Below, one piece after another: positions 1 through 64,000 of a DNA stretch of 64,000 bases; the first letter of the stretch is position 1; each line of letters starts with the position of its first letter. The notes under the pieces are model-generated. The model saw only the letters and a list, made by a program, of their open reading frames with translations, was not told where the DNA came from and made no database searches. Source of the stretch: Halomarina litorea (GTDB taxonomy: Archaea; Halobacteriota; Halobacteria; Halobacteriales; Haloarculaceae); the NCBI RefSeq assembly GCF_024227715.1, contig NZ_CP100449.1, positions 310,001 through 374,000 of the forward strand, in the 5' to 3' direction. The position numbers were made by a program, and so were the translations under genes.

Positions 1-66
1 GTACCGTTCGAGCAGGCCCCGGCCGTTGTAGTTGAGGACGACGATAGCTACCGATGGTCGTGCCAT
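1..66 (-). CDS. Family 2 glycosyltransferase, N-terminal 22 codons (runs off left edge)
   Basis: The complement starts with ATG at 66 and stays open to base 1. It encodes a 22-residue start containing SVAIVVLNYNGRGLL. The run of hydrophobic residues followed by NYNG is the first beta strand and nucleotide-binding turn of GT-A fold family 2 glycosyltransferases, which move sugars from nucleotide-sugar donors. Everything after residue 22 lies outside the window, so substrate and completeness cannot be judged. The call rests on this N-terminal motif alone. Confidence 0.7.
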   Translation of the reverse strand, partial: MARPSVAIVVLNYNGRGLLERY

Positions 67-127
67 GCGGTAGTAGCGCACCCTCTCCACCATCAACGTT
101 TGGTCGGTGCCCGTGACGGACGGGTGG

Positions 128-610
128 TCAGTAGTGCGGGGCGAGCGACCGGGTCTCCGACCCGTTCTCCGGTCCCGTGTCGCCGGCGTCGTCCGAGACG
201 TCGAGCGTCAACCTGAGCTGTCGGTACGGTTCGTCCGAACCCCCCCGGTAGAGAAGGAAGCGGAGTTCGGTCTCCCCGGCCTCCCGCGGCGTCACCTCGA
301 CGGTGCCGCGCCACGTCTCGTCGTCACCGACCGTCACCGACCGGCGGTCGACTTCCCGTTCTCCCAGTACCGCTACCACCTCGTAGGTGACCGACTCCTG
401 TTCGTGGTTGTCGACGCCGACGACGACGGTTCCCGCCTCCCCGACCGAGAGGTTCGTCGGGTACTCCGCCGTGCCGTTCTCGCCGAGGACGTAGAACTCG
501 GTGTACGGGTCGCTCGGTTCGAGGGGGGCGGCGGCGAGGGCGACCACGCCGACCACGGAGAGGGCGAGGACCGCCGCGAGCGCCCACGTGAGGGCGCGCC
601 GTCCGCTCAT
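128..610 (-). CDS. Membrane-anchored DUF1616-like extracellular protein
   Basis: The gene encodes 160 aa. Residues about 5-28 form one hydrophobic N-terminal segment, followed by an exported domain. The stretch around residues 38-60 (TEFYVLGENGTAEYPTNLSV, then a Gly/Val-rich beta strand) resembles the C-terminal domain of haloarchaeal DUF1616 proteins, which often sit in cell-surface glycan loci. DUF1616 proteins are commonly longer with several N-terminal helices, so this is a short single-helix version. The neighbouring GT2 start on the same strand suggests a surface-glycan setting. No catalytic residues are recognised and the biochemical role is unknown. Confidence 0.6.
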   Translation of the reverse strand: MSGRRALTWALAAVLALSVVGVVALAAAPLEPSDPYTEFYVLGENGTAEYPTNLSVGEAGTVVVGVDNHEQESVTYEVVAVLGEREVDRRSVTVGDDETWRGTVEVTPREAGETELRFLLYRGGSDEPYRQLRLTLDVSDDAGDTGPENGSETRSLAPHY

Positions 611-718
611 GGTCGCACTCCCGTGCGTGCGGTCTCCGGGTCGTCGAACTGTTCAGTACTCTGACCGGTACACTCATACCGGCTGTCTGCCTTGGATTGC
701 GTACGTTCGTTGATACCT

Positions 719-1540
719 ATGGACATCGATAGCCTCCGTCCGCGAAATGTAGTTTCGAGTACCGTTGTACGCAACATAAACGTTCCGAGCCTCCCGGTGG
801 GTCTCGCGCTCGTCGCCGTCACCGTGAGCGAGGCGTTCATCTTCGCGGGACTCCCCGAGTGGGCGCTCTGGGGCCACTTCGTCACGCTCGTCGCCTGCTC
901 GCTCGCCCCGCTCCGGTTCGAGGGGGACGCGACCGTGTTCCGCGCGCTGGCGCTCGTCCCCCTCTTTCGCCTCGTCAACCTCGGAATGCCTGTCTTCGCC
1001 GAACCCACCATCTACTGGTTCCCGTTAGTGTACGGCGCGCTGATACCGGGGATGTTCCTGCTCAGCCGCACCCACGACATCGACATCCGCTACGGGTGGC
1101 GCGTCGCTCTCCTCGCACTTCCGCTCGCGATACCGTTGAGCGCGTTGCTCGCATCGCTGGAGCACTCGCTCATCACACCCGAGGCGCTCGTCAGCGCCGC
1201 AACCCCCGACCAGTTGCTCCTCATCGGCGTCGTCATGGTCTGCTTCGTCGGGTTCGTCGAGGAGTTCCTCTTCCGTGGCATCCTCCAGGACGTCCTCGAA
1301 CGGCGCTACGGCCGAATGGCCGGTCTCCTCCTCACGAGCGCGCTGTTCGGCTTGCTCCACGCCGGCTACGGCCTCCAGCACGAAATCCTGTTCGCGGGCG
1401 TCATCGGACTGCTGTTCGGCGTCGTCTACGACTGGACCGACAGTCTCGTCCTCGTCACGCTGCTCCACGGCCTGCTGAACGTCTTCCTGTTCGCCATCAT
1501 CCCGATCTACGGGTCGGTCCTGGGTCCGTTCGGTCTCTGA
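719..1540 (+). CDS. CPBP family intramembrane glutamic endopeptidase
   Basis: The gene encodes 273 aa with about seven or eight hydrophobic segments. It carries the CPBP/Abi (Rce1-like) signature: Glu181-Glu182 in VEEFLFRGILQ, a later LLHAGYG, and a final LLHGLLN. In this family the paired Glu and the two His build the active site of a membrane protease, linked in bacteria to CAAX-type processing or bacteriocin immunity. The ATG at 719 is preferred because the upstream in-frame TTG at 692 adds only polar residues. It stands alone between divergent and convergent genes. The haloarchaeal substrate is not known. Confidence 0.85.
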   Translation: MDIDSLRPRNVVSSTVVRNINVPSLPVGLALVAVTVSEAFIFAGLPEWALWGHFVTLVACSLAPLRFEGDATVFRALALVPLFRLVNLGMPVFAEPTIYWFPLVYGALIPGMFLLSRTHDIDIRYGWRVALLALPLAIPLSALLASLEHSLITPEALVSAATPDQLLLIGVVMVCFVGFVEEFLFRGILQDVLERRYGRMAGLLLTSALFGLLHAGYGLQHEILFAGVIGLLFGVVYDWTDSLVLVTLLHGLLNVFLFAIIPIYGSVLGPFGL

Positions 1541-1704
1541 GCGGAATCGGTCCATCGAGACGGCCCGAGTCGGCCCGGCCCCGCGTGCGGTTCGCGACGG
1601 GGCGGTCGCCCTCGCAGTTCGGTTCGTCCAGCGCGCGAGCGGTGCCCCTGTCGCGGGGGGAACGGGAGAAAACGAGTGCGGAACTGGTGAACCAGAGTCG
1701 GTCG

Positions 1705-1956
1705 TTACGGTGCGAGGACCTGCATCGTCTGGAAGACCATCATCCCGGCGAAGGTGAGGCTCAGCGGGAGGACGAACGCCGCGATGGTGTACTTCGTCCG
1801 GCGGCGCTCGTCGCCGGCCGCGCCGCGCAGGTCCATGTGGCCGAGCATCACCAGGAGCGCGGCCGCGACGAACACCCCTCCGACACCCAACCCGACCGAG
1901 GTGAACAGCGAGATTGCACTCGCCGTCGTGCTCGAGACGATCGATGTTAGTACCAT
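1705..1956 (-). CDS. Small two-helix membrane protein, unknown function
   Basis: The gene encodes 83 aa from an ATG at 1956. Two hydrophobic segments (about residues 13-39 and 56-80) flank a short charged loop (LRGAAGDERRRTKY). The positive loop suggests it faces the cytoplasm with both termini outside. Such proteins are common as hypothetical membrane proteins in haloarchaea, and no family motif was recognised. The open frame extends upstream, but the extra N-terminus is Arg/Pro-rich and looks non-coding. Confidence 0.55.
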   Translation of the reverse strand: MVLTSIVSSTTASAISLFTSVGLGVGGVFVAAALLVMLGHMDLRGAAGDERRRTKYTIAAFVLPLSLTFAGMMVFQTMQVLAP

Positions 1957-2457
1957 GACGGTTCGTTCATCCACTCTCACCGACAAAAACCTTCGGAGCC
2001 GCCGGTTCGAGGTACACTCGCGGCGCCCTGACTTCCACCGGACGGGATGCGTCACAAGGTGCCACCGTCCCCGCCGTCGTCTCGACGGGGGTGCCGAACC
2101 GCCGAACTGCCCGCCTCTCGGGAGGAACCGCACGACTGCGAGCGTTCCACCGCGGAGGAAAACGAAGATTGTCGCCGGGAAACCCGCCTTTTCTGTCGGG
2201 CAAGCACACCTTTCACCGGCGGTCCCGGTCCGAACTGACCCGAGGCCTGACAGACCATTACAGGCATAGTGGTGTAACGAACGGGTCGGACTCGAACACC
2301 CGGCCCGTGGGTCCTCCGGTCGAAGAATTTACGTGTGATTGGCGTATAGTGGCCAACGAGATACTTCCATAAGGAATTCTTAATGGAACCTCTTTCGTCC
2401 ATCACTGCGCGAACTCGTCACCGACGAGGTCACCCCGACCGCGTCTCAGGCGTCGGG
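1957..2457. other. Intergenic, no supported gene
   Basis: About 500 bases between two convergent-facing minus-strand genes. Several short frames are open only because of the high GC, and their predicted proteins are Arg/Pro-rich without any motif. The final 130 bases (about 2325-2390) are AT-richer and could hold a promoter or terminator, but no gene starts nearby in the right direction. Confidence 0.5.
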
Positions 2458-3282
2458 CTACCCTCGCACGACCCGGGCGGTGAGCGTCCCGACCGGGTCG
2501 ACCTCCGCCCGGACGGTGGAGTCGGGGGTGACGACGCCCGCGCCGGGGGTGCCCGTGCTGAGGAGGTCGCCGGGTTCGAGCGTCGCCGCCCGCGAGTGGA
2601 AGGCGACGAGTTCCGGCGGTCGGAACAGCATCCCATCGAGGGTGTTCTCGGCGACCACCGCGTCGTCGACGACGGTGCGGACGGTGACGTCGTCGAGGGC
2701 CGCACGCGGGGAGTCGGGGACGGCGACCCACGGCCCGACGACGAGGAAAGTGTCGAACCCCTTCGCGCGCGTGAGGAATCGCGGGTTGCGTTCGAGGACG
2801 TCCTCCGCCGTGAGGTCGACGACGGGGACGAACCCGGCGACCACGTCGTCGAACGCCGCCTCGTCCACGTCCGAGCAGGTCCGCCCGAGCACCACGCCCA
2901 GTTCCGCCTCGGCGGTGACGCGGTCGGTAATCGCGGGGTCGGGGAGGCGAATCGGCCCGCCGGGGCCGGTCAGCGCCGCGGCCGGCTTCAGGAAACTCGC
3001 CGGCTCGTCGGGCCGGACCTCGTCCAGGTCCGCGGCGTGGTCGGCGTAGTTGAGCCCAATACCGAGACACCGCCCGGGCGACGAGAGGGGCGCGGCGAGG
3101 GTGAACTGGTCGGCGGGACGGCGGGTCGCGGGCGCGTCAGCCGGGTCGGGCAGTCCCTCGGGCGCACGGCGGAGGGCCGCCTCGACGGTGTCGACGCCGG
3201 GGAGCGCCGCCGGGAGCGGGACGAACCCCTCGCTGTCGCCGAGCAGTGCCCGCCCGTCGGCCGTCCGCGCGAGGTAGCGCAT
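2458..3282 (-). CDS. Fumarylacetoacetate hydrolase (FAH) family protein
   Basis: The gene encodes 274 aa starting at ATG 3282 (MRYLARTADGRALLG). The FAH core is visible: a cap with GIGLNYADHAADLDE, then FLKPAAALTGPGGPIRLP, and the metal-binding stretch AEAELGVVLGRTCSDV, in which acidic residues normally coordinate Mg or Mn. The C-terminus has the family DLLSTGTPGAGV loop. FAH-family enzymes cleave C-C bonds or hydrate/decarboxylate 2-oxo acids in aromatic and sugar acid breakdown, and sequence alone does not fix the substrate. It is monocistronic, so the neighbours do not help. Confidence 0.88.
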   Translation of the reverse strand: MRYLARTADGRALLGDSEGFVPLPAALPGVDTVEAALRRAPEGLPDPADAPATRRPADQFTLAAPLSSPGRCLGIGLNYADHAADLDEVRPDEPASFLKPAAALTGPGGPIRLPDPAITDRVTAEAELGVVLGRTCSDVDEAAFDDVVAGFVPVVDLTAEDVLERNPRFLTRAKGFDTFLVVGPWVAVPDSPRAALDDVTVRTVVDDAVVAENTLDGMLFRPPELVAFHSRAATLEPGDLLSTGTPGAGVVTPDSTVRAEVDPVGTLTARVVRG

Positions 3283-3508
3283 CACGCCACCCGGCAGCGA
3301 CGGACGACGACCCGCCGGTCGGCGGTCCGGCGTCCGGTGTTCCCTCTCCCGTCGGTTCGGTCTCCTCCCCTCCGGTCTGCGTGGGCCGGTTCCATGCGCC
3401 GTGGCTTCGGGCCAGGACAATCAGTGTGGCGATAGCGGGGTCCACGCCCCCGGTTGCACCCGCAGGCGTTCGGCTTACCGTGCGTCCAGCCCTCGCTCGG
3501 AGCACGCC

Positions 3509-4057
3509 ATGTCCGAGCCACTCAGCGACACGACCGTCGCCGTGTTCCTCGCGCCGCGCGGGACCGAGAACGTCGAGTTCACCGAACCGAAGTCCGCCCT
3601 CGAGGACGCCGGCGCGACCGTCGAGGTCCTCGGGACGGAGACGGGCGAGGTCGAGACGGTGGACGACGACCTCGAACCGAGCGCGACCCACGAGGTCGAG
3701 ACGGCCTTCTCGGAGGCCTCGCCGGAGGACTACGACGCGCTGGTCGTCCCCGGCGGGACCGTCGGTGCCGACGAACTCCGCGTCGACGACGACGCCGTCG
3801 GGATGGTCCGTTCGTTCGCGGACGCGGGCAAGCCGATGGGCGTCATCTGCCACGGGCCGTGGGTGCTCGTCGAGGCCGACGTCGTCGAGGGGCGGACCCT
3901 CACGTCGTACCCGAGCGTCGAGACCGACGTCCGCAACGCGGGCGGTGAGTGGGTCGACGAGGAAGTCGTCACCGACGACGGTATCGTGACGAGTCGGAAC
4001 CCCGACGACCTGCCGGCGTTCTGTGACGCCATCGTCGAGTCGTTCGCCGACGAGTGA
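3509..4057 (+). CDS. DJ-1/PfpI family protein
   Basis: The gene encodes 182 aa from ATG 3509 (MSEPLSDTTVAVFL); the upstream in-frame extension looks non-coding. The nucleophile elbow is GVICHGPWVL with Cys114 followed by His115, the arrangement of intracellular protease I (PfpI) proteins. A Glu-rich AxRGTENVEF segment near residue 15 and the conserved SYPSVETDVRNAGGEWVDEE region complete the family signature. PfpI-type proteins have been described as proteases, chaperones or deglycases acting on stress-damaged proteins. The precise role is not resolved by sequence. Confidence 0.9.
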   Translation: MSEPLSDTTVAVFLAPRGTENVEFTEPKSALEDAGATVEVLGTETGEVETVDDDLEPSATHEVETAFSEASPEDYDALVVPGGTVGADELRVDDDAVGMVRSFADAGKPMGVICHGPWVLVEADVVEGRTLTSYPSVETDVRNAGGEWVDEEVVTDDGIVTSRNPDDLPAFCDAIVESFADE

Positions 4058-4060
4058 GGC

Positions 4061-5329
4061 TCAGTCGTCCGCGGGCACCTCCTCGCGGAGTTCGTCGGCG
4101 ATGAGGTCCTCGTCGAAGCGCAGGACGCCCTCCAGTTCCTCGCTCTTCACGTCCTCGAAGGCGTGGCGGGCGATGGAGCGCCAGTGGACCTCGTCGGGGC
4201 CGTCGAAGATGCGGAACGGGCGGACGCTCTCGTAGAACGCCGCGACCGGGAGGTCCTTCGCGATGCCGTTGCTGCCGAGACACTGCACCGCGAGGTCCAT
4301 GATGTCGTTACAGACGTTCGCGGCGAACACCTTGCACATCGCCACCTCGATGCGCGCCTCGCTCCGGTCGAGTTCGCGGGCGGCGTGGCGCACCCCACAG
4401 CGGGCCATGTGGAGGTTCGTCTCGGCCTGCGCGATGCGCTGGCGGAGCGCCTGTTTCTCCGCGACGGTCGACCCGAAGGCCTCCCGTTCGCTGATGTAGG
4501 CCTTCGAGACGTCGAGGGCGCGTTCGGCCATCCCCGAGAAGCGCATACAGTGGGTGAGTCGCCCGCCGCCGAGGCGCATCTGGGCGATCTGGAAACCCTC
4601 GTTCTCCTCGCCGACGGTGTTCTCGACCGGGACGCGAACGTCGCGGTACTTCACCTCGGCGTGCCCGCCGGGGTTCTCCAGAACGCTGTGGTCGCCCATG
4701 TGCGGGATGTCGCGGACGAGTTCCACCCCGTCGGTGTCCGTCGGGACGAGGATGATGGACGTGCCCGCGTAGGGGTGGGCGTCGAGGTCGGTGCGGGCCA
4801 TCACGAGGAAGAAGTCGGCGTCCGCTCCGTCGGAGGTCCACCACTTGTGGCCGTTGATGACCCACTCGTCGCCGTCCTTCACGGCGGTGGTCTTCAGCAT
4901 CTTCGGGTCCGCTCCGCCGCCCTGCATGGGTTCGGTCATCGAGAACGCGGAGGACACCTCACCCTGAACGAGCGGGCGAAGCCACTCCTCTTTCTGTTCC
5001 TCGGTGCCCACCATCTCCAGGGTGTGCATGTTGCCCTCCTGTGGCGCGTTCGCCCGGATGGCGGGTGCGCCGAGGGGCGAGCGCCCCACCTGCTCGAAGG
5101 AGGGGAGCATATCGGAGAAGTCTAGCCCCTGCCCGCCGTACTTCTCGGACATCTGCGGGGCGAACAGGTCGCGCTCTCGCGCCTCCTCCCAGAACTCCCG
5201 GAGTTCCTCGTCGCTCACCTTGTTCCCGGTGGCGAGTGCCTCCCGCTCTCGGGGGATGACTCGCTCGTCCATGAACGCCTCCACGCGGGCCGCGACGTCC
5301 CGTGCTTTCTCGGAGTCGTGATACTCCAT
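4061..5329 (-). CDS. Acyl-CoA dehydrogenase, ACAD10/11-like
   Basis: The gene encodes 422 aa from ATG 5329 (MEYHDSEKARDVAARVEAF). It has the three-part acyl-CoA dehydrogenase fold: N-terminal helical domain, middle beta domain (SAFSMTEPMQGGGADP, then INGHKWWTSDGADADF), and C-terminal helical domain (ERALDVSKAYISEREAFG, QCLGSNGIAKDLP, RIFDGPDEVHWRSIARHA). The enzyme is FAD-dependent and oxidises acyl-CoA alpha-beta bonds in the cytoplasm. It is transcribed divergently, 104 bp apart, from an APH-type kinase. In animals these two domains are fused in ACAD10/ACAD11, which points to a joint role in hydroxyacyl-CoA breakdown (inference). Confidence 0.9.
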   Translation of the reverse strand: MEYHDSEKARDVAARVEAFMDERVIPREREALATGNKVSDEELREFWEEARERDLFAPQMSEKYGGQGLDFSDMLPSFEQVGRSPLGAPAIRANAPQEGNMHTLEMVGTEEQKEEWLRPLVQGEVSSAFSMTEPMQGGGADPKMLKTTAVKDGDEWVINGHKWWTSDGADADFFLVMARTDLDAHPYAGTSIILVPTDTDGVELVRDIPHMGDHSVLENPGGHAEVKYRDVRVPVENTVGEENEGFQIAQMRLGGGRLTHCMRFSGMAERALDVSKAYISEREAFGSTVAEKQALRQRIAQAETNLHMARCGVRHAARELDRSEARIEVAMCKVFAANVCNDIMDLAVQCLGSNGIAKDLPVAAFYESVRPFRIFDGPDEVHWRSIARHAFEDVKSEELEGVLRFDEDLIADELREEVPADD

Positions 5330-5350
5330 GGGAATCACTGCGTCCGGTGG

Positions 5351-5358
5351 TATGTAAA
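5351..5358 (-). promoter_or_regulatory. TATA-like box for the acyl-CoA dehydrogenase gene
   Basis: On the minus strand the sequence reads TTTACATA and lies 22-29 nt before the ATG at 5329. This spacing is typical of leaderless haloarchaeal transcripts. It supports 5329 as the start and excludes the upstream in-frame extension. Confidence 0.5.
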
Positions 5359-5433
5359 TTGGTACACTCCTGCACGCCCCGGCGGGACGGGGAACAGAAC
5401 TATCCCCCACTCCCCCGTGTGTCACGCTCAGTC

Positions 5434-6489
5434 ATGACCGCGAACGACGCCTACCTCGACCGCCTCGTCGACGAGGCGGCCCTCCGCGCGTACCTCACCG
5501 CCGAACTCGGACCGGTCGACGAGTTCGAGGTGGCCCACCACGGCGAGGGCCACTCGAACGAGACGCTGTTCGTGCGCTGGGGGGACCGCGACCTCGTCAT
5601 GCGACGGCCGCCGGCGGGCGAGACGGCCGAGAGCGCCCACGACGTCCTCCGCGAGCACCGGGTCATCAGCGCGCTCCGGGACACGGCGGTCCCCGTCCCG
5701 CCGGCCGTGCTGGCCTGCGAGGACACCTCGGTCGTCGGCGGGGAGTTCTACCTCATGGACCGCCTCGCCGGCGACGTGATTCGCGACCGGGAACCGGAGC
5801 GCTTCGCCACCCCCGAGGGTCGCCGGCGGGTCTCCGAGGAACTAATCGACACGCTCGCGGCGATACACACGCTGGACTACGAGGCCGTCGGTCTCTCGGA
5901 CCTCGGCCGGCCGGAGGGGTTCACCGAGCGACAGGTCGAGCGCTGGGGCAAGCAGTTCGACTGGGCCTACGAGACCACGCGGGCGGACCGCGAGGTGTCC
6001 CACGTCGACGAAATCGGGGCGTGGCTGGCGGCGAACGTGCCCGACTCGTACGAGCACACGCTGGTCCACGGCGACTTCAAACTGGACAACGTCATGTTCG
6101 CGCCGGGGACCCCGCCCGACATTGAGGCGGTGATGGACTGGGAGATGGGGACGCTCGGCGACCCCCTGCGCGACATCGGCTGGCTACTCGTCTACTGGGA
6201 CCCCGACCCGCTCAGCGAGCGGTTGATGCCCTCGTTCCTCGACCGCGAGGGCTACCTCTCCCGCGAGGAGTTGCTCGCGCGCTACGAGCGGCAGTCGGGC
6301 GTCGAGGTGAGCGACCCGACGTTCTACCTCGTCCTCGGACTCTACATGCTCGCGGCGGTCGGCGAGATGTTCTACGCGCGCTACCTCGCGGGCGACAGCA
6401 GCGACGACCTCTACCCCGAGATGGAGGCGCTCGTCCCCGCCGTCTGTCGCCGCGCGAAGGCACTCGTCGACGGCGACCGGACCGTCTGA
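5434..6489 (+). CDS. APH/ACAD10-type phosphotransferase (aminoglycoside phosphotransferase fold)
   Basis: The gene encodes 351 aa from ATG 5434 (MTANDAYLDRLVDEAALR). Kinase-like motifs: a glycine-rich region with HHGEGHSNETLFVRWGDRDL, the catalytic loop LVHGDFKLDNVMF (HGDxxxxN), and the metal-binding VMDWEMGTLGDPLRDIGW. This arrangement matches the phosphotransferase domain of ACAD10/11-like proteins rather than true antibiotic-resistance kinases. Its divergent partner is an acyl-CoA dehydrogenase, so a hydroxyacyl substrate is more plausible than an aminoglycoside. That substrate assignment is inference. Confidence 0.87.
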   Translation: MTANDAYLDRLVDEAALRAYLTAELGPVDEFEVAHHGEGHSNETLFVRWGDRDLVMRRPPAGETAESAHDVLREHRVISALRDTAVPVPPAVLACEDTSVVGGEFYLMDRLAGDVIRDREPERFATPEGRRRVSEELIDTLAAIHTLDYEAVGLSDLGRPEGFTERQVERWGKQFDWAYETTRADREVSHVDEIGAWLAANVPDSYEHTLVHGDFKLDNVMFAPGTPPDIEAVMDWEMGTLGDPLRDIGWLLVYWDPDPLSERLMPSFLDREGYLSREELLARYERQSGVEVSDPTFYLVLGLYMLAAVGEMFYARYLAGDSSDDLYPEMEALVPAVCRRAKALVDGDRTV

Positions 6490-6495
6490 CCTGGC

Positions 6496-7155
6496 TCAGA
6501 GCACGACAGTCTTCGTCGTCGTGAACGCCCCGATGGTGCGACCGATTCCCTCGCGCCCGATGCCGGAGGCACCCATCCCGCCGAGCGAGATGTCTCCGAG
6601 GCCGTGGGAGGGCGCGCCGTTGATGCGGACCGCCCCCGCCCGGAGGCCGTCTGCGACGCGGCGCGCGCGGTCGTAGTCCGCGGTGAACACGCAGGCGTCG
6701 AGCGCGAGGACCCGCGTGCCGTGGGGGACGTTCGTCAACAGGGTCGGCTCGAAGCGCGTGCCGTCGCGTTCGTCGCCCCGGAGGGGGTGGCCCCGCGGGC
6801 GACGGCGTCGTCGACCAGTTCCCCGACTCACTCGGCCTGTGACTCGTCGACGAGGGGGCCGAGGTCGGTGGCCTCGTCGAAGAGGTTGCCGAGGATCCAC
6901 TCGTCCATCTCGCGGTCGATGCAGGCCGCGAGGCCGTCGTGGACCTCGCGGTGGACGAGCACGCACGAGACGACGGAACAGCGCTGACCGGCGTCTTCGC
7001 CGCGGGCCTGAGGACGACGCTGTTGCCCGCCGCGAGCGCGCGGGCGACCTGAAGCGCCGTCGTGGCGAGGGGGTAGTTGTACGGGGCGATACAGAGGACA
7101 GTCCCGATGGGAGGGCTATCGTCTCTCGCGACGTGTTTGGTTTCTCCGGAGCGTG
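6496..7155 (-). pseudogene. Decayed NAD(P)-dependent aldehyde dehydrogenase
   Basis: Reading the minus strand, ALDH fragments appear in order but in different frames. First comes KHVARDDSPPIGTVLCIAPY followed by a Rossmann-like ALAAGNSVVLRP (about 7140-7000). Next is AGQRCSVVSCVLVHREVHD with the catalytic Cys, then GNLFDEATDLGPLVDESQAE ending in an in-frame TGA. Last come FEPTLLTNVPHGTRV and an intact C-terminal end RRVADGLRAGAVRINGAPSH. The whole N-terminal third, the segment between the Rossmann strand and the catalytic Cys, and the Glu-Phe-Gly-Pro region are missing. At least two frame changes and one nonsense codon rule out a working enzyme. Confidence 0.9.
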
Positions 7156-7228
7156 TGCGTTGAAATTACTTGCTTCCAAACTTATCTAATGCCGAACATT
7201 TAATCAGGGGTAGTCGTTCTAACTCATC

Positions 7229-8161
7229 ATGGAAGATGACAGTTTCACGAGAAGGAATCTGTTGAAAACTGGTGTGACGGCCGCGACCGGTGGGCTCGTG
7301 GCCACCACCGCCGGCTGTCTGGGGGGTGCCCCCGGCGTCTCGTTGCTGGGCGGCGACGGGCGGTACACCGACTGGCTCGTCGCTCCCGACAAACTCGGCG
7401 ACTCCGACCACTACAGCTTCTACCACTTGCGGCCGGCGGCGTTCGCGGACCACGAGGATCAACTCGGGTCGGACAACTACGACCAGCTGGAGATGCTGTT
7501 CTCCGGGCCGGCCGAGCGGTGGACCGGCGTGGACTTCGACGAGGTGACCGACCTCGTCTCGTTCGGGCCGGCCAGCGTCTACACGACCGAGGTGCCCGAG
7601 GCCGACGTCGTCGAGGACCTGGAGGACGAGGACTTCGACGACGAGTCGGACCTGGAGGGCTACACCGTCTACGTCTCGAGCGACGAGTCGGTCGCCGTGG
7701 GGGTCAATGGCGAGACGCTCGTCTGGGGGCGGGAGTCCTACCAGGGGAGCGACGCCGTCGACGTCGTCGAACGGGTCATCGAGGCGAAGGCGGGCGAGGA
7801 GGACCGCTACGCGGACGAGAACGAACACTTCACCGCGCTCGTCGACCGACTGGGCGACGGTGACCTCGTCTACGGGCGAACCCGCGAGGAGTCGGACGCG
7901 GACGACCCCGCGAACGGTGAGTTCAGGGACCTCGTCGCACGCGGAACGACCGTCTCCCTCGACGGCGAGACGGCCGACATGCGCTGGGCGCTCGTCTTCG
8001 AGGATGAGAACGACATCGACGTCGACGACGTCAAGGAGTACGTCGACGAGAACGACGGCTCCGACGGGACGTTCGACGACCTGGACGACGTCTCCGTCTC
8101 CAGCAGTGGCCGGAGCGCGATCGTCACGGGGTCGAAAGACGCTGACGACCTGTTGAGCTGA
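7229..8161 (+). CDS. Tat-exported lipoprotein, haloarchaeal, unknown function
   Basis: The gene encodes 310 aa. The N-terminus FTRRNLLKTGVTAATGG is a twin-arginine signal, and TTAGCLGG supplies a lipobox with the lipidated Cys at about residue 31. The mature part is very acidic (many DED/EDED runs), as expected for a surface protein in high salt. Residues 45-130 hold an alternating hydrophobic pattern (YTDWLVAP, YSFYHLRPAAF, VTDLVSFG) typical of a family of haloarchaeal lipoproteins with repeated alpha/beta units. No enzymatic motif was found. It has no operon partner. Confidence 0.75.
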   Translation: MEDDSFTRRNLLKTGVTAATGGLVATTAGCLGGAPGVSLLGGDGRYTDWLVAPDKLGDSDHYSFYHLRPAAFADHEDQLGSDNYDQLEMLFSGPAERWTGVDFDEVTDLVSFGPASVYTTEVPEADVVEDLEDEDFDDESDLEGYTVYVSSDESVAVGVNGETLVWGRESYQGSDAVDVVERVIEAKAGEEDRYADENEHFTALVDRLGDGDLVYGRTREESDADDPANGEFRDLVARGTTVSLDGETADMRWALVFEDENDIDVDDVKEYVDENDGSDGTFDDLDDVSVSSSGRSAIVTGSKDADDLLS

Positions 8162-8254
8162 GGCGGTCGCCGGCCGCCCGGTCACGTGTTGACATGGCGC
8201 GGTGTGTGTTCCCGACTCGTATAGTTCCCCGTTCCGGGGGAGGGGCCGTCCCGG

Positions 8255-9046
8255 TTACAGGTTCGAGTTGCTGTCCCCGCCGTCGATGGGGATGGAGACA
8301 CCGTTGATGTACCCCGAGAGCGGCGAGGAGAGGAATGCGACGGTGTTGCCGAGTTCCATCGGGTCGCCGACGCGTCCCAACGGGTTCGACTCGCCGCGGG
8401 CCGCCAGTCCCTCCTCGTAGGAGTCGTAGTCGCCGCGCTCGACTCCCTGTTCGACGAGTTCGCGGATGCGCCGCGTCTCGTGGGCGCCGGGGAGGACGGC
8501 GTTCGAGCGCACCTCCGGGGCGAGTTCCGTCGAGATGGTCTTCTCGAGGCCGATGACGCCCATCCGCACCGAGTTCGAGAGGACGAGCGACGGGATGGCC
8601 TCCTTGACGCTCCGGGAGGTGATGGCGACGTAGGTGCCACCGCCGTCGGCGGCGAGGTGGTCCGCGGCCGCCTGCACGGTGCGGACGACGCTCATCACGA
8701 GGAGTTCGAAGGCGTCCTCCCAGTCCTCGTCGCTGGTCTCCATGAACGGCCCGCTCGGGGGGCCGCCAGCGGAGGTGACGAGGTGGTCGAGGCCGCCGAA
8801 CTCCTCGACGGTGGTCTCCACGAGTCGCTCGACGTCCTCCTTCACGGTCAGGTCGGCCTGCACGCCGACGACGTCGCCCGAGGCCACCTCGCGCACCTCC
8901 TCGACGGCCTCGTCCAGCGTCTCCTGCGTCCGGCCGTTCATCACGACGTTCGCGCCCTCGCGGGCGAGTGCCGTCGCCGACGCCTTCCCGAGACCGCTGC
9001 TCGACGCCGTCACCAGCGCGGTGTTGCCCGCGATCTGTAGGTCCAT
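8255..9046 (-). CDS. SDR-like oxidoreductase lacking the canonical YxxxK
   Basis: The gene encodes 263 aa from ATG 9046 (MDLQIAGNTALVTASSSGLG). The cofactor motif TASSSGLG departs from the usual TGxxxGxG only in its second residue. The active-site Ser is present (ITSRS), but the expected YxxxK is replaced by SNSVRMG, so neither Tyr nor Lys is in place. This pattern belongs to the BKR_like_SDR_like group (3-oxoacyl reductase relatives with a non-canonical catalytic tetrad). A reductase role is therefore uncertain. The gene stands alone. Confidence 0.85.
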   Translation of the reverse strand: MDLQIAGNTALVTASSSGLGKASATALAREGANVVMNGRTQETLDEAVEEVREVASGDVVGVQADLTVKEDVERLVETTVEEFGGLDHLVTSAGGPPSGPFMETSDEDWEDAFELLVMSVVRTVQAAADHLAADGGGTYVAITSRSVKEAIPSLVLSNSVRMGVIGLEKTISTELAPEVRSNAVLPGAHETRRIRELVEQGVERGDYDSYEEGLAARGESNPLGRVGDPMELGNTVAFLSSPLSGYINGVSIPIDGGDSNSNL

Positions 9047-9224
9047 GGGGTATGGCACCGCTGGTCGTCACTTAGGTCTTGAGGAGTGGGCGGCGGGGTG
9101 CCCGGTCCCCACCGGCGCTCGCGGGAGATGTGTGCCGGCCCCCTCCGAGGGTGCGGCGACCACGCCACATCGCGCCCGTCACGCGACCGAAACCGGCATT
9201 GCGGCCTGCGGAGAACGTCGGGCA

Positions 9225-10961
9225 ATGACCGCGGACGATGGGGTAGACGAACCCACCGGTGACCACTCAAGGCTCCTGTCGGAACTGGACTCCCACGACC
9301 TCTCGCTGGCGATGGACGTGACGGGGACGGACGGGACGGACGTCTTCGCGTTCGACCCGGACGCCGACCCGGACGGCACCTTCCCGCAGTCGGTCGCCAG
9401 CGGCGGCCCCACACCCGCGGGCGTCATCCTCTGGACCCGCGTCGCGCCCGGGGCGTTCGACACGGACGAACCGCTCGCCGTCCAGGTGGCGACCGACGAG
9501 GGGTTCGAGGACGTCGTCTTCGACGGCGTCGTCACGGACGGCGAGAGCGTCCGCGCCCACGACTACACGGTGAAGGTGGACCTCGACGGCCGCCTCGAGT
9601 CGGACTCGACGTATTACTACCGCTTCGTCTACGCCGGCGTGGCCTCCCGGACCGGTCGGTGTCGGACGCTCCCGGCCCCCGACGATTCGCCCGACTCCCT
9701 GCGCGTCGCCGTCCTCGCCTGCCAGAACTATCTCAACGGTTACTACGGCGCGTTCCACCACGTGGCGAGCGAGGACGTGGACTTCCTCGTCCACGTCGGC
9801 GACTTCATCTACGAGTCGAGCGACGGCGCCTTCAAGGGCGTCGGGTCGTACGACTACGCCGGCCGCGACCTGACGCTCCCGAGCGGTGAGAGCCGCGTGA
9901 ACTCGCTTCGCGACTACCGCTACCTCCACCGCACCTACCGCGAGGAACGCTTCCTGCAGGAGGCACTGGAGTCGCACACCCTCATCGCGGGGTGGGACGA
10001 CCACGAACTCGTCAACGACGTCTACTGGGACTCGACGACGGACGCGCCGGCGGGCGACCACCCTCGCAGCGACGACCCCGAGTTCATGACCGAACTCGTC
10101 GCCGACGGGATGCACGCCTGGTGGGAGTACATACCCGCCCGCGTCGAGTACGACCCGGCCGGCGAGCGACTACAAGAACGCTTTCGCCTCTGGCGGGCCT
10201 TCGAGTTCGGCGACCTCGTGACGCTCGCGCTGACCGACGAGCGACTGTTCCGCGACCCGCCCCGGGAGGCGATTCCGACGCCCGACAACGTCGGCCCGCA
10301 GTACGAACCGCCGGGCCGGACGATGCTCGGCGAGGAACAACGCGAGTGGCTCCTCGACACCGTCACCGGGTCCGAGACGACGTGGACGGTGTGGGCCGAC
10401 GAGGTGCTCACCGTCCCCTTCCGACTCGGGTCCGGCCCGCTGTCGGTGTTCCCCGTTCAGGGAGGGTGGGACGGTTACACCCGCGAGCGCCAGAAGATAA
10501 CGGAGACCATCGGCGCGGCGGACGTCGACAACTTCGTGACGCTCACGGGCGACATGCACTGCTACGTCGCGGCCTACCAGCAGACCTCCTACCCGGGGCG
10601 CGTCTCCGGCGGCGAGGGGGTCGCACAGGGCGAACGCATCGGCGTCGAGTTCATGACCCCCGCCGTCACTTCGCTGAACGCCGCGGAGGCACTCCACCTG
10701 ACCCGGGGGTGGCGCGGGCGGGTGACCGAACCCCTGCTCACCAGCCTCGTCACAGGGATGAACCCCCACATCGAGTTCTTCGACAGCCACCACTGGGGCT
10801 ACTCGGTCGTGGAGTTCACGCGCGAGGACTGCACGTACGTCGGCTACGCCGTCGACAAGACCGACGACTCCCCGGACGCGGACCGCCACGTCGTCACCGC
10901 CTACCGCGTCCCGGAGGGCGAGGTCCACTTGGAGGACGTGACCGAGGAGTTCCGCGGGTAG
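9225..10961 (+). CDS. PhoD-like metallophosphatase without signal peptide
   Basis: The gene encodes 578 aa from ATG 9225 (MTADDGVDEPTGDHSRLL). It has the PhoD N-terminal beta domain (SGGPTPAGVILWTRVAPG), then the metallophosphatase core: LVHVGDFIYE near residue 190, LIAGWDDHELVNDVYWD, and TGDMHCYVAAYQ near residue 443. PhoD enzymes are normally Tat-exported phosphodiesterases/phosphatases, but this start is acidic and polar with no twin arginine or hydrophobic stretch. The open frame extends upstream, but those residues are Arg/Pro-rich and also lack a signal. It is probably cytoplasmic or an alternative phosphoesterase. Confidence 0.85.
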   Translation: MTADDGVDEPTGDHSRLLSELDSHDLSLAMDVTGTDGTDVFAFDPDADPDGTFPQSVASGGPTPAGVILWTRVAPGAFDTDEPLAVQVATDEGFEDVVFDGVVTDGESVRAHDYTVKVDLDGRLESDSTYYYRFVYAGVASRTGRCRTLPAPDDSPDSLRVAVLACQNYLNGYYGAFHHVASEDVDFLVHVGDFIYESSDGAFKGVGSYDYAGRDLTLPSGESRVNSLRDYRYLHRTYREERFLQEALESHTLIAGWDDHELVNDVYWDSTTDAPAGDHPRSDDPEFMTELVADGMHAWWEYIPARVEYDPAGERLQERFRLWRAFEFGDLVTLALTDERLFRDPPREAIPTPDNVGPQYEPPGRTMLGEEQREWLLDTVTGSETTWTVWADEVLTVPFRLGSGPLSVFPVQGGWDGYTRERQKITETIGAADVDNFVTLTGDMHCYVAAYQQTSYPGRVSGGEGVAQGERIGVEFMTPAVTSLNAAEALHLTRGWRGRVTEPLLTSLVTGMNPHIEFFDSHHWGYSVVEFTREDCTYVGYAVDKTDDSPDADRHVVTAYRVPEGEVHLEDVTEEFRG

Positions 10962-11075
10962 CGCTCGCCCGAGGGGTCGGACCACCGACCGACAATCACC
11001 GACCCCCGACTACCGACCGCCGACCATCGGCAGGTGGCGGTACGTTCAACCGTCCCCGGGGTGGAGGCAGGCACG

Positions 11076-13952
11076 ATGGTCGCAACTGACGGTTCGCTGC
11101 GTTCGTCCCACGTCCTCCTCGTCGGTGACGCGAGGTGGACCGCCGAGTTCGGCGACCGACTCCGAACGGTCGGCGCGTCCGTCGACAGGGTCGGGACGGC
11201 CGAAGACGCCCTCGAAGTTGTCCGGAACCGCGCCACCGACTGCGTGGTCAGTGAGTACTCGCTCGACGCGGCGACGGGCGTGGAACTGGTCGAATCGGTC
11301 CGTGCACGGACGTCGACCCTCCCCGTCGTCGTGTGTACGGCGGAGGGCGACGAGACGGTCGCGAGTGCCGCCATCGGGGCCGGCGTCTCCGACTACGTCG
11401 CGTTCGAGGGTGTCCCCCGCGAGCAGTTCGACGACCTCCACGCACGCGTCGAACGGTGCGTGCAGGCCGCGGCGCGGTCGGCCTCGCGTCGCGACCGCGC
11501 ACGCCAGTTCGAGGCGACGTTCGGCGACGCCCGGGCCGCGACGTGGGTCCTCGACGACGGGGGTGCACTCGTCCGCGCCAACCGGACCGCCCGCGAGTGG
11601 CTCTCCGACGCCGCCGAGGGAACCGATGGGGAGCAGTTCTGGACGCTCCCCTGGTGGGAAGGTGAGGAAGGCGTCGAGGACGACGTTCGTCGCGTGGTGG
11701 GGACGGCCCTCGACGGCGAACTTGGGCACGCGGTCGTCTCTCGGCCGCAGTCGTCCGGCCGGCCGGCTGTCGTCGAGATGTCCGCCCGCCCCGTCCACGA
11801 CGAGTTCGGGGGGCTCGTCTCCGTCGTCGTCGAGGGCGTCGACATCACCGAGCGCGTGACCCTCGAACGCAACCTCCGGCAGTCCGAGGAACTCCACCGG
11901 GTGACGCTCAACAACATGACCGACACCGTCCTCATGACGAACGAGGCCGGCGAGTACACCTACGTCTGTCCGAACGTCCACTTCATCTTCGGTTACACCG
12001 CCGACGAGATTCACCGGCAAGGGACTATCGACGAACTCCTCGGTACGGACCTGTTCGACCGGGACGAACTCGCCGAATCGGGGGTCCTCAAGAACATCGA
12101 GTGTACGGCGACGGACAAGGCGGGGCGGGAACACACCCTCCTCGTCAACGTCCGGGAGGTGTCGATACAGGACGGGGCGCTCCTGTACAGTTGCCGTGAC
12201 ATCTCGAAGCGCAAACAGCGCGAGGAAGCACTCGCGACCCTTCACGCGACGGCACGTGACTTCCTGTACGCGGAGACGTCCCACGAAATCGCTCGACACG
12301 TCGTCGACGACGCACCGAGCGTCGTTGGCCTCGACGCGAGTGCCGTCTACCTGTTCGATGCGGAGGGGAACGACCTCCGGCCCGCCGCTCAGTCGGACGA
12401 GATGCGCGAACTGGCTGGGCCGCTCTCGCCGGTACCCACCGACGGGTCCCGACTCGTCAGCGACAGTTTCCTGCACGACGAGGCGCGGTTCGTCGACGAC
12501 GCCCACAAGTCCGACCACATCGACGACCCGACGACGGGACTCGGGAGCGTCGCGTCCATCCCACTGGGCGACCACGGCGTGTTCGTCGTCGGCTCCGCCG
12601 AACGGGGTCGGTTCGGCGAGGTGGCCCGCGAACTCGCGGACCTGCTCGCGGCGACGGCCGAGGCGGCGCTCGACCGAGTGCGACGCGAGAGCAGGCTCCG
12701 GCGGCAGGACCGCGAACTCCAGCGACGGAACGCGGACCTGACGGCTCTCGCCCGGACGAACGATATCATCCGGGAGATAGACCAGGCGCTCGTCGCGGCC
12801 GAGACCCGGCCGGAGGTCGAACACGCCGTCTGCCAGCGGCTGACGGGCGAGGACCGGTTCGCCTTCGCCTGGATCGGCGTCGTCGACGAGGCCACGGGGA
12901 CGGTCGAACCGCGGTCGTGGGCGGGCGACGAACGCGGCTACCTCGACGACGCGTCGTTCACCGTCGCGGAGACCGGCACCGAACCCGCGGGGAGGACTGC
13001 GGCGACCCGCACCGCCTCCACGGTGAAGAACGTCGCCGACCACCTCCGAGGGGAGTCGTGGCGGACGAGTGCGCTGTCCCGCGACTTCCGGTCCGCCCTG
13101 AGCGTCCCGCTCGCGTACGACGAGTTCACCTACGGCGTGTTGACCGTCTACGCCGACACGCCGCGGGCGTTCGACGACACGACGCGAGCGGTACTGTCCG
13201 AACTGGGAGAGACCATCGCCTCCGCGACGAGCGCCATCGAGCGCAAGAACGCGCTGTTGACGACGTCGGTGACGCGCCTCGAGTTCGGGACCGACGACCA
13301 GACGTTCGTCCTCTCTCGACTCGCCCACGAAGCGGGGTGTACGCTCTCGTACCGTGGCGGCGTCCAGCAGACGGACCGTGGGGCCGTCGTCTTCGTGACC
13401 GTCGAGGGGACGTCGGTCGAGGCCGTCGAGGCGGCGGCCGAGCGACTGGTCGCCGTCGACGACCTCCGGTCCATCGGCGCCGACGGGCACGGCGGGGTCG
13501 TCCGTCTCCGCGTCTCACAGCCGTTCCTCGCGCTCGAACTGGCCGACCACGGGGCCGTCCTCCACCGCGTCGACGCCGGCGAGTCGGCGACGTCCCTCGT
13601 CGTCGAGGTGCCGGAGACGGTCGACGTCCACCACATCTCGCGGCTCGTCTCGAACGCCGTCGGGCCGATCGACCTCCGTTCGAAGCGGACGCTCGACCAG
13701 TCGTCGACCCACGACCTGCGCGCGCGGTTCCTCGACCGGGTCACCGACCGCCAACTCGAAGTGGTCCAGACGGCCCACTACAGCGGGTTCTTCGAATCGC
13801 CCCGCGAGAGCACGGGGGAGGAGGTCGCCGCGACACTCGACATCTCGCCGGCGGCGTTCTACCGGCACGTCCGGACGGTACAGCGAAAGCTCTTCTCGAC
13901 GCTGTTCGACGAGGCGGGAGTCGCCGCGTTCTCCGCTCCCCCGCCCGAGTGA
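11076..13952 (+). CDS. Bacterio-opsin-activator (Bat/HTH-10) type multi-sensor regulator
   Basis: The gene encodes 958 aa from ATG 11076. Order of domains: degenerate response-regulator receiver (1-125), two PAS-like domains (about 150-385, with FIFGYTADEIHRQG), two GAF domains (about 395-540 and 565-715), the bacterio-opsin activator beta domain (about 735-880) and a C-terminal HTH-10 (about 890-945, DRQLEVVQTAHYSGFFESP then DISPAAFYRHVR). In the receiver the phospho-acceptor Asp is Glu60 (VVSEYSLD) and the acidic pair near residue 17 is GD, so phosphorylation is unlikely. Bat-family proteins are transcription regulators responding to light, oxygen or redox. The targets here are unknown. Confidence 0.85.
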   Translation: MVATDGSLRSSHVLLVGDARWTAEFGDRLRTVGASVDRVGTAEDALEVVRNRATDCVVSEYSLDAATGVELVESVRARTSTLPVVVCTAEGDETVASAAIGAGVSDYVAFEGVPREQFDDLHARVERCVQAAARSASRRDRARQFEATFGDARAATWVLDDGGALVRANRTAREWLSDAAEGTDGEQFWTLPWWEGEEGVEDDVRRVVGTALDGELGHAVVSRPQSSGRPAVVEMSARPVHDEFGGLVSVVVEGVDITERVTLERNLRQSEELHRVTLNNMTDTVLMTNEAGEYTYVCPNVHFIFGYTADEIHRQGTIDELLGTDLFDRDELAESGVLKNIECTATDKAGREHTLLVNVREVSIQDGALLYSCRDISKRKQREEALATLHATARDFLYAETSHEIARHVVDDAPSVVGLDASAVYLFDAEGNDLRPAAQSDEMRELAGPLSPVPTDGSRLVSDSFLHDEARFVDDAHKSDHIDDPTTGLGSVASIPLGDHGVFVVGSAERGRFGEVARELADLLAATAEAALDRVRRESRLRRQDRELQRRNADLTALARTNDIIREIDQALVAAETRPEVEHAVCQRLTGEDRFAFAWIGVVDEATGTVEPRSWAGDERGYLDDASFTVAETGTEPAGRTAATRTASTVKNVADHLRGESWRTSALSRDFRSALSVPLAYDEFTYGVLTVYADTPRAFDDTTRAVLSELGETIASATSAIERKNALLTTSVTRLEFGTDDQTFVLSRLAHEAGCTLSYRGGVQQTDRGAVVFVTVEGTSVEAVEAAAERLVAVDDLRSIGADGHGGVVRLRVSQPFLALELADHGAVLHRVDAGESATSLVVEVPETVDVHHISRLVSNAVGPIDLRSKRTLDQSSTHDLRARFLDRVTDRQLEVVQTAHYSGFFESPRESTGEEVAATLDISPAAFYRHVRTVQRKLFSTLFDEAGVAAFSAPPPE

Positions 13953-14098
13953 GACGGCCGGCCGTCGACCGACACGGTCGGCCGCCGTCGCGTCACCGTC
14001 GGCCCCCACTTGGCCGTTGAATAGTGAATGGGGTGTCTCGACGGTGGTGTGATAGTGAACGGGTACGTCGATGCCAGTCGAGCGAGTGCTCTCCGCCG

Positions 14099-14242
14099 AT
14101 GAGAGATGTCGAGTACGAACCGCGGGAGGAATCGGCGTACGAGTGTTTCGACTGTGGGACCATCGTCCGGGCCGAGTGCAGTCCGGACTCCTGTCCCGAC
14201 TGTGGCGGGTCCATGCGCAACCGGTTGACCACCTTCGAGTAG
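14099..14242 (+). CDS. Rubrerythrin-like small zinc-ribbon protein
   Basis: The gene encodes 47 aa from ATG 14099 (MRDVEYEPREESAYECFDCG). Two CxxC pairs (ECFDCG and SCPDCG) make a rubredoxin/rubrerythrin-like zinc ribbon. Small stand-alone proteins of this type are widespread in haloarchaea under names such as rubrerythrin-like domain protein. Their partners are not established. An upstream in-frame extension to 14024 exists but is Arg-rich and lacks conserved character. Confidence 0.75.
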   Translation: MRDVEYEPREESAYECFDCGTIVRAECSPDSCPDCGGSMRNRLTTFE

Positions 14243-14356
14243 GCGGCCGGCCCGCCCAACCACCGGATGCCGACCGACGCCGTAGGCCCGTATACGCCCA
14301 GCGACACCCTGCCGACGCCGGTACGACTATAGGGGAGAGGCACACCCGTTCGTTCG

Positions 14357-15145
14357 ATGCAGCAACCGGACTTCACCGTCGCCGGCAAGACGGCCATCGT
14401 CACCGGCGCGAGTCAGGGAATCGGACGCGCAATCGCGGAGACGCTCGCTGCGAGCGGTGCGGACGTCGCCATCTGCTCGCGGGCACAGGAGCGAGTCGAC
14501 CCCGTCGCGGAGGCCATCGAGGCCGAGACCGACAACAGAGCGCTCGCAGTGGAGTGCAACGTCCGCGACCGGGACGCCGTGGAGGCGCTCGTCGAGGCCA
14601 CCGTCGAGGAGTTCGGCGGCGTCGACATCCTCGTGAACAACGCCGGCGGGGAGTTCGTCGCGCCCTTCGAGGAGATCAGCGAGAACGGCTGGAACGCCAT
14701 CGTCGACCTCAACCTGAACGGAACGGTCCACTGCACGCAGGTGGCCGGGAAGGTCATGCGCGAGAACGGCGGCGGGTGCATCGTCAACCTCTCCAGCGTG
14801 AACGGCCAGCACGCCGCCCCCGGCGAGAGTCACTACGGAGCGGCGAAGGCCGCCATCATCCGCCTGACCGAGACGCTCTCGGTCGAGTGGGCACCCCACG
14901 AAATCCGGGTGAACTGCGTCGCGCCGGGCCTGATTCCGACCCCCGGCGTCGCCGAGACGCTCGGCATCGAACCCGACGACGTCCCGCCACGCGAGGAGAC
15001 CGACCGGCGCGTGGGCTATCCGGAGGAGATCGCGGACGTCGTCCAGTTCCTCGCTAGCCCGGCCGCCTCGTTCGTCACCGGCGAGACAGTGACGGCGAAG
15101 GGCGTCCCCAAGCCGGGCAACTCCTTCGAGGCGGGAATCGAGTGA
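14357..15145 (+). CDS. Short-chain dehydrogenase/reductase, classical type
   Basis: The gene encodes 262 aa with every classical SDR motif: TGASQGIG for cofactor binding, NNAGG, the catalytic Ser in NLSSVNG, and YGAAK carrying the Tyr and Lys. The segment after beta-2 (AICSRAQERVD) includes an Arg compatible with NADP preference. It resembles 2,4-dienoyl-CoA or 3-oxoacyl reductase-type SDRs, but substrate cannot be set from sequence. It contrasts with the SDR ending at 8255, which has lost the YxxxK. Confidence 0.9.
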   Translation: MQQPDFTVAGKTAIVTGASQGIGRAIAETLAASGADVAICSRAQERVDPVAEAIEAETDNRALAVECNVRDRDAVEALVEATVEEFGGVDILVNNAGGEFVAPFEEISENGWNAIVDLNLNGTVHCTQVAGKVMRENGGGCIVNLSSVNGQHAAPGESHYGAAKAAIIRLTETLSVEWAPHEIRVNCVAPGLIPTPGVAETLGIEPDDVPPREETDRRVGYPEEIADVVQFLASPAASFVTGETVTAKGVPKPGNSFEAGIE

Positions 15146-15164
15146 CTGAGCGAACGCGGAAGAA

Positions 15165-15506
15165 TCAGGCGAACGTCGGGTGGGCGTCGTACTCGGTCGT
15201 GGCCTCGACGACGTACAGGAGTGAACCCTCACCCGTCGACCCGGTAGCGCCGAGTTCGTCGACGACGACGGTGCCGTCGTCGCGCGCCCGGTTCATGGCG
15301 TAGCGTCGGTCGGTGCCCTCCACCCGGAAGTCGACGTACATCCGCTCGTAGTACGGACCGGCGGTGACGGAGGTCACCTCGACGGTGGCGGGATCGCCGA
15401 ACTCACCGAAGGTCGACCCGTCGGGCCGTTCGAACCGGCAGTGCAGTCGCTCGCCGACCGTCGCCCGCTCGAACACTCGGCGCGGTGCGAGACGAGATAT
15501 CGACAT
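15165..15506 (-). CDS. Conserved-looking hypothetical protein
   Basis: The gene encodes 113 aa from ATG 15506 (MSISRLAPRRVFERATVGE). Beta-rich pattern, with stretches such as ATVEVTSVTAGPYYERMYVDF and AMNRARDDGTVVVDELG, suggests a small barrel or PRC/OB-like fold. No family recognised. It is convergent with the SDR gene, with 19 bp between them. Confidence 0.5.
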   Translation of the reverse strand: MSISRLAPRRVFERATVGERLHCRFERPDGSTFGEFGDPATVEVTSVTAGPYYERMYVDFRVEGTDRRYAMNRARDDGTVVVDELGATGSTGEGSLLYVVEATTEYDAHPTFA

Positions 15507-15644
15507 ACGGTAGCAAACGACGGTTCCACAGTTAACACTGCTGCTTGGAATGCGCCGTCTGTCTGACGGACGGCGGACGTCGACCGGGGCGGGGGCCGAC
15601 TGGCTTCGAAGTAGTCCCGAAGGCCGGGTCCCGGGCACGCCGGT

Positions 15645-15660
15645 ATTTGGCCAACCTAAA
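15645..15660. promoter_or_regulatory. DtxR/Idr-like operator 1 (upstream copy)
   Basis: ATTTGG-CCAA-CCTAAA, a 6-4-6 inverted repeat with a perfect right half. It is the most distal of three similar elements before the siderophore operon and lies just upstream of an alternative TATA-like stretch at 15682-15690. The half-site resembles the DtxR/IdeR core TTAGG/CCTAA. Confidence 0.5.
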
Positions 15661-15766
15661 ATACAATATCAATAGATCGTATTAAATATACTGGAGATAA
15701 AAGATTTATGTCAAGATCCAACGCTCAGTGGCTCACGAAGCCTCGAGAAGCCAATTTGTGGGAATC

Positions 15767-15782
15767 TTTTGGCCCACCTAAA
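15767..15782. promoter_or_regulatory. DtxR/Idr-like operator 2
   Basis: TTTTGG-CCCA-CCTAAA, one mismatch from a perfect 6-4-6 dyad. It ends 10 bp before the likely TATA box of the siderophore operon, so a bound repressor would cover the TFB (BRE) contact region. Confidence 0.6.
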
Positions 15783-15791
15783 ATTCGTTGG

Positions 15792-15798
15792 TTTTATC
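15792..15798 (+). promoter_or_regulatory. Likely TATA box of the siderophore operon
   Basis: TTTTATC lies between operators 2 and 3. Transcription would begin about 25 nt downstream, near 15820, leaving a leader of about 70 nt. A strong Shine-Dalgarno GGAGGTG at 15881-15887 precedes the first ATG at 15892. The start site is predicted from spacing only. Confidence 0.5.
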
Positions 15799-15802
15799 TA
15801 TC

Positions 15803-15818
15803 TTTAGGTTCGCCTAAA
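15803..15818. promoter_or_regulatory. DtxR/Idr-like operator 3 (perfect dyad)
   Basis: TTTAGG-TTCG-CCTAAA is a perfect 6-4-6 inverted repeat close to the DtxR-family iron box. It sits between the TATA box at 15792-15798 and the predicted transcription start, the standard place for an iron-dependent repressor. Haloarchaeal Idr1/SirR proteins belong to this family. Iron repression of the operon is the inference. Confidence 0.7.
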
Positions 15819-15891
15819 ACCGTATGCGACGACAGCCTACTGGAGCGCGTTTTCGACCTGAAACCCCGCCGGGACGCCACGGAGGTGCCGG

Positions 15892-17268
15892 ATGGTGAGC
15901 TACCCGGAGGGGGGAAACAAGCCGATCCTTACCCAACAGGCGAACCGGGAATCGAACGCTCGGACCTACCCTCGCCACCTTCCGCTTGCCATACGAGAGG
16001 CACAGGGCGTGACCGTGACGGACATGAACGGCGACGAGTACTACGACTGTCTCGCGGGGGCAGGGACGCTCGCTCTCGGCCACAACCATCCGCGTGTCGT
16101 CGCGGCAATCGAGCGAGTTCTCGCTGCCGACCGGCCGATGCACACGCTCGATATCTCCACGCCAGCGAAAGAGCAGTTCGTCGATTCGCTGTTCGGGAGT
16201 TTCCCCGACGCGTTCGGTGACCACGCGAAGGTCCAGTTCTGTAGCCCGGCGGGGACCGACGCCGTCGAGGCGGCACTCAAACTCGTCAAGACCGCGACCG
16301 ACAACCGGAGCGTCCTCGGGTTTCGGGGGGCGTACCACGGGATGACGAACGGCGCGCTCTCGCTGATGGGTGAGACAGACGCCAAGGAGCCGGTGCCGGG
16401 CCTGATGAGCGACGTCCACCACCTCCCGTACCCGTACGACTACCGCTGCCCCTTCGGAATCGGTGGCGATGCCGGCCACCGGGCCGCCAGTTCGTACGTG
16501 GAGAACCTGCTCGACGACACCGGAAGCGGGATCACCGACCCTGCAGGCATGATCCTCGAACCCGTACAGGGCGAAGGTGGGGCGATACCGGCCCCCGACG
16601 AGTGGCTCCACGAGATGCGGCGGATCACGCGTGAGCGGGACATCCCCTTGATCCTCGACGAGATTCAGACCGGGCTCGGTCGTACCGGCGAACTGTACGC
16701 CTTCGAACACGCCGACATCGAACCGGACGTCGTCACCCTCTCGAAGGCTATCGGCGGTGGATTGCCGCTCGCCGTGGTCGTCTACCACGAGGACCTCGAC
16801 GTCTGGGAGCCCGGCGCGCACGCGGGGACGTTCCGGGGGAACCAGCTCGCGATGGCCGCCGGCGAAGCCACTATCGACTACGTCCTCGAACACGACCTCG
16901 ACGACCACGCCACAGCCGTCGGGCACCACCTCCGTGCCCGTCTCGAAGCAACGGCCGAGCGGTTCGACGTCGTTGGCGACGTCCGTGGCCGTGGATTGAT
17001 GCTCGGCGTCGAGTTCGTCGACCCCGCGTCGGACTGGCGGGGGGCTGGTCCACACGCCCCGGGCGGTGACCTCGCCCAATCGGTGCAGGCCGAGTGCTTC
17101 GGCAGGGGACTCGTCGTCGAACTCGGTGGGCGCGACGGCGCGACCGCACGCTTCCTCCCACCGCTGATCGTCTCGGAGTCCCAGATCGACGATATCGCCG
17201 ACATCTTCGACGAGGCCGTCTCCGCGGTGGTGAACACCGATGCGACGGCTTCGGAGGTGTCGCTATGA
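15892..17268 (+). CDS. dat: L-2,4-diaminobutyrate:2-oxoglutarate aminotransferase
   Basis: The gene encodes 458 aa. This class-III PLP aminotransferase carries the PLP Lys285 in VVTLSKAIGGGLPLAV, the cofactor-binding CSPAGTDAVEAALKL, and the acidic LILDEIQTGLGRTG. It makes 2,4-diaminobutyrate from aspartate semialdehyde and glutamate, the first step to 1,3-diaminopropane for citrate-hydroxamate siderophores. It is the first gene of a six-gene operon and is preceded by a strong GGAGGTG site. It overlaps the next gene by ATGA. Gene order equals that of the bacterial rhizobactin cluster (rhbA first). Likely repressed by iron through the operators upstream. Confidence 0.9.
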   Translation: MVSYPEGGNKPILTQQANRESNARTYPRHLPLAIREAQGVTVTDMNGDEYYDCLAGAGTLALGHNHPRVVAAIERVLAADRPMHTLDISTPAKEQFVDSLFGSFPDAFGDHAKVQFCSPAGTDAVEAALKLVKTATDNRSVLGFRGAYHGMTNGALSLMGETDAKEPVPGLMSDVHHLPYPYDYRCPFGIGGDAGHRAASSYVENLLDDTGSGITDPAGMILEPVQGEGGAIPAPDEWLHEMRRITRERDIPLILDEIQTGLGRTGELYAFEHADIEPDVVTLSKAIGGGLPLAVVVYHEDLDVWEPGAHAGTFRGNQLAMAAGEATIDYVLEHDLDDHATAVGHHLRARLEATAERFDVVGDVRGRGLMLGVEFVDPASDWRGAGPHAPGGDLAQSVQAECFGRGLVVELGGRDGATARFLPPLIVSESQIDDIADIFDEAVSAVVNTDATASEVSL

Positions 17269-18752
17269 GCGCAGACGAACTGTTCGTCGGTTCCGAGCGA
17301 GGCGACACCGCCTACCGGCGGGCGATGCGCCGAGCGACCGAAGCTGTCATCGAGGAGTTCGCCGACCGGCAGACCCCCTACTCCGGCCACTCACCGGCGT
17401 CGCTCGCGTCCCGACTCGATGACCCAGTCGTCCCCGAGACCGGTGTGGGTATCGATGCGGCCATCGACGACGTGGCCGGGACAGTCCTCCCACACTCGGT
17501 CGGGACGGCAAATCCGCGATGCGCCGCTCACCTCCAGTGTCCGCCACTGGTCCCGGGACTCGCCGCGGAAGCGATGCTCACCGCCACGAACCAGTCGCTC
17601 GACTCCTTCGACCAGGCGCCGGCAGCGACGGTCCTCGAAGGGCGGGTCGTCGACGCGCTCTGTGACCTGTTCGGCCTCCCGGACGGCGCTGACGGGGTCT
17701 TCACCACGGGCGGCACCCAGTCGAACTTCCAGGCGCTGTTGCTCGCCCGCGACCGTCACTGCCACAGGGCGTTCGGTCGTGACGTTCGGGTCGATGGACT
17801 CCCCCCGGAAGCCGAGTCGCTCCGGGTCCTCTGTTCGGAGGAGGCCCACTTCACGGGGAAGCAAGCCGCCCATCACCTCGGTCTCGGCGAACGCGCCGTG
17901 GTGAGCGTCCCGACGGACGACGACCGCCGACTGGACCCTGCTGCCCTCGAGGCGACGCTCGCCGACCTCGACGCGAGGGACTGCGAGCCGTTCGCGCTCG
18001 TCGGGACGGCGGGGACCACCGACTTCGGGAGCGTCGACCCCCTGGGTGAACTCGCCGACTGCGCCGACGCTCACGACCTCTGGTTTCACGTCGACGCCGC
18101 CTACGGCGGTGCGCTCGCGCTCAGCGACGAGTACGGGGACCTGCTGTCCGGAATCGAACGGGCCGACTCGCTCGCCGTGGACTTCCACAAGCTGTTCTAC
18201 CAGCCGATCAGTTGTGGCGCGTTCCTCCTTCGCGACGGCGGAGACTTCGAGTGGATGGCGCGCAACGCCGCCTACCTCAACCCCGAAGATCACGACGACG
18301 CAGGAGTGCCGAACCTCGTCGCGAAGTCCGTCCAGACGACCCGTCGGTTCGACGCGCTCAAGCCGTACGTCACGTTCCGAGCGCTCGGCCGGGAGCGGCT
18401 GGCGTCCCTGGTGGAGTCCACGCTCGAACTGGCCGACGACGCCGCGGGCTTGCTCGCCGACAGTGCCGACTTCGAACTGCTTCAGGACCCCACGCTGAAC
18501 GCCGTCGTCTTCCGGTATCGGCCGGACGCGGACATGGCCGAAGGGACCGTGGACCGACTCAACGCCGCCGTCCGCGAGGAACTCCTCGGCGACGGCCGTG
18601 CGGTCGTCGCACGGACCGACGTGGACGGTGTGACGAGCCTGAAGTTCACGCTGTTGAACCCCACGGCGACGCTCGACGACGTAGCGGCGATGCTCGACGT
18701 CGTGCGTGAGTGTGGGCTGGCCGTGCGGACCGACTCGGGGGTCGTCGCATGA
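17265..18752 (+). CDS. ddc: L-2,4-diaminobutyrate decarboxylase
   Basis: The gene encodes 495 aa. It is a group II PLP-dependent decarboxylase with Lys309 in LAVDFHKLFYQP as the Schiff-base residue, preceded by VFTTGGTQSNFQALL and WFHVDAAYGGALAL. It converts 2,4-diaminobutyrate to 1,3-diaminopropane, the backbone amine of schizokinen and rhizobactin 1021. The start overlaps dat by ATGA, indicating translational coupling. It corresponds to rhbB, and to the gene called bdb in Haloferax work. Confidence 0.9.
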   Translation: MSADELFVGSERGDTAYRRAMRRATEAVIEEFADRQTPYSGHSPASLASRLDDPVVPETGVGIDAAIDDVAGTVLPHSVGTANPRCAAHLQCPPLVPGLAAEAMLTATNQSLDSFDQAPAATVLEGRVVDALCDLFGLPDGADGVFTTGGTQSNFQALLLARDRHCHRAFGRDVRVDGLPPEAESLRVLCSEEAHFTGKQAAHHLGLGERAVVSVPTDDDRRLDPAALEATLADLDARDCEPFALVGTAGTTDFGSVDPLGELADCADAHDLWFHVDAAYGGALALSDEYGDLLSGIERADSLAVDFHKLFYQPISCGAFLLRDGGDFEWMARNAAYLNPEDHDDAGVPNLVAKSVQTTRRFDALKPYVTFRALGRERLASLVESTLELADDAAGLLADSADFELLQDPTLNAVVFRYRPDADMAEGTVDRLNAAVREELLGDGRAVVARTDVDGVTSLKFTLLNPTATLDDVAAMLDVVRECGLAVRTDSGVVA

Positions 18753-20572
18753 GTACCGACGCCGACGCCCGGGAGCGAGCGGGGTGCGGTGCCGACGTCG
18801 ATCCGGCCGTCCGGGCCGACGAGGCGACCGTCCACGCGTTCCTCAACTGCTACCTGCGGGACGTGGCCGACTACGAGGTGCGACTCGACGCCGCCGCCGG
18901 CGTCGAGCCCGGCCCCGACGGCCTCCTCCGGACAACGCTCCCCGTACAGGGTGTCGAACTCCTGGCGCCACTGCGACACCGTTCGCCCACCGAGGGCCAC
19001 CGATTCGAGACGCCAGTTCGCTACCGTCTGCCCGGCGGGGCGGTACAGTCGGCTGATGTGGCCACCCTCGCGTCGCTCGTCGTGAAGGACCTCGCTCTCT
19101 CACGTGGCGGTGAGGCGGTACCGGACACGCTCCTCGAACGCGTCCTCCGGAGCAAGGCTACCGTCGAGCAGTTCGTCGAGGCCCGTGCGGACGACGAGGA
19201 GCACCTCTACGCCGAACAGCTGTCGTTTCGCGAGGCCGAACAGGCGCTCGTCTTCGGTCACCACAGACACCCGACCCCCAAGAGCCGTCGAGGAATCGCG
19301 ACACGCCACCGGGCGACCTACGCGCCCGAACTCCGGGGGTCGTTCCCGCTACACTACTTCCGAGCAACACCCGACCTCGTCTCACAGGACTCCGCGCTCG
19401 AGCGGAGCGCGGCGGCGTGGGTGAAAGCGGCGTTGCGCGAGGACCCGACGGTCGACGAGTCGTTCGTAGCTGACCACGTCGAGAGCGACGACGTCCTCCT
19501 GCCCGTCCACCCGTGGCAGGCGGACTACCTCCTCGATCAGGACCACGTGCAGGCACACCTCGGCGGCGGACTCGACTACCTCGGGGCCGTCGGACGGACG
19601 TTCTCCCCGACGACGTCGGTCCGCACACTCTACAGCGAGGACGCGCCGTTCATGGTGAAGTCGTCGTTGAACGTCACCATCACGAACTCCGTCCGGACGA
19701 ACAAGCGACCGGAACTCGAACGCGGGGTCGCAGTCGCGGAACTGCTCGACACCGAGTTCGGCGACGAACTTGCCGAGGCGTTTCCATCGTTCGATGTCGT
19801 CCGCGACCCGGCGTATCTCGCGCTCGACGTCGGAACCGAGCGGGAATCCGGTCTGGAGACCGTCCTCCGTGCCAACCCCTTCCGTGGCGAAGATGCGACC
19901 AACGCGACACCAGTGGTGTCGCTCTGTCAGGACGCCATTCGAGGTCGCTCACGACTCGGTCGAATCGTTGTGTCCATCGCCGAACGAGAGGGACGGGATG
20001 CGGCGGCAGTCAGTGAGGACTGGTTCCGGCAGTACCTCGCAATCGGCATCCGACCGGTGTTGTGGCTCTACCTCGTCGGCGGCGTCGGCGTCGAAGCCCA
20101 TCAGCAGAACTCGGTGCTCGTCCTCGACGACGGCTACCCGAGCGAGTTCTACTATCGCGACAACCAGGGGTTCTACCTCCCCGAATCGCAGTCCGAGCGC
20201 GTCGACGACTACCTGCCGGGCGTCGGAGAGCGTGCGGACACGGTCTGTGCGGACGCGCTCGCCGACGAACGGCTCCGCTACTACGTCGTCCTCAACAACG
20301 CGCTGGACGTGGTCAACGCGTTCGGATGCGCGGACCTCGCGGACGAACGCCGACTGCTCGACGTCCTCCGCGAGGAACTGGAGGCCATCCGCGAGGGGTA
20401 CGACCGCCCCTCGTCGTCGCTGCTGGATACGCTCCTCACCGAGGAGACCGTCCCGTGCAAGAGCAACCTGCTGACCCGGTTTCGCGGACTCGACGAACTG
20501 GAGAACGACCTCGAGAACCAGTCCGTCTACACTGACGTCGAGAATCCAATTGTCACCGAGGTGGACCCATGA
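18749..20572 (+). CDS. iucA: IucA-type NIS siderophore synthetase
   Basis: The gene encodes 607 aa. NIS synthetase motifs: LLPVHPWQADYLL, TFSPTTSVRTLYS, KSSLNVTITNSVRTNK and the C-terminal EAHQQNSVLVLDDG that contacts ATP and citrate in this family. IucA-type enzymes (type A) attach the first hydroxamate arm to a prochiral carboxyl of citrate with ATP. Start overlaps ddc by ATGA and its end overlaps the next gene by 4 nt. The ferric-iron-binding product would be released outside. No transporter gene follows in this operon. Confidence 0.9.
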   Translation: MSTDADARERAGCGADVDPAVRADEATVHAFLNCYLRDVADYEVRLDAAAGVEPGPDGLLRTTLPVQGVELLAPLRHRSPTEGHRFETPVRYRLPGGAVQSADVATLASLVVKDLALSRGGEAVPDTLLERVLRSKATVEQFVEARADDEEHLYAEQLSFREAEQALVFGHHRHPTPKSRRGIATRHRATYAPELRGSFPLHYFRATPDLVSQDSALERSAAAWVKAALREDPTVDESFVADHVESDDVLLPVHPWQADYLLDQDHVQAHLGGGLDYLGAVGRTFSPTTSVRTLYSEDAPFMVKSSLNVTITNSVRTNKRPELERGVAVAELLDTEFGDELAEAFPSFDVVRDPAYLALDVGTERESGLETVLRANPFRGEDATNATPVVSLCQDAIRGRSRLGRIVVSIAEREGRDAAAVSEDWFRQYLAIGIRPVLWLYLVGGVGVEAHQQNSVLVLDDGYPSEFYYRDNQGFYLPESQSERVDDYLPGVGERADTVCADALADERLRYYVVLNNALDVVNAFGCADLADERRLLDVLREELEAIREGYDRPSSSLLDTLLTEETVPCKSNLLTRFRGLDELENDLENQSVYTDVENPIVTEVDP

Positions 20573-21207
20573 CGGGACCTGACGCGACTATCGCACGCGA
20601 GTACGACTACCAGACGTTCGACCGGCGCATCGACCGCACGATATCGCTCCGCCAGGCGTCGATGGAACGCGACCTCGGTCGACTCCATCGGTGGCTCGGC
20701 AGCGATCACGTCGAACCCTACTGGCAACTCGACCTGCCACTGCCCGCGTTCAGGGCGGCTCTCCGCGACAAACTCGCGGACGACCACCTGACCCCCTACG
20801 TCGGCTGTCTCGACCACGTCCCGATGAGCTACTGGGAGTGCTACTGGGCGGCCGAAGACGACCTCGCGAACCACTACGACGCCGACCCGAACGACCAGGG
20901 CGTCCACCTGCTCATCGGACCCGAGGAGTACCTCGGGCACGGCTACGCGCGTCCCCTGTTGTGCGCCGTCGTCGCCATGCAGTTCCGTTCCCCCGGAACC
21001 GACCGGGTGGTCGCAGAGCCAGACACCCGGAACGAGCGGGCCATCCGCGTCTTCGAAGAGGGTGGCTTCGAGCCCCGTGAGGAGTTCCACTTCGAGGAGG
21101 CCGGGAAGGACGCCCTGTTGATGGTCTGTGAACGCGAGCGCTTCGAGTCGGCCGTCCTCGCCGATGGGGCTGCCGCGCCTTCGCTGGGGGTGAGCGACGA
21201 TGACTGA
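20569..21207 (+). CDS. iucB: IucB/RhbD-type GNAT N-acyltransferase
   Basis: The gene encodes 212 aa. It shows the siderophore acetyltransferase form of the GNAT fold: LPLPAFRAALRDKL, VPMSYWECYW, then HLLIGPEEYLGHGYARPLL for acetyl-CoA binding and VAEPDTRNERAIRVFEEGGF. In the pathway it acetylates the N-hydroxylated diaminopropane made by the next gene product. It overlaps iucA by 4 nt and iucD by 8 nt, so all three are likely translated together. Confidence 0.88.
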   Translation: MTGPDATIAREYDYQTFDRRIDRTISLRQASMERDLGRLHRWLGSDHVEPYWQLDLPLPAFRAALRDKLADDHLTPYVGCLDHVPMSYWECYWAAEDDLANHYDADPNDQGVHLLIGPEEYLGHGYARPLLCAVVAMQFRSPGTDRVVAEPDTRNERAIRVFEEGGFEPREEFHFEEAGKDALLMVCERERFESAVLADGAAAPSLGVSDDD

Positions 21208-22573
21208 CGACCACGTGTACGACGTTGTCGGTATCGGCGTCGGTCCGTTCAACCTCGGGCTCGCGGCGATGCTCGACTCGGTCGAGGAGGACGTCGACGC
21301 CGCATTCCTCGAACGTGACGCCGAGTTCCAGTGGCACGAGGGGATGCTCCTCGACGGGACGACCCTCGAAGTCCCGTTCCTCGCGGACCTCGTGACGCTC
21401 GCGGACCCGACCAGCGAGTACAGCTACCTCAACTACCTGCGTGAGACGGGCCGGATCTACGAGTTCTACTTCTACGAGACGTTCCAGATCCCGCGCCGGG
21501 AGTACAACGACTACCTGCGGTGGGTCGTCGAGCGACTCGACACCTGCCAGTTCGGCCGTGAAGTGACCGACGTCCGCTGGGACAACCGGGGGGCACACTA
21601 CGTCGTCACCGCGCGCGATCCCGGAACTGGTGAGGAGTTCGACTACCGCGCCGAGAACCTCGCGCTCGGAATCGGCTCCGTCCCGCACGTCCCCGAGGCG
21701 TTCCGAGGACATCCAGAAGACGACGTCTTTCACACGGCCCGGTACCGACACAACCGCGAGCGGGTGCTGGGGGCGGACAGGGTAACGGTCGTCGGGTCCG
21801 GGCAGAGTGCCGCCGAGGTGTTCCACGACCTGCTGAGCCGTCAGTCGGACTGCGAGTACCGTCTCGACTGGCTGACGCGCTCGGAGGGGTTCTTCCCGAT
21901 GGAGTACTCGAAGCTCGGCCTCCAGCACTTCTCCCCCGAGTACGAGCAGTACGTCTACGACCTCCCACAACCCGTCAAGGACGACTGCATCCCGGACCAG
22001 GACCTGCTGTACAAGGGCGTCGACCCCGACACGAGCGCCGAGATATACGACCTGCTCTACCGCCGCTCCATCGGCGGCCGAGAGCCCGACGTCGGGCTCT
22101 TCGCGATGACGGAACTCCGGGATATCGAACCCGTCGGCGACGCGTACGCCCTCGACTGCCACCAGTGGCAAGCCGAGGAGTCGTTCGTTCACGAGAGCGA
22201 TGTCGTCGTCCTCGGGACCGGATACGAACGCCCCATCCCGGGCTTCCTCGAACCGCTCGAGGACGCCATCGGGTGGGACGAGAGGGGTCGGTTCGGGGTG
22301 ACGAGGGACCACCGCCTCGAGATCGCCCTCCCGGGGGACGTCTTCCTCCAGAACGCCGAACTGCACACCCACGGAGTCGGGGTTCCCGACCTGGGCCTCG
22401 GATGCTACCGGAACACACAGTTCGTCAATCGCCTCGTCGGCCGCAGCGCCTACCCGGAGGACGTCGACACCGTCTTTCAGGACTTCTCGGTCGAGCGATT
22501 CGTCGAACGCGCACCGAACGCTTCCCCACGCGACAGGAGCGAGACCACCGGTACGCCGACACAGGACGACTGA
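21200..22573 (+). CDS. iucD: IucD/RhbE-type N-monooxygenase
   Basis: The gene encodes 457 aa. It has the FAD motif VVGIGVGPFNLGLAAML near the N-terminus and an NADPH motif VTVVGSGQSAAEVFHDLL in the middle. A third conserved segment ATGY-like VVLGTGYERPIPGFLE lies near residue 335. Enzymes of this family N-hydroxylate lysine, ornithine or, in this context, 1,3-diaminopropane using FAD, NADPH and oxygen. Start is within the end of iucB (8-nt overlap). Confidence 0.9.
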   Translation: MTDDHVYDVVGIGVGPFNLGLAAMLDSVEEDVDAAFLERDAEFQWHEGMLLDGTTLEVPFLADLVTLADPTSEYSYLNYLRETGRIYEFYFYETFQIPRREYNDYLRWVVERLDTCQFGREVTDVRWDNRGAHYVVTARDPGTGEEFDYRAENLALGIGSVPHVPEAFRGHPEDDVFHTARYRHNRERVLGADRVTVVGSGQSAAEVFHDLLSRQSDCEYRLDWLTRSEGFFPMEYSKLGLQHFSPEYEQYVYDLPQPVKDDCIPDQDLLYKGVDPDTSAEIYDLLYRRSIGGREPDVGLFAMTELRDIEPVGDAYALDCHQWQAEESFVHESDVVVLGTGYERPIPGFLEPLEDAIGWDERGRFGVTRDHRLEIALPGDVFLQNAELHTHGVGVPDLGLGCYRNTQFVNRLVGRSAYPEDVDTVFQDFSVERFVERAPNASPRDRSETTGTPTQDD

Positions 22574-22575
22574 CG

Positions 22576-24414
22576 ATGGACCCGAACGACACCACGCGAC
22601 GGGACGCACTGGACGCCGAACACTGGGAGACGGTCGAACGCCGTCTCCTGACGAAGGTGGTCGAGGAGTTCTCCTACGAGGAGATTCTCACCCCGCGGGA
22701 GGTCGCCGCAGGCGACGACCGCTCGGCCTATCGATTCGACCTCGGCGAGACCGGGTATCGCTTCGAGGCGACCGAGCGACTGATGGACAGCCTCCACGTC
22801 TACGGGGAAACCATCGAACGTCGGGCGGGCGGTGGGTGGGAGCCGTTGAGCGACCCGCTCCGGTTGCTGCGTGACCTCGGTGAGACGACGGACCTCGATG
22901 GACTCACCGAGGGGAACCTCGTCCGGGAGTACAAGCGGACGCTACTCGCCGACGCCCACATCGAGGCACGCAGGCAGGACCGGGACGGGTTCGACCCGAC
23001 GACCCTCGGCTATGCCGCCCTCGAAGGTGAGATGAGCGGACATCCATGGATCACCTACAACAAGGGTCGACTCGGCTGGGGGTACGACGACTACAGGGCG
23101 TACGCCCCCGAACAGCGGGAGTCAGTGAGGCTCTCGTGGGCCGCAGTCAGCAAGGAGCGAGCTGAGTTCGCCAGCACCGATGACGTCACCCACGACTCGC
23201 TCGTTCGGTGCGAACTCGGCGAGCACTACGACGTGTTCCGCGACCGCCTCGCCGCGCAGGGACTCGATCCGGACGGGTACTACTTCCTCCCGGTCCACGA
23301 CTGGCAGTGGGAGAACAGTATCGTCCCGCTGTTCCCCGGTGACATCGCCGCCGCCGACATCGTCCCGCTGGGCGAGGGCCCCGACGAGTACCTCCCGCAG
23401 CAGTCCGTCCGGACGTTCGTCAACGTCGACGACGCGGAGAAGCACCACGTGAAGGTCCCGATGCGCATCCTCAACACGCTCGTCTGGCGGGGTCTCCCCG
23501 GCGAGCGAACGGAACTCGCGCCGACCGTCACGGAGTACATCCGGGGCATCTACGAGGACGACGAGTTCCTCCAGCGCGAGGGACTGATCCTTCCCGGTGA
23601 AATCGCGGGCGTCAACTACGACCACGGGGACTTCACCGATATCGACGGCTCGCCCTATCAGTACCACGAGCTACTGGGCGCGGTCTGGCGCGAGTCCATC
23701 TACACGTTCCTCGACGACGACGAGCGGGCGGTTACACTCTCCGCGCTGATGCACGTCGACGGCGAGGGGGTGCCATACCTCTCACGGCTCGTCGAGCGGT
23801 CGAGACTCACGCTCGACGAGTGGCTGGCGGAGTTCTTCGACACCCTGTTGCCGCCGCTCTTGCACTTCCTCTATCGCTACGGGACGGTGTTCTCGCCGCA
23901 CGGCCAGAACACCATCCTCGTCGTGGAGGACGGGATTCCGGTGCGACTCGCCGTGAAGGACTTCGTCGACGACGTGAACGTGAGCGACCGACCGCTCCCG
24001 GAACTCGAATCGCTCCCCGACGAGATGCACGACGTACTGCGGAAGGAGCCACCGGAAGGACTCTGTCAGTTCGTCTTCTGTGGGCTGTTCGTCTGCGTCC
24101 TTCGGTACGTCGCGGACGTCCTCGAAACCCACGAGGGGTACGCCGAAGAGCGCTTCTGGACACACGCCCGCGAGACGATTCTCGGCTACCAGAGCCGGTT
24201 CCCGGAACTCGAAGAGCGTTTCGAGCTGTTCGACCTGCTCAAGCCGGAGTTCACGAAACTCACCCTCAACCGGAACCGCATCTTCGACACCGGATACGAC
24301 GATGCGCCCCACCGCCCACACGCGTCCGAACACGGCACCGTGACGAACGCCCTCCACGAGGTCGGAGGGCAGTCCGCCGACGTGACGAACACGTCGGGGA
24401 CGGGAGACGACTGA
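22576..24414 (+). CDS. iucC: IucC-type NIS siderophore synthetase
   Basis: The gene encodes 612 aa from ATG 22576, 2 nt after iucD stops. Motifs: SGHPWITYNKGRLGW, LPVHDWQWENSIVP, KVPMRILNTLVWRGLP and FSPHGQNTILVVEDG. It is type C, which adds the second hydroxamate arm to the citrate mono-amide to complete the siderophore. The open frame begins 400 nt earlier inside iucD, but this is a GC-rich shadow. It closes a six-gene operon with no gap over 2 nt between genes. Confidence 0.9.
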   Translation: MDPNDTTRRDALDAEHWETVERRLLTKVVEEFSYEEILTPREVAAGDDRSAYRFDLGETGYRFEATERLMDSLHVYGETIERRAGGGWEPLSDPLRLLRDLGETTDLDGLTEGNLVREYKRTLLADAHIEARRQDRDGFDPTTLGYAALEGEMSGHPWITYNKGRLGWGYDDYRAYAPEQRESVRLSWAAVSKERAEFASTDDVTHDSLVRCELGEHYDVFRDRLAAQGLDPDGYYFLPVHDWQWENSIVPLFPGDIAAADIVPLGEGPDEYLPQQSVRTFVNVDDAEKHHVKVPMRILNTLVWRGLPGERTELAPTVTEYIRGIYEDDEFLQREGLILPGEIAGVNYDHGDFTDIDGSPYQYHELLGAVWRESIYTFLDDDERAVTLSALMHVDGEGVPYLSRLVERSRLTLDEWLAEFFDTLLPPLLHFLYRYGTVFSPHGQNTILVVEDGIPVRLAVKDFVDDVNVSDRPLPELESLPDEMHDVLRKEPPEGLCQFVFCGLFVCVLRYVADVLETHEGYAEERFWTHARETILGYQSRFPELEERFELFDLLKPEFTKLTLNRNRIFDTGYDDAPHRPHASEHGTVTNALHEVGGQSADVTNTSGTGDD

Positions 24415-24471
24415 GCGCGGACGAGCCGTAGCCGCTCTGTGTGTCCGGCGGTCTGCCGGATACGTCCCTCG

Positions 24472-24819
24472 CTACTCCTCGCGGTCGGTCCAGAAGTCGA
24501 AGCTCCGCCCCGGGGCGAACACGTCCAGTCCGACGGCCGGGGCCTCGCCAGCGTTCTCGACGCGGTGGGACTCCCACGCGTCCAGCCAGACGGAGTCGTA
24601 CTGTTCGAGGACGACGGTGTCGTCCTCGGTGTGGACGGTCAGTTCGCCGGCGAGGCAGAGACAGACCTGCTCGTTCTCGTGGTCGTGCATCGGGGAGGTG
24701 TGCCCCGGCGGTTTCTCGAAGTACTCGAAGGTGAAGCGGTCGCTGCCCGCGAGCGACACGCGCCGCCAGCCCTCGTCGGGTTCGTAGGTCGCTGCCGCCT
24801 CGAAGTCGACGGGTTCCAT
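24472..24819 (-). CDS. Cupin domain protein
   Basis: The gene encodes 115 aa from ATG 24819 (MEPVDFEAAATYEPDEG). The metal-binding cupin pattern is clear: GHTSPMHDHENEQVCLCLAGE for motif 1 (His, His, Glu) and WLDAWESHRVENAG for motif 2 (His). It is a single-domain cupin, probably cytoplasmic. It lies on the opposite strand 57 bp after the siderophore operon, so no functional link is implied. Substrate unknown. Confidence 0.85.
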   Translation of the reverse strand: MEPVDFEAAATYEPDEGWRRVSLAGSDRFTFEYFEKPPGHTSPMHDHENEQVCLCLAGELTVHTEDDTVVLEQYDSVWLDAWESHRVENAGEAPAVGLDVFAPGRSFDFWTDREE

Positions 24820-24893
24820 GGCCGGTTCGCGCCGGGCGCTCGCATCAGTATTGTGGTCGGAACGGTCGGGAGGACGGGAGCGCGCCGCCCGTC

Positions 24894-25285
24894 TCACGCC
24901 CCGGCGGGTTCCCGTGGTGCGGTCAACTGCGCCGTCAGGTCCAGCGTCGACACGATGCCGACGACCACCCGTCCCTCGACGACGGGAACGTGGTGGGCGA
25001 GGTGGTCGACCATCGTCGCCGCGACGTCCTCGACGGGCGTGTCGCGCGTCGTCGTCAGCACGTCCGTCTGCATGAACTCCGCGACGGTCGCGTCCGGCGA
25101 CAGGGTCCCGTCCCCGACGCGCGAACGACGTTTGTCGCCGTGAGGAGCCCCGCGATGTGGCCCCGGCCATCGAGGACGACCACCGCGCCGAGGTCCTCTC
25201 CGACGAGTTTCGCCGCGGCGCCGCGGACCGGGGTGTCCGGAACGACGGTCTTCGCGGGGGACCCGGCGTCCACGTCCACCTTCAC
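24894..25285 (-). pseudogene. Frameshifted two-CBS-domain protein
   Basis: From a GTG at 25285 the minus strand encodes VKVDVDAGSPAKTV, GEDLGAVVVLDGRGHIAG and LLTATNVVRAS, a full first CBS repeat. Beyond about 25115 the frame changes. The other frame then continues DGTLSPDATVAEFMQTDV and HHVPVVEGRVVVGIVST, a second CBS repeat, with a stop at 24896-24894. A single one-base shift in a GC-run (CCCCG around 25111-25116) explains it. The cause may be a real mutation or a sequencing error. CBS pairs usually bind adenine nucleotides. Confidence 0.8.
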
Positions 25286-25434
25286 CGACGCGGTCGTACT
25301 CGTCAGTCGCGGATTCGACCAGCTACCGTCGCCACCACTGTGGGTGGCAACTCGTCGAAGTGCCCAACGAATCAAAAACCGTGAAAACGACAGAGATATC
25401 CATTCACAGCACCAACTGGGAGGGATTAACGCCC

Positions 25435-26427
25435 ATGTCCGCCATCACGACCACCGGTCTGACGAAGTACTACGGCGATGTCCGTGGCGTCGAGGACCTC
25501 TCCTTCGAGGTGCGGGAGGGGGAGGTGTTCGGTTTCCTGGGGCCGAACGGGGCCGGGAAGACGACGACCATCCGGACGCTGATGGGCTTCCTGTCGCCCA
25601 CCGAGGGGACGGCGACGGTCCTCGGGGCGGACATCACCGACGCGGCCGCACTTCGGGAGGCACGCGCGCGCGTCGGCTACCTGCCGAGCGAACCGGCGTT
25701 CGACGAGACCGTCACCGGCCGACGACTCGTGGAGTACCACGGGTCCCTGCGCGGTGACGTGCGAAGCGACGAACTCCTCGACCTGTTCGACCCGCCGCTG
25801 GACCGGAAGGTCGGCGAGTACTCGCGGGGGAACAAGCAGATGCTCGCCATCGTGCTGGCGTTCATGCACGACCCGGACCTCGTCGTCATGGACGAACCCA
25901 CCTCGGGGCTGGACCCCCTCAAGCAGGAGCGGTTCCTCGAGTTCGTCCGCGCCGAACAGGACCGGGGGAAGACGTTCTTCTTCTCCTCGCACATCCTGAG
26001 CGAGGTTCGCAAGGTCTGCGACCGGGTCGGCATCGTTCGGGACGGCAGACTCGTCGAACTGGAGGACGTCGACTCGCTGCTCGACCGGACCGGGAAGACG
26101 GTCCGGGCGCGCGTCGGCGGGCCGGTGGCCGCCGCCGACTTCGCCATCGAGGGCGCTCACGACGTCACGGTCGGCGGCGAGTCGTCGACCCCGGTCGCCG
26201 CAGAGTCAGATGGGGGGGAGGACGCCGTCACCGTCTCGTTCACCTACACCGGGCCGTACGAACCGCTGCTCACCCACCTGCTGGAGTACGACCTCTACGA
26301 CCTCACCATCGAGGAGGCGCCCCTCGAAGATGTCTTCATGCGCTTCTACGGCGAGGGTGACGCCGAGGCGGTCGTCGAACGCATCGAATCCCAGCGCGTG
26401 CGGGAGACAGAGGCGGCCGATGTTTGA
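25435..26427 (+). CDS. ABC-2 type transporter, ATP-binding subunit
   Basis: The gene encodes 330 aa from ATG 25435. It shows Walker A GPNGAGKTTTIRTLMG, signature-like YSRGNKQMLAIVLAF, Walker B PDLVVMDEPTSGLDPL and a switch His in FFFSSHILSE. A C-terminal extension of about 90 residues is typical of drug or polymer exporters of the CcmA/NatA group. It forms a coupled operon with two ABC-2 permeases (8-nt overlap) and a TetR regulator, so export of a toxic small molecule is a reasonable inference. Confidence 0.92.
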   Translation: MSAITTTGLTKYYGDVRGVEDLSFEVREGEVFGFLGPNGAGKTTTIRTLMGFLSPTEGTATVLGADITDAAALREARARVGYLPSEPAFDETVTGRRLVEYHGSLRGDVRSDELLDLFDPPLDRKVGEYSRGNKQMLAIVLAFMHDPDLVVMDEPTSGLDPLKQERFLEFVRAEQDRGKTFFFSSHILSEVRKVCDRVGIVRDGRLVELEDVDSLLDRTGKTVRARVGGPVAAADFAIEGAHDVTVGGESSTPVAAESDGGEDAVTVSFTYTGPYEPLLTHLLEYDLYDLTIEEAPLEDVFMRFYGEGDAEAVVERIESQRVRETEAADV

Positions 26428-27205
26428 GACGGCCCGCTACGAGTCCGAGCGGCGGCTTCCCGGGGCGGCCGTCGTCGCCCTCGGCCTGTCCGCGCTCGCG
26501 GCGATGATGGTCATCATCGCGCCCGGACTGCTCGACCAGTTCGACGTGGAGGAACTCGGCGCCGCGTTCCCGCCGGAACTCGTCGAGGCGATGCAGTTGG
26601 AGGTCATCGGGACCATCGAGGGGTTCCTCGCGCTCGAACTGTACTGGTTCGGCTGGCTCCTCGTGTTCGGCGTCTACGTCGCCTACAGCGCCGCCGGGAG
26701 CATCGCGGGCGACATCGACGACGGGACGATGGACACGCTGCTCGCCGCCCCCGTCTCGCGGTGGGGCGTCCTCGGCGAGACGTTCCTCTCGCTGCTCACG
26801 CCCATCCTCGTCGTCAACGTCGTCGTCCTCGTCGTCGTGTACGTGGGCACCCAGTTCGTCGGCGAACCCGTCGCCGCGGCTGACCTCGTGGCTGTCCACG
26901 CCCTCTCGGTCCCGTACCTCCTGTTCTGGGGTGCGTTCGGGACCCTCGCGTCGGTCGTCGCCCCGCGGCGCGTCGTCGCGGAGGGCGTCGCCGCGGGGGC
27001 CCTCGTCGCCACGTTCCTCGTCGAGACGGTGGCGGACGGGACGGACCTCGACTGGCTCGGGACGCTCTCGCCGACGCGCTACTACGACCCCGTCGCCATC
27101 CTGACCGCGAGCGAGTACGACCTCGTGGGCGCGGGCGTCCTGCTCGCGGGCGCCGCCGCCCTGCTCCTCGCGGGCGGCGCGCTGTTCGCACGGAGGGACG
27201 TCTGA
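26420..27205 (+). CDS. ABC-2 type permease subunit 1
   Basis: The gene encodes 261 aa from ATG 26420. About six hydrophobic segments, with YSAAGSIAGDIDDGTMDTLL after the second one, the cytoplasmic loop typical of ABC-2 permeases. It overlaps the ATPase gene by 8 nt and abuts the next permease by one base. Shares order and motifs with the following gene, so the two are likely tandem duplicates forming a heterodimer. Confidence 0.88.
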   Translation: MFETARYESERRLPGAAVVALGLSALAAMMVIIAPGLLDQFDVEELGAAFPPELVEAMQLEVIGTIEGFLALELYWFGWLLVFGVYVAYSAAGSIAGDIDDGTMDTLLAAPVSRWGVLGETFLSLLTPILVVNVVVLVVVYVGTQFVGEPVAAADLVAVHALSVPYLLFWGAFGTLASVVAPRRVVAEGVAAGALVATFLVETVADGTDLDWLGTLSPTRYYDPVAILTASEYDLVGAGVLLAGAAALLLAGGALFARRDV

Positions 27206-28041
27206 TGGGCACCGAGACCGGGACGCGACCCGCAGTCGGTCGCCGGACCGGCGGACTGCTCGACGTCGCCCGGTTCGAGGGCGAGCGACGGCTCTGGACG
27301 ACCGCCGTCCTCGCCGCCGTCTTCGTGCTGTTCGGCGGGATGTTCGTCGCGCTCGCGCCCACCCTCGTCTCGACGAACGCGTACGATGACATCATCGCCT
27401 CGATGCCGCCCGCGCTCAACGCACTGCTGGGCTTCGAGAACTTCTCGTCCGTCGAGGGCATCCTCTCCGGCGAGTTCTACACCTTCACGTGGGTCGTCGG
27501 ACTGGGCGCGTACCTCGCCTACAGCGCCGCCGGGAGCGTCGCCGGCGACCTGAAACACGACCGGATGGACACCCTGCTCGCCGCGCCCGTCTCCCGGACG
27601 GACGTCCTCCTCGGGAAGTACCTCGCGCTGTTCGTGCCCGTTCTCGCGCTGAACGTCCTCGTCCCCCTCGCGCTGTACGCGGGGACCGTCCTCATCGACG
27701 ACCCCGTCTCGCCGACGGCCCTCGCGGCGCTCCACGCCCTCTCGGTCCCGTACCTCCTGTGCTGGGGGGCCGTGGGCCTCCTGCTGGGCGTCGTCGTCCG
27801 CGGGGGTCGGACGGCGGGCCGGGTCGCGCTGGGGGTCGTCCTCGCGGCGTGGCTCGTCGAGGCGTTCGTCGTCGGCACCGACGCCGAGTGGCTGGGCGCG
27901 CTCTCGCCGATGCGCTACTTCGAGCCGTCAGCGGTGCTCGTCGACGGGACGTACGACGCCGCGGGGGCGGCGCTCCTGCTGGCCGTCGCCATCGTCTGTG
28001 TCGCACTCGCCCGGGCGCGCTTCGTGGGGGCGGACCTGTGA
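27205..28041 (+). CDS. ABC-2 type permease subunit 2
   Basis: The gene encodes 278 aa. Same hydrophobic profile as the preceding permease, with YSAAGSVAGDLKHDRMDTLL, LAAPVSRTDVLLGKYLALF and ALHALSVPYLLCWGAVG. The two share long identical blocks (for example ALHALSVPYLL), showing tandem duplication and divergence. Its start overlaps the previous stop as TGATG. Acts in the membrane with the ATPase at 25435. Confidence 0.88.
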   Translation: MGTETGTRPAVGRRTGGLLDVARFEGERRLWTTAVLAAVFVLFGGMFVALAPTLVSTNAYDDIIASMPPALNALLGFENFSSVEGILSGEFYTFTWVVGLGAYLAYSAAGSVAGDLKHDRMDTLLAAPVSRTDVLLGKYLALFVPVLALNVLVPLALYAGTVLIDDPVSPTALAALHALSVPYLLCWGAVGLLLGVVVRGGRTAGRVALGVVLAAWLVEAFVVGTDAEWLGALSPMRYFEPSAVLVDGTYDAAGAALLLAVAIVCVALARARFVGADL

Positions 28042-28100
28042 CTCCCGAGCCGTCTCGCGACCCGGCACGCTCGTCGGTCCACGGACGTGGGGGTCGGTAG

Positions 28101-28709
28101 ATGCGGAGTTTCAGCGACAGCGAACGGACGCGCATTCGCCGGCAGATGCGGGAGACGGGCCGCGAACTGTTCGCCCGGTACGGCCTCCGGAAGACCACCA
28201 TCGCCGAACTCACCGAGCCGGCGGGCATCGCCACCAGCACGTTCTACCAGTTTTACGACTCGAAGGAGGAGCTGTACCTCGAACTACTGGAGGAGGAAGG
28301 CGAGGAGATCGCGGGCCGGCTCGTCGGGAACTCCTTCGAGCGCTACGACGACCCCGAGCGAGCCATCGAGGCGTTCCTGCTCGGCGTGATGGACGAGATA
28401 GAGACGAACCCGCTGGTCCACCAGCTCGTGGTGAGCGACGACCTCGACGCCCTCCGGGCGGAGTTCTCCGACGAGGAACTCGCCGCCGAACAGGACCGCG
28501 ACGTCGCATACTTCCTGCCGTACGTGACGGCGTGGCACGAGGCGGGACGGGTGGCCGGCCCCTCGCCGGAGGTGGTCGCCCACGCCATCCGGTCGGTGGC
28601 GCTGTTGACCCTCCACGAGGAGGACATCCCGCTGTACGACGACGTGAAGGAGGCGCTCGTCACCGCCGTCGCGCGGGGGTTGACCGTCCGGAGCGAGGAC
28701 CGCCGATGA
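28101..28709 (+). CDS. TetR/AcrR family transcriptional regulator
   Basis: The gene encodes 202 aa. The N-terminal helix-turn-helix is clear: RETGRELFARYGLRKTTIAE then IATSTFYQFYDSKEELYLEL. The ligand-binding C-terminus is divergent, as usual. Its place directly after an ABC exporter and overlapping the next gene suggests it controls this operon and senses the exported compound (inference). The stop overlaps the next ATG as ATGA. Confidence 0.88.
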   Translation: MRSFSDSERTRIRRQMRETGRELFARYGLRKTTIAELTEPAGIATSTFYQFYDSKEELYLELLEEEGEEIAGRLVGNSFERYDDPERAIEAFLLGVMDEIETNPLVHQLVVSDDLDALRAEFSDEELAAEQDRDVAYFLPYVTAWHEAGRVAGPSPEVVAHAIRSVALLTLHEEDIPLYDDVKEALVTAVARGLTVRSEDRR

Positions 28710-30001
28710 GCACCGCCCGGTTCGACCTCCCCCTCTCGGAACACCACCAACGGCTGGCGAGTCGGGCGATGCAGGTGGGCATCGCGCTGATGCTCGCCCT
28801 CGGCGTGGTCACGCTGAACCTGAGCGTCGTCGTCAACGGGGGTCTCGCGCTCGCGGCGACGGCGCTGCCCGCCGTGTTGCGCCGGGATTACCGCCTGCCG
28901 CTGAACGCCGGCCTGACGCTGTGGATCACGAGCGCGCTGTTCCTCCACACCGTCGGGATGTTCGGGTTCTACGACGACCTCTGGTGGTGGGACCACATGA
29001 CCCACACCCTCTCGGCGACCATCATCGCCGCGACGGGCTACGTCGCCGCCCGCGCGGTCGACGTCCACTCCGAGGACATCCACCTCCCGCGAGGGTTCCT
29101 GTTCGTCTACATCGTGCTGTTCACGCTCGCGCTCGGCGTGCTCTGGGAGGTCATGGAGTTCGCCGTCCGCGTCGGGGCGGACGTGCTCGGCCTCGACCCG
29201 GTGCTCATCCAGTACGGCCTCTCGGACTCGCTGCTCGACCTCGTCTTCGACACCGTCGGAGCCGTCGTCGTCGGCCTGTTCGGCGCGGGCGTCTTCGGCG
29301 GTCTCACGGCCGCGCTCGCCCGACGCCTCGACGCCGCGCGCGGCCGACAGCGCGACTCCCCGCGGTCGTCGCGAACAGGGACAGACGAGGCGTCGTCGCA
29401 CGTCCCCCTCGACGCCGCGCTCAGCCGCGACCGGTCGAACGCCCGACGCTCTTGGCTGGTGACCGCCGCGCTCGGCGCCGTGGTCGCCGCCACCCTCGTC
29501 CGCGGGGACCTCCTCTGGGCGGGGTTCGCGACGGCGGCCACCTGTTTCGTGCTCGTTCCGGCGGCGGTCTACCGCACTCCGCGGGTGATGCCGCCGTGGC
29601 GACTGCTCGTGCTCCTCCTCGTGCCGGTGGTCGCGCGAGCGGTCGCCCCCGAGGGGGTCGTCGGGAGCCTCGGGACGTACCTCGCCGTCGCGGCGGTCGC
29701 GCTCCTCGTCGCCGTCGAGATTCACCGGTTCACGACCGTCGAGATGACGCCGTGGTTCGCCGTCGTGACCGTCGTCGTGACGACGATGGCCGCGGCGGGC
29801 GTCTGGGCGGTCGTCCGCTGGCTCGCCGACCTCTTCCTCGGGACGCAGTTCCTTCTCGTCCCGGGCCTGACCGAGGCGCAGATCGAAGACGACGTCATGT
29901 GGGACTTCGTCTACTCGACGGTCGCCGGCGTCGCGGCCGGCGTCGTCTTCGAGTACGGCTTCCGGCGCGGCGAGGGCGGGGAGGCGGGGCTGACCGAGTG
30001 A
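28706..30001 (+). CDS. Multi-pass membrane protein with DUF2238 (YjdF)-like core
   Basis: The gene encodes 431 aa from ATG 28706 with about ten hydrophobic segments. Residues about 90-200 hold WWWDHMTHTLSATIIAAT, LGVLWEVMEFAVRVGAD and LLDLVFDTVGAVVVGLFGA, the order of conserved acidic and aromatic residues seen in DUF2238 proteins. A cytoplasmic linker (about 205-245, RGRQRDSPRSS) separates it from a second hydrophobic half ending MWDFVYSTVAGVAAGVVFEY, which echoes the first motif. It is the last gene of the TetR/ABC operon. Role unknown. Confidence 0.6.
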   Translation: MSTARFDLPLSEHHQRLASRAMQVGIALMLALGVVTLNLSVVVNGGLALAATALPAVLRRDYRLPLNAGLTLWITSALFLHTVGMFGFYDDLWWWDHMTHTLSATIIAATGYVAARAVDVHSEDIHLPRGFLFVYIVLFTLALGVLWEVMEFAVRVGADVLGLDPVLIQYGLSDSLLDLVFDTVGAVVVGLFGAGVFGGLTAALARRLDAARGRQRDSPRSSRTGTDEASSHVPLDAALSRDRSNARRSWLVTAALGAVVAATLVRGDLLWAGFATAATCFVLVPAAVYRTPRVMPPWRLLVLLLVPVVARAVAPEGVVGSLGTYLAVAAVALLVAVEIHRFTTVEMTPWFAVVTVVVTTMAAAGVWAVVRWLADLFLGTQFLLVPGLTEAQIEDDVMWDFVYSTVAGVAAGVVFEYGFRRGEGGEAGLTE

Positions 30002-30026
30002 CTGCTCCGGCTCCCCGAGTCGGACC

Positions 30027-30644
30027 TCAGAGCACGCGGAACACGCGGACCGTGTCGCGCTCGCTCGGTTCGCACAGCAACTGCGCGAGGCCGCGTTCCG
30101 AGAAGACCCCTTTCCAGTTGCGGTGGAACAGCGGGAAGTCGTCGTTGACGTAGCTCACCTCGTGGTCGCCCCGGCCTCGTTGCGGGCTGTTTCCCTCGTT
30201 CTCCCCGGTGACGAGGAGGTCCGCTGCGACGCGCACCAGTTCGTTGAACACCCACTCGTCGTCGGGGTGGACGTGCTGGAGCGTCTCGACGGAGTAGACC
30301 ACGTCGAAGGCGTCGTCGGGGAACTCCGGGACGAGGTCCTCGATGGCGCCGGTGTGGAACGTCCCCGTCTCGGCGAGGCGCGGGTACCGGTCGGCCATCA
30401 CGTCGAAGGATTCGTCGTTGATGTCGATGCCGGTGAGGTTCTCGTAGCCCGCTTCGAGGAGGTGGGCGAGGTGGCGGCCCGAACTACAGCCTACTTCCAG
30501 AATCGCGGCGTCCTCGTGGGCGTAGTAGTCGAGGACCGTCGCGAGCGTCCGACTCACCTCGTTGGGGCCGATGCGGGCGTAGTAGGCCGGCGAGAACTCC
30601 TCGGAGCGCTCGGCCCACCCGCGCCGGTTGTCGTCGGGGTCCAT
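30027..30644 (-). CDS. Class I SAM-dependent methyltransferase
   Basis: The gene encodes 205 aa. Motif I ILEVGCSSGRHLAHLLEAGY, followed by LTGIDINDESFDVMADRYP and VVYSVETLQHVHPD, defines the Rossmann methyltransferase fold. Substrate is not identifiable. Convergent with the preceding membrane-protein gene, with 25 bp between stop codons. Nothing nearby suggests a pathway. Confidence 0.88.
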   Translation of the reverse strand: MDPDDNRRGWAERSEEFSPAYYARIGPNEVSRTLATVLDYYAHEDAAILEVGCSSGRHLAHLLEAGYENLTGIDINDESFDVMADRYPRLAETGTFHTGAIEDLVPEFPDDAFDVVYSVETLQHVHPDDEWVFNELVRVAADLLVTGENEGNSPQRGRGDHEVSYVNDDFPLFHRNWKGVFSERGLAQLLCEPSERDTVRVFRVL

Positions 30645-30832
30645 ATCGGAGGTGCGTCGTCGAGTGGGTTAAGCGCAGTCGTCCGTGGCGAGGTCCCTCC
30701 CGTCGCTCGTCGGCCGCACGTCGGAGTCGGGAGTCGGTCGACATCGGTCGCACACAGAGGAGATTAGGCGAGTATAATTTTCTATTTAGATGTGAACTAT
30801 TACGCTATTCGGTCATTTTATATCGACCAACC

Positions 30833-31111
30833 ATGGACGACTCGAGCGCCCCTCGAACGCACCATCCACTCACGCGGCGACGCGCCATCGCCGCGTGAGC
30901 GGGAGCACTCACCACCGGACTCGCCGGGTGTACGGGTGGTGGCGACACCGGAGACGGCGGCACCACAGAAGGCAGTACCCCCTCGTCGGGGTCGGGCGGC
31001 GACAGGGCGGACGACGACTCCATCGTCGCCGACGACGACAGCCACGCGGAGACCGGAGTCCGTCGCGGGCGCCGGCACTTTACGCTCGCGGCCCGTAGTC
31101 GGCGACGATGA
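30833..31111 (+). pseudogene. Interrupted Tat lipoprotein
   Basis: From ATG 30833 the frame reads MDDSSAPRTHHPLTRRRAIA, then Ala and an in-frame TGA at 30896, then AGALTTGLAGCTGGGDTGDG. The two parts together make a perfect twin-arginine signal and lipobox (LAGC) split by one stop. The mature part is only about 60 residues of Gly/Ser/Asp-rich linker, after which the frame runs into unrelated sequence and stops at 31109-31111. A TATA-like ATTTTATA precedes it. Both the nonsense codon and the missing main domain mark a dead gene. Confidence 0.75.
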
Positions 31112-31148
31112 CTGGACACTACCGACGACCCGCGCGGGTGACGGGCCG

Positions 31149-31490
31149 ATGAGCCCCGACATCCCCGACCCCGACGACCTGACCGGACGGGACGTCCTCC
31201 GCGACCGCCTCTCGCACGTCGAAGTGGGTGACGAGGTCACCCTCCACCTCGATGACGGCCGTGACCTCGACGGCGAGGTCAGCGAGATCGAGGAGACCCC
31301 CGCACACGACGACAGCCCACCGGAACGGGAACTCGTCCTCGAACTGGACGGCGAGGGCTACCGGCTCACGTTCGACCCACGAGCGAGCCACAGCGGCTCG
31401 ATCGAACTCTATCGACTCGGCGAGGAGACGTTCGACGACCCCGAGGGCGTCATCGAGGAAGTGACGATTCGGGACGACGGGGACGACTGA
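31149..31490 (+). CDS. Small acidic haloarchaeal protein, unknown
   Basis: The gene encodes 113 aa from ATG 31149 (MSPDIPDPDDLTGRDVLRDR). Repeated beta pattern (VGDEVTLHLDDGRDLDGEV, RELVLELDGEGYRLTF, IELYRLGEETFDD) suggests a small Sm/PRC-like barrel. The charge is strongly acidic and no signal peptide is present. The longer open frame upstream overlaps the dead lipoprotein and is not coding. Confidence 0.6.
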   Translation: MSPDIPDPDDLTGRDVLRDRLSHVEVGDEVTLHLDDGRDLDGEVSEIEETPAHDDSPPERELVLELDGEGYRLTFDPRASHSGSIELYRLGEETFDDPEGVIEEVTIRDDGDD

Positions 31491-32137
31491 CGTCGCCACC
31501 TCTCGTCCGCCGGACCGCACGGTTCCACGGTGGAGTAGCTACCCGCGCTGCCGGAGACGGGGTCTCCTCAACGGGGGAGCGAGGGACTGTCGCCCATACT
31601 GTCTATTACACATATAGCAAAAGCTCCACGCACGCTGAAATACGCACTACGACATATATTTTGCGCACGGGAGGTGGGTCGGCATTTAGCGCCCGTCCGT
31701 CCGCTCCCACGGTGTTCCGCAATGGAGAATCACACACGTCGAAGTCAGCGCGGCAACCGATAATCGTTTTCGGACATGGCCTCGTATATTACAGACATAT
31801 GATTGTAACGAAGCGGCAGGGGAGATCCGGCTCGGTCGGCCCTCGCGGGACGTTCGAACGGCCGTGGAAGGGGAGCGCGTTCGAAGCTCCCGGAAACACG
31901 CTCCGCCGACCCGCCTCCTTCAACACTGGGTGCCCACCGTCGAGAAACGCACGGCGAATTCCGCCACACGGAACGCACTCGACTGCAGCGAGGTGGTGTC
32001 GTGAGCGTCATCGAAGGCGTATCCCCGGACCAGTTATCACGGATTCGAAGCTCGATATGTCGTCTCCCGTCTCGAATCACGGAACGAGTGGTCGCACTCG
32101 GGGACTCCTCCCGTAGACTTATCGTCGAACTCGTTCG
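31491..32137. other. Intergenic, AT-rich patches, no supported gene
   Basis: About 650 bases. Two AT-rich patches (about 31600-31665 and 31755-31815) look promoter-like but are not followed by a credible gene. A TATA-like ACTTATCG at 32116-32123 sits about 20 nt before the ATG at 32138 and belongs to the next (truncated) gene. Short frames here have no recognisable motif. It lies inside a decay zone. Confidence 0.5.
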
Positions 32138-32494
32138 ATGGCGACTGTGAAAGAGTACCAAGCCCAGCTCTCGACGTACGACGCCACGTCGGTCACCGTT
32201 CGCGGCCACGACCTGACGGAGGACCTGATGGGCGAGTCGGACTTCGGGAGTACGACCTACCTCGTGCTATCGGGTACCCCCGCCGAGAACGGCGAGGGAC
32301 GCCTCGTGAACGCCATGCTGGCCTCGCTGATGGTCCACGGCGTGACCCCGCATGCGCTCGCGGCGCGCTTGACGTACTTCGCCGAACCCGACTCCATCCA
32401 GGGCGCCGTCGCCAGCGGTCTCCTCGGTGTCGGGACGCGCTACGTGGGGGCGATGCAGGAGTGCTCCGAGGTGCTTCAGGCGGCCGCGCGGCGC
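32138..32494 (+). pseudogene. Citryl-CoA lyase / citrate-synthase-like N-terminal fragment
   Basis: From ATG 32138 the frame encodes about 119 residues of citrate-synthase-superfamily N-terminus: GHDLTEDLMGESDFGSTTYL, VLSGTPAENGEGRLVNAML, ASLMVHGVTPHALAARLTY, then a Gly-rich VASGLLGVGTRYVGAMQECS. These match the N-terminal part of citryl-CoA lyase-type proteins. The sequence is then replaced, near 32490, by an unrelated gene end in another frame. The catalytic His/Asp of the C-terminal half are absent. The promoter and start still look usable. Confidence 0.75.
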
Positions 32495-32499
32495 GGCGC

Positions 32500-32885
32500 T
32501 CGGTCGGTTCGCCCATCCCCACTCGTGTCCCGGCTGGCAGGACATCCTCGACTACTCCGTCGTCGACTCGACGGGGTCCGTCCCGGAAGAGCGCCTCGAG
32601 GAACTGAAGTGGCAACACCGCGGCTCCCAGCGGGCGGCGACGAACGACCTCCAGGCCTGGGCGGACCACGACGTCACCGACGAACTCGGCGAGGCGAAGT
32701 GTCCCGTCTTGCTGGTTCGCGGGGTGGAGGACTTCTTCGTTCAGGACGACGTGTTCCGGACGACCGTCGACGAACTGCCGGAGGTGACGGCCGAAGTTCT
32801 CGACGGCGTGGGGCACTACCCGATGATGGAAGCGCCGGAGCAGACTGCGGCGGCCATCACGTCGTTCCTGAAATCGGTGGGGTGA
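32500..32885 (+). pseudogene. Alpha/beta hydrolase C-terminal fragment
   Basis: From about 32500 a new frame reads HPHSCPGWQDILDYSVV, then CPVLLVRGVEDFFVQDD, and ends LDGVGHYPMMEAPEQ before FLKSVG and a stop at 32883-32885. The RGVED segment and GVGHYPMMEAPE are the late Asp region and catalytic-His loop of alpha/beta hydrolases. No nucleophile elbow (GxSxG) or N-terminal half is present. The join with the citryl-CoA lyase fragment suggests one deletion or rearrangement that removed both missing parts. Confidence 0.75.
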
Positions 32886-33420
32886 GTAGCCGGGGGTCTG
32901 CGGGGAGCGGTGGATACACCGAGAGTGACGTACCCGGACGCGACCGACGTCCGGGCCGCACCCGAGGGTCTTCGGGCGGCAGGTAGGGGCTCAGACGCTG
33001 GAACGCCGACGGCACCGTTCCGGACGTCTCGCGGTGAGTCGGTGCCGGGCCGCTCCGGTTCGCCCGCGCGTCGTCGAACGGGGGAGGCGGACCCCCGACC
33101 GGTCGGGAAGGGTATCACATCAGCGGACGGTTGTGCCCTCGTCCCGGGGGTCCATCGGCGTAAGCTCTCGAGTCGAGGAGCCACCCGCGGTGCGGACCCT
33201 CGTCCCCGTCCGAGTTATCGCCGAATGGACCGCTCGTAGAGATTCCGCCGGACTCGGCCCTCCCGGCAGCCACCGCCGCCCGGTTGCCGGAACGCCGGAC
33301 CGTCCGTGAACCGGGAAGAGCACGCGAAATCTCCCGTGTCGCGGGACACACCGCTTCGCCGACCGGACAACCGAGTGCAACCATCTCCCGGTGTTTTGGC
33401 GGCCGAGTACTACGATACGT
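32886..33420. other. Intergenic, no supported gene
   Basis: About 535 bases between the truncated hydrolase and the glycosyltransferase gene. The short frames are Arg/Pro-rich and do not resemble known families. No repeat or RNA gene was recognised. Confidence 0.5.
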
Positions 33421-34272
33421 ATGGACCGAACGCCCGTCGGGTCGGTTGTCGACCGGACGTCGAATCGAACCCCGACGACAGGCCGACCGGCCGACGCGCC
33501 CGCAGTGTCTCTCGTCCTCCCGACGTACAACGAGGCATCGAACGTGGTCACCGCCATCGACCGCTGTGTGGCGGCACTGACCGGGTACACGTTCGAACTC
33601 ATCGTCGTCGACGACCACTCGCCGGACGGGACCAGCCGACTGGTTCACTCCCGGTACGGGACCGACGACCGCATCCGCCTCATCGATCGGCGGGAGCGAG
33701 GACTCGCGGCCGCCGTCGTCGAGGGGATTCGCGAATCGACCTACGACTGGTGTATCGTGATCGATGCGGACCTCCAGCACCCGCCGGAGTACCTCCCATC
33801 GCTGGTGGCCGCGTTCGATGCGGACGTCGACGTCGTCGTCGGGAGCCGGTACGTCGAGGGGGGCGCTATCGAGGGGTGGTCACTCGCCAGACGACTCGTC
33901 AGCCGCGGCGCCACCGCGCTCGCCAGACGCGCCCTCCCGCAGATACGGGGCGTCGCCGACCCCCTGAGCGGGTTCTTCGCGGTGCGCCGAGCGCGCCTCG
34001 ACGACGTCGAACTGGCACCCATCGGGTACAAGGTGTTGCTCGAACTGCTCGTAGCGTGTGACCCCGACCGTGTCAGGGAGGTCCCCTACGTGTTTCACGA
34101 ACGCGAGCGGGGGGAGTCGAAGCTCAGCCCCGTCGAGTACGTCCAGTTCCTCCGCCACCTCGCCCGCCTGCTGCGACGGGCACGGAGCGCGGCCGCGGAC
34201 GCGAGGGGCGGAGAGCCGACGTCGAACCCGACGGCGCCGACGGGCGATGGGTGGGGTCGTCACTCCAGGTAA
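33421..34272 (+). CDS. Dolichyl-phosphate mannosyltransferase-like GT2
   Basis: The gene encodes 283 aa from ATG 33421. GT-A motifs: VSLVLPTYNEASNVV, LIVVDDHSPDGTSRLV, WCIVIDADLQHPPEYLP (DxD-like) and DPLSGFFAVRRARL. This is the DPM1/polyprenol-phosphate glycosyltransferase arrangement, which charges a lipid-phosphate carrier with a sugar at the cytoplasmic face. No C-terminal membrane helices are visible, as in eukaryotic DPM1. The 3' end overlaps the convergent sulfatase gene by 13 nt. Confidence 0.88.
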   Translation: MDRTPVGSVVDRTSNRTPTTGRPADAPAVSLVLPTYNEASNVVTAIDRCVAALTGYTFELIVVDDHSPDGTSRLVHSRYGTDDRIRLIDRRERGLAAAVVEGIRESTYDWCIVIDADLQHPPEYLPSLVAAFDADVDVVVGSRYVEGGAIEGWSLARRLVSRGATALARRALPQIRGVADPLSGFFAVRRARLDDVELAPIGYKVLLELLVACDPDRVREVPYVFHERERGESKLSPVEYVQFLRHLARLLRRARSAAADARGGEPTSNPTAPTGDGWGRHSR

Positions 34273-35633
34273 CCGAGGTCCCGAAGGCGCTGTTCGGTCG
34301 TCGCGTCCCGTGGGTCCCGTCCGGCGTTCGAGTCGTCGCCCCCGAGCGTCGACCGGACTCGTTCGCGGCGCTCGGCCATTGTCGCCAGCAACGGCTCCCA
34401 GTCCGGGCCGACGAGGTCGACGGAGGGGATGGGGGTCGATTCGCCGGGGTCGGCGACGAGGTCGTACCCCCGGCGGCCCGTTCCGTCTTCGACGACTTTC
34501 CGCCCCGGGAGTCGCACCGCAATCTGGAGTGCGTCGGGGGCGACCCGTCCGGGCGTCGTCCGGGTCGAGGCCACCTCCGAGACGGCCACCCGGTCCACAC
34601 CGGTCGCACCCTCCACCAGCGGTCGGAGCGACCGGCCGGTGAACGTCGGCGGCGGGTCGACGCCGGCGTACTCGAGAATCGTCGGGGCGACGTCGACGTG
34701 GCGGACCTGCGCGTCGACGCGACGGGGGACGACGGGGGTACCCGCCGGGGGACGGACCAACAGCGGGACGTGGAGCAGTTCGTCGAACAGCGCGGGTTCG
34801 TGTCCGACCTGCCCGTGTTCGAACAGCGCCTCGCCGTGGTCGGCCGTGACGACGACCAGCCACCTGTCGTCGACTGCGCGCAGGAGGTCGCCGACCCGTT
34901 CGTCGGCGTGGTGGACGGAGGCGGCGTACAACCGCCGGACCGCCTCCCGCTCGGCGGCTGAGAGCGCGTCCGGCGTCCGCTGGGCGCGTGTCGTGAGCGC
35001 GACGGCGTCGACGGACGGCGGGACGCCCGCCCACTCCCGGTGGCGACGGGGCGGTGCGTAGGGGGCGTGTGGCGAGAGCAGATGGACCCAGACGAACCGG
35101 TCGCCGTCACTCGCTGCGAGCAACCGACGGGCGACGTTCACCTCGTCGTTCTCTCCCCGGAGGCGCTGCATCGGCCCCTGCATCCGCCGGAACAGGGTCT
35201 GTGCCGCGCGGTACATCGGATGGTCGAGGCCGAATCGGTCGATGAGCAACTCGCGCACCCGGTCTGCGCCCGGCGCGCGGAACTCGCCGACGTCGCGGTA
35301 GTCGTCGTAGCCCCGGCCGTAGCCGTACTTCGCGCCGAGCCAGGGGTTCCCGTGGACGCCGATACAGCGGTACCCCGCCGCGTGCAGGGGTTCGCTCACC
35401 AGCGGCCGCTCGGGGGAGATGCGCTCGTAGCCGCCGTGGTCGAGCGGTAGCGTCGAGGTGAACAGCGCCGGAAAGGCGTACGGGGTCGACGGGCCGTGGC
35501 TCACCGCCTGCGTGAAGACCACGCCGTCGGCTGCCAGCGCGTCGAGGTTCGGCGTGTACTGCCGGTCGGCGGCTCCCGCGAACGAGGCGTGGGAGGCCCG
35601 CCACGCGTCGATCGTGACGAGAAGGACGTTCAT
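34260..35633 (-). CDS. Sulfatase-fold (alkaline phosphatase superfamily) protein
   Basis: The gene encodes 457 aa. Start MNVLLVTIDAWRASHASF provides the first metal-binding Asp, VSHGPSTPYAFPALFTS stands where sulfatases have the CxPxR nucleophile, and LVVVTADHGEALFEHGQVGH supplies the second metal site. Because Cys or Ser in CxPxR is replaced by STPYAF, formylglycine formation is unlikely. A phospho-alcohol transferase or phosphatase role on surface glycans is more plausible than sulfate removal. It overlaps the next minus-strand gene by 4 nt. Confidence 0.82.
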   Translation of the reverse strand: MNVLLVTIDAWRASHASFAGAADRQYTPNLDALAADGVVFTQAVSHGPSTPYAFPALFTSTLPLDHGGYERISPERPLVSEPLHAAGYRCIGVHGNPWLGAKYGYGRGYDDYRDVGEFRAPGADRVRELLIDRFGLDHPMYRAAQTLFRRMQGPMQRLRGENDEVNVARRLLAASDGDRFVWVHLLSPHAPYAPPRRHREWAGVPPSVDAVALTTRAQRTPDALSAAEREAVRRLYAASVHHADERVGDLLRAVDDRWLVVVTADHGEALFEHGQVGHEPALFDELLHVPLLVRPPAGTPVVPRRVDAQVRHVDVAPTILEYAGVDPPPTFTGRSLRPLVEGATGVDRVAVSEVASTRTTPGRVAPDALQIAVRLPGRKVVEDGTGRRGYDLVADPGESTPIPSVDLVGPDWEPLLATMAERRERVRSTLGGDDSNAGRDPRDATTEQRLRDLGYLE

Positions 35634-38173
35634 CGCCCCTCGAACCCCGCTCTCGCGCCCTCCGTCGACGCGTTCGAGGGCCGGCCGACGTAGCGGATGT
35701 CGACGCGTTCGAGGTGGACGACCCCCTCGCCGCCGGCGGCCGCCCCCCGGAACTCCACCCGGCCCGTCAGGGAGTCGAGCGTGAACCGCACCGCGACGTC
35801 CGTCCAGCCGTCGGTGTCGCCGACGACTTCCCGCTCGATGACCCGGTGGTCCCGACCGACGGCGACGTTCAGCGCCACGACCGGTTCCTCGCCCGACCCC
35901 GTCACGTGGAGGCGGTACCTCGCCTCGTACGTCCCCGGGAGCAGTCGGACGTACGGGCCGTACCAGAGCTGGCCGTTCCCGGCGTCGGGACCGGAGACGG
36001 TGGCGACGAGTCGGTCACCGACGACCTGTGACGTACCCGTTCGAAGGTCGGTCGCGGCGAAGCGGAACGCCGGCGCGTCGCTGGTGACCCCGAGCACCGG
36101 TCCGACGTATCCCCGCTCGAAGAGCCACACGCCGTCCTCGTAGCGGGAGAGTCCGTACTCCGAGCCGAGTCGGTCGCCGAAGACCTCGACGACCGTCACG
36201 GGCCAGTGGTCCCGACCGAGTGCCGTATCGACGAGGACGTAGTCGGGCGAGATAGGACCGTACAGCCGTTCGTACTCCCGGAACTCGAAGGGCGCTACGA
36301 CGAAGGAGGCGTCGGAGCGGGTCGCGACGTGCGGGTAGACGTCGTTCTGGACGACGAGGGAGGCGTCGGGTGGGACCGCGTCGATGGCCGCCCGCAGCGT
36401 GGCCTCGTGGTCGTCGTCGATCGTCCGGGGGTACTGGGTGTTCCCGCCCGCGATGACCGCGAACGCGCCCGCGTTTACCAGCAGAAGGCCGAGGGCGAGC
36501 GCGACCACACCGTGCCGCGAGAGACGGCCCGTCGGCCACGGGACGGGACCGGGACGCCCACGAGCGAGCACCCGGAGCGCGCCGACGTAGAGGAACGGGA
36601 GGAGATACAGCGGGTAGTGCGCCCCGAACTGGTAGTAGGCGGGCTTGCTCGAGAGGAACCACGCGAACAGCAGGAAGGGCGCGAGCGCACCGAGGGACAC
36701 CTCGTCGTACAGGGCGAGGAACCCGACCGGCAGCAGGAACGCGATGAAGAAGACCGCCTTCCGCTGCCAGTTGGCGCCCACCGTCCGCACGACGACGTCG
36801 GGGTCGCCCAGCGCCGCCGAGACGAGGTCGACGGCCGAGACGCGCATCCCCGGCACGAGGGGCTGAAGCGGCACCGCGAGAACGCGTTTCGGGATGCCCG
36901 ACGCGACGCTGAACTGGGCGATGACGGCCCCAGTGACGACGTACAGCACCACTGCCAGCGCCGCCCCGGCGACGATGAACGGAAGTCCGTCGCGGTGCTC
37001 CCCGGTGCGGAGCGTACCGACGAGGAGACCGACGAGTGCGGCGCCGGCGACGAGGACGACGAACTCGTTGGTGAGCATCGCCAGTCCGAGCGCGACGAGG
37101 AAGGCGACGTAGCGACGGCGGGCGTACGCGTGAAACGCCACGAAGACGAACAGCGGCAGCAGTATCTGCTCCTGAAAGTCGAACGCCCACGCGGACCACA
37201 GGAAGGGATTGAGGGCGTACGAGACCACGACCAGTCCCGCGACGCGGTCACTCACGTGGTGGCGCGCCAGCGACCAGAGCACCGGAACGCTGGCGGCGAG
37301 CACCGCCGCCTTCGAGAGCAACAGCGTCTCGGGGTAGGGTGCGAGCGCGAACACGGGGAGAAACACCAGCAGCGTGAGCGAGAAGTGAGCCCCCCAGTAC
37401 TCCCCGCCGGGGTGGTCGGGCCGGAACTTCCCCTGGAGGAGGAATCCGTCGCCGTTGAGCGTCGTCGAGAACATGTGGACGTACGAGCCGAAGTCCGCGC
37501 CGGTGAGCTGGAACTCCCGGTAGAGCACCACGGTGTACGCGGAGAACCCGACGAAGAGGAGTCCGGAGAGCGCGAGTACCGACCACGTCGAGCGGTCGAT
37601 ACGGCGCCCACGGCCGACGACGGCGTCGAGCCATCCGCCCGCCCGGGTGACGATTCCTCGTCGGGAAGCGGCCGCCGGGTCCGACCCCCGACCGTTCGGG
37701 CCGCCGGTGGAGCCCTCGGGGGAGTGCGCGCTCGAACGCGACTCGTCGGCCCGCCACACCCACCGTTCGCTCGCGCCGAACCCCCAGAGCACGCCGACGG
37801 CGATAGCGAGGAGGTTGGCGAGCAGGTAGTGAAGGCCGGCGAGTTCGACCAGCGCGACGAACGACCCGTAGCCGACGAGGACGCCGACGGCGCGCGTCAG
37901 GAGGTACTTCCCGCCGCGTACCGTCCACGCGCGGCGACCCGGTTCGCCACGGTCGCGCCACGTCCACGAGTCGTTCAGCTGGTAGTTGACGGCGATACTC
38001 ACGAGGCGGCTGAGCGCTCCTCCGATGACGTAGGAGATGCCCGCCACGCCCGTCGCGAGAAACAGCACGCTCTGGTTGACGCCGACCCCGACGAGTCCGA
38101 CGAGGAGGTACCGGACGAACCGAGCGTACGACTCGCGCGACCGGGGGGTCGAGGTCGACTCGTGAACGCTCAC
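35630..38173 (-). CDS. GtrA-DUF2079 fusion membrane protein
   Basis: The gene encodes 847 aa from GTG 38173, whose start overlaps the previous stop as GTGA. Residues about 14-135 form a GtrA-like four-helix domain (RFVRYLLVGLVGVGVNQSVL, then VNYQLNDSWTWRDRG). Residues about 190-640 are a DUF2079-type multi-pass domain (LTGADFGSYVHMFSTTLNGD, AWAFDFQEQILLPLFVFVA, LTNEFVVLVAGAALVG). The last 200 residues are an extracellular beta-rich tail. GtrA proteins are linked to lipid-carrier sugar movement and DUF2079 resembles GT-C mannosyltransferases. A one-protein flippase/transferase is possible. Confidence 0.82.
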   Translation of the reverse strand: MSVHESTSTPRSRESYARFVRYLLVGLVGVGVNQSVLFLATGVAGISYVIGGALSRLVSIAVNYQLNDSWTWRDRGEPGRRAWTVRGGKYLLTRAVGVLVGYGSFVALVELAGLHYLLANLLAIAVGVLWGFGASERWVWRADESRSSAHSPEGSTGGPNGRGSDPAAASRRGIVTRAGGWLDAVVGRGRRIDRSTWSVLALSGLLFVGFSAYTVVLYREFQLTGADFGSYVHMFSTTLNGDGFLLQGKFRPDHPGGEYWGAHFSLTLLVFLPVFALAPYPETLLLSKAAVLAASVPVLWSLARHHVSDRVAGLVVVSYALNPFLWSAWAFDFQEQILLPLFVFVAFHAYARRRYVAFLVALGLAMLTNEFVVLVAGAALVGLLVGTLRTGEHRDGLPFIVAGAALAVVLYVVTGAVIAQFSVASGIPKRVLAVPLQPLVPGMRVSAVDLVSAALGDPDVVVRTVGANWQRKAVFFIAFLLPVGFLALYDEVSLGALAPFLLFAWFLSSKPAYYQFGAHYPLYLLPFLYVGALRVLARGRPGPVPWPTGRLSRHGVVALALGLLLVNAGAFAVIAGGNTQYPRTIDDDHEATLRAAIDAVPPDASLVVQNDVYPHVATRSDASFVVAPFEFREYERLYGPISPDYVLVDTALGRDHWPVTVVEVFGDRLGSEYGLSRYEDGVWLFERGYVGPVLGVTSDAPAFRFAATDLRTGTSQVVGDRLVATVSGPDAGNGQLWYGPYVRLLPGTYEARYRLHVTGSGEEPVVALNVAVGRDHRVIEREVVGDTDGWTDVAVRFTLDSLTGRVEFRGAAAGGEGVVHLERVDIRYVGRPSNASTEGARAGFEGR

Positions 38174-39261
38174 GCCAGTCGCCCTCGGGAGGCCCGGTCG
38201 AGGCGCGGAGGGACGCGGGCGGGGTCGTCCTCTCCGGACGACAGCAACAGGCGTTTGAGCCGGGGGTACACTACGTCGACGCCGTGTTCCTCGCCCAGCC
38301 GTCGCGCGATCCGACACCGGCGGACGTAGTCGTCCCCGGCCTCCCACTCCCGGCGAAGCGTCTCGATGGCGTCGACCATCTCACGAACGCTCCCGCGGCG
38401 GAGCACCGCCCGGCCGTCGCCGAGGTGCGTAGGGAGGGGCGTCGTGACGACGGGGGTGCCACTGGCACACGCCTCGTTGATGACCATGCTGTCCGTGTCC
38501 ACCCGCGCCGGGTGGAGGACGACGTGCGCTCGCGCGTACGCCCGGGAGAGGGCGTCTTCGTCGAGGAACCCGAGACCGAAGACGCTCGGGTCGTCGCTGG
38601 TCCCGGTGGCGACGACTCGCGTCCCCTCGGGGAGGCGAGCAGCCACCCGACACGCGGTGTCCCAGCCCTTCTCCGGGATGTGTGCCGCCGCCACGAGCAC
38701 GGTGAACTCGTCGGCGAGGGGCGCACGGTCCGGGTGAAACCGCTCGGTATCGACGAAGTTGGGGATGTAGTGGGTGACGGGGTGCGGGGAGTCGTAGACG
38801 GGGGAGACCGCGTGGACGGCGTCGAAGCGCGCGAGGTCCCAGCGGCCGATGGCGCGGTAGAGAAGTTTGACGGCCGTCGGGACCGCCCCGTAGTGGGGTT
38901 CGTACAGACGGTCGGTGACGTACACCCACGAGTGGATACCGGCGATGGTCCGCGGCGCGCCGGCGAACGGGAGGTGCGCGAGCGGCATGTAGAGGACGTA
39001 GGCGGTGTCGAACGCCGAGAGGTCGTGTCGCCACGCCTCGTGGTAGGGGACGCGCGCGTCGAGGACGTCGCGGACCGCGACGCGGCGCTCGCCGCCGGGG
39101 AGATAGGGGAGCGCCCGGACCGCTACGTCCACGCCATCGGCGGCGAGGCGGTTAGCGAGTTCCGCGACCCACTTCTCCCCACCACGGTAGTGCGCGAGGG
39201 AGATGTGCGGACAGAGCGCCACACGCGGGCTGGGACCGTCGTGTCGATTCGACGAGTTCAT
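38170..39261 (-). CDS. Family 4 (GT-B) glycosyltransferase
   Basis: The gene encodes 363 aa from ATG 39261 (MNSSNRHDGPSPRVALCPHI). GT4 pattern: LAHYRGGEKWVAELANRLAA at the acceptor-binding N-terminus, FTVLVAAAHIPEKGWD in the linker, and HPARVDTDSMVINEACASGT with the EX7E-type Glu that holds the donor nucleotide sugar. It is the first gene of a three-gene minus-strand operon with the GtrA-DUF2079 and sulfatase-fold genes. The upstream in-frame extension is Arg-rich and lacks conservation. Adds a sugar to a surface glycan or glycolipid. Confidence 0.88.
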   Translation of the reverse strand: MNSSNRHDGPSPRVALCPHISLAHYRGGEKWVAELANRLAADGVDVAVRALPYLPGGERRVAVRDVLDARVPYHEAWRHDLSAFDTAYVLYMPLAHLPFAGAPRTIAGIHSWVYVTDRLYEPHYGAVPTAVKLLYRAIGRWDLARFDAVHAVSPVYDSPHPVTHYIPNFVDTERFHPDRAPLADEFTVLVAAAHIPEKGWDTACRVAARLPEGTRVVATGTSDDPSVFGLGFLDEDALSRAYARAHVVLHPARVDTDSMVINEACASGTPVVTTPLPTHLGDGRAVLRRGSVREMVDAIETLRREWEAGDDYVRRCRIARRLGEEHGVDVVYPRLKRLLLSSGEDDPARVPPRLDRASRGRLA

Positions 39262-39835
39262 TTCACTGGGCTTCCGGAGGTGACGGGCGGATTTAACTCG
39301 TACCCGCCTCGTTCGGTCCGTCAACACCGTCACGCTCCCGGTTACGACCGAACGGATGGGCGACGGACGACGGCCCGTGGCCCCCGTCCGCGAGAGCGAC
39401 ACCCGTGACTGCTCCCGACCGCTCGCCCCCCTCCGATATCGGGAGAGCGGTGGTGTGCCGGCCGATAGTCCGCGCCGCCAGCGAGACGCCTGAACTCGGG
39501 AGCCCCCACCACTCCCGAAGCGCGGAGGGGAGTCCACCGCTGTCGGGGACGGGAGGGCGAAAATGTGTATCGCGAGATAGAGTTTACGTGTTCGGGCTGC
39601 GGGCCGATTCGCCCCCGGTGACCCCCAAGAGTGGCGTTTTCGGCGGTCACAGGGTCATCGCACAGTCACTTTGCTGTAGCGCGATACAACAAAGTAAATT
39701 CTGGCGGGGGCTTGCCGTATGTCGACTGCAACTCGTACTCAGAATCCTTCTGATCCCTGGAGAGTAGAAATACTGGTTCAGAGCCTGTAGAAGCGACCTA
39801 TTCGGTGTATCCGCGATGGAAGACGAAGAGGCTGA
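39262..39835. other. Intergenic at the left edge of the low-GC islet
   Basis: About 570 bases in which GC content falls from the glycan locus toward the islet. No gene is supported. It contains the strong inverted repeat at 39668-39695 and lies just before the first broken plasmid-type gene, so it probably holds the left junction of the inserted DNA. Confidence 0.5.
39668..39695. repeat. 11-bp inverted repeat with 6-nt centre
   Basis: ACTTTGCTGTA, then GCGCGA, then TACAACAAAGT. The arms pair at 10 of 11 positions. It may be an operator for a dimeric regulator, a hairpin, or an end of a mobile element. No gene start lies close enough to decide. Confidence 0.6.
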
Positions 39836-40296
39836 TCAGTCCTGGTCGAGCGTATAGCCCATCTGCAGGAGTTCGTCGAGAACATCCTCACGGTTGCGGA
39901 GTGCCGCCCGATAAACGGCTTCTCGGAGGTCGAACTTGGGGACGTCACGGCCAAGTGCTGACTCAACGCCGGTGATCAATTCGCGCTCGCCCTCAACGAC
40001 ATCGTCGTGAACGAAGAACGTGAGCCGCTCGTCGCGCTCGAACTGCACCGATTTGTCTTGGATCGCTCGCCGAACGATGTACGACTGTTCGGTAGTTTCC
40101 GGTTTTCTTGGCTCGATGGTGCCTGCTTTGGTTCATCATCGATGTCGCTTATCTCTGCTGGCGAGGCGGGCGTTGAAGTCTCGGATTCTTCGGAAGCTGG
40201 TGCTGTCTCAGCCGATTCTGCCTCATCATTCTCGTCTGCTTCCTCCGGTTCGTCACCCCACAGATCGTCGCCAGCGCCTGATTTGAGTCCGGTCAT
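39836..40296 (-). pseudogene. Frameshifted ParA-neighbour type plasmid protein
   Basis: From ATG 40296 the frame encodes MTGLKSGAGDDLWGDEPEEA and an acidic disordered stretch to about DDEPKQAPS. The frame then changes (between about 40130 and 40090), and the other frame continues EQSYIVRRAIQDKSVQFERD, FFVHDDVVEGERELI, DLREAVYRAALRNREDVLDE, ending at 39836. The acidic N-terminus followed by a compact helical end is typical of the small gene found beside parA on haloarchaeal plasmids and proviruses. One indel is enough to break it. An assembly error remains possible. Confidence 0.7.
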
Positions 40297-40530
40297 GCTT
40301 CGACCTCCGTGGCCACCTCGTCGAGCGTTCCTGGCTCAGGAGGGTTCGGTGCCTCGATTCCACGCTCTGTTTACCAGGGCCGCGACGGTGATGCATTCAA
40401 TCGGGCCCTCATCGAGAAAGCAGAGAGACGGAACGAGCGGTTCATCGACTGATCCGCATCGATATCCCAGGTCCTCACTATCGTCGGGTTGTGGCTGGTA
40501 GGGTGCCGTAGAACCATGGACTCCGACGCC
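40293..40530 (-). pseudogene. Remnant of the gene upstream, overlapping by ATGA
   Basis: The minus strand carries two in-order fragments in different frames. The first is QPDDSEDLGYRCGSVDEPLV followed by FLDEGPIECITVAALVNRAW (about 40530-40365). The second is RGIEAPNPPEPGTLDEVATE ending in a stop at 40295-40293. Both look coding (repeated Pro/Glu pattern, codon bias), but a shift near 40362 separates them and no start codon remains. The ATGA overlap with the next gene shows they were once an operon. I do not recognise the family. Confidence 0.5.
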
Positions 40531-40746
40531 AAGTCAGCGTGGAAATGAATTCAACTGGAGTGTTTTGTATCTGGCCAGGAGCATATGGCACGAAGACGAG
40601 TGCCTGTATGAATCGCTATGATTGCACTTGCATAATCGACTTGCCAACAGCCTTCGTGTACCCTACATAGACGACTGGTCTGTTGCCTGTAATGTTCGCA
40701 CGTTGATATCCCGATACACCGCTTAAAAATGACTATCATCGATAGC

Positions 40747-40753
40747 TATAAAT
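40747..40753 (+). promoter_or_regulatory. TATA box of the HNH nuclease gene
   Basis: TATAAAT lies 24-30 nt before the ATG at 40777, the spacing for a leaderless haloarchaeal transcript. It is one of the best TATA boxes in the window and argues that the HNH gene is expressed. Confidence 0.65.
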
Positions 40754-40776
40754 CTTCATGGCAATGAGGATGAACA

Positions 40777-41376
40777 ATGTCGCTCCCTCCTGAAGTGAAG
40801 ACGTATCGTGACCTCATCGCCTATCAGTACGCTCAGCTCATCGGCGTCGCTGCAGGTATCGACGATCATGGGTTCATCTTTTCGAAATTCTATAAGCTAC
40901 AAGCTGGAGAGATTGAAATGAGTTCACTCACAAAAGAAGACAAGTATCAGCTTCAGGAAGGGGTCGCATCGTGTATCTACTGCGGCTCGGAGGACGATAT
41001 CGGATTCGATCACATCATTCCACGGAGTACGGGCGGGCCGGATACGATCAGCAATCAAGTTCCAGCGTGCCAATCATGCAACTCTTCGAAAGGAGACCGT
41101 GACGTCATCGATTGGTTCCGAAACCAGAGCTGCCCCATTCCCCGTCTTGTCTGGGGAAAATACCTCAAGCACCTGTACGAACATCGGAAGACAGAGGGGA
41201 CGCTTGATGAGTCGCTTCCAAACGACGAACGAAATCGGTGGGAAGGGGCTGAGGTAACTCGAACAGTCTCAAAGCGGATTCGCAAACGCTACCGAGATTC
41301 GTCAAGTGAGACGCCTATCTCCACAGGGCGCTCCGAACCGGTTAATCGAAGTCTGAGTGAGTTTGGAGCCGAGTGA
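40777..41376 (+). CDS. HNH endonuclease
   Basis: The gene encodes 199 aa. The HNH core lies at residues 66-107: Cys66 and Cys69 (SCIYCG), FDHIIPRSTGGPD with catalytic Asp78-His79, Asn93, then VPACQSCNSSKGDRD with Cys98, Cys101 and Lys105. The two CxxC pairs hold a structural zinc. The 65 residues before the core are helical and of unknown type, and the C-terminal 70 residues are polar and probably disordered. It is clearly lower in GC than chromosomal neighbours. It converges with the large PQQ-Mrr-J gene and could be a defence nuclease or a homing-type relic. Confidence 0.88.
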   Translation: MSLPPEVKTYRDLIAYQYAQLIGVAAGIDDHGFIFSKFYKLQAGEIEMSSLTKEDKYQLQEGVASCIYCGSEDDIGFDHIIPRSTGGPDTISNQVPACQSCNSSKGDRDVIDWFRNQSCPIPRLVWGKYLKHLYEHRKTEGTLDESLPNDERNRWEGAEVTRTVSKRIRKRYRDSSSETPISTGRSEPVNRSLSEFGAE

Positions 41377-41623
41377 CTATCGAATGGGTGATTGGTAGGT
41401 CGGTGGGTGCCACCTCCTGTGGCGACTACGAATACCATCCTTACTGACTCGAATTCGTCATTGAGGGGGTTGGAACCCGCTCTTTTCATGGTACTCTCCA
41501 CCGGAGTGGAAAGGGCATGGATTCGACTGTTGCCAAAAACCCTCTCTATTCGGGAGATAGGCCAGAGTCAGATGACCTGCGTCGGGTTCTATCCAGCTGG
41601 CCACCGGCGGTGCTGCCGCTCAG

Positions 41624-44600
41624 TCAGTCGGAGGTGATACGCTCATACGCTTTCTTCACCCGAATAAACGTCGCTTCGTCGCCTCCACGGTCAGGATGGT
41701 GCTCTTGAACCTTCTCACGATACGCCCGTTTGACCCGTTCTTGATCAGCGCCTGGCTCGACACCCAGTATGAGATACGCTTGCCTGCGTCGTTCGCTTTT
41801 GACCTCCGCTGTGTTCTCGAGACGTTCTCTACATGCAGGACAACATTGGACAGTTTGACCGTTCGGCCCGGGTACTGACTTGAGTGACCCATTGATCGTG
41901 TCTCCGCACACTTCACATTCTTCGCTAGAAGTGTATTGGCCTGAAGCCGTCCGAGACCGAGACTGCCGTTGCCGGCTTTGATTGTGTGTCTGGTTTCTGT
42001 TGCTCGATCGCTGACGAGAGTTCGATTGCTGCCGTCTGTTGTGTTGGCTCGACCGCTTCCGGTGTCGCGACTTCGAGTTGCGGACCTTCGTTCGCGCTAT
42101 GCTGACCGTGATATCCAACTCATAGAGGTATGTTAGGAGCGTATTCCCATCGACCAAGTCGACGGGCTGATGTGCTTGTTCTGCGGCTTCTCTGGCTGTT
42201 GAAGTGAACGTCGAGCTGGTGACGATCACGATTCGTTTGGCCCCTACTGATGTTCCTTCGTTCACTGATTCCTCGACATCAGGCCGACCGACTTTGTTCC
42301 CTCTGGAGTATCGCTTGACTTCGATGCCGATTGCCTGATCTCCCCTTCTACCGAGGATATCGATTGCTCGGCCCGGTTTCTGTTGAGCAATGCTGACTTG
42401 ATAACCACGCTCGGAGTACAACAGAGCGATAAGATGCTCGAACTCTGTAGGGGTAAACGAGAGCAGGTCGTCGTGCGACCACGTTCGTTTGTTGATATGG
42501 TTTAACTGGTTTGCTACCGAATTGAGCTGCTCCAACGATAATGTCGAGATTCCATCTTGGATTCGAGCTTTGAACACCCGATGGGTGTCCTCTGTGTAGG
42601 AAAGATCCGTCTTCGCCAAGATGTCTTCGACCTCTGCAGCGTGGGTGAGGATCTCCGGGATGAGTTCAAGCCGCCCACTGGTGTGGCGTTCTGACTCTGT
42701 GGGCGAGAGCTTTTCAGAGATAACCGACCGCAGAGCGTTGAGATCATAACCGTTCAACTTAGACTCGTATTCGAAGAGTGCGGCAGTTGCATCGAGTGCT
42801 GCGTGACAGAACGTACGCTCATCGTTGCCTGCCTCCGACTCTGGCTCAATCACTCGTTGGACGATCGTGTCAAGGTAGTCTAAATCAAATCTCCCGCTAG
42901 CTCGCTCTGGAAGAGCACCCATCTTGCGGTCGAACACGGCGGCCGTTTTCAGAGCGGAGCGACACTCAGAAAGTGACCGCTGTAGTGTGTCTAACTCGGA
43001 GTTCTGAAGTTGATGACCAAGAGTTCCCGCCCACGCAGATGCAGTAGCCGGCCGGTCGAAGTCTTCGAGTCGTTTTGAGACTTCCGCTAATTTAGGCGCA
43101 ATCTCCAGTGCTGACTCGATCTGTGCTTCGATGTCACGGTATTCGGGTTCTGTCCGTAGAAGACTCCGTATTGGTGCGCCTGTCCAGTCCCGTTGCAAGC
43201 TCTCGATAGCGACTGGAACCTGCTGTATGAGGGCTCGAGGTTCTTCTCCTGCGAGGGGGCCGTCCTCGATTGGATAAGCCTGGCGCAGTTTCTCGAGGCG
43301 AGCTTCCAATCTCTGAACTCGGTAGTTTCGAACACTGAATCTACCTCCGGTGTACGAAGCACTCGCGACACCTACGCCGAGTCCTGCTTCAACGACACCG
43401 CGAGTTAGTCCTGCGTTGTTCGCCTCTGTTACCGCTGATGAATAGTCTCCTTCCTCGAACGAAGCCCTAGCAGCCTCAACTTTTTCTCCACGACCGAAGA
43501 GATCGGCGAGACGATCAGAGACGCTTCCGAAGAGTCCACCAGAGTCAGCGCCTTGGATAGCCTCCATCGCTGCTCCGCGTTGGCCTTGGTGCACAGCGAC
43601 CCAATTACCGGCTGCCGTGATCACGCCACCATTGGTCGTCCAAAGAAACCCATCCCCCTCCACGAATTCGTAATCCCATACGGTCTTAGCGGTAGTAACA
43701 TCGAGGCCGAAAAACTGACCATCACGAGTGCCGACATAGAGGAGCCCCCTATCGTGTGTCAGGTCGTAGATCGGTGAAGGGCTCTTCGCCTTCCACTCGA
43801 TCTGCATGGACTCCTTGTTCAAGGCGTGAACGACGGAGTCGATCGAGTAATACACACGATCGGGGCCTGATGTGAGGTCATCAGTAGTCCCTCCTACCGA
43901 TCTATTCCATAGGCTCTTTCCAGTCTTTGAGTCGAGCGCGTGCAACACATTGGTATTCGTCATTGCCAGCAAGCGCCCGGTGTCATGATCATATCTCAAC
44001 CGGCGAACGTCGATGTCGGACCTGCGCCACAACTCCGAACCAGTCGTTTTCTCGCGTCCAACGACATCGCTCGTGTAGATCGTCCACTGGTCGTTTTCCC
44101 ACATTCGATCCGAGTCAAGATGACACACGACCGAATCGAACGGAAAGAACTGACTGAGATATTCTCCCGTCTTCTCCCATTTCTGAGCCCCCTCTTCCGA
44201 ATAGACCGTAACTGACCCGTTCGAGATATTATATCGAGAGTCACCCGAGGTACCTACATCTGTAAGATTGAACGAGGAGACAGGTACCGCAGATCCCCAC
44301 GAACGCCAAAGGAACGAGATGTCCTTCGTCCGTGTCCGTGTCCACCGCTGCTCACCCGTTGAGGGATAGAGGCCGATCAAATTCGGCCCCTGTTGCAAAA
44401 CTGCTGTATCGCCTGCGAGATATGGCCCAGTAAGTGAATACTCGTGCGAGCGCTCCCATAGGGTTTCGGTGGTCTCCAGATCGATTGCCAATGTTGTTGC
44501 TTCGTTGTATTCCGTATTATCGACCGACAGGTACAGCGTACCATCGTAGATGTCTTCTAACGAAACTGCACGGCCGGTAGTCCCTTTCTGCTCGGCAAGT

Positions 44601-44764
44601 TCCATTCGCCACTGTTCTTCGAGCGGCAGCCCGATCTGGTACTGTGCCGTTTCGTCGGTAGTCGCATCTGACGTCCCTTGGCCCATCGCTCCGATCATTG
44701 GTCCTGCCGCGAGCCCCCTCAAAAATCGCCGTCTGGTAGTTTGGCGCCCAAACTCTCGACGCAT
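41624..44764 (-). CDS. Tat signal - PQQ beta-propeller - Mrr nuclease - zinc finger - J-domain protein
   Basis: The gene encodes 1046 aa. Residues 9-27 form a twin-arginine-like signal (TTRRRFLRGLAAG). Residues 70-395 form a beta-propeller with seven PQQ-type blades. Their closing Trp positions are near 103, 141, 196, 246, 286, 324 and 363 (for example TTGSELW, KTGKSLW). Residues 420-765 are helical. Residues 770-880 are Mrr-like restriction endonuclease: FTPTEFEHLIALLYSERGY, then PD-(D/E)xK residues Asp802, Glu815 and Lys817 in IDILGRRGDQAIGIEVKRY. Residues 893-946 are an Arg/Ser/Gln-rich linker. Cys950, 953, 974/975 and 978 suggest a zinc finger. Residues 994-1046 are a J-domain with HPD at 1023-1025. 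I know no described protein with this order. Confidence 0.85.
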   Translation of the reverse strand: MRREFGRQTTRRRFLRGLAAGPMIGAMGQGTSDATTDETAQYQIGLPLEEQWRMELAEQKGTTGRAVSLEDIYDGTLYLSVDNTEYNEATTLAIDLETTETLWERSHEYSLTGPYLAGDTAVLQQGPNLIGLYPSTGEQRWTRTRTKDISFLWRSWGSAVPVSSFNLTDVGTSGDSRYNISNGSVTVYSEEGAQKWEKTGEYLSQFFPFDSVVCHLDSDRMWENDQWTIYTSDVVGREKTTGSELWRRSDIDVRRLRYDHDTGRLLAMTNTNVLHALDSKTGKSLWNRSVGGTTDDLTSGPDRVYYSIDSVVHALNKESMQIEWKAKSPSPIYDLTHDRGLLYVGTRDGQFFGLDVTTAKTVWDYEFVEGDGFLWTTNGGVITAAGNWVAVHQGQRGAAMEAIQGADSGGLFGSVSDRLADLFGRGEKVEAARASFEEGDYSSAVTEANNAGLTRGVVEAGLGVGVASASYTGGRFSVRNYRVQRLEARLEKLRQAYPIEDGPLAGEEPRALIQQVPVAIESLQRDWTGAPIRSLLRTEPEYRDIEAQIESALEIAPKLAEVSKRLEDFDRPATASAWAGTLGHQLQNSELDTLQRSLSECRSALKTAAVFDRKMGALPERASGRFDLDYLDTIVQRVIEPESEAGNDERTFCHAALDATAALFEYESKLNGYDLNALRSVISEKLSPTESERHTSGRLELIPEILTHAAEVEDILAKTDLSYTEDTHRVFKARIQDGISTLSLEQLNSVANQLNHINKRTWSHDDLLSFTPTEFEHLIALLYSERGYQVSIAQQKPGRAIDILGRRGDQAIGIEVKRYSRGNKVGRPDVEESVNEGTSVGAKRIVIVTSSTFTSTAREAAEQAHQPVDLVDGNTLLTYLYELDITVSIARTKVRNSKSRHRKRSSQHNRRQQSNSRQRSSNRNQTHNQSRQRQSRSRTASGQYTSSEECEVCGDTINGSLKSVPGPNGQTVQCCPACRERLENTAEVKSERRRQAYLILGVEPGADQERVKRAYREKVQEHHPDRGGDEATFIRVKKAYERITSD

Positions 44765-44784
44765 TGACCTGACGATGTGTTAGA

Positions 44785-44791
44785 CATATAA
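44785..44791 (-). promoter_or_regulatory. TATA-like box of the PQQ-Mrr-J gene
   Basis: On the minus strand TTATATG lies 21-27 nt before the ATG at 44764, which fits a leaderless transcript beginning at that codon. It supports the start that includes the twin-arginine motif rather than an internal Met. Confidence 0.55.
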
Positions 44792-44985
44792 GAGTGTGCG
44801 GGTTTGTGAGTTGCCACTCCCGAATTTCATTTGTTCGTCGCCACTCCTAATCCCGAACCATTCGTAATCGCACCAGCAGTCGTTGGGTACGTTTATCGGA
44901 CGTCTCACTGGTGTGTATCGGTCGAATTACGTCGATTTTTACATGCGGCTGTTGCGAGGCCTTGACCAGACGAGCAACCGCCCCC

Positions 44986-45322
44986 TCAATCTGCGTTTGC
45001 GTTTGCAGTTGTGTCGTCGAGACTGAGGTGGCCAACGAGCAGCGGGTCGACGGCGTCAAGATTCACCCAGCCGGGGAGCGATACGTCGCCTCGCCAGAGA
45101 GCCAACCCGTGGAGCGTGTTTGCACCCTCTTTTCGGCTAATTGTACACCGCGTCTGGGCAGGCTCTAGTCTCGGTTCGATCGCGTATTCCATCCATTCCT
45201 CGTGTACACCAGATAGTTTCCCGGTGACTTCTCGTATCAGCTAGGCGTTCACTCATCGCGCGGATGTCCTGTGGACCAGTCATCGGGAACTCTCGGTCTA
45301 CTTCGTTGGCTCTGGTGCTCAT
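44986..45322 (-). pseudogene. Frameshifted haloarchaeal plasmid-type ORF
   Basis: From ATG 45322 the frame encodes MSTRANEVDREFPMTGPQDI and RAMSERLADTRSHRE. Near 45218 the frame changes, and another frame continues KLSGVHEEWMEYAIEPRLEP, RKEGANTLHGLALWRGDVSL and PGWVNLDAVDPLLVGHLSLD to a stop at 44986. The join restores a sensible single protein of about 112 aa, so one small indel broke the gene. It overlaps the upstream zinc-finger gene by ATGA, an operon arrangement. Function is unknown. The gene type is familiar to me from haloarchaeal plasmids, but I cannot name its family. Confidence 0.65.
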
Positions 45323-45534
45323 CGCGATGGCTCGTGATATGGGCACTCCTCGGTGTGGACTAGTCGCTCTCGACCGCCGAGAGCACCCAGTAGTTCTCGG
45401 TTACATGCTCTACAACGAACGTACCGCTTGCCTCCCTGCGCGAGTGGTTCGACGTGCTCGGTGATCGCTAGCTGCGCTGCGTGGTCAGTCGATGATGCAT
45501 CTCGTCGCTCGGACTGGTCGCTCGTTTCGCTCAT
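45319..45534 (-). CDS. Small zinc-finger protein, plasmid type
   Basis: The gene encodes 71 aa from ATG 45534 (MSETSDQSERRDASSTDHAA). Core: ITEHVEPLAQGGKRYVRCRA with CRAC followed by RLVHTEECPYHEP, giving two Cys, His, Cys, His as likely zinc ligands. The frame is intact and overlaps the next, frameshifted gene by ATGA. Such small proteins accompany replication or partition genes on haloarchaeal plasmids, so this may be a relic that still reads through. Confidence 0.6.
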   Translation of the reverse strand: MSETSDQSERRDASSTDHAAQLAITEHVEPLAQGGKRYVRCRACNRELLGALGGRERLVHTEECPYHEPSR

Positions 45535-45749
45535 AATCGATCCGAGACTGCTCTGTCGAGCACCCCCGCACCCCTCAGGGGGAAATAAACTGATTGGGCG
45601 GTCGCTGGTAAGCGGACCTCGTCCGGTGAACTGGCCACTCCACGTGGACATCTTCAGAATAGGTAGAAGACTCGCCTGAAGGACGACTTTTGGCCGTACT
45701 GTTAACCGAGACCCGATACTACTGTATCATTCCTCCGAGAGAACATTGA

Positions 45750-45989
45750 CATACTACCCCGGAGATTGACCAATGGCAGGATCTGACGCCCCCCGACGGA
45801 CCGCTGACCGACGCCGAGCTCGCGTCATTTCGAGAGGCCCTCAACGCGCTCGAAGAGTGCGTGAGTGCGTTCCTCGCTGAGAGATCCGACCAGACGGCAG
45901 GAGAAATCGACGCGGCCGTCGACGAGTACCCGACGGCCGATCCACTCGAGGATCGGCCGATTGACGCCTCGGACGACGACAGCGAATGA
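45750..45989 (+). pseudogene. N-terminally truncated small acidic protein
   Basis: An open stretch with coding character reads TTPEIDQWQDLTPPDGPLTD, then AELASFREALNALEECVSAF and an acidic end to a stop at 45987-45989. There is an in-frame TGA at 45747 just before and no start codon inside the early part. It therefore looks like the tail of a gene whose beginning was lost. It lies at the right edge of the islet. Family not recognised. Confidence 0.45.
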
Positions 45990-46238
45990 CGACACTCGAC
46001 GTGATGATTTTCTAGCAACGAGCCTGGTCGTTTATCACGCCATTGCGCTCTCGGTGCTCTCTAAGAGTAGCGGAGTTCACCACCTGAGAGGAGAGGCTAC
46101 TGTTAGACGGAGAGCGTGAGTCTATCATGGTCGTTTGCGGTCATCCGTTGGTGGGCAGATGTGAGGATCGGTGTTCCACGCCGCCGACCGTGGTAGGAAT
46201 AGGCCCTGGTCACCTACCTTGTCAAGGGGTTCGACGAA

Positions 46239-47012
46239 TCACTTGATATCGTCCCACGCGCCGACCTCACTCCGCCGGAGTTCGCCGGTCGCCTGCCAGA
46301 CGCGCGGGCGGAACGTGATACCGACGAGCACGAGGTAGAACGCGCCGACGAGGCCCATCGTGAGGGTCCCCGGGAGCGCACCGACGGCGGCGCTCTCGGG
46401 CCACGTCCCCCCGCTCTCGGGCGTGACGAGGATGCGGAACAACCACGCGCCGAGCAGTACCGTGAACAGGGGGAGGTACACCCGGCGAAGGCGGTGGGCG
46501 ATCGCCTCCTCGTAGGAGATCTTCGTTCGGGGTTCGCGGTAGTCCCGGGAGAGGCGCGGCCGCCAGTCGGGGTCCTCGATTCCCTGCGACGGGTCCAGCG
46601 AGTACGCGAACACGTTGCGCTGGAGGATCCGGACGCGAGAGCGCCACATGTCGTACCCGCGATACCGACGGGCCTCGATGACGAGGAACACCGTCACCAT
46701 CACGACGCCGACGAGGATGACGTAGTGGGGGCGGTTGGCACTGGAGAACGCGTAGGTGAGGATGGCCGCGATGAGCGTCACCGCCCAGTTGGAGGTCCGG
46801 TCGAGGCGCTCGCGCCAGAGCTTCATCCGGTGGATCTCCCCGCGGTAGAGGTGTGCCATCGCCGACCCGGGGGAACTCGACTCCTCGAAGAACCCCCGGC
46901 CCATGGTCCGGGCCTCCTCGCTTACCGCGTCGAACGACTCGTCGCAGTCGAACTCGTCCCGCTCGGAGTCGGGTCGCGTTCCTTCGGTCGAGTCGGGTTC
47001 GGAGTCGGTCAT
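46239..47012 (-). CDS. DUF2270 membrane protein
   Basis: The gene encodes 257 aa. An acidic N-terminal 35 residues, then MAHLYRGEIHRMKLWRERLD RTSNW leads into two hydrophobic segments, a cytoplasmic loop (EARRYRGYDMWRSRVRIL), and two more hydrophobic segments. This matches the haloarchaeal DUF2270 family. Function unknown. High GC returns here, so it belongs to the chromosomal backbone. Confidence 0.8.
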   Translation of the reverse strand: MTDSEPDSTEGTRPDSERDEFDCDESFDAVSEEARTMGRGFFEESSSPGSAMAHLYRGEIHRMKLWRERLDRTSNWAVTLIAAILTYAFSSANRPHYVILVGVVMVTVFLVIEARRYRGYDMWRSRVRILQRNVFAYSLDPSQGIEDPDWRPRLSRDYREPRTKISYEEAIAHRLRRVYLPLFTVLLGAWLFRILVTPESGGTWPESAAVGALPGTLTMGLVGAFYLVLVGITFRPRVWQATGELRRSEVGAWDDIK

Positions 47013-47064
47013 CAGGTGTACCTCCGCGGCTCGTTCCCGTCCTCGCGAGCGTCGAGCGGTGGGA

Positions 47065-47451
47065 TCACAGCGAATCGAGGACCCGCTCGAACCGCTCGGA
47101 GACGTCCTCGGTGATCGGGTCGAGGTCCGGGTTGTCCGCGATGCCGACGAGTCGGCCGGGGTCGACCGCGCTCACGACGACGGTCCCGTCGTCTCGCTCG
47201 TAGACGACGACGTTACACGGGAGGAGCGCGCCGAGTTCTATCTCGGCTTCGAGGCCGTCGTAGGCCAGTTGCGGGTTGCACGCGCCGAGGATCCGGTACT
47301 GGCGGAACTCCTCCCCGAGCTTTTCGGCGAACGTCGCTCGTACGTCGATATCACAGAGGACGCCGAAGCCCTCGGCTTCGAGGGCGTCGACCGTCCGTTC
47401 GACGACGTCGTCGAACGCTCCGTCTGCTTCGGTCTGGGTCGTGTAGGTCAT
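47065..47451 (-). CDS. DUF302 protein
   Basis: The gene encodes 128 aa from ATG 47451 (MTYTTQTEADGAFDDVVERT). Family features: AFDDVVERTVDALEAEGFGV, EFRQYRILGACNPQLAYDGL, LGALLPCNVVVYERDDGTVV. DUF302 proteins have a small alpha/beta fold and often neighbour sulfur-oxidation or heavy-metal genes, which fits the region to the right. Cys in GACNP and LPCNV are conserved family positions. Likely cytoplasmic. Biochemistry unknown. Confidence 0.88.
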   Translation of the reverse strand: MTYTTQTEADGAFDDVVERTVDALEAEGFGVLCDIDVRATFAEKLGEEFRQYRILGACNPQLAYDGLEAEIELGALLPCNVVVYERDDGTVVVSAVDPGRLVGIADNPDLDPITEDVSERFERVLDSL

Positions 47452-48151
47452 GTGTGTTGGGTGGTCGGTGGTCGTCGGTGAACGGTTCTCGAATCGGGTC
47501 GGACGTCGACCGTCCGTGACCCATCCCCTCGCGCGCGCCTCATCCGCGGCGGCGAGTTCGGTCGAGGACCTCTCGTCGGTCCACATCGGTCCTCGCGACC
47601 GGCATCGGGCACGGTTCGCCTCCCGTCGTGCATCTCACTGGCGACGTACTCCGGGCGCATCGTCCTCGTGCCGGCTTCTGTATTGGGGATGTTATACAAT
47701 ATTGGCCCTCGGCAGAAAAGTGTGTCGGCTCTCGGGACGACGGCGCACCCCCCCGTCCGACCGTACGCGCGGTGGCCACGCCTCGATGGTTTCGATGGCC
47801 CTCGGGCCGGTCGGGGGTAGAGTGGTGGGGAGAGACAGAAACACCGTACACTGCGCCCTCGGCCGTGCGATTCAGCGAGAACGACCGACGAACGCGCGGA
47901 GAGGCGTTCTCCGACCCGGGTCCGTGGGAACACGGTGATGGGCGCTAACGGCGGGAGCGCCCGACGGTAGCTTCGACGGCGGGGCGTCCTCGCACCCTCC
48001 ATCCGCGCCCGGGGCCGGCGGCGCTCCCTCGACTGGTTTCTGCTGGCCGCCGTCTCGCTGGTACTCGGGGGCGCGCGGCCTCCCGCGCGTGGGTCCTCCC
48101 CCGCATCCGCCAACAGATTTATGAAGGTGACTCTGCATAGTATTGGATGTA
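47452..48151. other. Intergenic with AT-rich promoter-like patch
   Basis: About 700 bases between divergent genes. A short AT-rich patch at 47678-47706 contains TATTG and CAATA arms 12 nt apart. A second related word, AGTATTGGATGT, lies just before the ATG at 48152. They may be regulatory sites for the DUF302 and rhodanese genes. No gene is supported: open frames here are Arg/Pro-rich. Confidence 0.45.
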
Positions 48152-49276
48152 ATGAGCAATACCGATATCGAAGCGTCCGAGGTCGCCCGCCGCGTCACCG
48201 CCGACGACGCCGAGGACCTGTTCGTTCTCGACGTGCGCAACGAGGACGACTACGAGGAGTGGCCGATCCCCGAGAGCAGGAACCTCCCCATCTACGACGA
48301 ACTGCTCGACCACGACTTCTCGGGGCTGGAAGACCACCTCGACGACCTCCCGGAGGACGAGGAGATCGCCGTCGTCTGCGTCGGCGGAGTCACCTCCGCC
48401 CGTGCCGCCGAGTTCCTCCGCGAACAGGGCTTCGACGCGAAGTCCATCCCCGACGGGATGAACTCGTGGGGACGCGTCCACCGCGAGTACGAACTCACCG
48501 ACCTCGACGGCGTCGTGCAGGTCGTCCGTCCCGGGACCGGGTGCGTCTCGTATCTCGTCCACGACAGCGGCGAGGCGGTCGTCGTCGACCCCTCCCAGTA
48601 CCTCGACCACTATCTGGGCGCGGCCGACGAGCGCGACCTGGAAATCGTCGGCGTCGCAGACACCCACGCGCACGCCGACCACGTCTCCGGGGCGCGCCGC
48701 CTCGCAGGCGAACTCGACGTTCCCTACTACCTCCACGGCGAGGACGTCGCCGCTCTCGACCGCGTGACCGAACTCGCCGACGGCGACGCCATCGAGGTCG
48801 GCGAGCGCGAACTCACGGTCCGGCACACGCCCGGCCACACGCCCGGGAGCGTCTCCTTCGAGTTCGGCGACGCGCTCCTCTCCGGGGACACCCTGTTCCT
48901 CCGGAGCGTCGGCCGCCCCGACCTCGAGGACAGTTCCGAGGACGCCGTCCGGACGGCCGCGAGCCGGCTGTTCGAGAGCCTCGATGAACTCACCGACCTC
49001 GACGACGGGACCGTCGTCCTCCCCGGCCACTTCAGCGACGAGGAGGTGCGACCGCTCGCGACCGAACTCGGCGAGCTGAAAGCGGAGTCGACGAACGAAC
49101 TGCTGAGCTACGTCGAGGACGGCGACGAGGAGGCGTTCGTCGAGACCATCGTCGAGAGCCTCGCCGACGAACCCGCGAACTACAACGAGATCAAGCAGAT
49201 CAACTGGGGCGAGGAGCAACCCGGCGACGACGTCGAGGAACTCGAACTCGGCCCGAACAACTGCGCCGCGAACTGA
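48152..49276 (+). CDS. Rhodanese-metallo-beta-lactamase fusion (persulfide dioxygenase-like)
   Basis: The gene encodes 374 aa from ATG 48152. Residues about 5-105 are a rhodanese domain with the active-site loop AVVCVGGVTSARAAEF (Cys present). Residues about 120-330 are a metallo-beta-lactamase fold with DTHAHADHVSGAR, HTPGHTPGSVSFEF and LSGDTLFL. The end is GPNNCAAN. In bacteria such fusions oxidise glutathione persulfide or move sulfane sulfur. Haloarchaea lack glutathione, so another thiol such as gamma-glutamylcysteine is likely (inference). The second fusion at 55277 shares the terminal Cys motif. An MFS transporter follows 21 bp downstream. Confidence 0.88.
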   Translation: MSNTDIEASEVARRVTADDAEDLFVLDVRNEDDYEEWPIPESRNLPIYDELLDHDFSGLEDHLDDLPEDEEIAVVCVGGVTSARAAEFLREQGFDAKSIPDGMNSWGRVHREYELTDLDGVVQVVRPGTGCVSYLVHDSGEAVVVDPSQYLDHYLGAADERDLEIVGVADTHAHADHVSGARRLAGELDVPYYLHGEDVAALDRVTELADGDAIEVGERELTVRHTPGHTPGSVSFEFGDALLSGDTLFLRSVGRPDLEDSSEDAVRTAASRLFESLDELTDLDDGTVVLPGHFSDEEVRPLATELGELKAESTNELLSYVEDGDEEAFVETIVESLADEPANYNEIKQINWGEEQPGDDVEELELGPNNCAAN

Positions 49277-49297
49277 GGACGAACTCGTCTCCCCATA

Positions 49298-50575
49298 ATG
49301 TCGTACACGCAGGGTATCCGACGGAACTGGCAGCAGTTCGCACTCCAGTTGCTCACCGTCTTCGCCGTCGGGCTCACCATCGGCGCCGAGCGGAACGTCG
49401 TCCCGATTCTGGGCCGTGACGTGCTCGGTGTCGAGTCGGTACTGGTCATCGGCTCGTTCGTCGTCAGCTTCGGCTTCGTGAAGGCCCTGCTCAACCTCTA
49501 CGGCGGGAAGTGGTCCGAGACGTACGGACGGAAACCCATCCTCGTCGCCGGGTGGGTCGTCGCCCTCCCGATCCCGGTGATTCTCGCCTTCGCCCCGAAC
49601 TGGTGGTGGATCACGCTCGGGAACGTGCTCCTCGGCGTCAATCAGGGGCTCGCCTGGTCGATGAGCGTCAACGCGAAGATCGACCTCGCGGGGAGCGACG
49701 CCCGCGGCTTCGCCGTCGGGCTCGACGAGGCGTTCGGCTACGGCGGGGTCGCCGTCGGGGCGTGGGTCACCGGCGTCATCGCGGCCCGGTACAGCCTCCG
49801 TCCCGAACCGTTCTACTTCCTGGCGGGCGTCGTCCTGCTCGCCCTCCTCGTGTCGGTCCTGTTCGTCGACGAAACGCTCCCGTACGCACGTGCAGAGGCC
49901 GACGACCAGGCCACCGAGGAGGACGCCGACCTGCCGTTCGGGGCGGTTCTGAAGCGGGCGACCTACGGCGACAGGACGCTGTTCGCGGCAGCGCAGGCCG
50001 GGAGCGTCGAGAAGTTCGTCGACGCGCTCGTTTGGATCGCTTATCCGCTGTACCTGACGGCCGCCGGTCTCTCGACCGCGCAGGTCGGTGTGATCGTCGG
50101 CGTGTACGGCGGCGTCTGGGGCGTCCTCCAGCTGTACACGGGTCGGCTCGCCGACCGCGTCGGGCGACGACCCCCCGTCATCACGGGGATGTTCGTCGCT
50201 GGCGGAGGTGTCTTCCTGACGGGACTCGTCGACGGTTACTGGCCGTGGGTCGGAACCGCCGCCCTGACAGGCGTCGGCATGGCGCTGCTGTATCCGAACC
50301 TCATCACGGTCGTCGGGGACGCCGCACATCCCTCGTGGCGGGCGACCGGGCTCGGCGTCTACCGGATGTGGCGCGACGCCGGCTACGGGTTCGGGGCGAT
50401 CCTCATCGGCGTGACCGCCGACCTCCTGTCGATACAGGCCGCGTTCTCTCTCGTCGCCGCGGCGATGTTCGTGTCCGGTGCGATCACGTTCGCGTGGATG
50501 CGCGAGACCCGGCCCGACCCCGAATCGGACCCCCCTTCGGAATCCGGGTCGACCACGCCGACCGACACTCGCTGA
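49298..50575 (+). CDS. MFS transporter
   Basis: The gene encodes 425 aa with twelve hydrophobic segments. It has the MFS loop-2 motif GKWSETYGRKPILV and, at its second-half copy, GRLADRVGRRPPVITG. A short acidic tail follows. It stands 21 bp after the rhodanese-MBL gene, so they are probably co-transcribed. A role in export of sulfite, thiosulfate or a metal complex would be consistent, but no substrate motif is visible. Confidence 0.88.
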   Translation: MSYTQGIRRNWQQFALQLLTVFAVGLTIGAERNVVPILGRDVLGVESVLVIGSFVVSFGFVKALLNLYGGKWSETYGRKPILVAGWVVALPIPVILAFAPNWWWITLGNVLLGVNQGLAWSMSVNAKIDLAGSDARGFAVGLDEAFGYGGVAVGAWVTGVIAARYSLRPEPFYFLAGVVLLALLVSVLFVDETLPYARAEADDQATEEDADLPFGAVLKRATYGDRTLFAAAQAGSVEKFVDALVWIAYPLYLTAAGLSTAQVGVIVGVYGGVWGVLQLYTGRLADRVGRRPPVITGMFVAGGGVFLTGLVDGYWPWVGTAALTGVGMALLYPNLITVVGDAAHPSWRATGLGVYRMWRDAGYGFGAILIGVTADLLSIQAAFSLVAAAMFVSGAITFAWMRETRPDPESDPPSESGSTTPTDTR

Positions 50576-50629
50576 GCCGGTGTCTGTCAGGCCCAACGAC
50601 TATGCCCGCGCATCGCGTCCGTTCACCCG

Positions 50630-50899
50630 ATGCCCGACACCGAGGACGTGCGTGTGTGGCTCGTCGAGCGAGGGTACAACAACCGCGACCTGATCGTCCT
50701 CAAGTACGCGACGCCCGACGGCGAACGGCTCTACCGTCGGGAACTCGCCGCGCAGGCTATCGACCTCGATTCGGTCACCGCCGCGAGGGACGTCTCGCCC
50801 GACAACCTCGAGTCCGTCGACGATGCGGACCGGCGGGAACGGTTCGCCGCCGAAGCGATCCGCATGGCGGACGAACACGACCCCAACGACACCATCTGA
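50630..50899 (+). CDS. Small haloarchaeal protein, unknown
   Basis: The gene encodes 89 aa (MPDTEDVRVWLVERGYNNRD). It has a compact alpha/beta look (LIVLKYATPDGERLYRREL) without motif. It follows the MFS gene by 54 bp on the same strand and may share its transcript. Confidence 0.6.
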   Translation: MPDTEDVRVWLVERGYNNRDLIVLKYATPDGERLYRRELAAQAIDLDSVTAARDVSPDNLESVDDADRRERFAAEAIRMADEHDPNDTI

Positions 50900-51041
50900 C
50901 CGTTCCGACCCCCCCGTCGCCCGCATCCCCGGACACGACTGACGACCGACACGCGGGACTCCCCTGAACCCGCCCGACGCGGCGGGTGTGACGCGCGCAC
51001 TCCGGAGCCGGACTTATGTGCGCCTGCCGCCAGGTCCCCGT

Positions 51042-52448
51042 ATGAGCACGTTCGTCGTCGTCGGCGGTGACGCGGCTGGGATGTCCGCAGCGAGCAAGGC
51101 CAAACGCGACGACCCGGACCTCGACGTGGTCGTCTTCGAACGGGGGCAGTGGGTGTCCTACGGCGCGTGCGGGTTGCCGTACTACGTCAAGGGGGAGATC
51201 CAGTCGCTCGAGGACCTCGTCTCGGTGACGCCCGAGGAGTTCCGCGAGGAACGCGACATCGACCTCCGCATCGGCCACGACGTCACCGAAATCGATCCCG
51301 ACGGTCGAACCGTGACCGCACAGGGCGACGACGGCGAGGTCGAACAGGAATACGACCACCTGCTCGTGGCGACCGGCGCGGAGGCCGTCACCCCACCCAT
51401 CGAGGGCCTCGACCGCGAGGGGGTGTACACGCTCGGGTCGATGTCGGACGGGAAGGACCTCCGCGAGTACGTCGCCCGCGCGCGCGACGAGGGGAATCTC
51501 CAGCAACCCGACCGGGGCCTCGCCTGCCAGTTCCTCGAAACCTGCACGGGACCGGTCGGCATCGTCGGCGGCGGCTACATCGGTATCGAGATGGCCGAGG
51601 CGCTGGCGGCCAACGGCTTCGAGGTACACCTCTTCCAGCGCGGCGACCGCGTCCTGACGCAGTTCAGCCGCGCCACGAGCGAGGCCGTCCTCGACCACCT
51701 CGAAACACAGGACGTCGCGGTGTACCTCGACAGCGAGGTCCGGGAACTCGCGGGCGACGGGTCGGTCGAGGCGGTCGTGACCCCCGACGACCGCGTCCCC
51801 GTCGAGATGGTCCTCGTCGGAACCGGGGTCCGGCCGCGGACGGCCCTCGCCGAGGCGGCCGGCATCGAACTCGGGGAGACGGGCGCCATCGCGACCGACG
51901 CCTACCGCGAGACGACCGTGCAGGACGTGTACGCGGCGGGCGACTGCGCCGAGGCCGAACACGTCGTCACGGGCGCCCCCGCGTACGTCCCGCTGGCGCT
52001 GACGGCGAACCGTCACGGCCGGGCGGTGGGACAGACCGTCACCGGGAGTCCGACGGAGGGCGGCGGCGTCGCCGGCACCGCCGCGGTCAAGGCCTTCGAC
52101 GTCGAGGCCGCACGCACCGGGGTGCTCCCCGAGGAGGCACGGCGGGCGGGGTTCGACCCCCTCACCGACACCATCGAGGCCAAGTCACGCGCCGGCTACT
52201 ACCCCGAGGGCGGGACGGTGCAGGTGACGCTCACCGTCGACCGACCCACGGGTCGGGTACTGGGCGGGAGCCTCGTCTCGGAGTACGGCGAGGGCGCGGT
52301 CCACCGCAGTCACGCGCTCGTTGGTGCGGTGACCGAGGGGGTCACCGTCGACGAGTTGGCGAACTACGACCTCGCGTACGCCCCGCCGTTCAACACGACG
52401 TGGGACCCCGTGCTGACGGCGGCGAAAGTCGTCGACGGACAGCGGTAG
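51042..52448 (+). CDS. CoA-disulfide reductase / NADH oxidase-like flavoprotein
   Basis: The gene encodes 468 aa from ATG 51042. N-terminal FAD motif VVGGDAAGMSAASKAK, single active-site Cys in SYGACGLPYYVKGEI, NAD(P)H motif GPVGIVGGGYIGIEMAEAL, second FAD motif VYAAGDCAEAEHVVTG. The single Cys (instead of a CxxxxC pair) puts it in the group of CoA-disulfide reductases, NADH oxidases and persulfide reductases. It fits the sulfur genes around it: it may reduce CoA or other disulfides and persulfides formed under metal stress. Confidence 0.87.
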   Translation: MSTFVVVGGDAAGMSAASKAKRDDPDLDVVVFERGQWVSYGACGLPYYVKGEIQSLEDLVSVTPEEFREERDIDLRIGHDVTEIDPDGRTVTAQGDDGEVEQEYDHLLVATGAEAVTPPIEGLDREGVYTLGSMSDGKDLREYVARARDEGNLQQPDRGLACQFLETCTGPVGIVGGGYIGIEMAEALAANGFEVHLFQRGDRVLTQFSRATSEAVLDHLETQDVAVYLDSEVRELAGDGSVEAVVTPDDRVPVEMVLVGTGVRPRTALAEAAGIELGETGAIATDAYRETTVQDVYAAGDCAEAEHVVTGAPAYVPLALTANRHGRAVGQTVTGSPTEGGGVAGTAAVKAFDVEAARTGVLPEEARRAGFDPLTDTIEAKSRAGYYPEGGTVQVTLTVDRPTGRVLGGSLVSEYGEGAVHRSHALVGAVTEGVTVDELANYDLAYAPPFNTTWDPVLTAAKVVDGQR

Positions 52449-52487
52449 CGTCGGTCCCGTGCCTCGTCCCCGCCGCGTTGGTCGGTG

Positions 52488-54644
<2,157 letters not shown>

Positions 54645-54767
54645 GTCGATCGTGTCGCCTCCGTTCGACGGTACAGGCCGAGGACGGGGAGAGGACCCGC
54701 CGGCGGATCGGTCCGTTGCTCGGCGACACCATGTCAAGATAGTGTCGTATAGGGAGATTACCGAGCG

Positions 54768-55127
54768 TCACTGTTCCGAGAGGCGGCGGCGACGCGACTC
54801 GTACTCCTCCTCGTCGATCTCCCCCCGGGCGTACTGCTCGCGGAGTACCTCCATCGCGGAATCGGATCGCGGTCCACCCCGGTCGGAGAGGAGCCCGTAG
54901 ACGAGGGCGACGGGGAGAGCCACGAGCAACACCATCCAGAGGATTCCGAGGAGCAGCATGCCGATACCCCAGCCGCCCATCCCACTCCATCCACCCCCCA
55001 TGTGGGGCATCCACCAGCCTCCGGTCATCTGATTGCCGGCAGTCATCGCGAGGCCGAGCATGAGCACGGTCAGGACGATGAGTCCACCACCGATCCACCC
55101 GAACAGCCGCTTCGTCGAGGTCGTCAT
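54768..55127 (-). CDS. SHOCT-domain membrane protein with Met/Trp/Gly-rich loop
   Basis: The gene encodes 119 aa. Two hydrophobic segments (about 9-30 and 55-80) flank a Met-, Trp- and Gly-rich loop (residues about 34-56, WWMPHMGGGWSGMGGWGIGM). The C-terminus has a short SHOCT motif (LREQYARGEIDEEEYESRRR). Its place 124 bp before the CopB-type pump gene suggests a role at the membrane in copper handling, with the Met-rich loop as a possible soft-metal ligand (inference). Confidence 0.82.
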   Translation of the reverse strand: MTTSTKRLFGWIGGGLIVLTVLMLGLAMTAGNQMTGGWWMPHMGGGWSGMGGWGIGMLLLGILWMVLLVALPVALVYGLLSDRGGPRSDSAMEVLREQYARGEIDEEEYESRRRRLSEQ

Positions 55128-55276
55128 GACATCATCTACGTTACAATAAGGGCCAGACGGGTAAATACTCGCGGAGCGGTTCTCAGTCCTCGAGAACCCG
55201 GCGACCGGCCGGCTATCGAGTCGTGATAGTGTGCGGGGTTCGGTTGTCGTTGGTAGTCGAGTGCGGGCGCCCCGAC

Positions 55277-56425
55277 TCAGGCGGCGCAGTTGTTGGCGCC
55301 GGTTTCGAGTTCCGTCGCGTCAGTGCCCTCGACGGACTCCTTCCCCCTGTTGACGTCGATGATCGTCTCGTAGTTGTCGGGTTTCTCCGGCAGGTCGCCG
55401 ACCATCCGCTCGACGAACGCCTCCTCGTCGAGACCGACGAGGTCGAGGCCGTCGCGTACCTCCGAGAGCGGCGCCCCGACGAGTTCGCCGGGCGAGGCGT
55501 TCTCGTAGGTGCCGTCGTTGTCGACCGTTACGTGGCCGGGGAGGACCGTCAGGTCGTCGGGCAGGTCCATGAGCGTCCCGTGGAGGGTCTCGTACTGCAT
55601 CCGTGCGCCCTCCTCGGCGTCGTCCTCGCCGAACTCCAGTTCGGTCCGGCCGACCGAATCGAGGAAGAGGGCGTCGCCCGTGAGGACCGCCTCGTCGCCG
55701 ACGCGGTAGACGACCATCTCGGTGGTGTGGCCCGGGGCGGCGAGCACTTCGATGTCGACCTCGCCGACCGAGACGCGTTCCCCGTCCGCGAGGGGTTCGA
55801 AGTCGTACTCGACGTCGCGGTCGGTCGCGTGTTCGCCGAGGTGGTACGGCACGCCGAGTCTCGCCGCGAGTTCGTGTCCGCCCGAGATGTGGTCGGCGTG
55901 GACGTGCGTGTCGGCGACCCGCGAAATCGTCAGCCCTTCCTCGGCGGCAGTCGTGATGTACTGGTCGGTGTGTCGGGTGGGGTCGACGACGAGAGCTTCG
56001 CCCGCCCGTTTCGAGCCAACGAGGTAGCTGAGACAGCCCTTCGCGCGGCGCTGGAACTGGACGACGACGAGGTCGTCGTCCCCCGTATCGAGACGAGCGG
56101 TCTCGTACAGCGCGTTCCAGTCGCGCATCCCGCCTTTGACCACGCTCACGTCCTCCCACCCGCTCGCGTCGAGTTCGGCGGCGAGCGTCGTCGACGTCGC
56201 CCCCTTCCCGCAGATGGTGACTATCTCGCCGCCGTCGGCCCACGATTCGATTTCGGTCCGCTGTTCGTCGCTCAGGGTGTCCGTCGGGCCGAACGGCATG
56301 TTCACGGCGCCCTCGATGTGCCACGCCTCGAAGCTGTCCTCGGGGCGCGTGTCGATGAGCGTGTAGTCGGTGCGGCCGGCGTCCTGCATCTCCGCCAGTT
56401 CCCGCGCGGTGATCGTTTCGAACAT
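55277..56425 (-). CDS. Rhodanese-metallo-beta-lactamase fusion, second copy
   Basis: The gene encodes 382 aa from ATG 56425 (MFETITARELAEMQDAGRTD). Rhodanese domain first, with loop VTICGKGATSTTLAAEL and Cys present. The metallo-beta-lactamase follows with DTHVHADHISGGHELA, VLAAPGHTTEMVVYRVG and LTGDALFLDSVGR. It ends GANNCAA, like its partner at 48152 (GPNNCAAN). The two differ widely in the middle, so they are old paralogues. Persulfide oxidation or sulfane-sulfur transfer is expected. Confidence 0.88.
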   Translation of the reverse strand: MFETITARELAEMQDAGRTDYTLIDTRPEDSFEAWHIEGAVNMPFGPTDTLSDEQRTEIESWADGGEIVTICGKGATSTTLAAELDASGWEDVSVVKGGMRDWNALYETARLDTGDDDLVVVQFQRRAKGCLSYLVGSKRAGEALVVDPTRHTDQYITTAAEEGLTISRVADTHVHADHISGGHELAARLGVPYHLGEHATDRDVEYDFEPLADGERVSVGEVDIEVLAAPGHTTEMVVYRVGDEAVLTGDALFLDSVGRTELEFGEDDAEEGARMQYETLHGTLMDLPDDLTVLPGHVTVDNDGTYENASPGELVGAPLSEVRDGLDLVGLDEEAFVERMVGDLPEKPDNYETIIDVNRGKESVEGTDATELETGANNCAA

Positions 56426-56900
56426 CGGAACCCACCCCGGAGATAGTCTTGTGAACACTAAACACCATAGCCTGCCGGAGCATTCGATCCGTGCACGAAG
56501 ACAATCACGAATGAGGTTACTGACCGTGCATCCACGAACGAGTCGGAGCGACCACGGTGTGTAGTGTTGGGGTCGACGAACACGATACCTCTGGAATTCG
56601 CCCGCGCGACCGGTCGTGCACCTCGATACGGCATCGGTTTCCCTTACAGCGGTAGCCGTGTCACAGGGTATCCGCTGTGCGGGGCCGAGCGGCCGTCGAC
56701 TTTCGGTCTCCGAACCGAGCGTCGGCGACCGACCGGGACCGGCTCCTCGGATAGGCCGTGTCCGGCTGGCTCCGGGGCTGTCATCGTACGCACGGGACGA
56801 ACGGGCCGACCACAGACGGGACGGGGAGCGTGTTGCCAGCGTCGGGAGGGCCCGTTCGTCGAGAAGCGTGTCGCCCCGAATCACCTCGACGAGGGTGGGA
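56426..56900. other. Intergenic, no supported gene
   Basis: About 475 bases between two minus-strand genes. An AT-richer patch at 56445-56560 may hold the promoter of the rhodanese-MBL gene. The remaining frames are Arg/Gly-rich without motif. Confidence 0.5.
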
Positions 56901-59522
56901 CTACCGGAACCGGCCGAGCAGTTCGTAGTCGTGGTCGGGGGTGTACCGCCGGAACAGCAGGCTGTTCGAGAGGACGCTCACGCTGGAGAACGCCATCGCC
57001 CCGGCGGCGAGCACCGGCTGGAGCAGGCCGAGCGAGGCTAGCGGAATCATCGCCGTGTTGTACCCAAGCGCCCAGACGAGGTTCTGCTTGATCTTCTGGA
57101 GCGTCGCGTCCGAGATGCGGATGGCCTTCACGACGTCGAGGGGGTCGTCGCGCATCAGCGTCACGTCGGCCGCCTCGATGGCCACGTCGGTCCCGCTCCC
57201 GATTGCCGTCCCGACGTACGCGACGGCCAGCGCGGGCGCGTCGTTGACCCCGTCGCCGACCATCATCGCCTTGCGGCCCTCGTCCTGGATGGACTCGACG
57301 GCGTCGGACTTGTCCTCCGGGAGGACGCTCGCCCGGACGTTCTCGGGGTCGATGCCGACCGCTTCGGCGACGGCGCGGGCGGTCCGCTCGTTGTCGCCCG
57401 TAATCATCATCACGTCGATGCCGCGCTCGCGGAGGGCGCTCACCGCGTCCTTCGCGCTCTCCTTGACCGTGTCCGCGTCGGCGACGACGCCGACGAGTTC
57501 GCCGCCGTCTCCATCGGCGGCCACGCGGGCGACGAGCATCGCCGTCTTCCCCTCGTTCTCGAGGCGCTCCATCGTCTCCTCGGCGGGCGAGGGGTCGATG
57601 CCGTTGTCGCGCAGGAGCTTCCGGTTGCCGACCAGTACCTCGGAACCGTCCACCGTCGCCCGGATACCGTGTCCGGGAACGTTCTCGAAGTCCTCGGGGT
57701 CGCGCACGTCGATGCCCCGCTCCTCGGCCCCGTCGACGATTGCGCGGGCGAGGGGGTGTTCGCTCGCGCTCTCGGCGGCCGCCGCGAGGCGCAACACGTC
57801 GTCCTCGGTGAGTCTGTCGCGGGTCGTGAGTTGTCCCCCGTCGGTGGTCGTCTCGCCGCCGTCCGTGACCGCTCGCCCCTCGTCGAAGACGACCACGTCG
57901 GTGAGTTCCATCTCGCCTTTCGTCAGCGTCCCCGTCTTGTCGAAGATGACCGTGTCGACGTCCTTCGCGCGTTCGAGGACGTCACCGCCCTTGAACAGGA
58001 CGCCGTTCTGCGCGCCGATGGTCGTCCCGACCATCGTGGCCGCGGGCGTCGCCAGCCCCAGCGCACAGGGACAGGCGATGAGGACGGACGAGGCGAAGAC
58101 GATGACGGCGAACTCGAAGACCGACACCGACCCGCCGGCGACCGCTGGCCCGCCGACGACCAGCCCCCACACCGGGAGCCACTCGACGAACCCCGCAAGC
58201 GCCTCCGGGAAGAGGAACCAGACGATGCCCCAGAACAGGGCGTTGGCGATGACCGCGGGCACGAAGTACGCGCTGATGCGGTCGGCGAGGTTCTGGATCT
58301 CCGGCTGGCGCGACTGGGCCTCCTTGACGGTCTGGACGATCTGCTGGAGGGCGGTGTCCTCGCCCACCTTCGTCGCCTCCACGACGAGGACGCCGTTCTC
58401 GTTGATGGTCGAGCCGACCACCTCGTCGCCTTCCCCCTTCTCGACGGGGACGGACTCGCCGGTGACCATCGACTCGTCGACCGCGCTCTGCCCGCCGACG
58501 ACGACGCCGTCGGTGGGTATCTTCTCGCCGGGCCGGACCTTCATCCGGTCGCCGACCGTCACGTCCTCCAGCGGGACCTCCTCCTCGCTGCCGTCCTCGC
58601 GGACGACGGTCGCCGTTTCGGCTTCCATCTCCAGCAGTTTGCGGAGCGCGTCGCCGGCCTGTCCCTTCGAGCGAGCCTCGAGGTAGTTGCCGAGCGTGAT
58701 GAACACGAGGATGAGTGCGGCGGTGTCGAAGTAGAGGCCGCCGGCGATGAGCCCCGAGAGCACCGCGACGGAGTAGAGGTACGCCGTCGAGGAGCCCAGC
58801 GCGATGAGCACGTCCATGTTCGCGCGGCCGTTCTTGACGAGCGCCTTGTAGGAGTTCTTGTAGAACGGCCACCCGAGAACGAGCTGGACGGGCGTCGCCA
58901 GCAGGAACTCGACCCAGCCGAACTCGACGCCGAATACCGTCTCGGGGAGGACGCCGCCCCCGAGGACGAGCTTCTCGACGAGGAAGAACAACAGCGGGAG
59001 GGAGAGCGCCGCGCCGAACACCGTCAGCCGGAACTGTCGGCGTATCTCCTCGTTGCGGGCGGCGTCCCGCGCGTCGGTCCCCGAGGACTCGTCGTCGGGG
59101 GCCTCGCGGACCGGCGAGTAGCCCGCCGCCTCGATGGCGTCGTAGAGCGCGCTCAGCGTCGTGTCGGCGGGGTTGTAGGTGACCTGCGCCTCGTCGGTGG
59201 CGTAGTTGACCTCCGCGTCGACGACGCCCGGCGTGTCCAGCAGCGCGGACTCGTTGGTGTCCGCGCAGTTGGCACACGTCATGTCGGTGATGCCGACGCT
59301 CACCGTCTCGGAGACGACGCCGTAACCCGCCTCCTCGACGGCGTCGTATATCTCCCGGAGGGTCACGACGTCGGGGTCGTACTCGACGGAACCCTCGTCG
59401 GTGGCGAAGTTGACGTTCGCCTCGTGGACCCCGTCGAGAGGTTCGAGGGCGTCCTGTACCGTCGACGAGCAGTTGGCACAGGACATCCCCGTGATGTCGA
59501 GGTGTGCCGTTCTGGTTCCCAT
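56901..59522 (-). CDS. copA: CopA-type (CPC) copper P1B-ATPase with two HMA domains
   Basis: The gene encodes 873 aa. Two N-terminal HMA domains have CxxC at Cys15/Cys18 (TGMSCANC) and Cys83/Cys86 (MTCANC). The membrane motif is [13 protein letters not shown] (Cys484-Pro-Cys486) and catalytic Asp528 is in [23 protein letters not shown] marks the actuator and [13 protein letters not shown] the hinge. It is a Cu(I) exporter. The adjacent Lrp-TRASH regulator resembles VNG1179C, reported as the copper-responsive activator of a copper ATPase in Halobacterium. The regulator reads in the same direction 92 bp upstream. Confidence 0.94.
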
Positions 59523-59614
59523 TGGAGTACAGTAGGGGCTCCACCCTTTGGGCAGTTACTGTTTCGACCTCGGGGGTCTCCTCCCGACAGTCCTTCGGTT
59601 CCAAAGGCCCGGGG

Positions 59615-60205
59615 TCAGGCCTCGGACTCGAAGCGCTGGTAGCGCTCTTCGAACCGACCGCGACACGAGGGACAGCAGAAGTGATAGACGCTGTCGTCGA
59701 TTCTGACCGATTCGCCCTCGCTGTCGACGGTGTTCCCGCACTCCGCGCACGTGAGCGCGAACGCCGTGCCGTCGACCGACGGCGTCCACTCCGCCTCGTC
59801 GACGAGCGTCACCGAGTACTCCGCGTTCGGGTCGTCGCCGAGGAGCCCCTCGACCCACTCGCGGACGTTCCGTGCCTCCGCGCGGCCGTAGAACCAGAGT
59901 CTCCCCTCGGCCGTCACGAAGAGGTGTTCGATGCCGTCGGCGTCGGCCAACCGCTCCCGGAGCGATTCGAGGGCGCTCGCGGCGGGGTCGACCTGCACGA
60001 AGACGGGGACGCCGGCCCGGAGCGTCGACTGGTCCACGTGGACGGTGAACTGGTTGATGACGCCGGCCTCCTGCAGTCGCGTGACCCGGTCGGAGACGGC
60101 GGGTGCCGACAGTCCAACGACGTCCGCGATGTCGCTGTACGGCCGCCGGCCGTCCTCGACCAGCAGCGACAGTATCTCGATGTCGGTGTCGTCCAGTTCG
60201 CGCAT
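59615..60205 (-). CDS. Lrp/AsnC-TRASH copper-responsive regulator
   Basis: The gene encodes 196 aa from ATG 60205 (MRELDDTDIEILSLLVEDGR). The N-terminal HTH (PYSDIADVVGLSAPAVSDRV) is AsnC-type, the middle is the RAM-like domain, and residues about 150-190 form a TRASH metal-sensing motif (FALTCAECGNTVD then VYHFCCPSCRGRF, CxxC...CCxxC). TRASH domains bind copper or other soft metals. Together with the divergent HMA gene and the CopA gene it forms a copper-sensing unit. Its own promoter region is shared with the HMA gene. Confidence 0.9.
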   Translation of the reverse strand: MRELDDTDIEILSLLVEDGRRPYSDIADVVGLSAPAVSDRVTRLQEAGVINQFTVHVDQSTLRAGVPVFVQVDPAASALESLRERLADADGIEHLFVTAEGRLWFYGRAEARNVREWVEGLLGDDPNAEYSVTLVDEAEWTPSVDGTAFALTCAECGNTVDSEGESVRIDDSVYHFCCPSCRGRFEERYQRFESEA

Positions 60206-60335
60206 ACCCACCGTTGTCTGACGCGATACAAATCTCTTCTCCTACTTCGCCTTCGAATCATTAGTACAAATCTGAACAGACTTTGGTTTCGAAGAGACAA
60301 CCGACAAGGGTCTTCGACCCGTACGACTTCGGAAG
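60206..60335. promoter_or_regulatory. Shared promoter region of the Lrp-TRASH and HMA genes
   Basis: A 130-bp divergent intergenic region. TACAAATCT occurs twice as an exact 9-bp direct repeat at 60227-60235 and 60265-60273. TTCGAA also occurs twice (about 60252 and 60288). The first TACAAATCT lies 22-30 nt before the regulator ATG and could double as its TATA box (minus strand AGATTTGTA). The repeats are candidate operators for the regulator itself. Confidence 0.45.
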
Positions 60336-60533
60336 ATGACCCAGACAATCGCCGTCGAAGGGATGACCTGCGAACACTGCGAGCAGACCGTCGAGGAGGC
60401 GCTTTGCGGCGTGAGCGGCGTCACGGACGCCACCGCGGACCGGGAGGCCGAACGGGCGAGCGTCGAGGGGGACGCCGACCGGACCGAACTCGTCCGCGTC
60501 GTCGAGGATGCGGGGTACACGTCCCACGCCTGA
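60336..60533 (+). CDS. copZ: HMA-domain copper chaperone (CopZ-like)
   Basis: The gene encodes 65 aa, a single heavy-metal-associated domain: IAVEGMTCEHCEQTVEEAL with MTCxxC, and the ending EDAGYTSHA. CopZ-type proteins carry Cu(I) in the cytoplasm to CopA HMA domains, which matches the CopA gene 0.8 kb away. It is transcribed divergently from the TRASH regulator, so both are likely under the same control. Confidence 0.9.
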   Translation: MTQTIAVEGMTCEHCEQTVEEALCGVSGVTDATADREAERASVEGDADRTELVRVVEDAGYTSHA

Positions 60534-60952
60534 GCGAGGTATCAGGACCGTCGCAACCGTCTTCGAGCGCATCTCGGGAGCGAACGACACCACGGTCTGC
60601 GCCGTCGTGGGCAACCGGGCGTTCCCTCGCCAGCGATTCGTTCCGGAGGAGAACCCGACTTGAAGCGGGTCGCCGTACGATTCGTCCGAATGACTCACGC
60701 AGTCGGAGGCAGGGACCGAACCACGTCTCGAACGGATCGTCGTCGGTCGAACGGTCGATGAACGTCGTCTTCCTCGGTGCCGGCCCGGCGTCGAGTCAAC
60801 CGACTGTCCGGGAGCGTCTCGACTCGGTTCGAGACGACCCGATACCCGCAGTCGCGGCGGCTGAACCGGCCGCTGGTTCGTCGTCTTCGAGAAGAATTAC
60901 GGCGGGTTCGTCCGGTCGCGGTGTGCCTCGTCGCTCGGCGGAGCGCGCCGAT
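60534..60952. other. Intergenic, possible remnant only
   Basis: About 420 bases. A short stretch from ATG 60759 encodes MNVVFLGAGPASSQPTVRER, which looks like the first strand of a Rossmann-type oxidoreductase, but it dissolves into Arg/Ser-rich sequence after about 40 residues. No gene is claimed. Confidence 0.4.
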
Positions 60953-61297
60953 TCAGGCCATCATGCTGCGGCAGGACTCCGCGCACTCGCGGAGGACCTC
61001 GGCGCAGGTCTGGCAGTGGTCGTGGTCGTGTCGTTCGCACTCCTCGGCGCACTCCTCGCAGGCGCCGGCGCAGGCTTCCGCGAGCTGCGTGCTGTAGTTG
61101 GAGTCGCGGGCCATCAGTCGCGCGTGGAGCGACGCGATGTCCGCGACGTCGCGACAGAGGCGGATGCACTTGGCCATGTCCTCGCCCTCGCCTGCGCACT
61201 CGTCGGCGCACCACTCACACGCCTGGACGGCCTCAAGACAGTTGTCGATACACTCGCGCTGGTCCTCGCTCAGGTGGTCGAGTTGCTGTAGTGCCAT
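60953..61297 (-). CDS. Cys-rich four-helix-bundle copper-binding protein (Csp-like)
   Basis: The gene encodes 114 aa from ATG 61297 (MALQQLDHLSEDQRECIDNC). It has 15 Cys, spaced mostly i,i+3 or i,i+4 along four predicted helices (DNCLEAVQACEWCADEC, ACAGACEECAEECERHDHD, HCQTCAEVLRECAESC). That fits the copper storage protein (Csp/DUF326) fold, in which Cys lining the bundle store many Cu(I) ions. No signal peptide, so cytoplasmic storage (Csp3-like). It belongs with the copper pumps nearby. Confidence 0.9.
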   Translation of the reverse strand: MALQQLDHLSEDQRECIDNCLEAVQACEWCADECAGEGEDMAKCIRLCRDVADIASLHARLMARDSNYSTQLAEACAGACEECAEECERHDHDHCQTCAEVLRECAESCRSMMA

Positions 61298-61650
61298 TGC
61301 ACGTAGAGAGAGGAGCGCCTGATTCAAGCGGTTTTTCGCTAACGAACCGAGTCACCCTTGCGGGCACAACCTTGATGAGCCGTTCGCGGAGCGACCCGGA
61401 GCGCGCTGAAGACGGCCGCTCGGCACAGCGTATCGTTCCGGTGACGTTTGGGAAGGTCGATTCCGGTGCGGAGCTATCCGAGCAATCCAAACGCCGAGTC
61501 CGAGTGCGGACGTGATTCCGAAGGGTGTCTCGATAGCTGTCGTCACGGACGCACGCGTACTCGGAGGGGGCGCCTCGCCCCCGTGGGACACCGCTTTGGA
61601 TGGTGAGGCACAAGCGCATTAAACGAGCCACACGAACCGTGTTGTAGACG
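61298..61650. other. Intergenic, no supported gene
   Basis: About 350 bases between divergent genes. Promoter elements for both neighbours are expected here, but no clear TATA box stands out. Frames are short and Arg/Ser-rich. Confidence 0.45.
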
Positions 61651-62424
61651 ATGTCCACAAGCGCCAGCGTCGTCGGACCGGCCGTGCTCCAATCGGCCGG
61701 TGGACTCGCGGAGTTCGCCAAACAGCTCGAACGCGCGTTCGAGCCGGCCCGGGAGGTACTCGTCCCGATTCTGTCGAACCCCGTTGTCGTCGGGGCGTGG
61801 GCCGTCGTCGTCCTCGCCTGCCTCGGCGTGCTCTGGTGGGACCTCCGGTCGAACAACGAGCCGCTGCCCTCGATGATGAAGGCAGTCTGGACGCTCGTGG
61901 TCGCCTACTCCGGCCCGTTCGGACTGGGGGTCTACTGGTACTCCGGGCGGACGCAGATCCCCCACGACTCGCTGTGGCGACGGGGCTTCCGCTCGACGAG
62001 CCACTGCTACTCGGGGTGTGGCGCGGGCGAGGTCGTCGGCATCTCCCTCGCACAGGGCCTCCTCGCGCTCACCGTCGGGTGGGTCGCGGCGGTCACCTTC
62101 GGGTTCGCGTACCTCTTCGGGTACGCGCTCACCATCGGCCCGCTGATGCAGGACGGCGTGAGTTTCAAAGAAGCGACGTGGGACGCCCTCCTGAGCGAGA
62201 CGCCCTCCATCACCGTCATGGAGATATTCGCCATCGGCACCGACCTCCTGCTGGCCGCCGACGCGCACATGGGCGAGGTACTGTTCTGGTCGGCGCTCGC
62301 CTTCTCGCTGTCCATCGGCTTCCTCGTCGCGTGGCCGGTGAACGTCCTCCTCGTGAAGTTCGGCGTCAAGGAGGGCATGAGTGACCCCTCGGAGATGCGC
62401 GGAGGCGCCTCCGCCGCCGACTGA
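61651..62424 (+). CDS. DUF4396 membrane protein
   Basis: The gene encodes 257 aa. Five or six hydrophobic segments, with the DUF4396 signature loop RSTSHCYSGCGAGEVVGISL (His-Cys...Cys) before the third segment. DUF4396 proteins often neighbour copper genes, which is the case here, and the His/Cys pair near the membrane could bind metal (inference). It is followed 2 nt later by the interrupted Lrp-TRASH gene. Confidence 0.85.
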   Translation: MSTSASVVGPAVLQSAGGLAEFAKQLERAFEPAREVLVPILSNPVVVGAWAVVVLACLGVLWWDLRSNNEPLPSMMKAVWTLVVAYSGPFGLGVYWYSGRTQIPHDSLWRRGFRSTSHCYSGCGAGEVVGISLAQGLLALTVGWVAAVTFGFAYLFGYALTIGPLMQDGVSFKEATWDALLSETPSITVMEIFAIGTDLLLAADAHMGEVLFWSALAFSLSIGFLVAWPVNVLLVKFGVKEGMSDPSEMRGGASAAD

Positions 62425-62426
62425 CG

Positions 62427-63023
62427 GTGGTGTAGTTCGACGACCTCGACCGGCAGATCCTCGATCTCCTCCTGAAGGACGCCCGCCGCTCCTTCCGGGA
62501 GATCGGCGACGAGATCGGTCGGTCCGCACCGACGGTGTCGAACCGGGTCGACCGACTGCAGGAACTCGGCGTCATCCGACGGTTCACGCTCGACGTCGAC
62601 CGGTCGACGCTGACGACGGGCGAGCAGTCGCTCGTCGTCGCTCGCGTTCAGCCGAGTGCCGCAGAAGGCCTCGCAGACGAGTTGGCCGACGACGAGGCGG
62701 TCGAACACGTGTTCCGTGGCGTCGGGGGGACGGTCGTCGCGAAGGTGACCGTCGACGCAGCGACTCTCGACGGGACGCTCGGCGACCTCTCGGAGTCGTA
62801 TCCGGACGCCGACTGGTCGGTCGAACCGCTCGTCGGGACTCGATGGGACCCGTAGCTCGGTGTGACCGGCGCGTTCGGCCTCGTCTGTACGGTCTGTGGC
62901 AACACGACCACCGAAGACGGCGTCAGCGTCGACGTCGAGAGCGGCGACCGCCACGTGGTCTGCTGCTCGGCGTGTGCCTCCGACATCACCGAGCGGTACG
63001 AGCGACTGGCGGATTCCGATTGA
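62427..63023 (+). pseudogene. Lrp/AsnC-TRASH regulator with two in-frame TAG codons
   Basis: One frame runs from GTG 62427 to TGA 63021-63023 (199 codons). It encodes FDDLDRQILDLLLKDARRSF and an AsnC-type HTH (GRSAPTVSNRVDRLQEL), a RAM-like middle domain, and a C-terminal TRASH motif (LVCTVCGNTTTED then VVCCSACASD). Two amber codons, at 62433-62435 and 62853-62855, interrupt it. No base is missing or added, and length matches the intact paralogue at 59615 (196 aa). It may be a young pseudogene or one read as two parts. It directly follows the DUF4396 gene. Confidence 0.8.
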
Positions 63024-63510
63024 GCACGACCGGGAGGGCCCCGCTCTCCGTTTCAGGTACCGCGGGAGTCCGAGGCGGCGCTACGAAGATATCCTCAGAC
63101 GCCCTCCCACCTCCATGCGCACTACCGACGCTCGGTCGCACGGGGCTGGATCTCACCACGGGACGACGAGCGAAGCGAGTACTGGAGCAGCCGTCAGCTC
63201 GCAGGTGGCTTCTCACTGGCCGCCGACGGACTCCAGTTGGTTCCCGACGGGAACGGCTTCGAACCGGGGCCTCCGTCGAGTGGACGTTCCGGATTCTCGA
63301 TGGCGGCGGTAACGTCGGACCCGCTAAGACGATACCCGTCGCTCTCGCCGAGCGGAACGTCCATCTGGTTCTCTACGGGGGTTGGAATCCGAACCCGCGC
63401 GTATCGGGCGGGTGCGTTCTCGGGTACCCACCGGTGAGGTTCGTGAAACTCCGAACGCCGACCTCTGGCCCTCCTCGACCCGTCGAAGGTATCGCGACAT
63501 ACGATTCATC
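63024..63510. other. Intergenic, no supported gene
   Basis: About 490 bases between convergent genes. Frames are Arg/Ser/Pro-rich and without motif. No RNA gene or repeat was recognised. Confidence 0.5.
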
Positions 63511-64000
63511 TCACCGGCCGAACCCGTCGAGCGTCGACTGCACCCCGGAGACGAGGTGCGACTTCCGACGGAGGCGCTCGAACGGGACGGGGAAGAGCGG
63601 CGCGAGTTGGCGAACCGCGCCGTGGAACGTCTCCGCGACGGCCCGCTCGCCCCCGAGTGCTCCGCGGACGGACTCGCGAATCTGCCAGACGCCGACCGGC
63701 GCCCAGTACTCGTCGGTCGCCACCCGGACGACGAACGCCTTGGCCTGTCTGTCGCGCTCCGCGAGGTGTTCGAGCACCGCGAGGCGAGTGGCGTAGTAGG
63801 CCCCGCTGGTCTCCTCGACGTAGCCCGTCCGACCCTCGTAGCCCTCGTTGGCCGCGAGCAGGCGGTAGGCACCCTCGTCGGGGTTCCAGATGCTGCCCGG
63901 CGACTTCATCTCGACCAGTTCGAACTCCCAGTTGCCGGGTGCGAGGACGATCCAGTAGTGGTTGCCCATGTAGGACTCCTCGTACACCTCCACCTCGTCT
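63511..64000 (-). CDS. nreA: Archaeal Nre DNA-repair protein, C-terminal part (5' end outside window)
   Basis: The frame is open at the right edge and encodes at least 160 residues of the Nre C-terminal domain: YMGNHYWIVLAPGNWEFELV, SIWNPDEGAYRLLAANEGYE, SGAYYATRLAVLEHLAER and YWAPVGVWQIRESVRGAL. The last residues, SGVQSTLDGFGR, form a QxxLxxF element resembling a PCNA-interacting (PIP) motif, known at the end of archaeal NreA proteins. Nre proteins act in repair of DNA crosslink or mitomycin damage. The GTG at 63993 is only an internal codon, not a real start. Confidence 0.85.
   Translation of the reverse strand, partial: DEVEVYEESYMGNHYWIVLAPGNWEFELVEMKSPGSIWNPDEGAYRLLAANEGYEGRTGYVEETSGAYYATRLAVLEHLAERDRQAKAFVVRVATDEYWAPVGVWQIRESVRGALGGERAVAETFHGAVRQLAPLFPVPFERLRRKSHLVSGVQSTLDGFGR

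Follow-up and report, generated by a model that had tools for sequence, protein, structure and literature searches.

The gene considered here lies on the minus strand of the window, by which we mean the whole 64,000-nucleotide stretch of Halomarina litorea DNA that was analysed, and forms one frame of 1046 aa that starts with ATG and has no internal stop. Its parts and its immediate surroundings are the following:

39845..45969, no strand: low-GC island, core at 53-55% GC versus ~68% for the replicon, with plasmid remnants at both edges
40777..41376, plus strand: HNH endonuclease gene matched by Pfam, convergent neighbour in the island, linked to the main gene by position only
41624..44764, minus strand: whole gene, 1046 aa, comprising Tat signal, propeller, transmembrane (TM)-like segment, helical region, Mrr domain, linker, zinc finger and J-domain
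44785..44792, minus strand: TATA-like CTTATATG, 21-28 nt upstream of the ATG, read from the sequence
44660..44764, minus strand: twin-arginine (Tat) signal, aa 1-35, with RRRFL; RRxxL is invariant among homologues
43565..44653, minus strand: propeller of PQQ/BamB type, aa 38-400, with eight Trp motifs (Pfam, sequence matches, Trp positions)
43343..43399, minus strand: putative transmembrane helix, aa 456-474, a conserved hydrophobic stretch with basic residues after it (family hydropathy peak)
42470..43342, minus strand: helical region, aa 475-765, presumably a stalk in the cytosol (sequence comparison)
42131..42463, minus strand: Mrr nuclease domain of PD-(D/E)xK type, aa 768-878, with D802, E815 and K817 (Pfam, residues)
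41921..42094, minus strand: basic Arg/Ser/Gln linker, aa 891-948, with 17 K/R and 1 D/E
41831..41917, minus strand: zinc finger CxxC...CCxxC, aa 950-978 (sequence, homologue comparison)
41636..41779, minus strand: J-domain with HPD, aa 996-1043 (Pfam, predicted structure)

The spacing of the TATA-like element from the ATG appears to match, as expected, that of leaderless haloarchaeal mRNA. Three of the domains exceed their curated Pfam cut-offs: Mrr_cat (PF04471; aa 768-878, 4e-21, 75.7 bits versus a cut-off of 21), PQQ_2 (3e-16, in three stretches) and DnaJ (aa 996-1043, 2e-10). The Mrr domain is a putative nuclease. At the N-terminus, TTRRRFLRG constitutes the twin-Arg motif and precedes a hydrophobic stretch, from which export of the propeller by Tat is predicted, whereas at the opposite end the finger cysteines are C950, C953, C974, C975 and C978, and the HPD motif corresponds to H1023-P1024-D1025. 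A first-pass annotation of the same DNA had named the twin arginines, propeller, Mrr domain, basic linker, CxxC...CCxxC and HPD J-domain as parts of one frame, all of which we confirmed, finding Asp802, Glu815 and Lys817 where it had placed them, together with the finger cysteines and HPD. It had counted seven propeller blades, a number that we revise: with W52 included, there are eight Trp-closed repeats of TG..W type (W52, 103, 141, 196, 246, 286, 324 and 363), and among the solved structures that match best by sequence are BamB and further PQQ propellers, so that eight blades, as in BamB, seem likelier than seven. Single-sequence structure prediction was confident for the finger-J tail (block-mean pLDDT 74-96) and gave no confident model for propeller plus stalk (mean pLDDT 37.6). 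The same annotation overlooked the conserved hydrophobic segment around aa 456-474 and the helical region of ~290 aa that separates the propeller from the Mrr domain.

Such a combination of domains might reflect an artefact of assembly or frame joining separate genes, a reading whose probability we consider negligible: nothing was found in its favour, and full-length homologues from other genomes, diverged and stop-free, keep the parts in the same order, which in a test set beforehand refutes it. These homologues are five in number, with 20-29% identity to the window protein. L007, from genome G035, was found among 57 genomes of the taxonomic family and aligns over aa 10-1044 with 29% identity, retaining the complete architecture in the same order, including CxxC...CCxxC and HPD. 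L099 and L100 were found with a profile of the middle region, while L113 and L114, nearly identical to each other, were found with a profile built from four members. All four keep signal, propeller, middle and Mrr; L099 has a J-domain without the finger, whereas L100 and L113/L114 have no J. Hence, one further homologue keeps everything, one has J without finger and three end after Mrr. Common to all six members are the twin-Arg motif RRxxL, the Trp repeats of the propeller, the helical middle and the Mrr catalytic site, in which D802 and K817 accompany E or Q at position 815 (Q in the others). The chance of finding RRx[FILV]L within the first 22 aa is ~0.0014 per sequence, yet the motif is present in all the homologues. 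Because order and motifs are kept at only 20-29% identity, the conservation argues for selection on the whole chain rather than chance. The family is patchy and rare, occurring in 6 of 392 sampled Halobacteriales genomes. No additional member emerged from a phylum-wide sample of 295 genomes, and no full-length homologue from two genome-contig scans, one of which gave nothing and the other only actinobacterial Mrr domains; viral contigs contained isolated J or Mrr matches only, and phage records gave no match.

The last ~105 aa of the protein match, finger and J together, the C-terminal end of a haloarchaeal finger-J protein that stands alone (L079, L082, L084), which has the same order of the two elements and 38-41% identity over the whole tail. 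What is a separate protein in those cases is a C-terminal module in the window protein, and the tail thus looks like a captured accessory module. The first-pass annotation had proposed that DnaK binding remodels the protein and releases the nuclease, which would put the J-domain at the core of the mechanism, a view that does not hold across the family: J is present in three of the six members (two of the three that lack it being near-identical) and the finger in two of the six. With the tail in only three of six members, the J-domain would modulate rather than define the system.

In functional terms, the presence of a Tat signal on a protein ending in a nuclease raises a question: On which side of the membrane does each part lie? 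The earlier annotation saw here a paradox, for which it offered either a nuclease acting outside or an uncleaved signal holding the protein at the membrane. A membrane location fits our results, but the paradox itself is probably none, in view of the conserved internal hydrophobic segment and of relatives with TM-ectodomain-TM-Mrr organization, and we favour a third option, in which the propeller is outside and the nuclease inside. In the hydropathy profile of the family alignment, the two highest peaks are aa 456-474, at z 2.8, and the Tat signal, at z 2.6. The segment is strongly hydrophobic in L100 (KD 1.85), whereas values in the other members are weak to moderate, being below 1.0 in L099 and 1.06 in the window protein, where it contains a Glu; a TM helix is thus likely rather than established. 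Counts of N-glycosylation sequons do not separate outside from inside. Additional evidence comes from the tree of Mrr domains, in which the window family and its TM relatives form a clade with support of 100/99 against PH-Mrr proteins. Its 681-aa members (L008, L073, L132 and L133) have a TM, a beta-rich ectodomain, a second TM, the helical region and Mrr, while L042 and L037 have four or six N-terminal TMs before the helical region and Mrr; L038, with no clear TM, is the sole exception seen. Large haloarchaeal Mrr proteins, as surveyed, mostly have other layouts, either PH-like plus Mrr or Mrr plus C-terminal TMs. Since the tree does not resolve the branching order inside the clade, it does not establish that the J tail was gained only once. 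Together, the conserved segment and the TM-ectodomain-TM and multi-TM relatives would place the propeller outside and the Mrr nuclease with the finger-J tail inside, making the protein a transmembrane receptor-nuclease. Tat can integrate proteins with a single helix, occasionally an internal one (PMC10924467); a Tat substrate carrying ~570 cytosolic residues beyond its helix would be unusual.

Two other topologies have to be weighed against this arrangement. The protein could be a cytosolic or peripheral Mrr protein with a vestigial signal, whose propeller recognises a ligand inside the cell and whose nuclease is under the control of DnaK; the weakness of the TM-like segment in the window protein would agree with this, as would the existence on haloarchaeal plasmids of Ser/Thr kinase-propeller fusions without evident signal. 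We regard it as quite unlikely, given that the twin arginines are strictly kept at such low identity, that hydropathy peaks at aa 456-474 and that membrane-anchored relatives share the Mrr clade. Slightly less probable still is the export of the entire protein, signal-anchored or free, to act on extracellular DNA: the Tat signal, which by its sequence has no lipobox Cys, is consistent with this, but J-domains and Cys-rich fingers suit the cytosol, relatives with two TMs put Mrr inside, and the internal hydrophobic segment also speaks against it.

Returning to the transmembrane arrangement, the genomic setting bears on what the protein may do. The window copy sits in a plasmid-derived island, whose left edge (39845-40368) carries an apparently degraded fragment matching ParA and partner genes of haloarchaeal megaplasmids, and whose right edge carries a plasmid fragment matching a 12.9-kb plasmid. 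The HNH gene within it is matched, for the greater part of its length, by the phage-borne HNH family PHROG 2118; no Rfam RNA was found in the island, and no multi-gene defence system was recognised beside this copy. L007 is located on a 181-kb replicon, in a defence island that holds genes for DUF1156/HmaB-like methylases together with PifA-like and TmtA genes (PADLOC) and a McrBC-like gene (label read from the sequence). L099 and L100 adjoin VirB4/TrwB-like transfer genes, the former being also near an ApeA-HEPN gene, and L113/L114 adjoin a PLD-type protein (again labelled from its sequence). These neighbourhoods agree with what had been proposed for the protein, a place at the membrane and a role akin to defence. 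Context alone does not separate antiviral defence from competition between mobile elements, because defence genes are often carried on such elements. The main rival to antiviral defence is that the same transmembrane protein serves element maintenance or the competition between mobile elements, the latter by excluding plasmids or conjugation-like DNA from entry. The transfer genes next to L099 and L100, the plasmid debris around the window copy and the 181-kb replicon of L007 all favour this possibility, and the dense antiviral-type island around L007 counts against it; on balance we consider it rather unlikely. As a separate observation, two DUF1156/HmaB-like methylase genes, the second shorter, flank the complete homologue in G035 (L039, 8991-11681 and 17750-19807).

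Our preferred reading, to which we give an even chance, is that the window protein belongs to a rare family of haloarchaeal proteins, carried on mobile DNA, that act as transmembrane receptor-nucleases and cut DNA near the membrane after a surface trigger. The Tat signal would export the folded propeller until the single hydrophobic helix around aa 456-474 stops transfer; what follows would remain in the cytosol, namely the helical stalk and the Mrr nuclease, to which this subgroup adds the finger-J tail. Upon meeting a surface trigger, which might be a virus, a conjugating partner or an envelope change, the propeller would pass a signal via the stalk to Mrr, and this would then cleave DNA next to the membrane, most probably DNA on its way into the cell. 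The finger-J tail may recruit DnaK for restraint or reset of the nuclease. The computations establish the fusion and its conservation, the catalytic and HPD residues, the retention of the twin arginines and the mobile or defence surroundings, whereas topology, trigger, entering DNA as the target and the part played by DnaK are inferred.

The nearest mechanistic precedent would be SNIPE, a membrane-tethered cytosolic nuclease of bacteria that can cut phage DNA at injection, its tethering separating self from incoming DNA (PMC13190303). If the topology proposed here is right, both proteins have a membrane-tethered nuclease with a cytosolic catalytic part and a variable N-terminal part. SNIPE differs in having DUF4041 and GIY-YIG, neither of which was matched in the window protein by Pfam scan, and in lacking a propeller ectodomain, Mrr and J-domain. 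With Mrr and type IV restriction endonucleases the window protein shares the Mrr_cat fold and the D-x-[EQ]xK site, but classical Mrr is short and soluble, whereas here Mrr ends a chassis with exported propeller and TM-like segment. ZorD of Zorya (PADLOC) is similar in its Mrr-like nuclease domain and membrane-linked defence; the window protein, however, matches only the last ~135 positions of the ZorD profile and lacks the SWI2/SNF2 helicase, no helicase family appearing in the Pfam scan, and an unsystematic look recognised no ZorAB motor genes alongside. Propellers of BamB/YxaL type have in common with ours the eight repeats and the sequence match, but the window protein scores below the BamB equivalog cut-off (32.2 versus 285.2 bits), has no context of outer membrane or BAM complex and carries its propeller fused to an effector. 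Every part is known singly, while the chain as a whole is new within the open-access literature searched, where no published description of a propeller-Mrr-J fusion was found.

Should the topology hold, a single protein would sense at the surface and cut DNA just inside the membrane, and would carry the entry-site strategy, until now demonstrated for SNIPE, into archaea in an outside-in version. More tentatively, since we hold it to be possible rather than probable, the clade may represent a class of transmembrane receptor-nucleases in archaea that is built from modules: surface sensors that can be exchanged (a propeller exported by Tat, a beta ectodomain between TMs or a multi-TM bundle) would be combined with one helical chassis, a cytosolic Mrr and an optional DnaK-recruiting tail, so that an outside-in signal would lead straight to the cutting of DNA and need neither a second messenger nor a separate effector. 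There is a real chance that this class as a whole is new. The window protein would also offer a testable example of nuclease control by a J-domain, and of a protein with a large cytosolic part being handled by Tat.

Some observations on other genes deserve mention. A Halomicrobium plasmid cluster with propeller genes (L145, NZ_CP039376.1) was considered as a family member and ruled out, for it holds kinase-propeller fusions. The cluster has several genes for Ser/Thr kinases, some of which are joined to HEAT repeats, to a PQQ propeller at the C-terminus or to both, and they are accompanied by Fic, Mrr, TnpB and a chaperonin-family gene. At L036 (NZ_CP095490.1, 5248-6609), a restriction endonuclease annotated with 453 aa has a frame that opens upstream to ~683 codons; the extension contains a TM, an ectodomain and a second TM, and the annotated start hides this membrane part. 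Finally, a 681-aa gene of TM-ectodomain-TM-Mrr type lies near a divergent gene of ~456 aa at L095 (G129:C2, 547-2592 and 4873-6243), a pairing seen also in G171:C9 and G168:C16, hence in three genomes; the ~456-aa gene has an N-terminal Mrr and a C-terminal TM, a type widespread in Halobacteriales.
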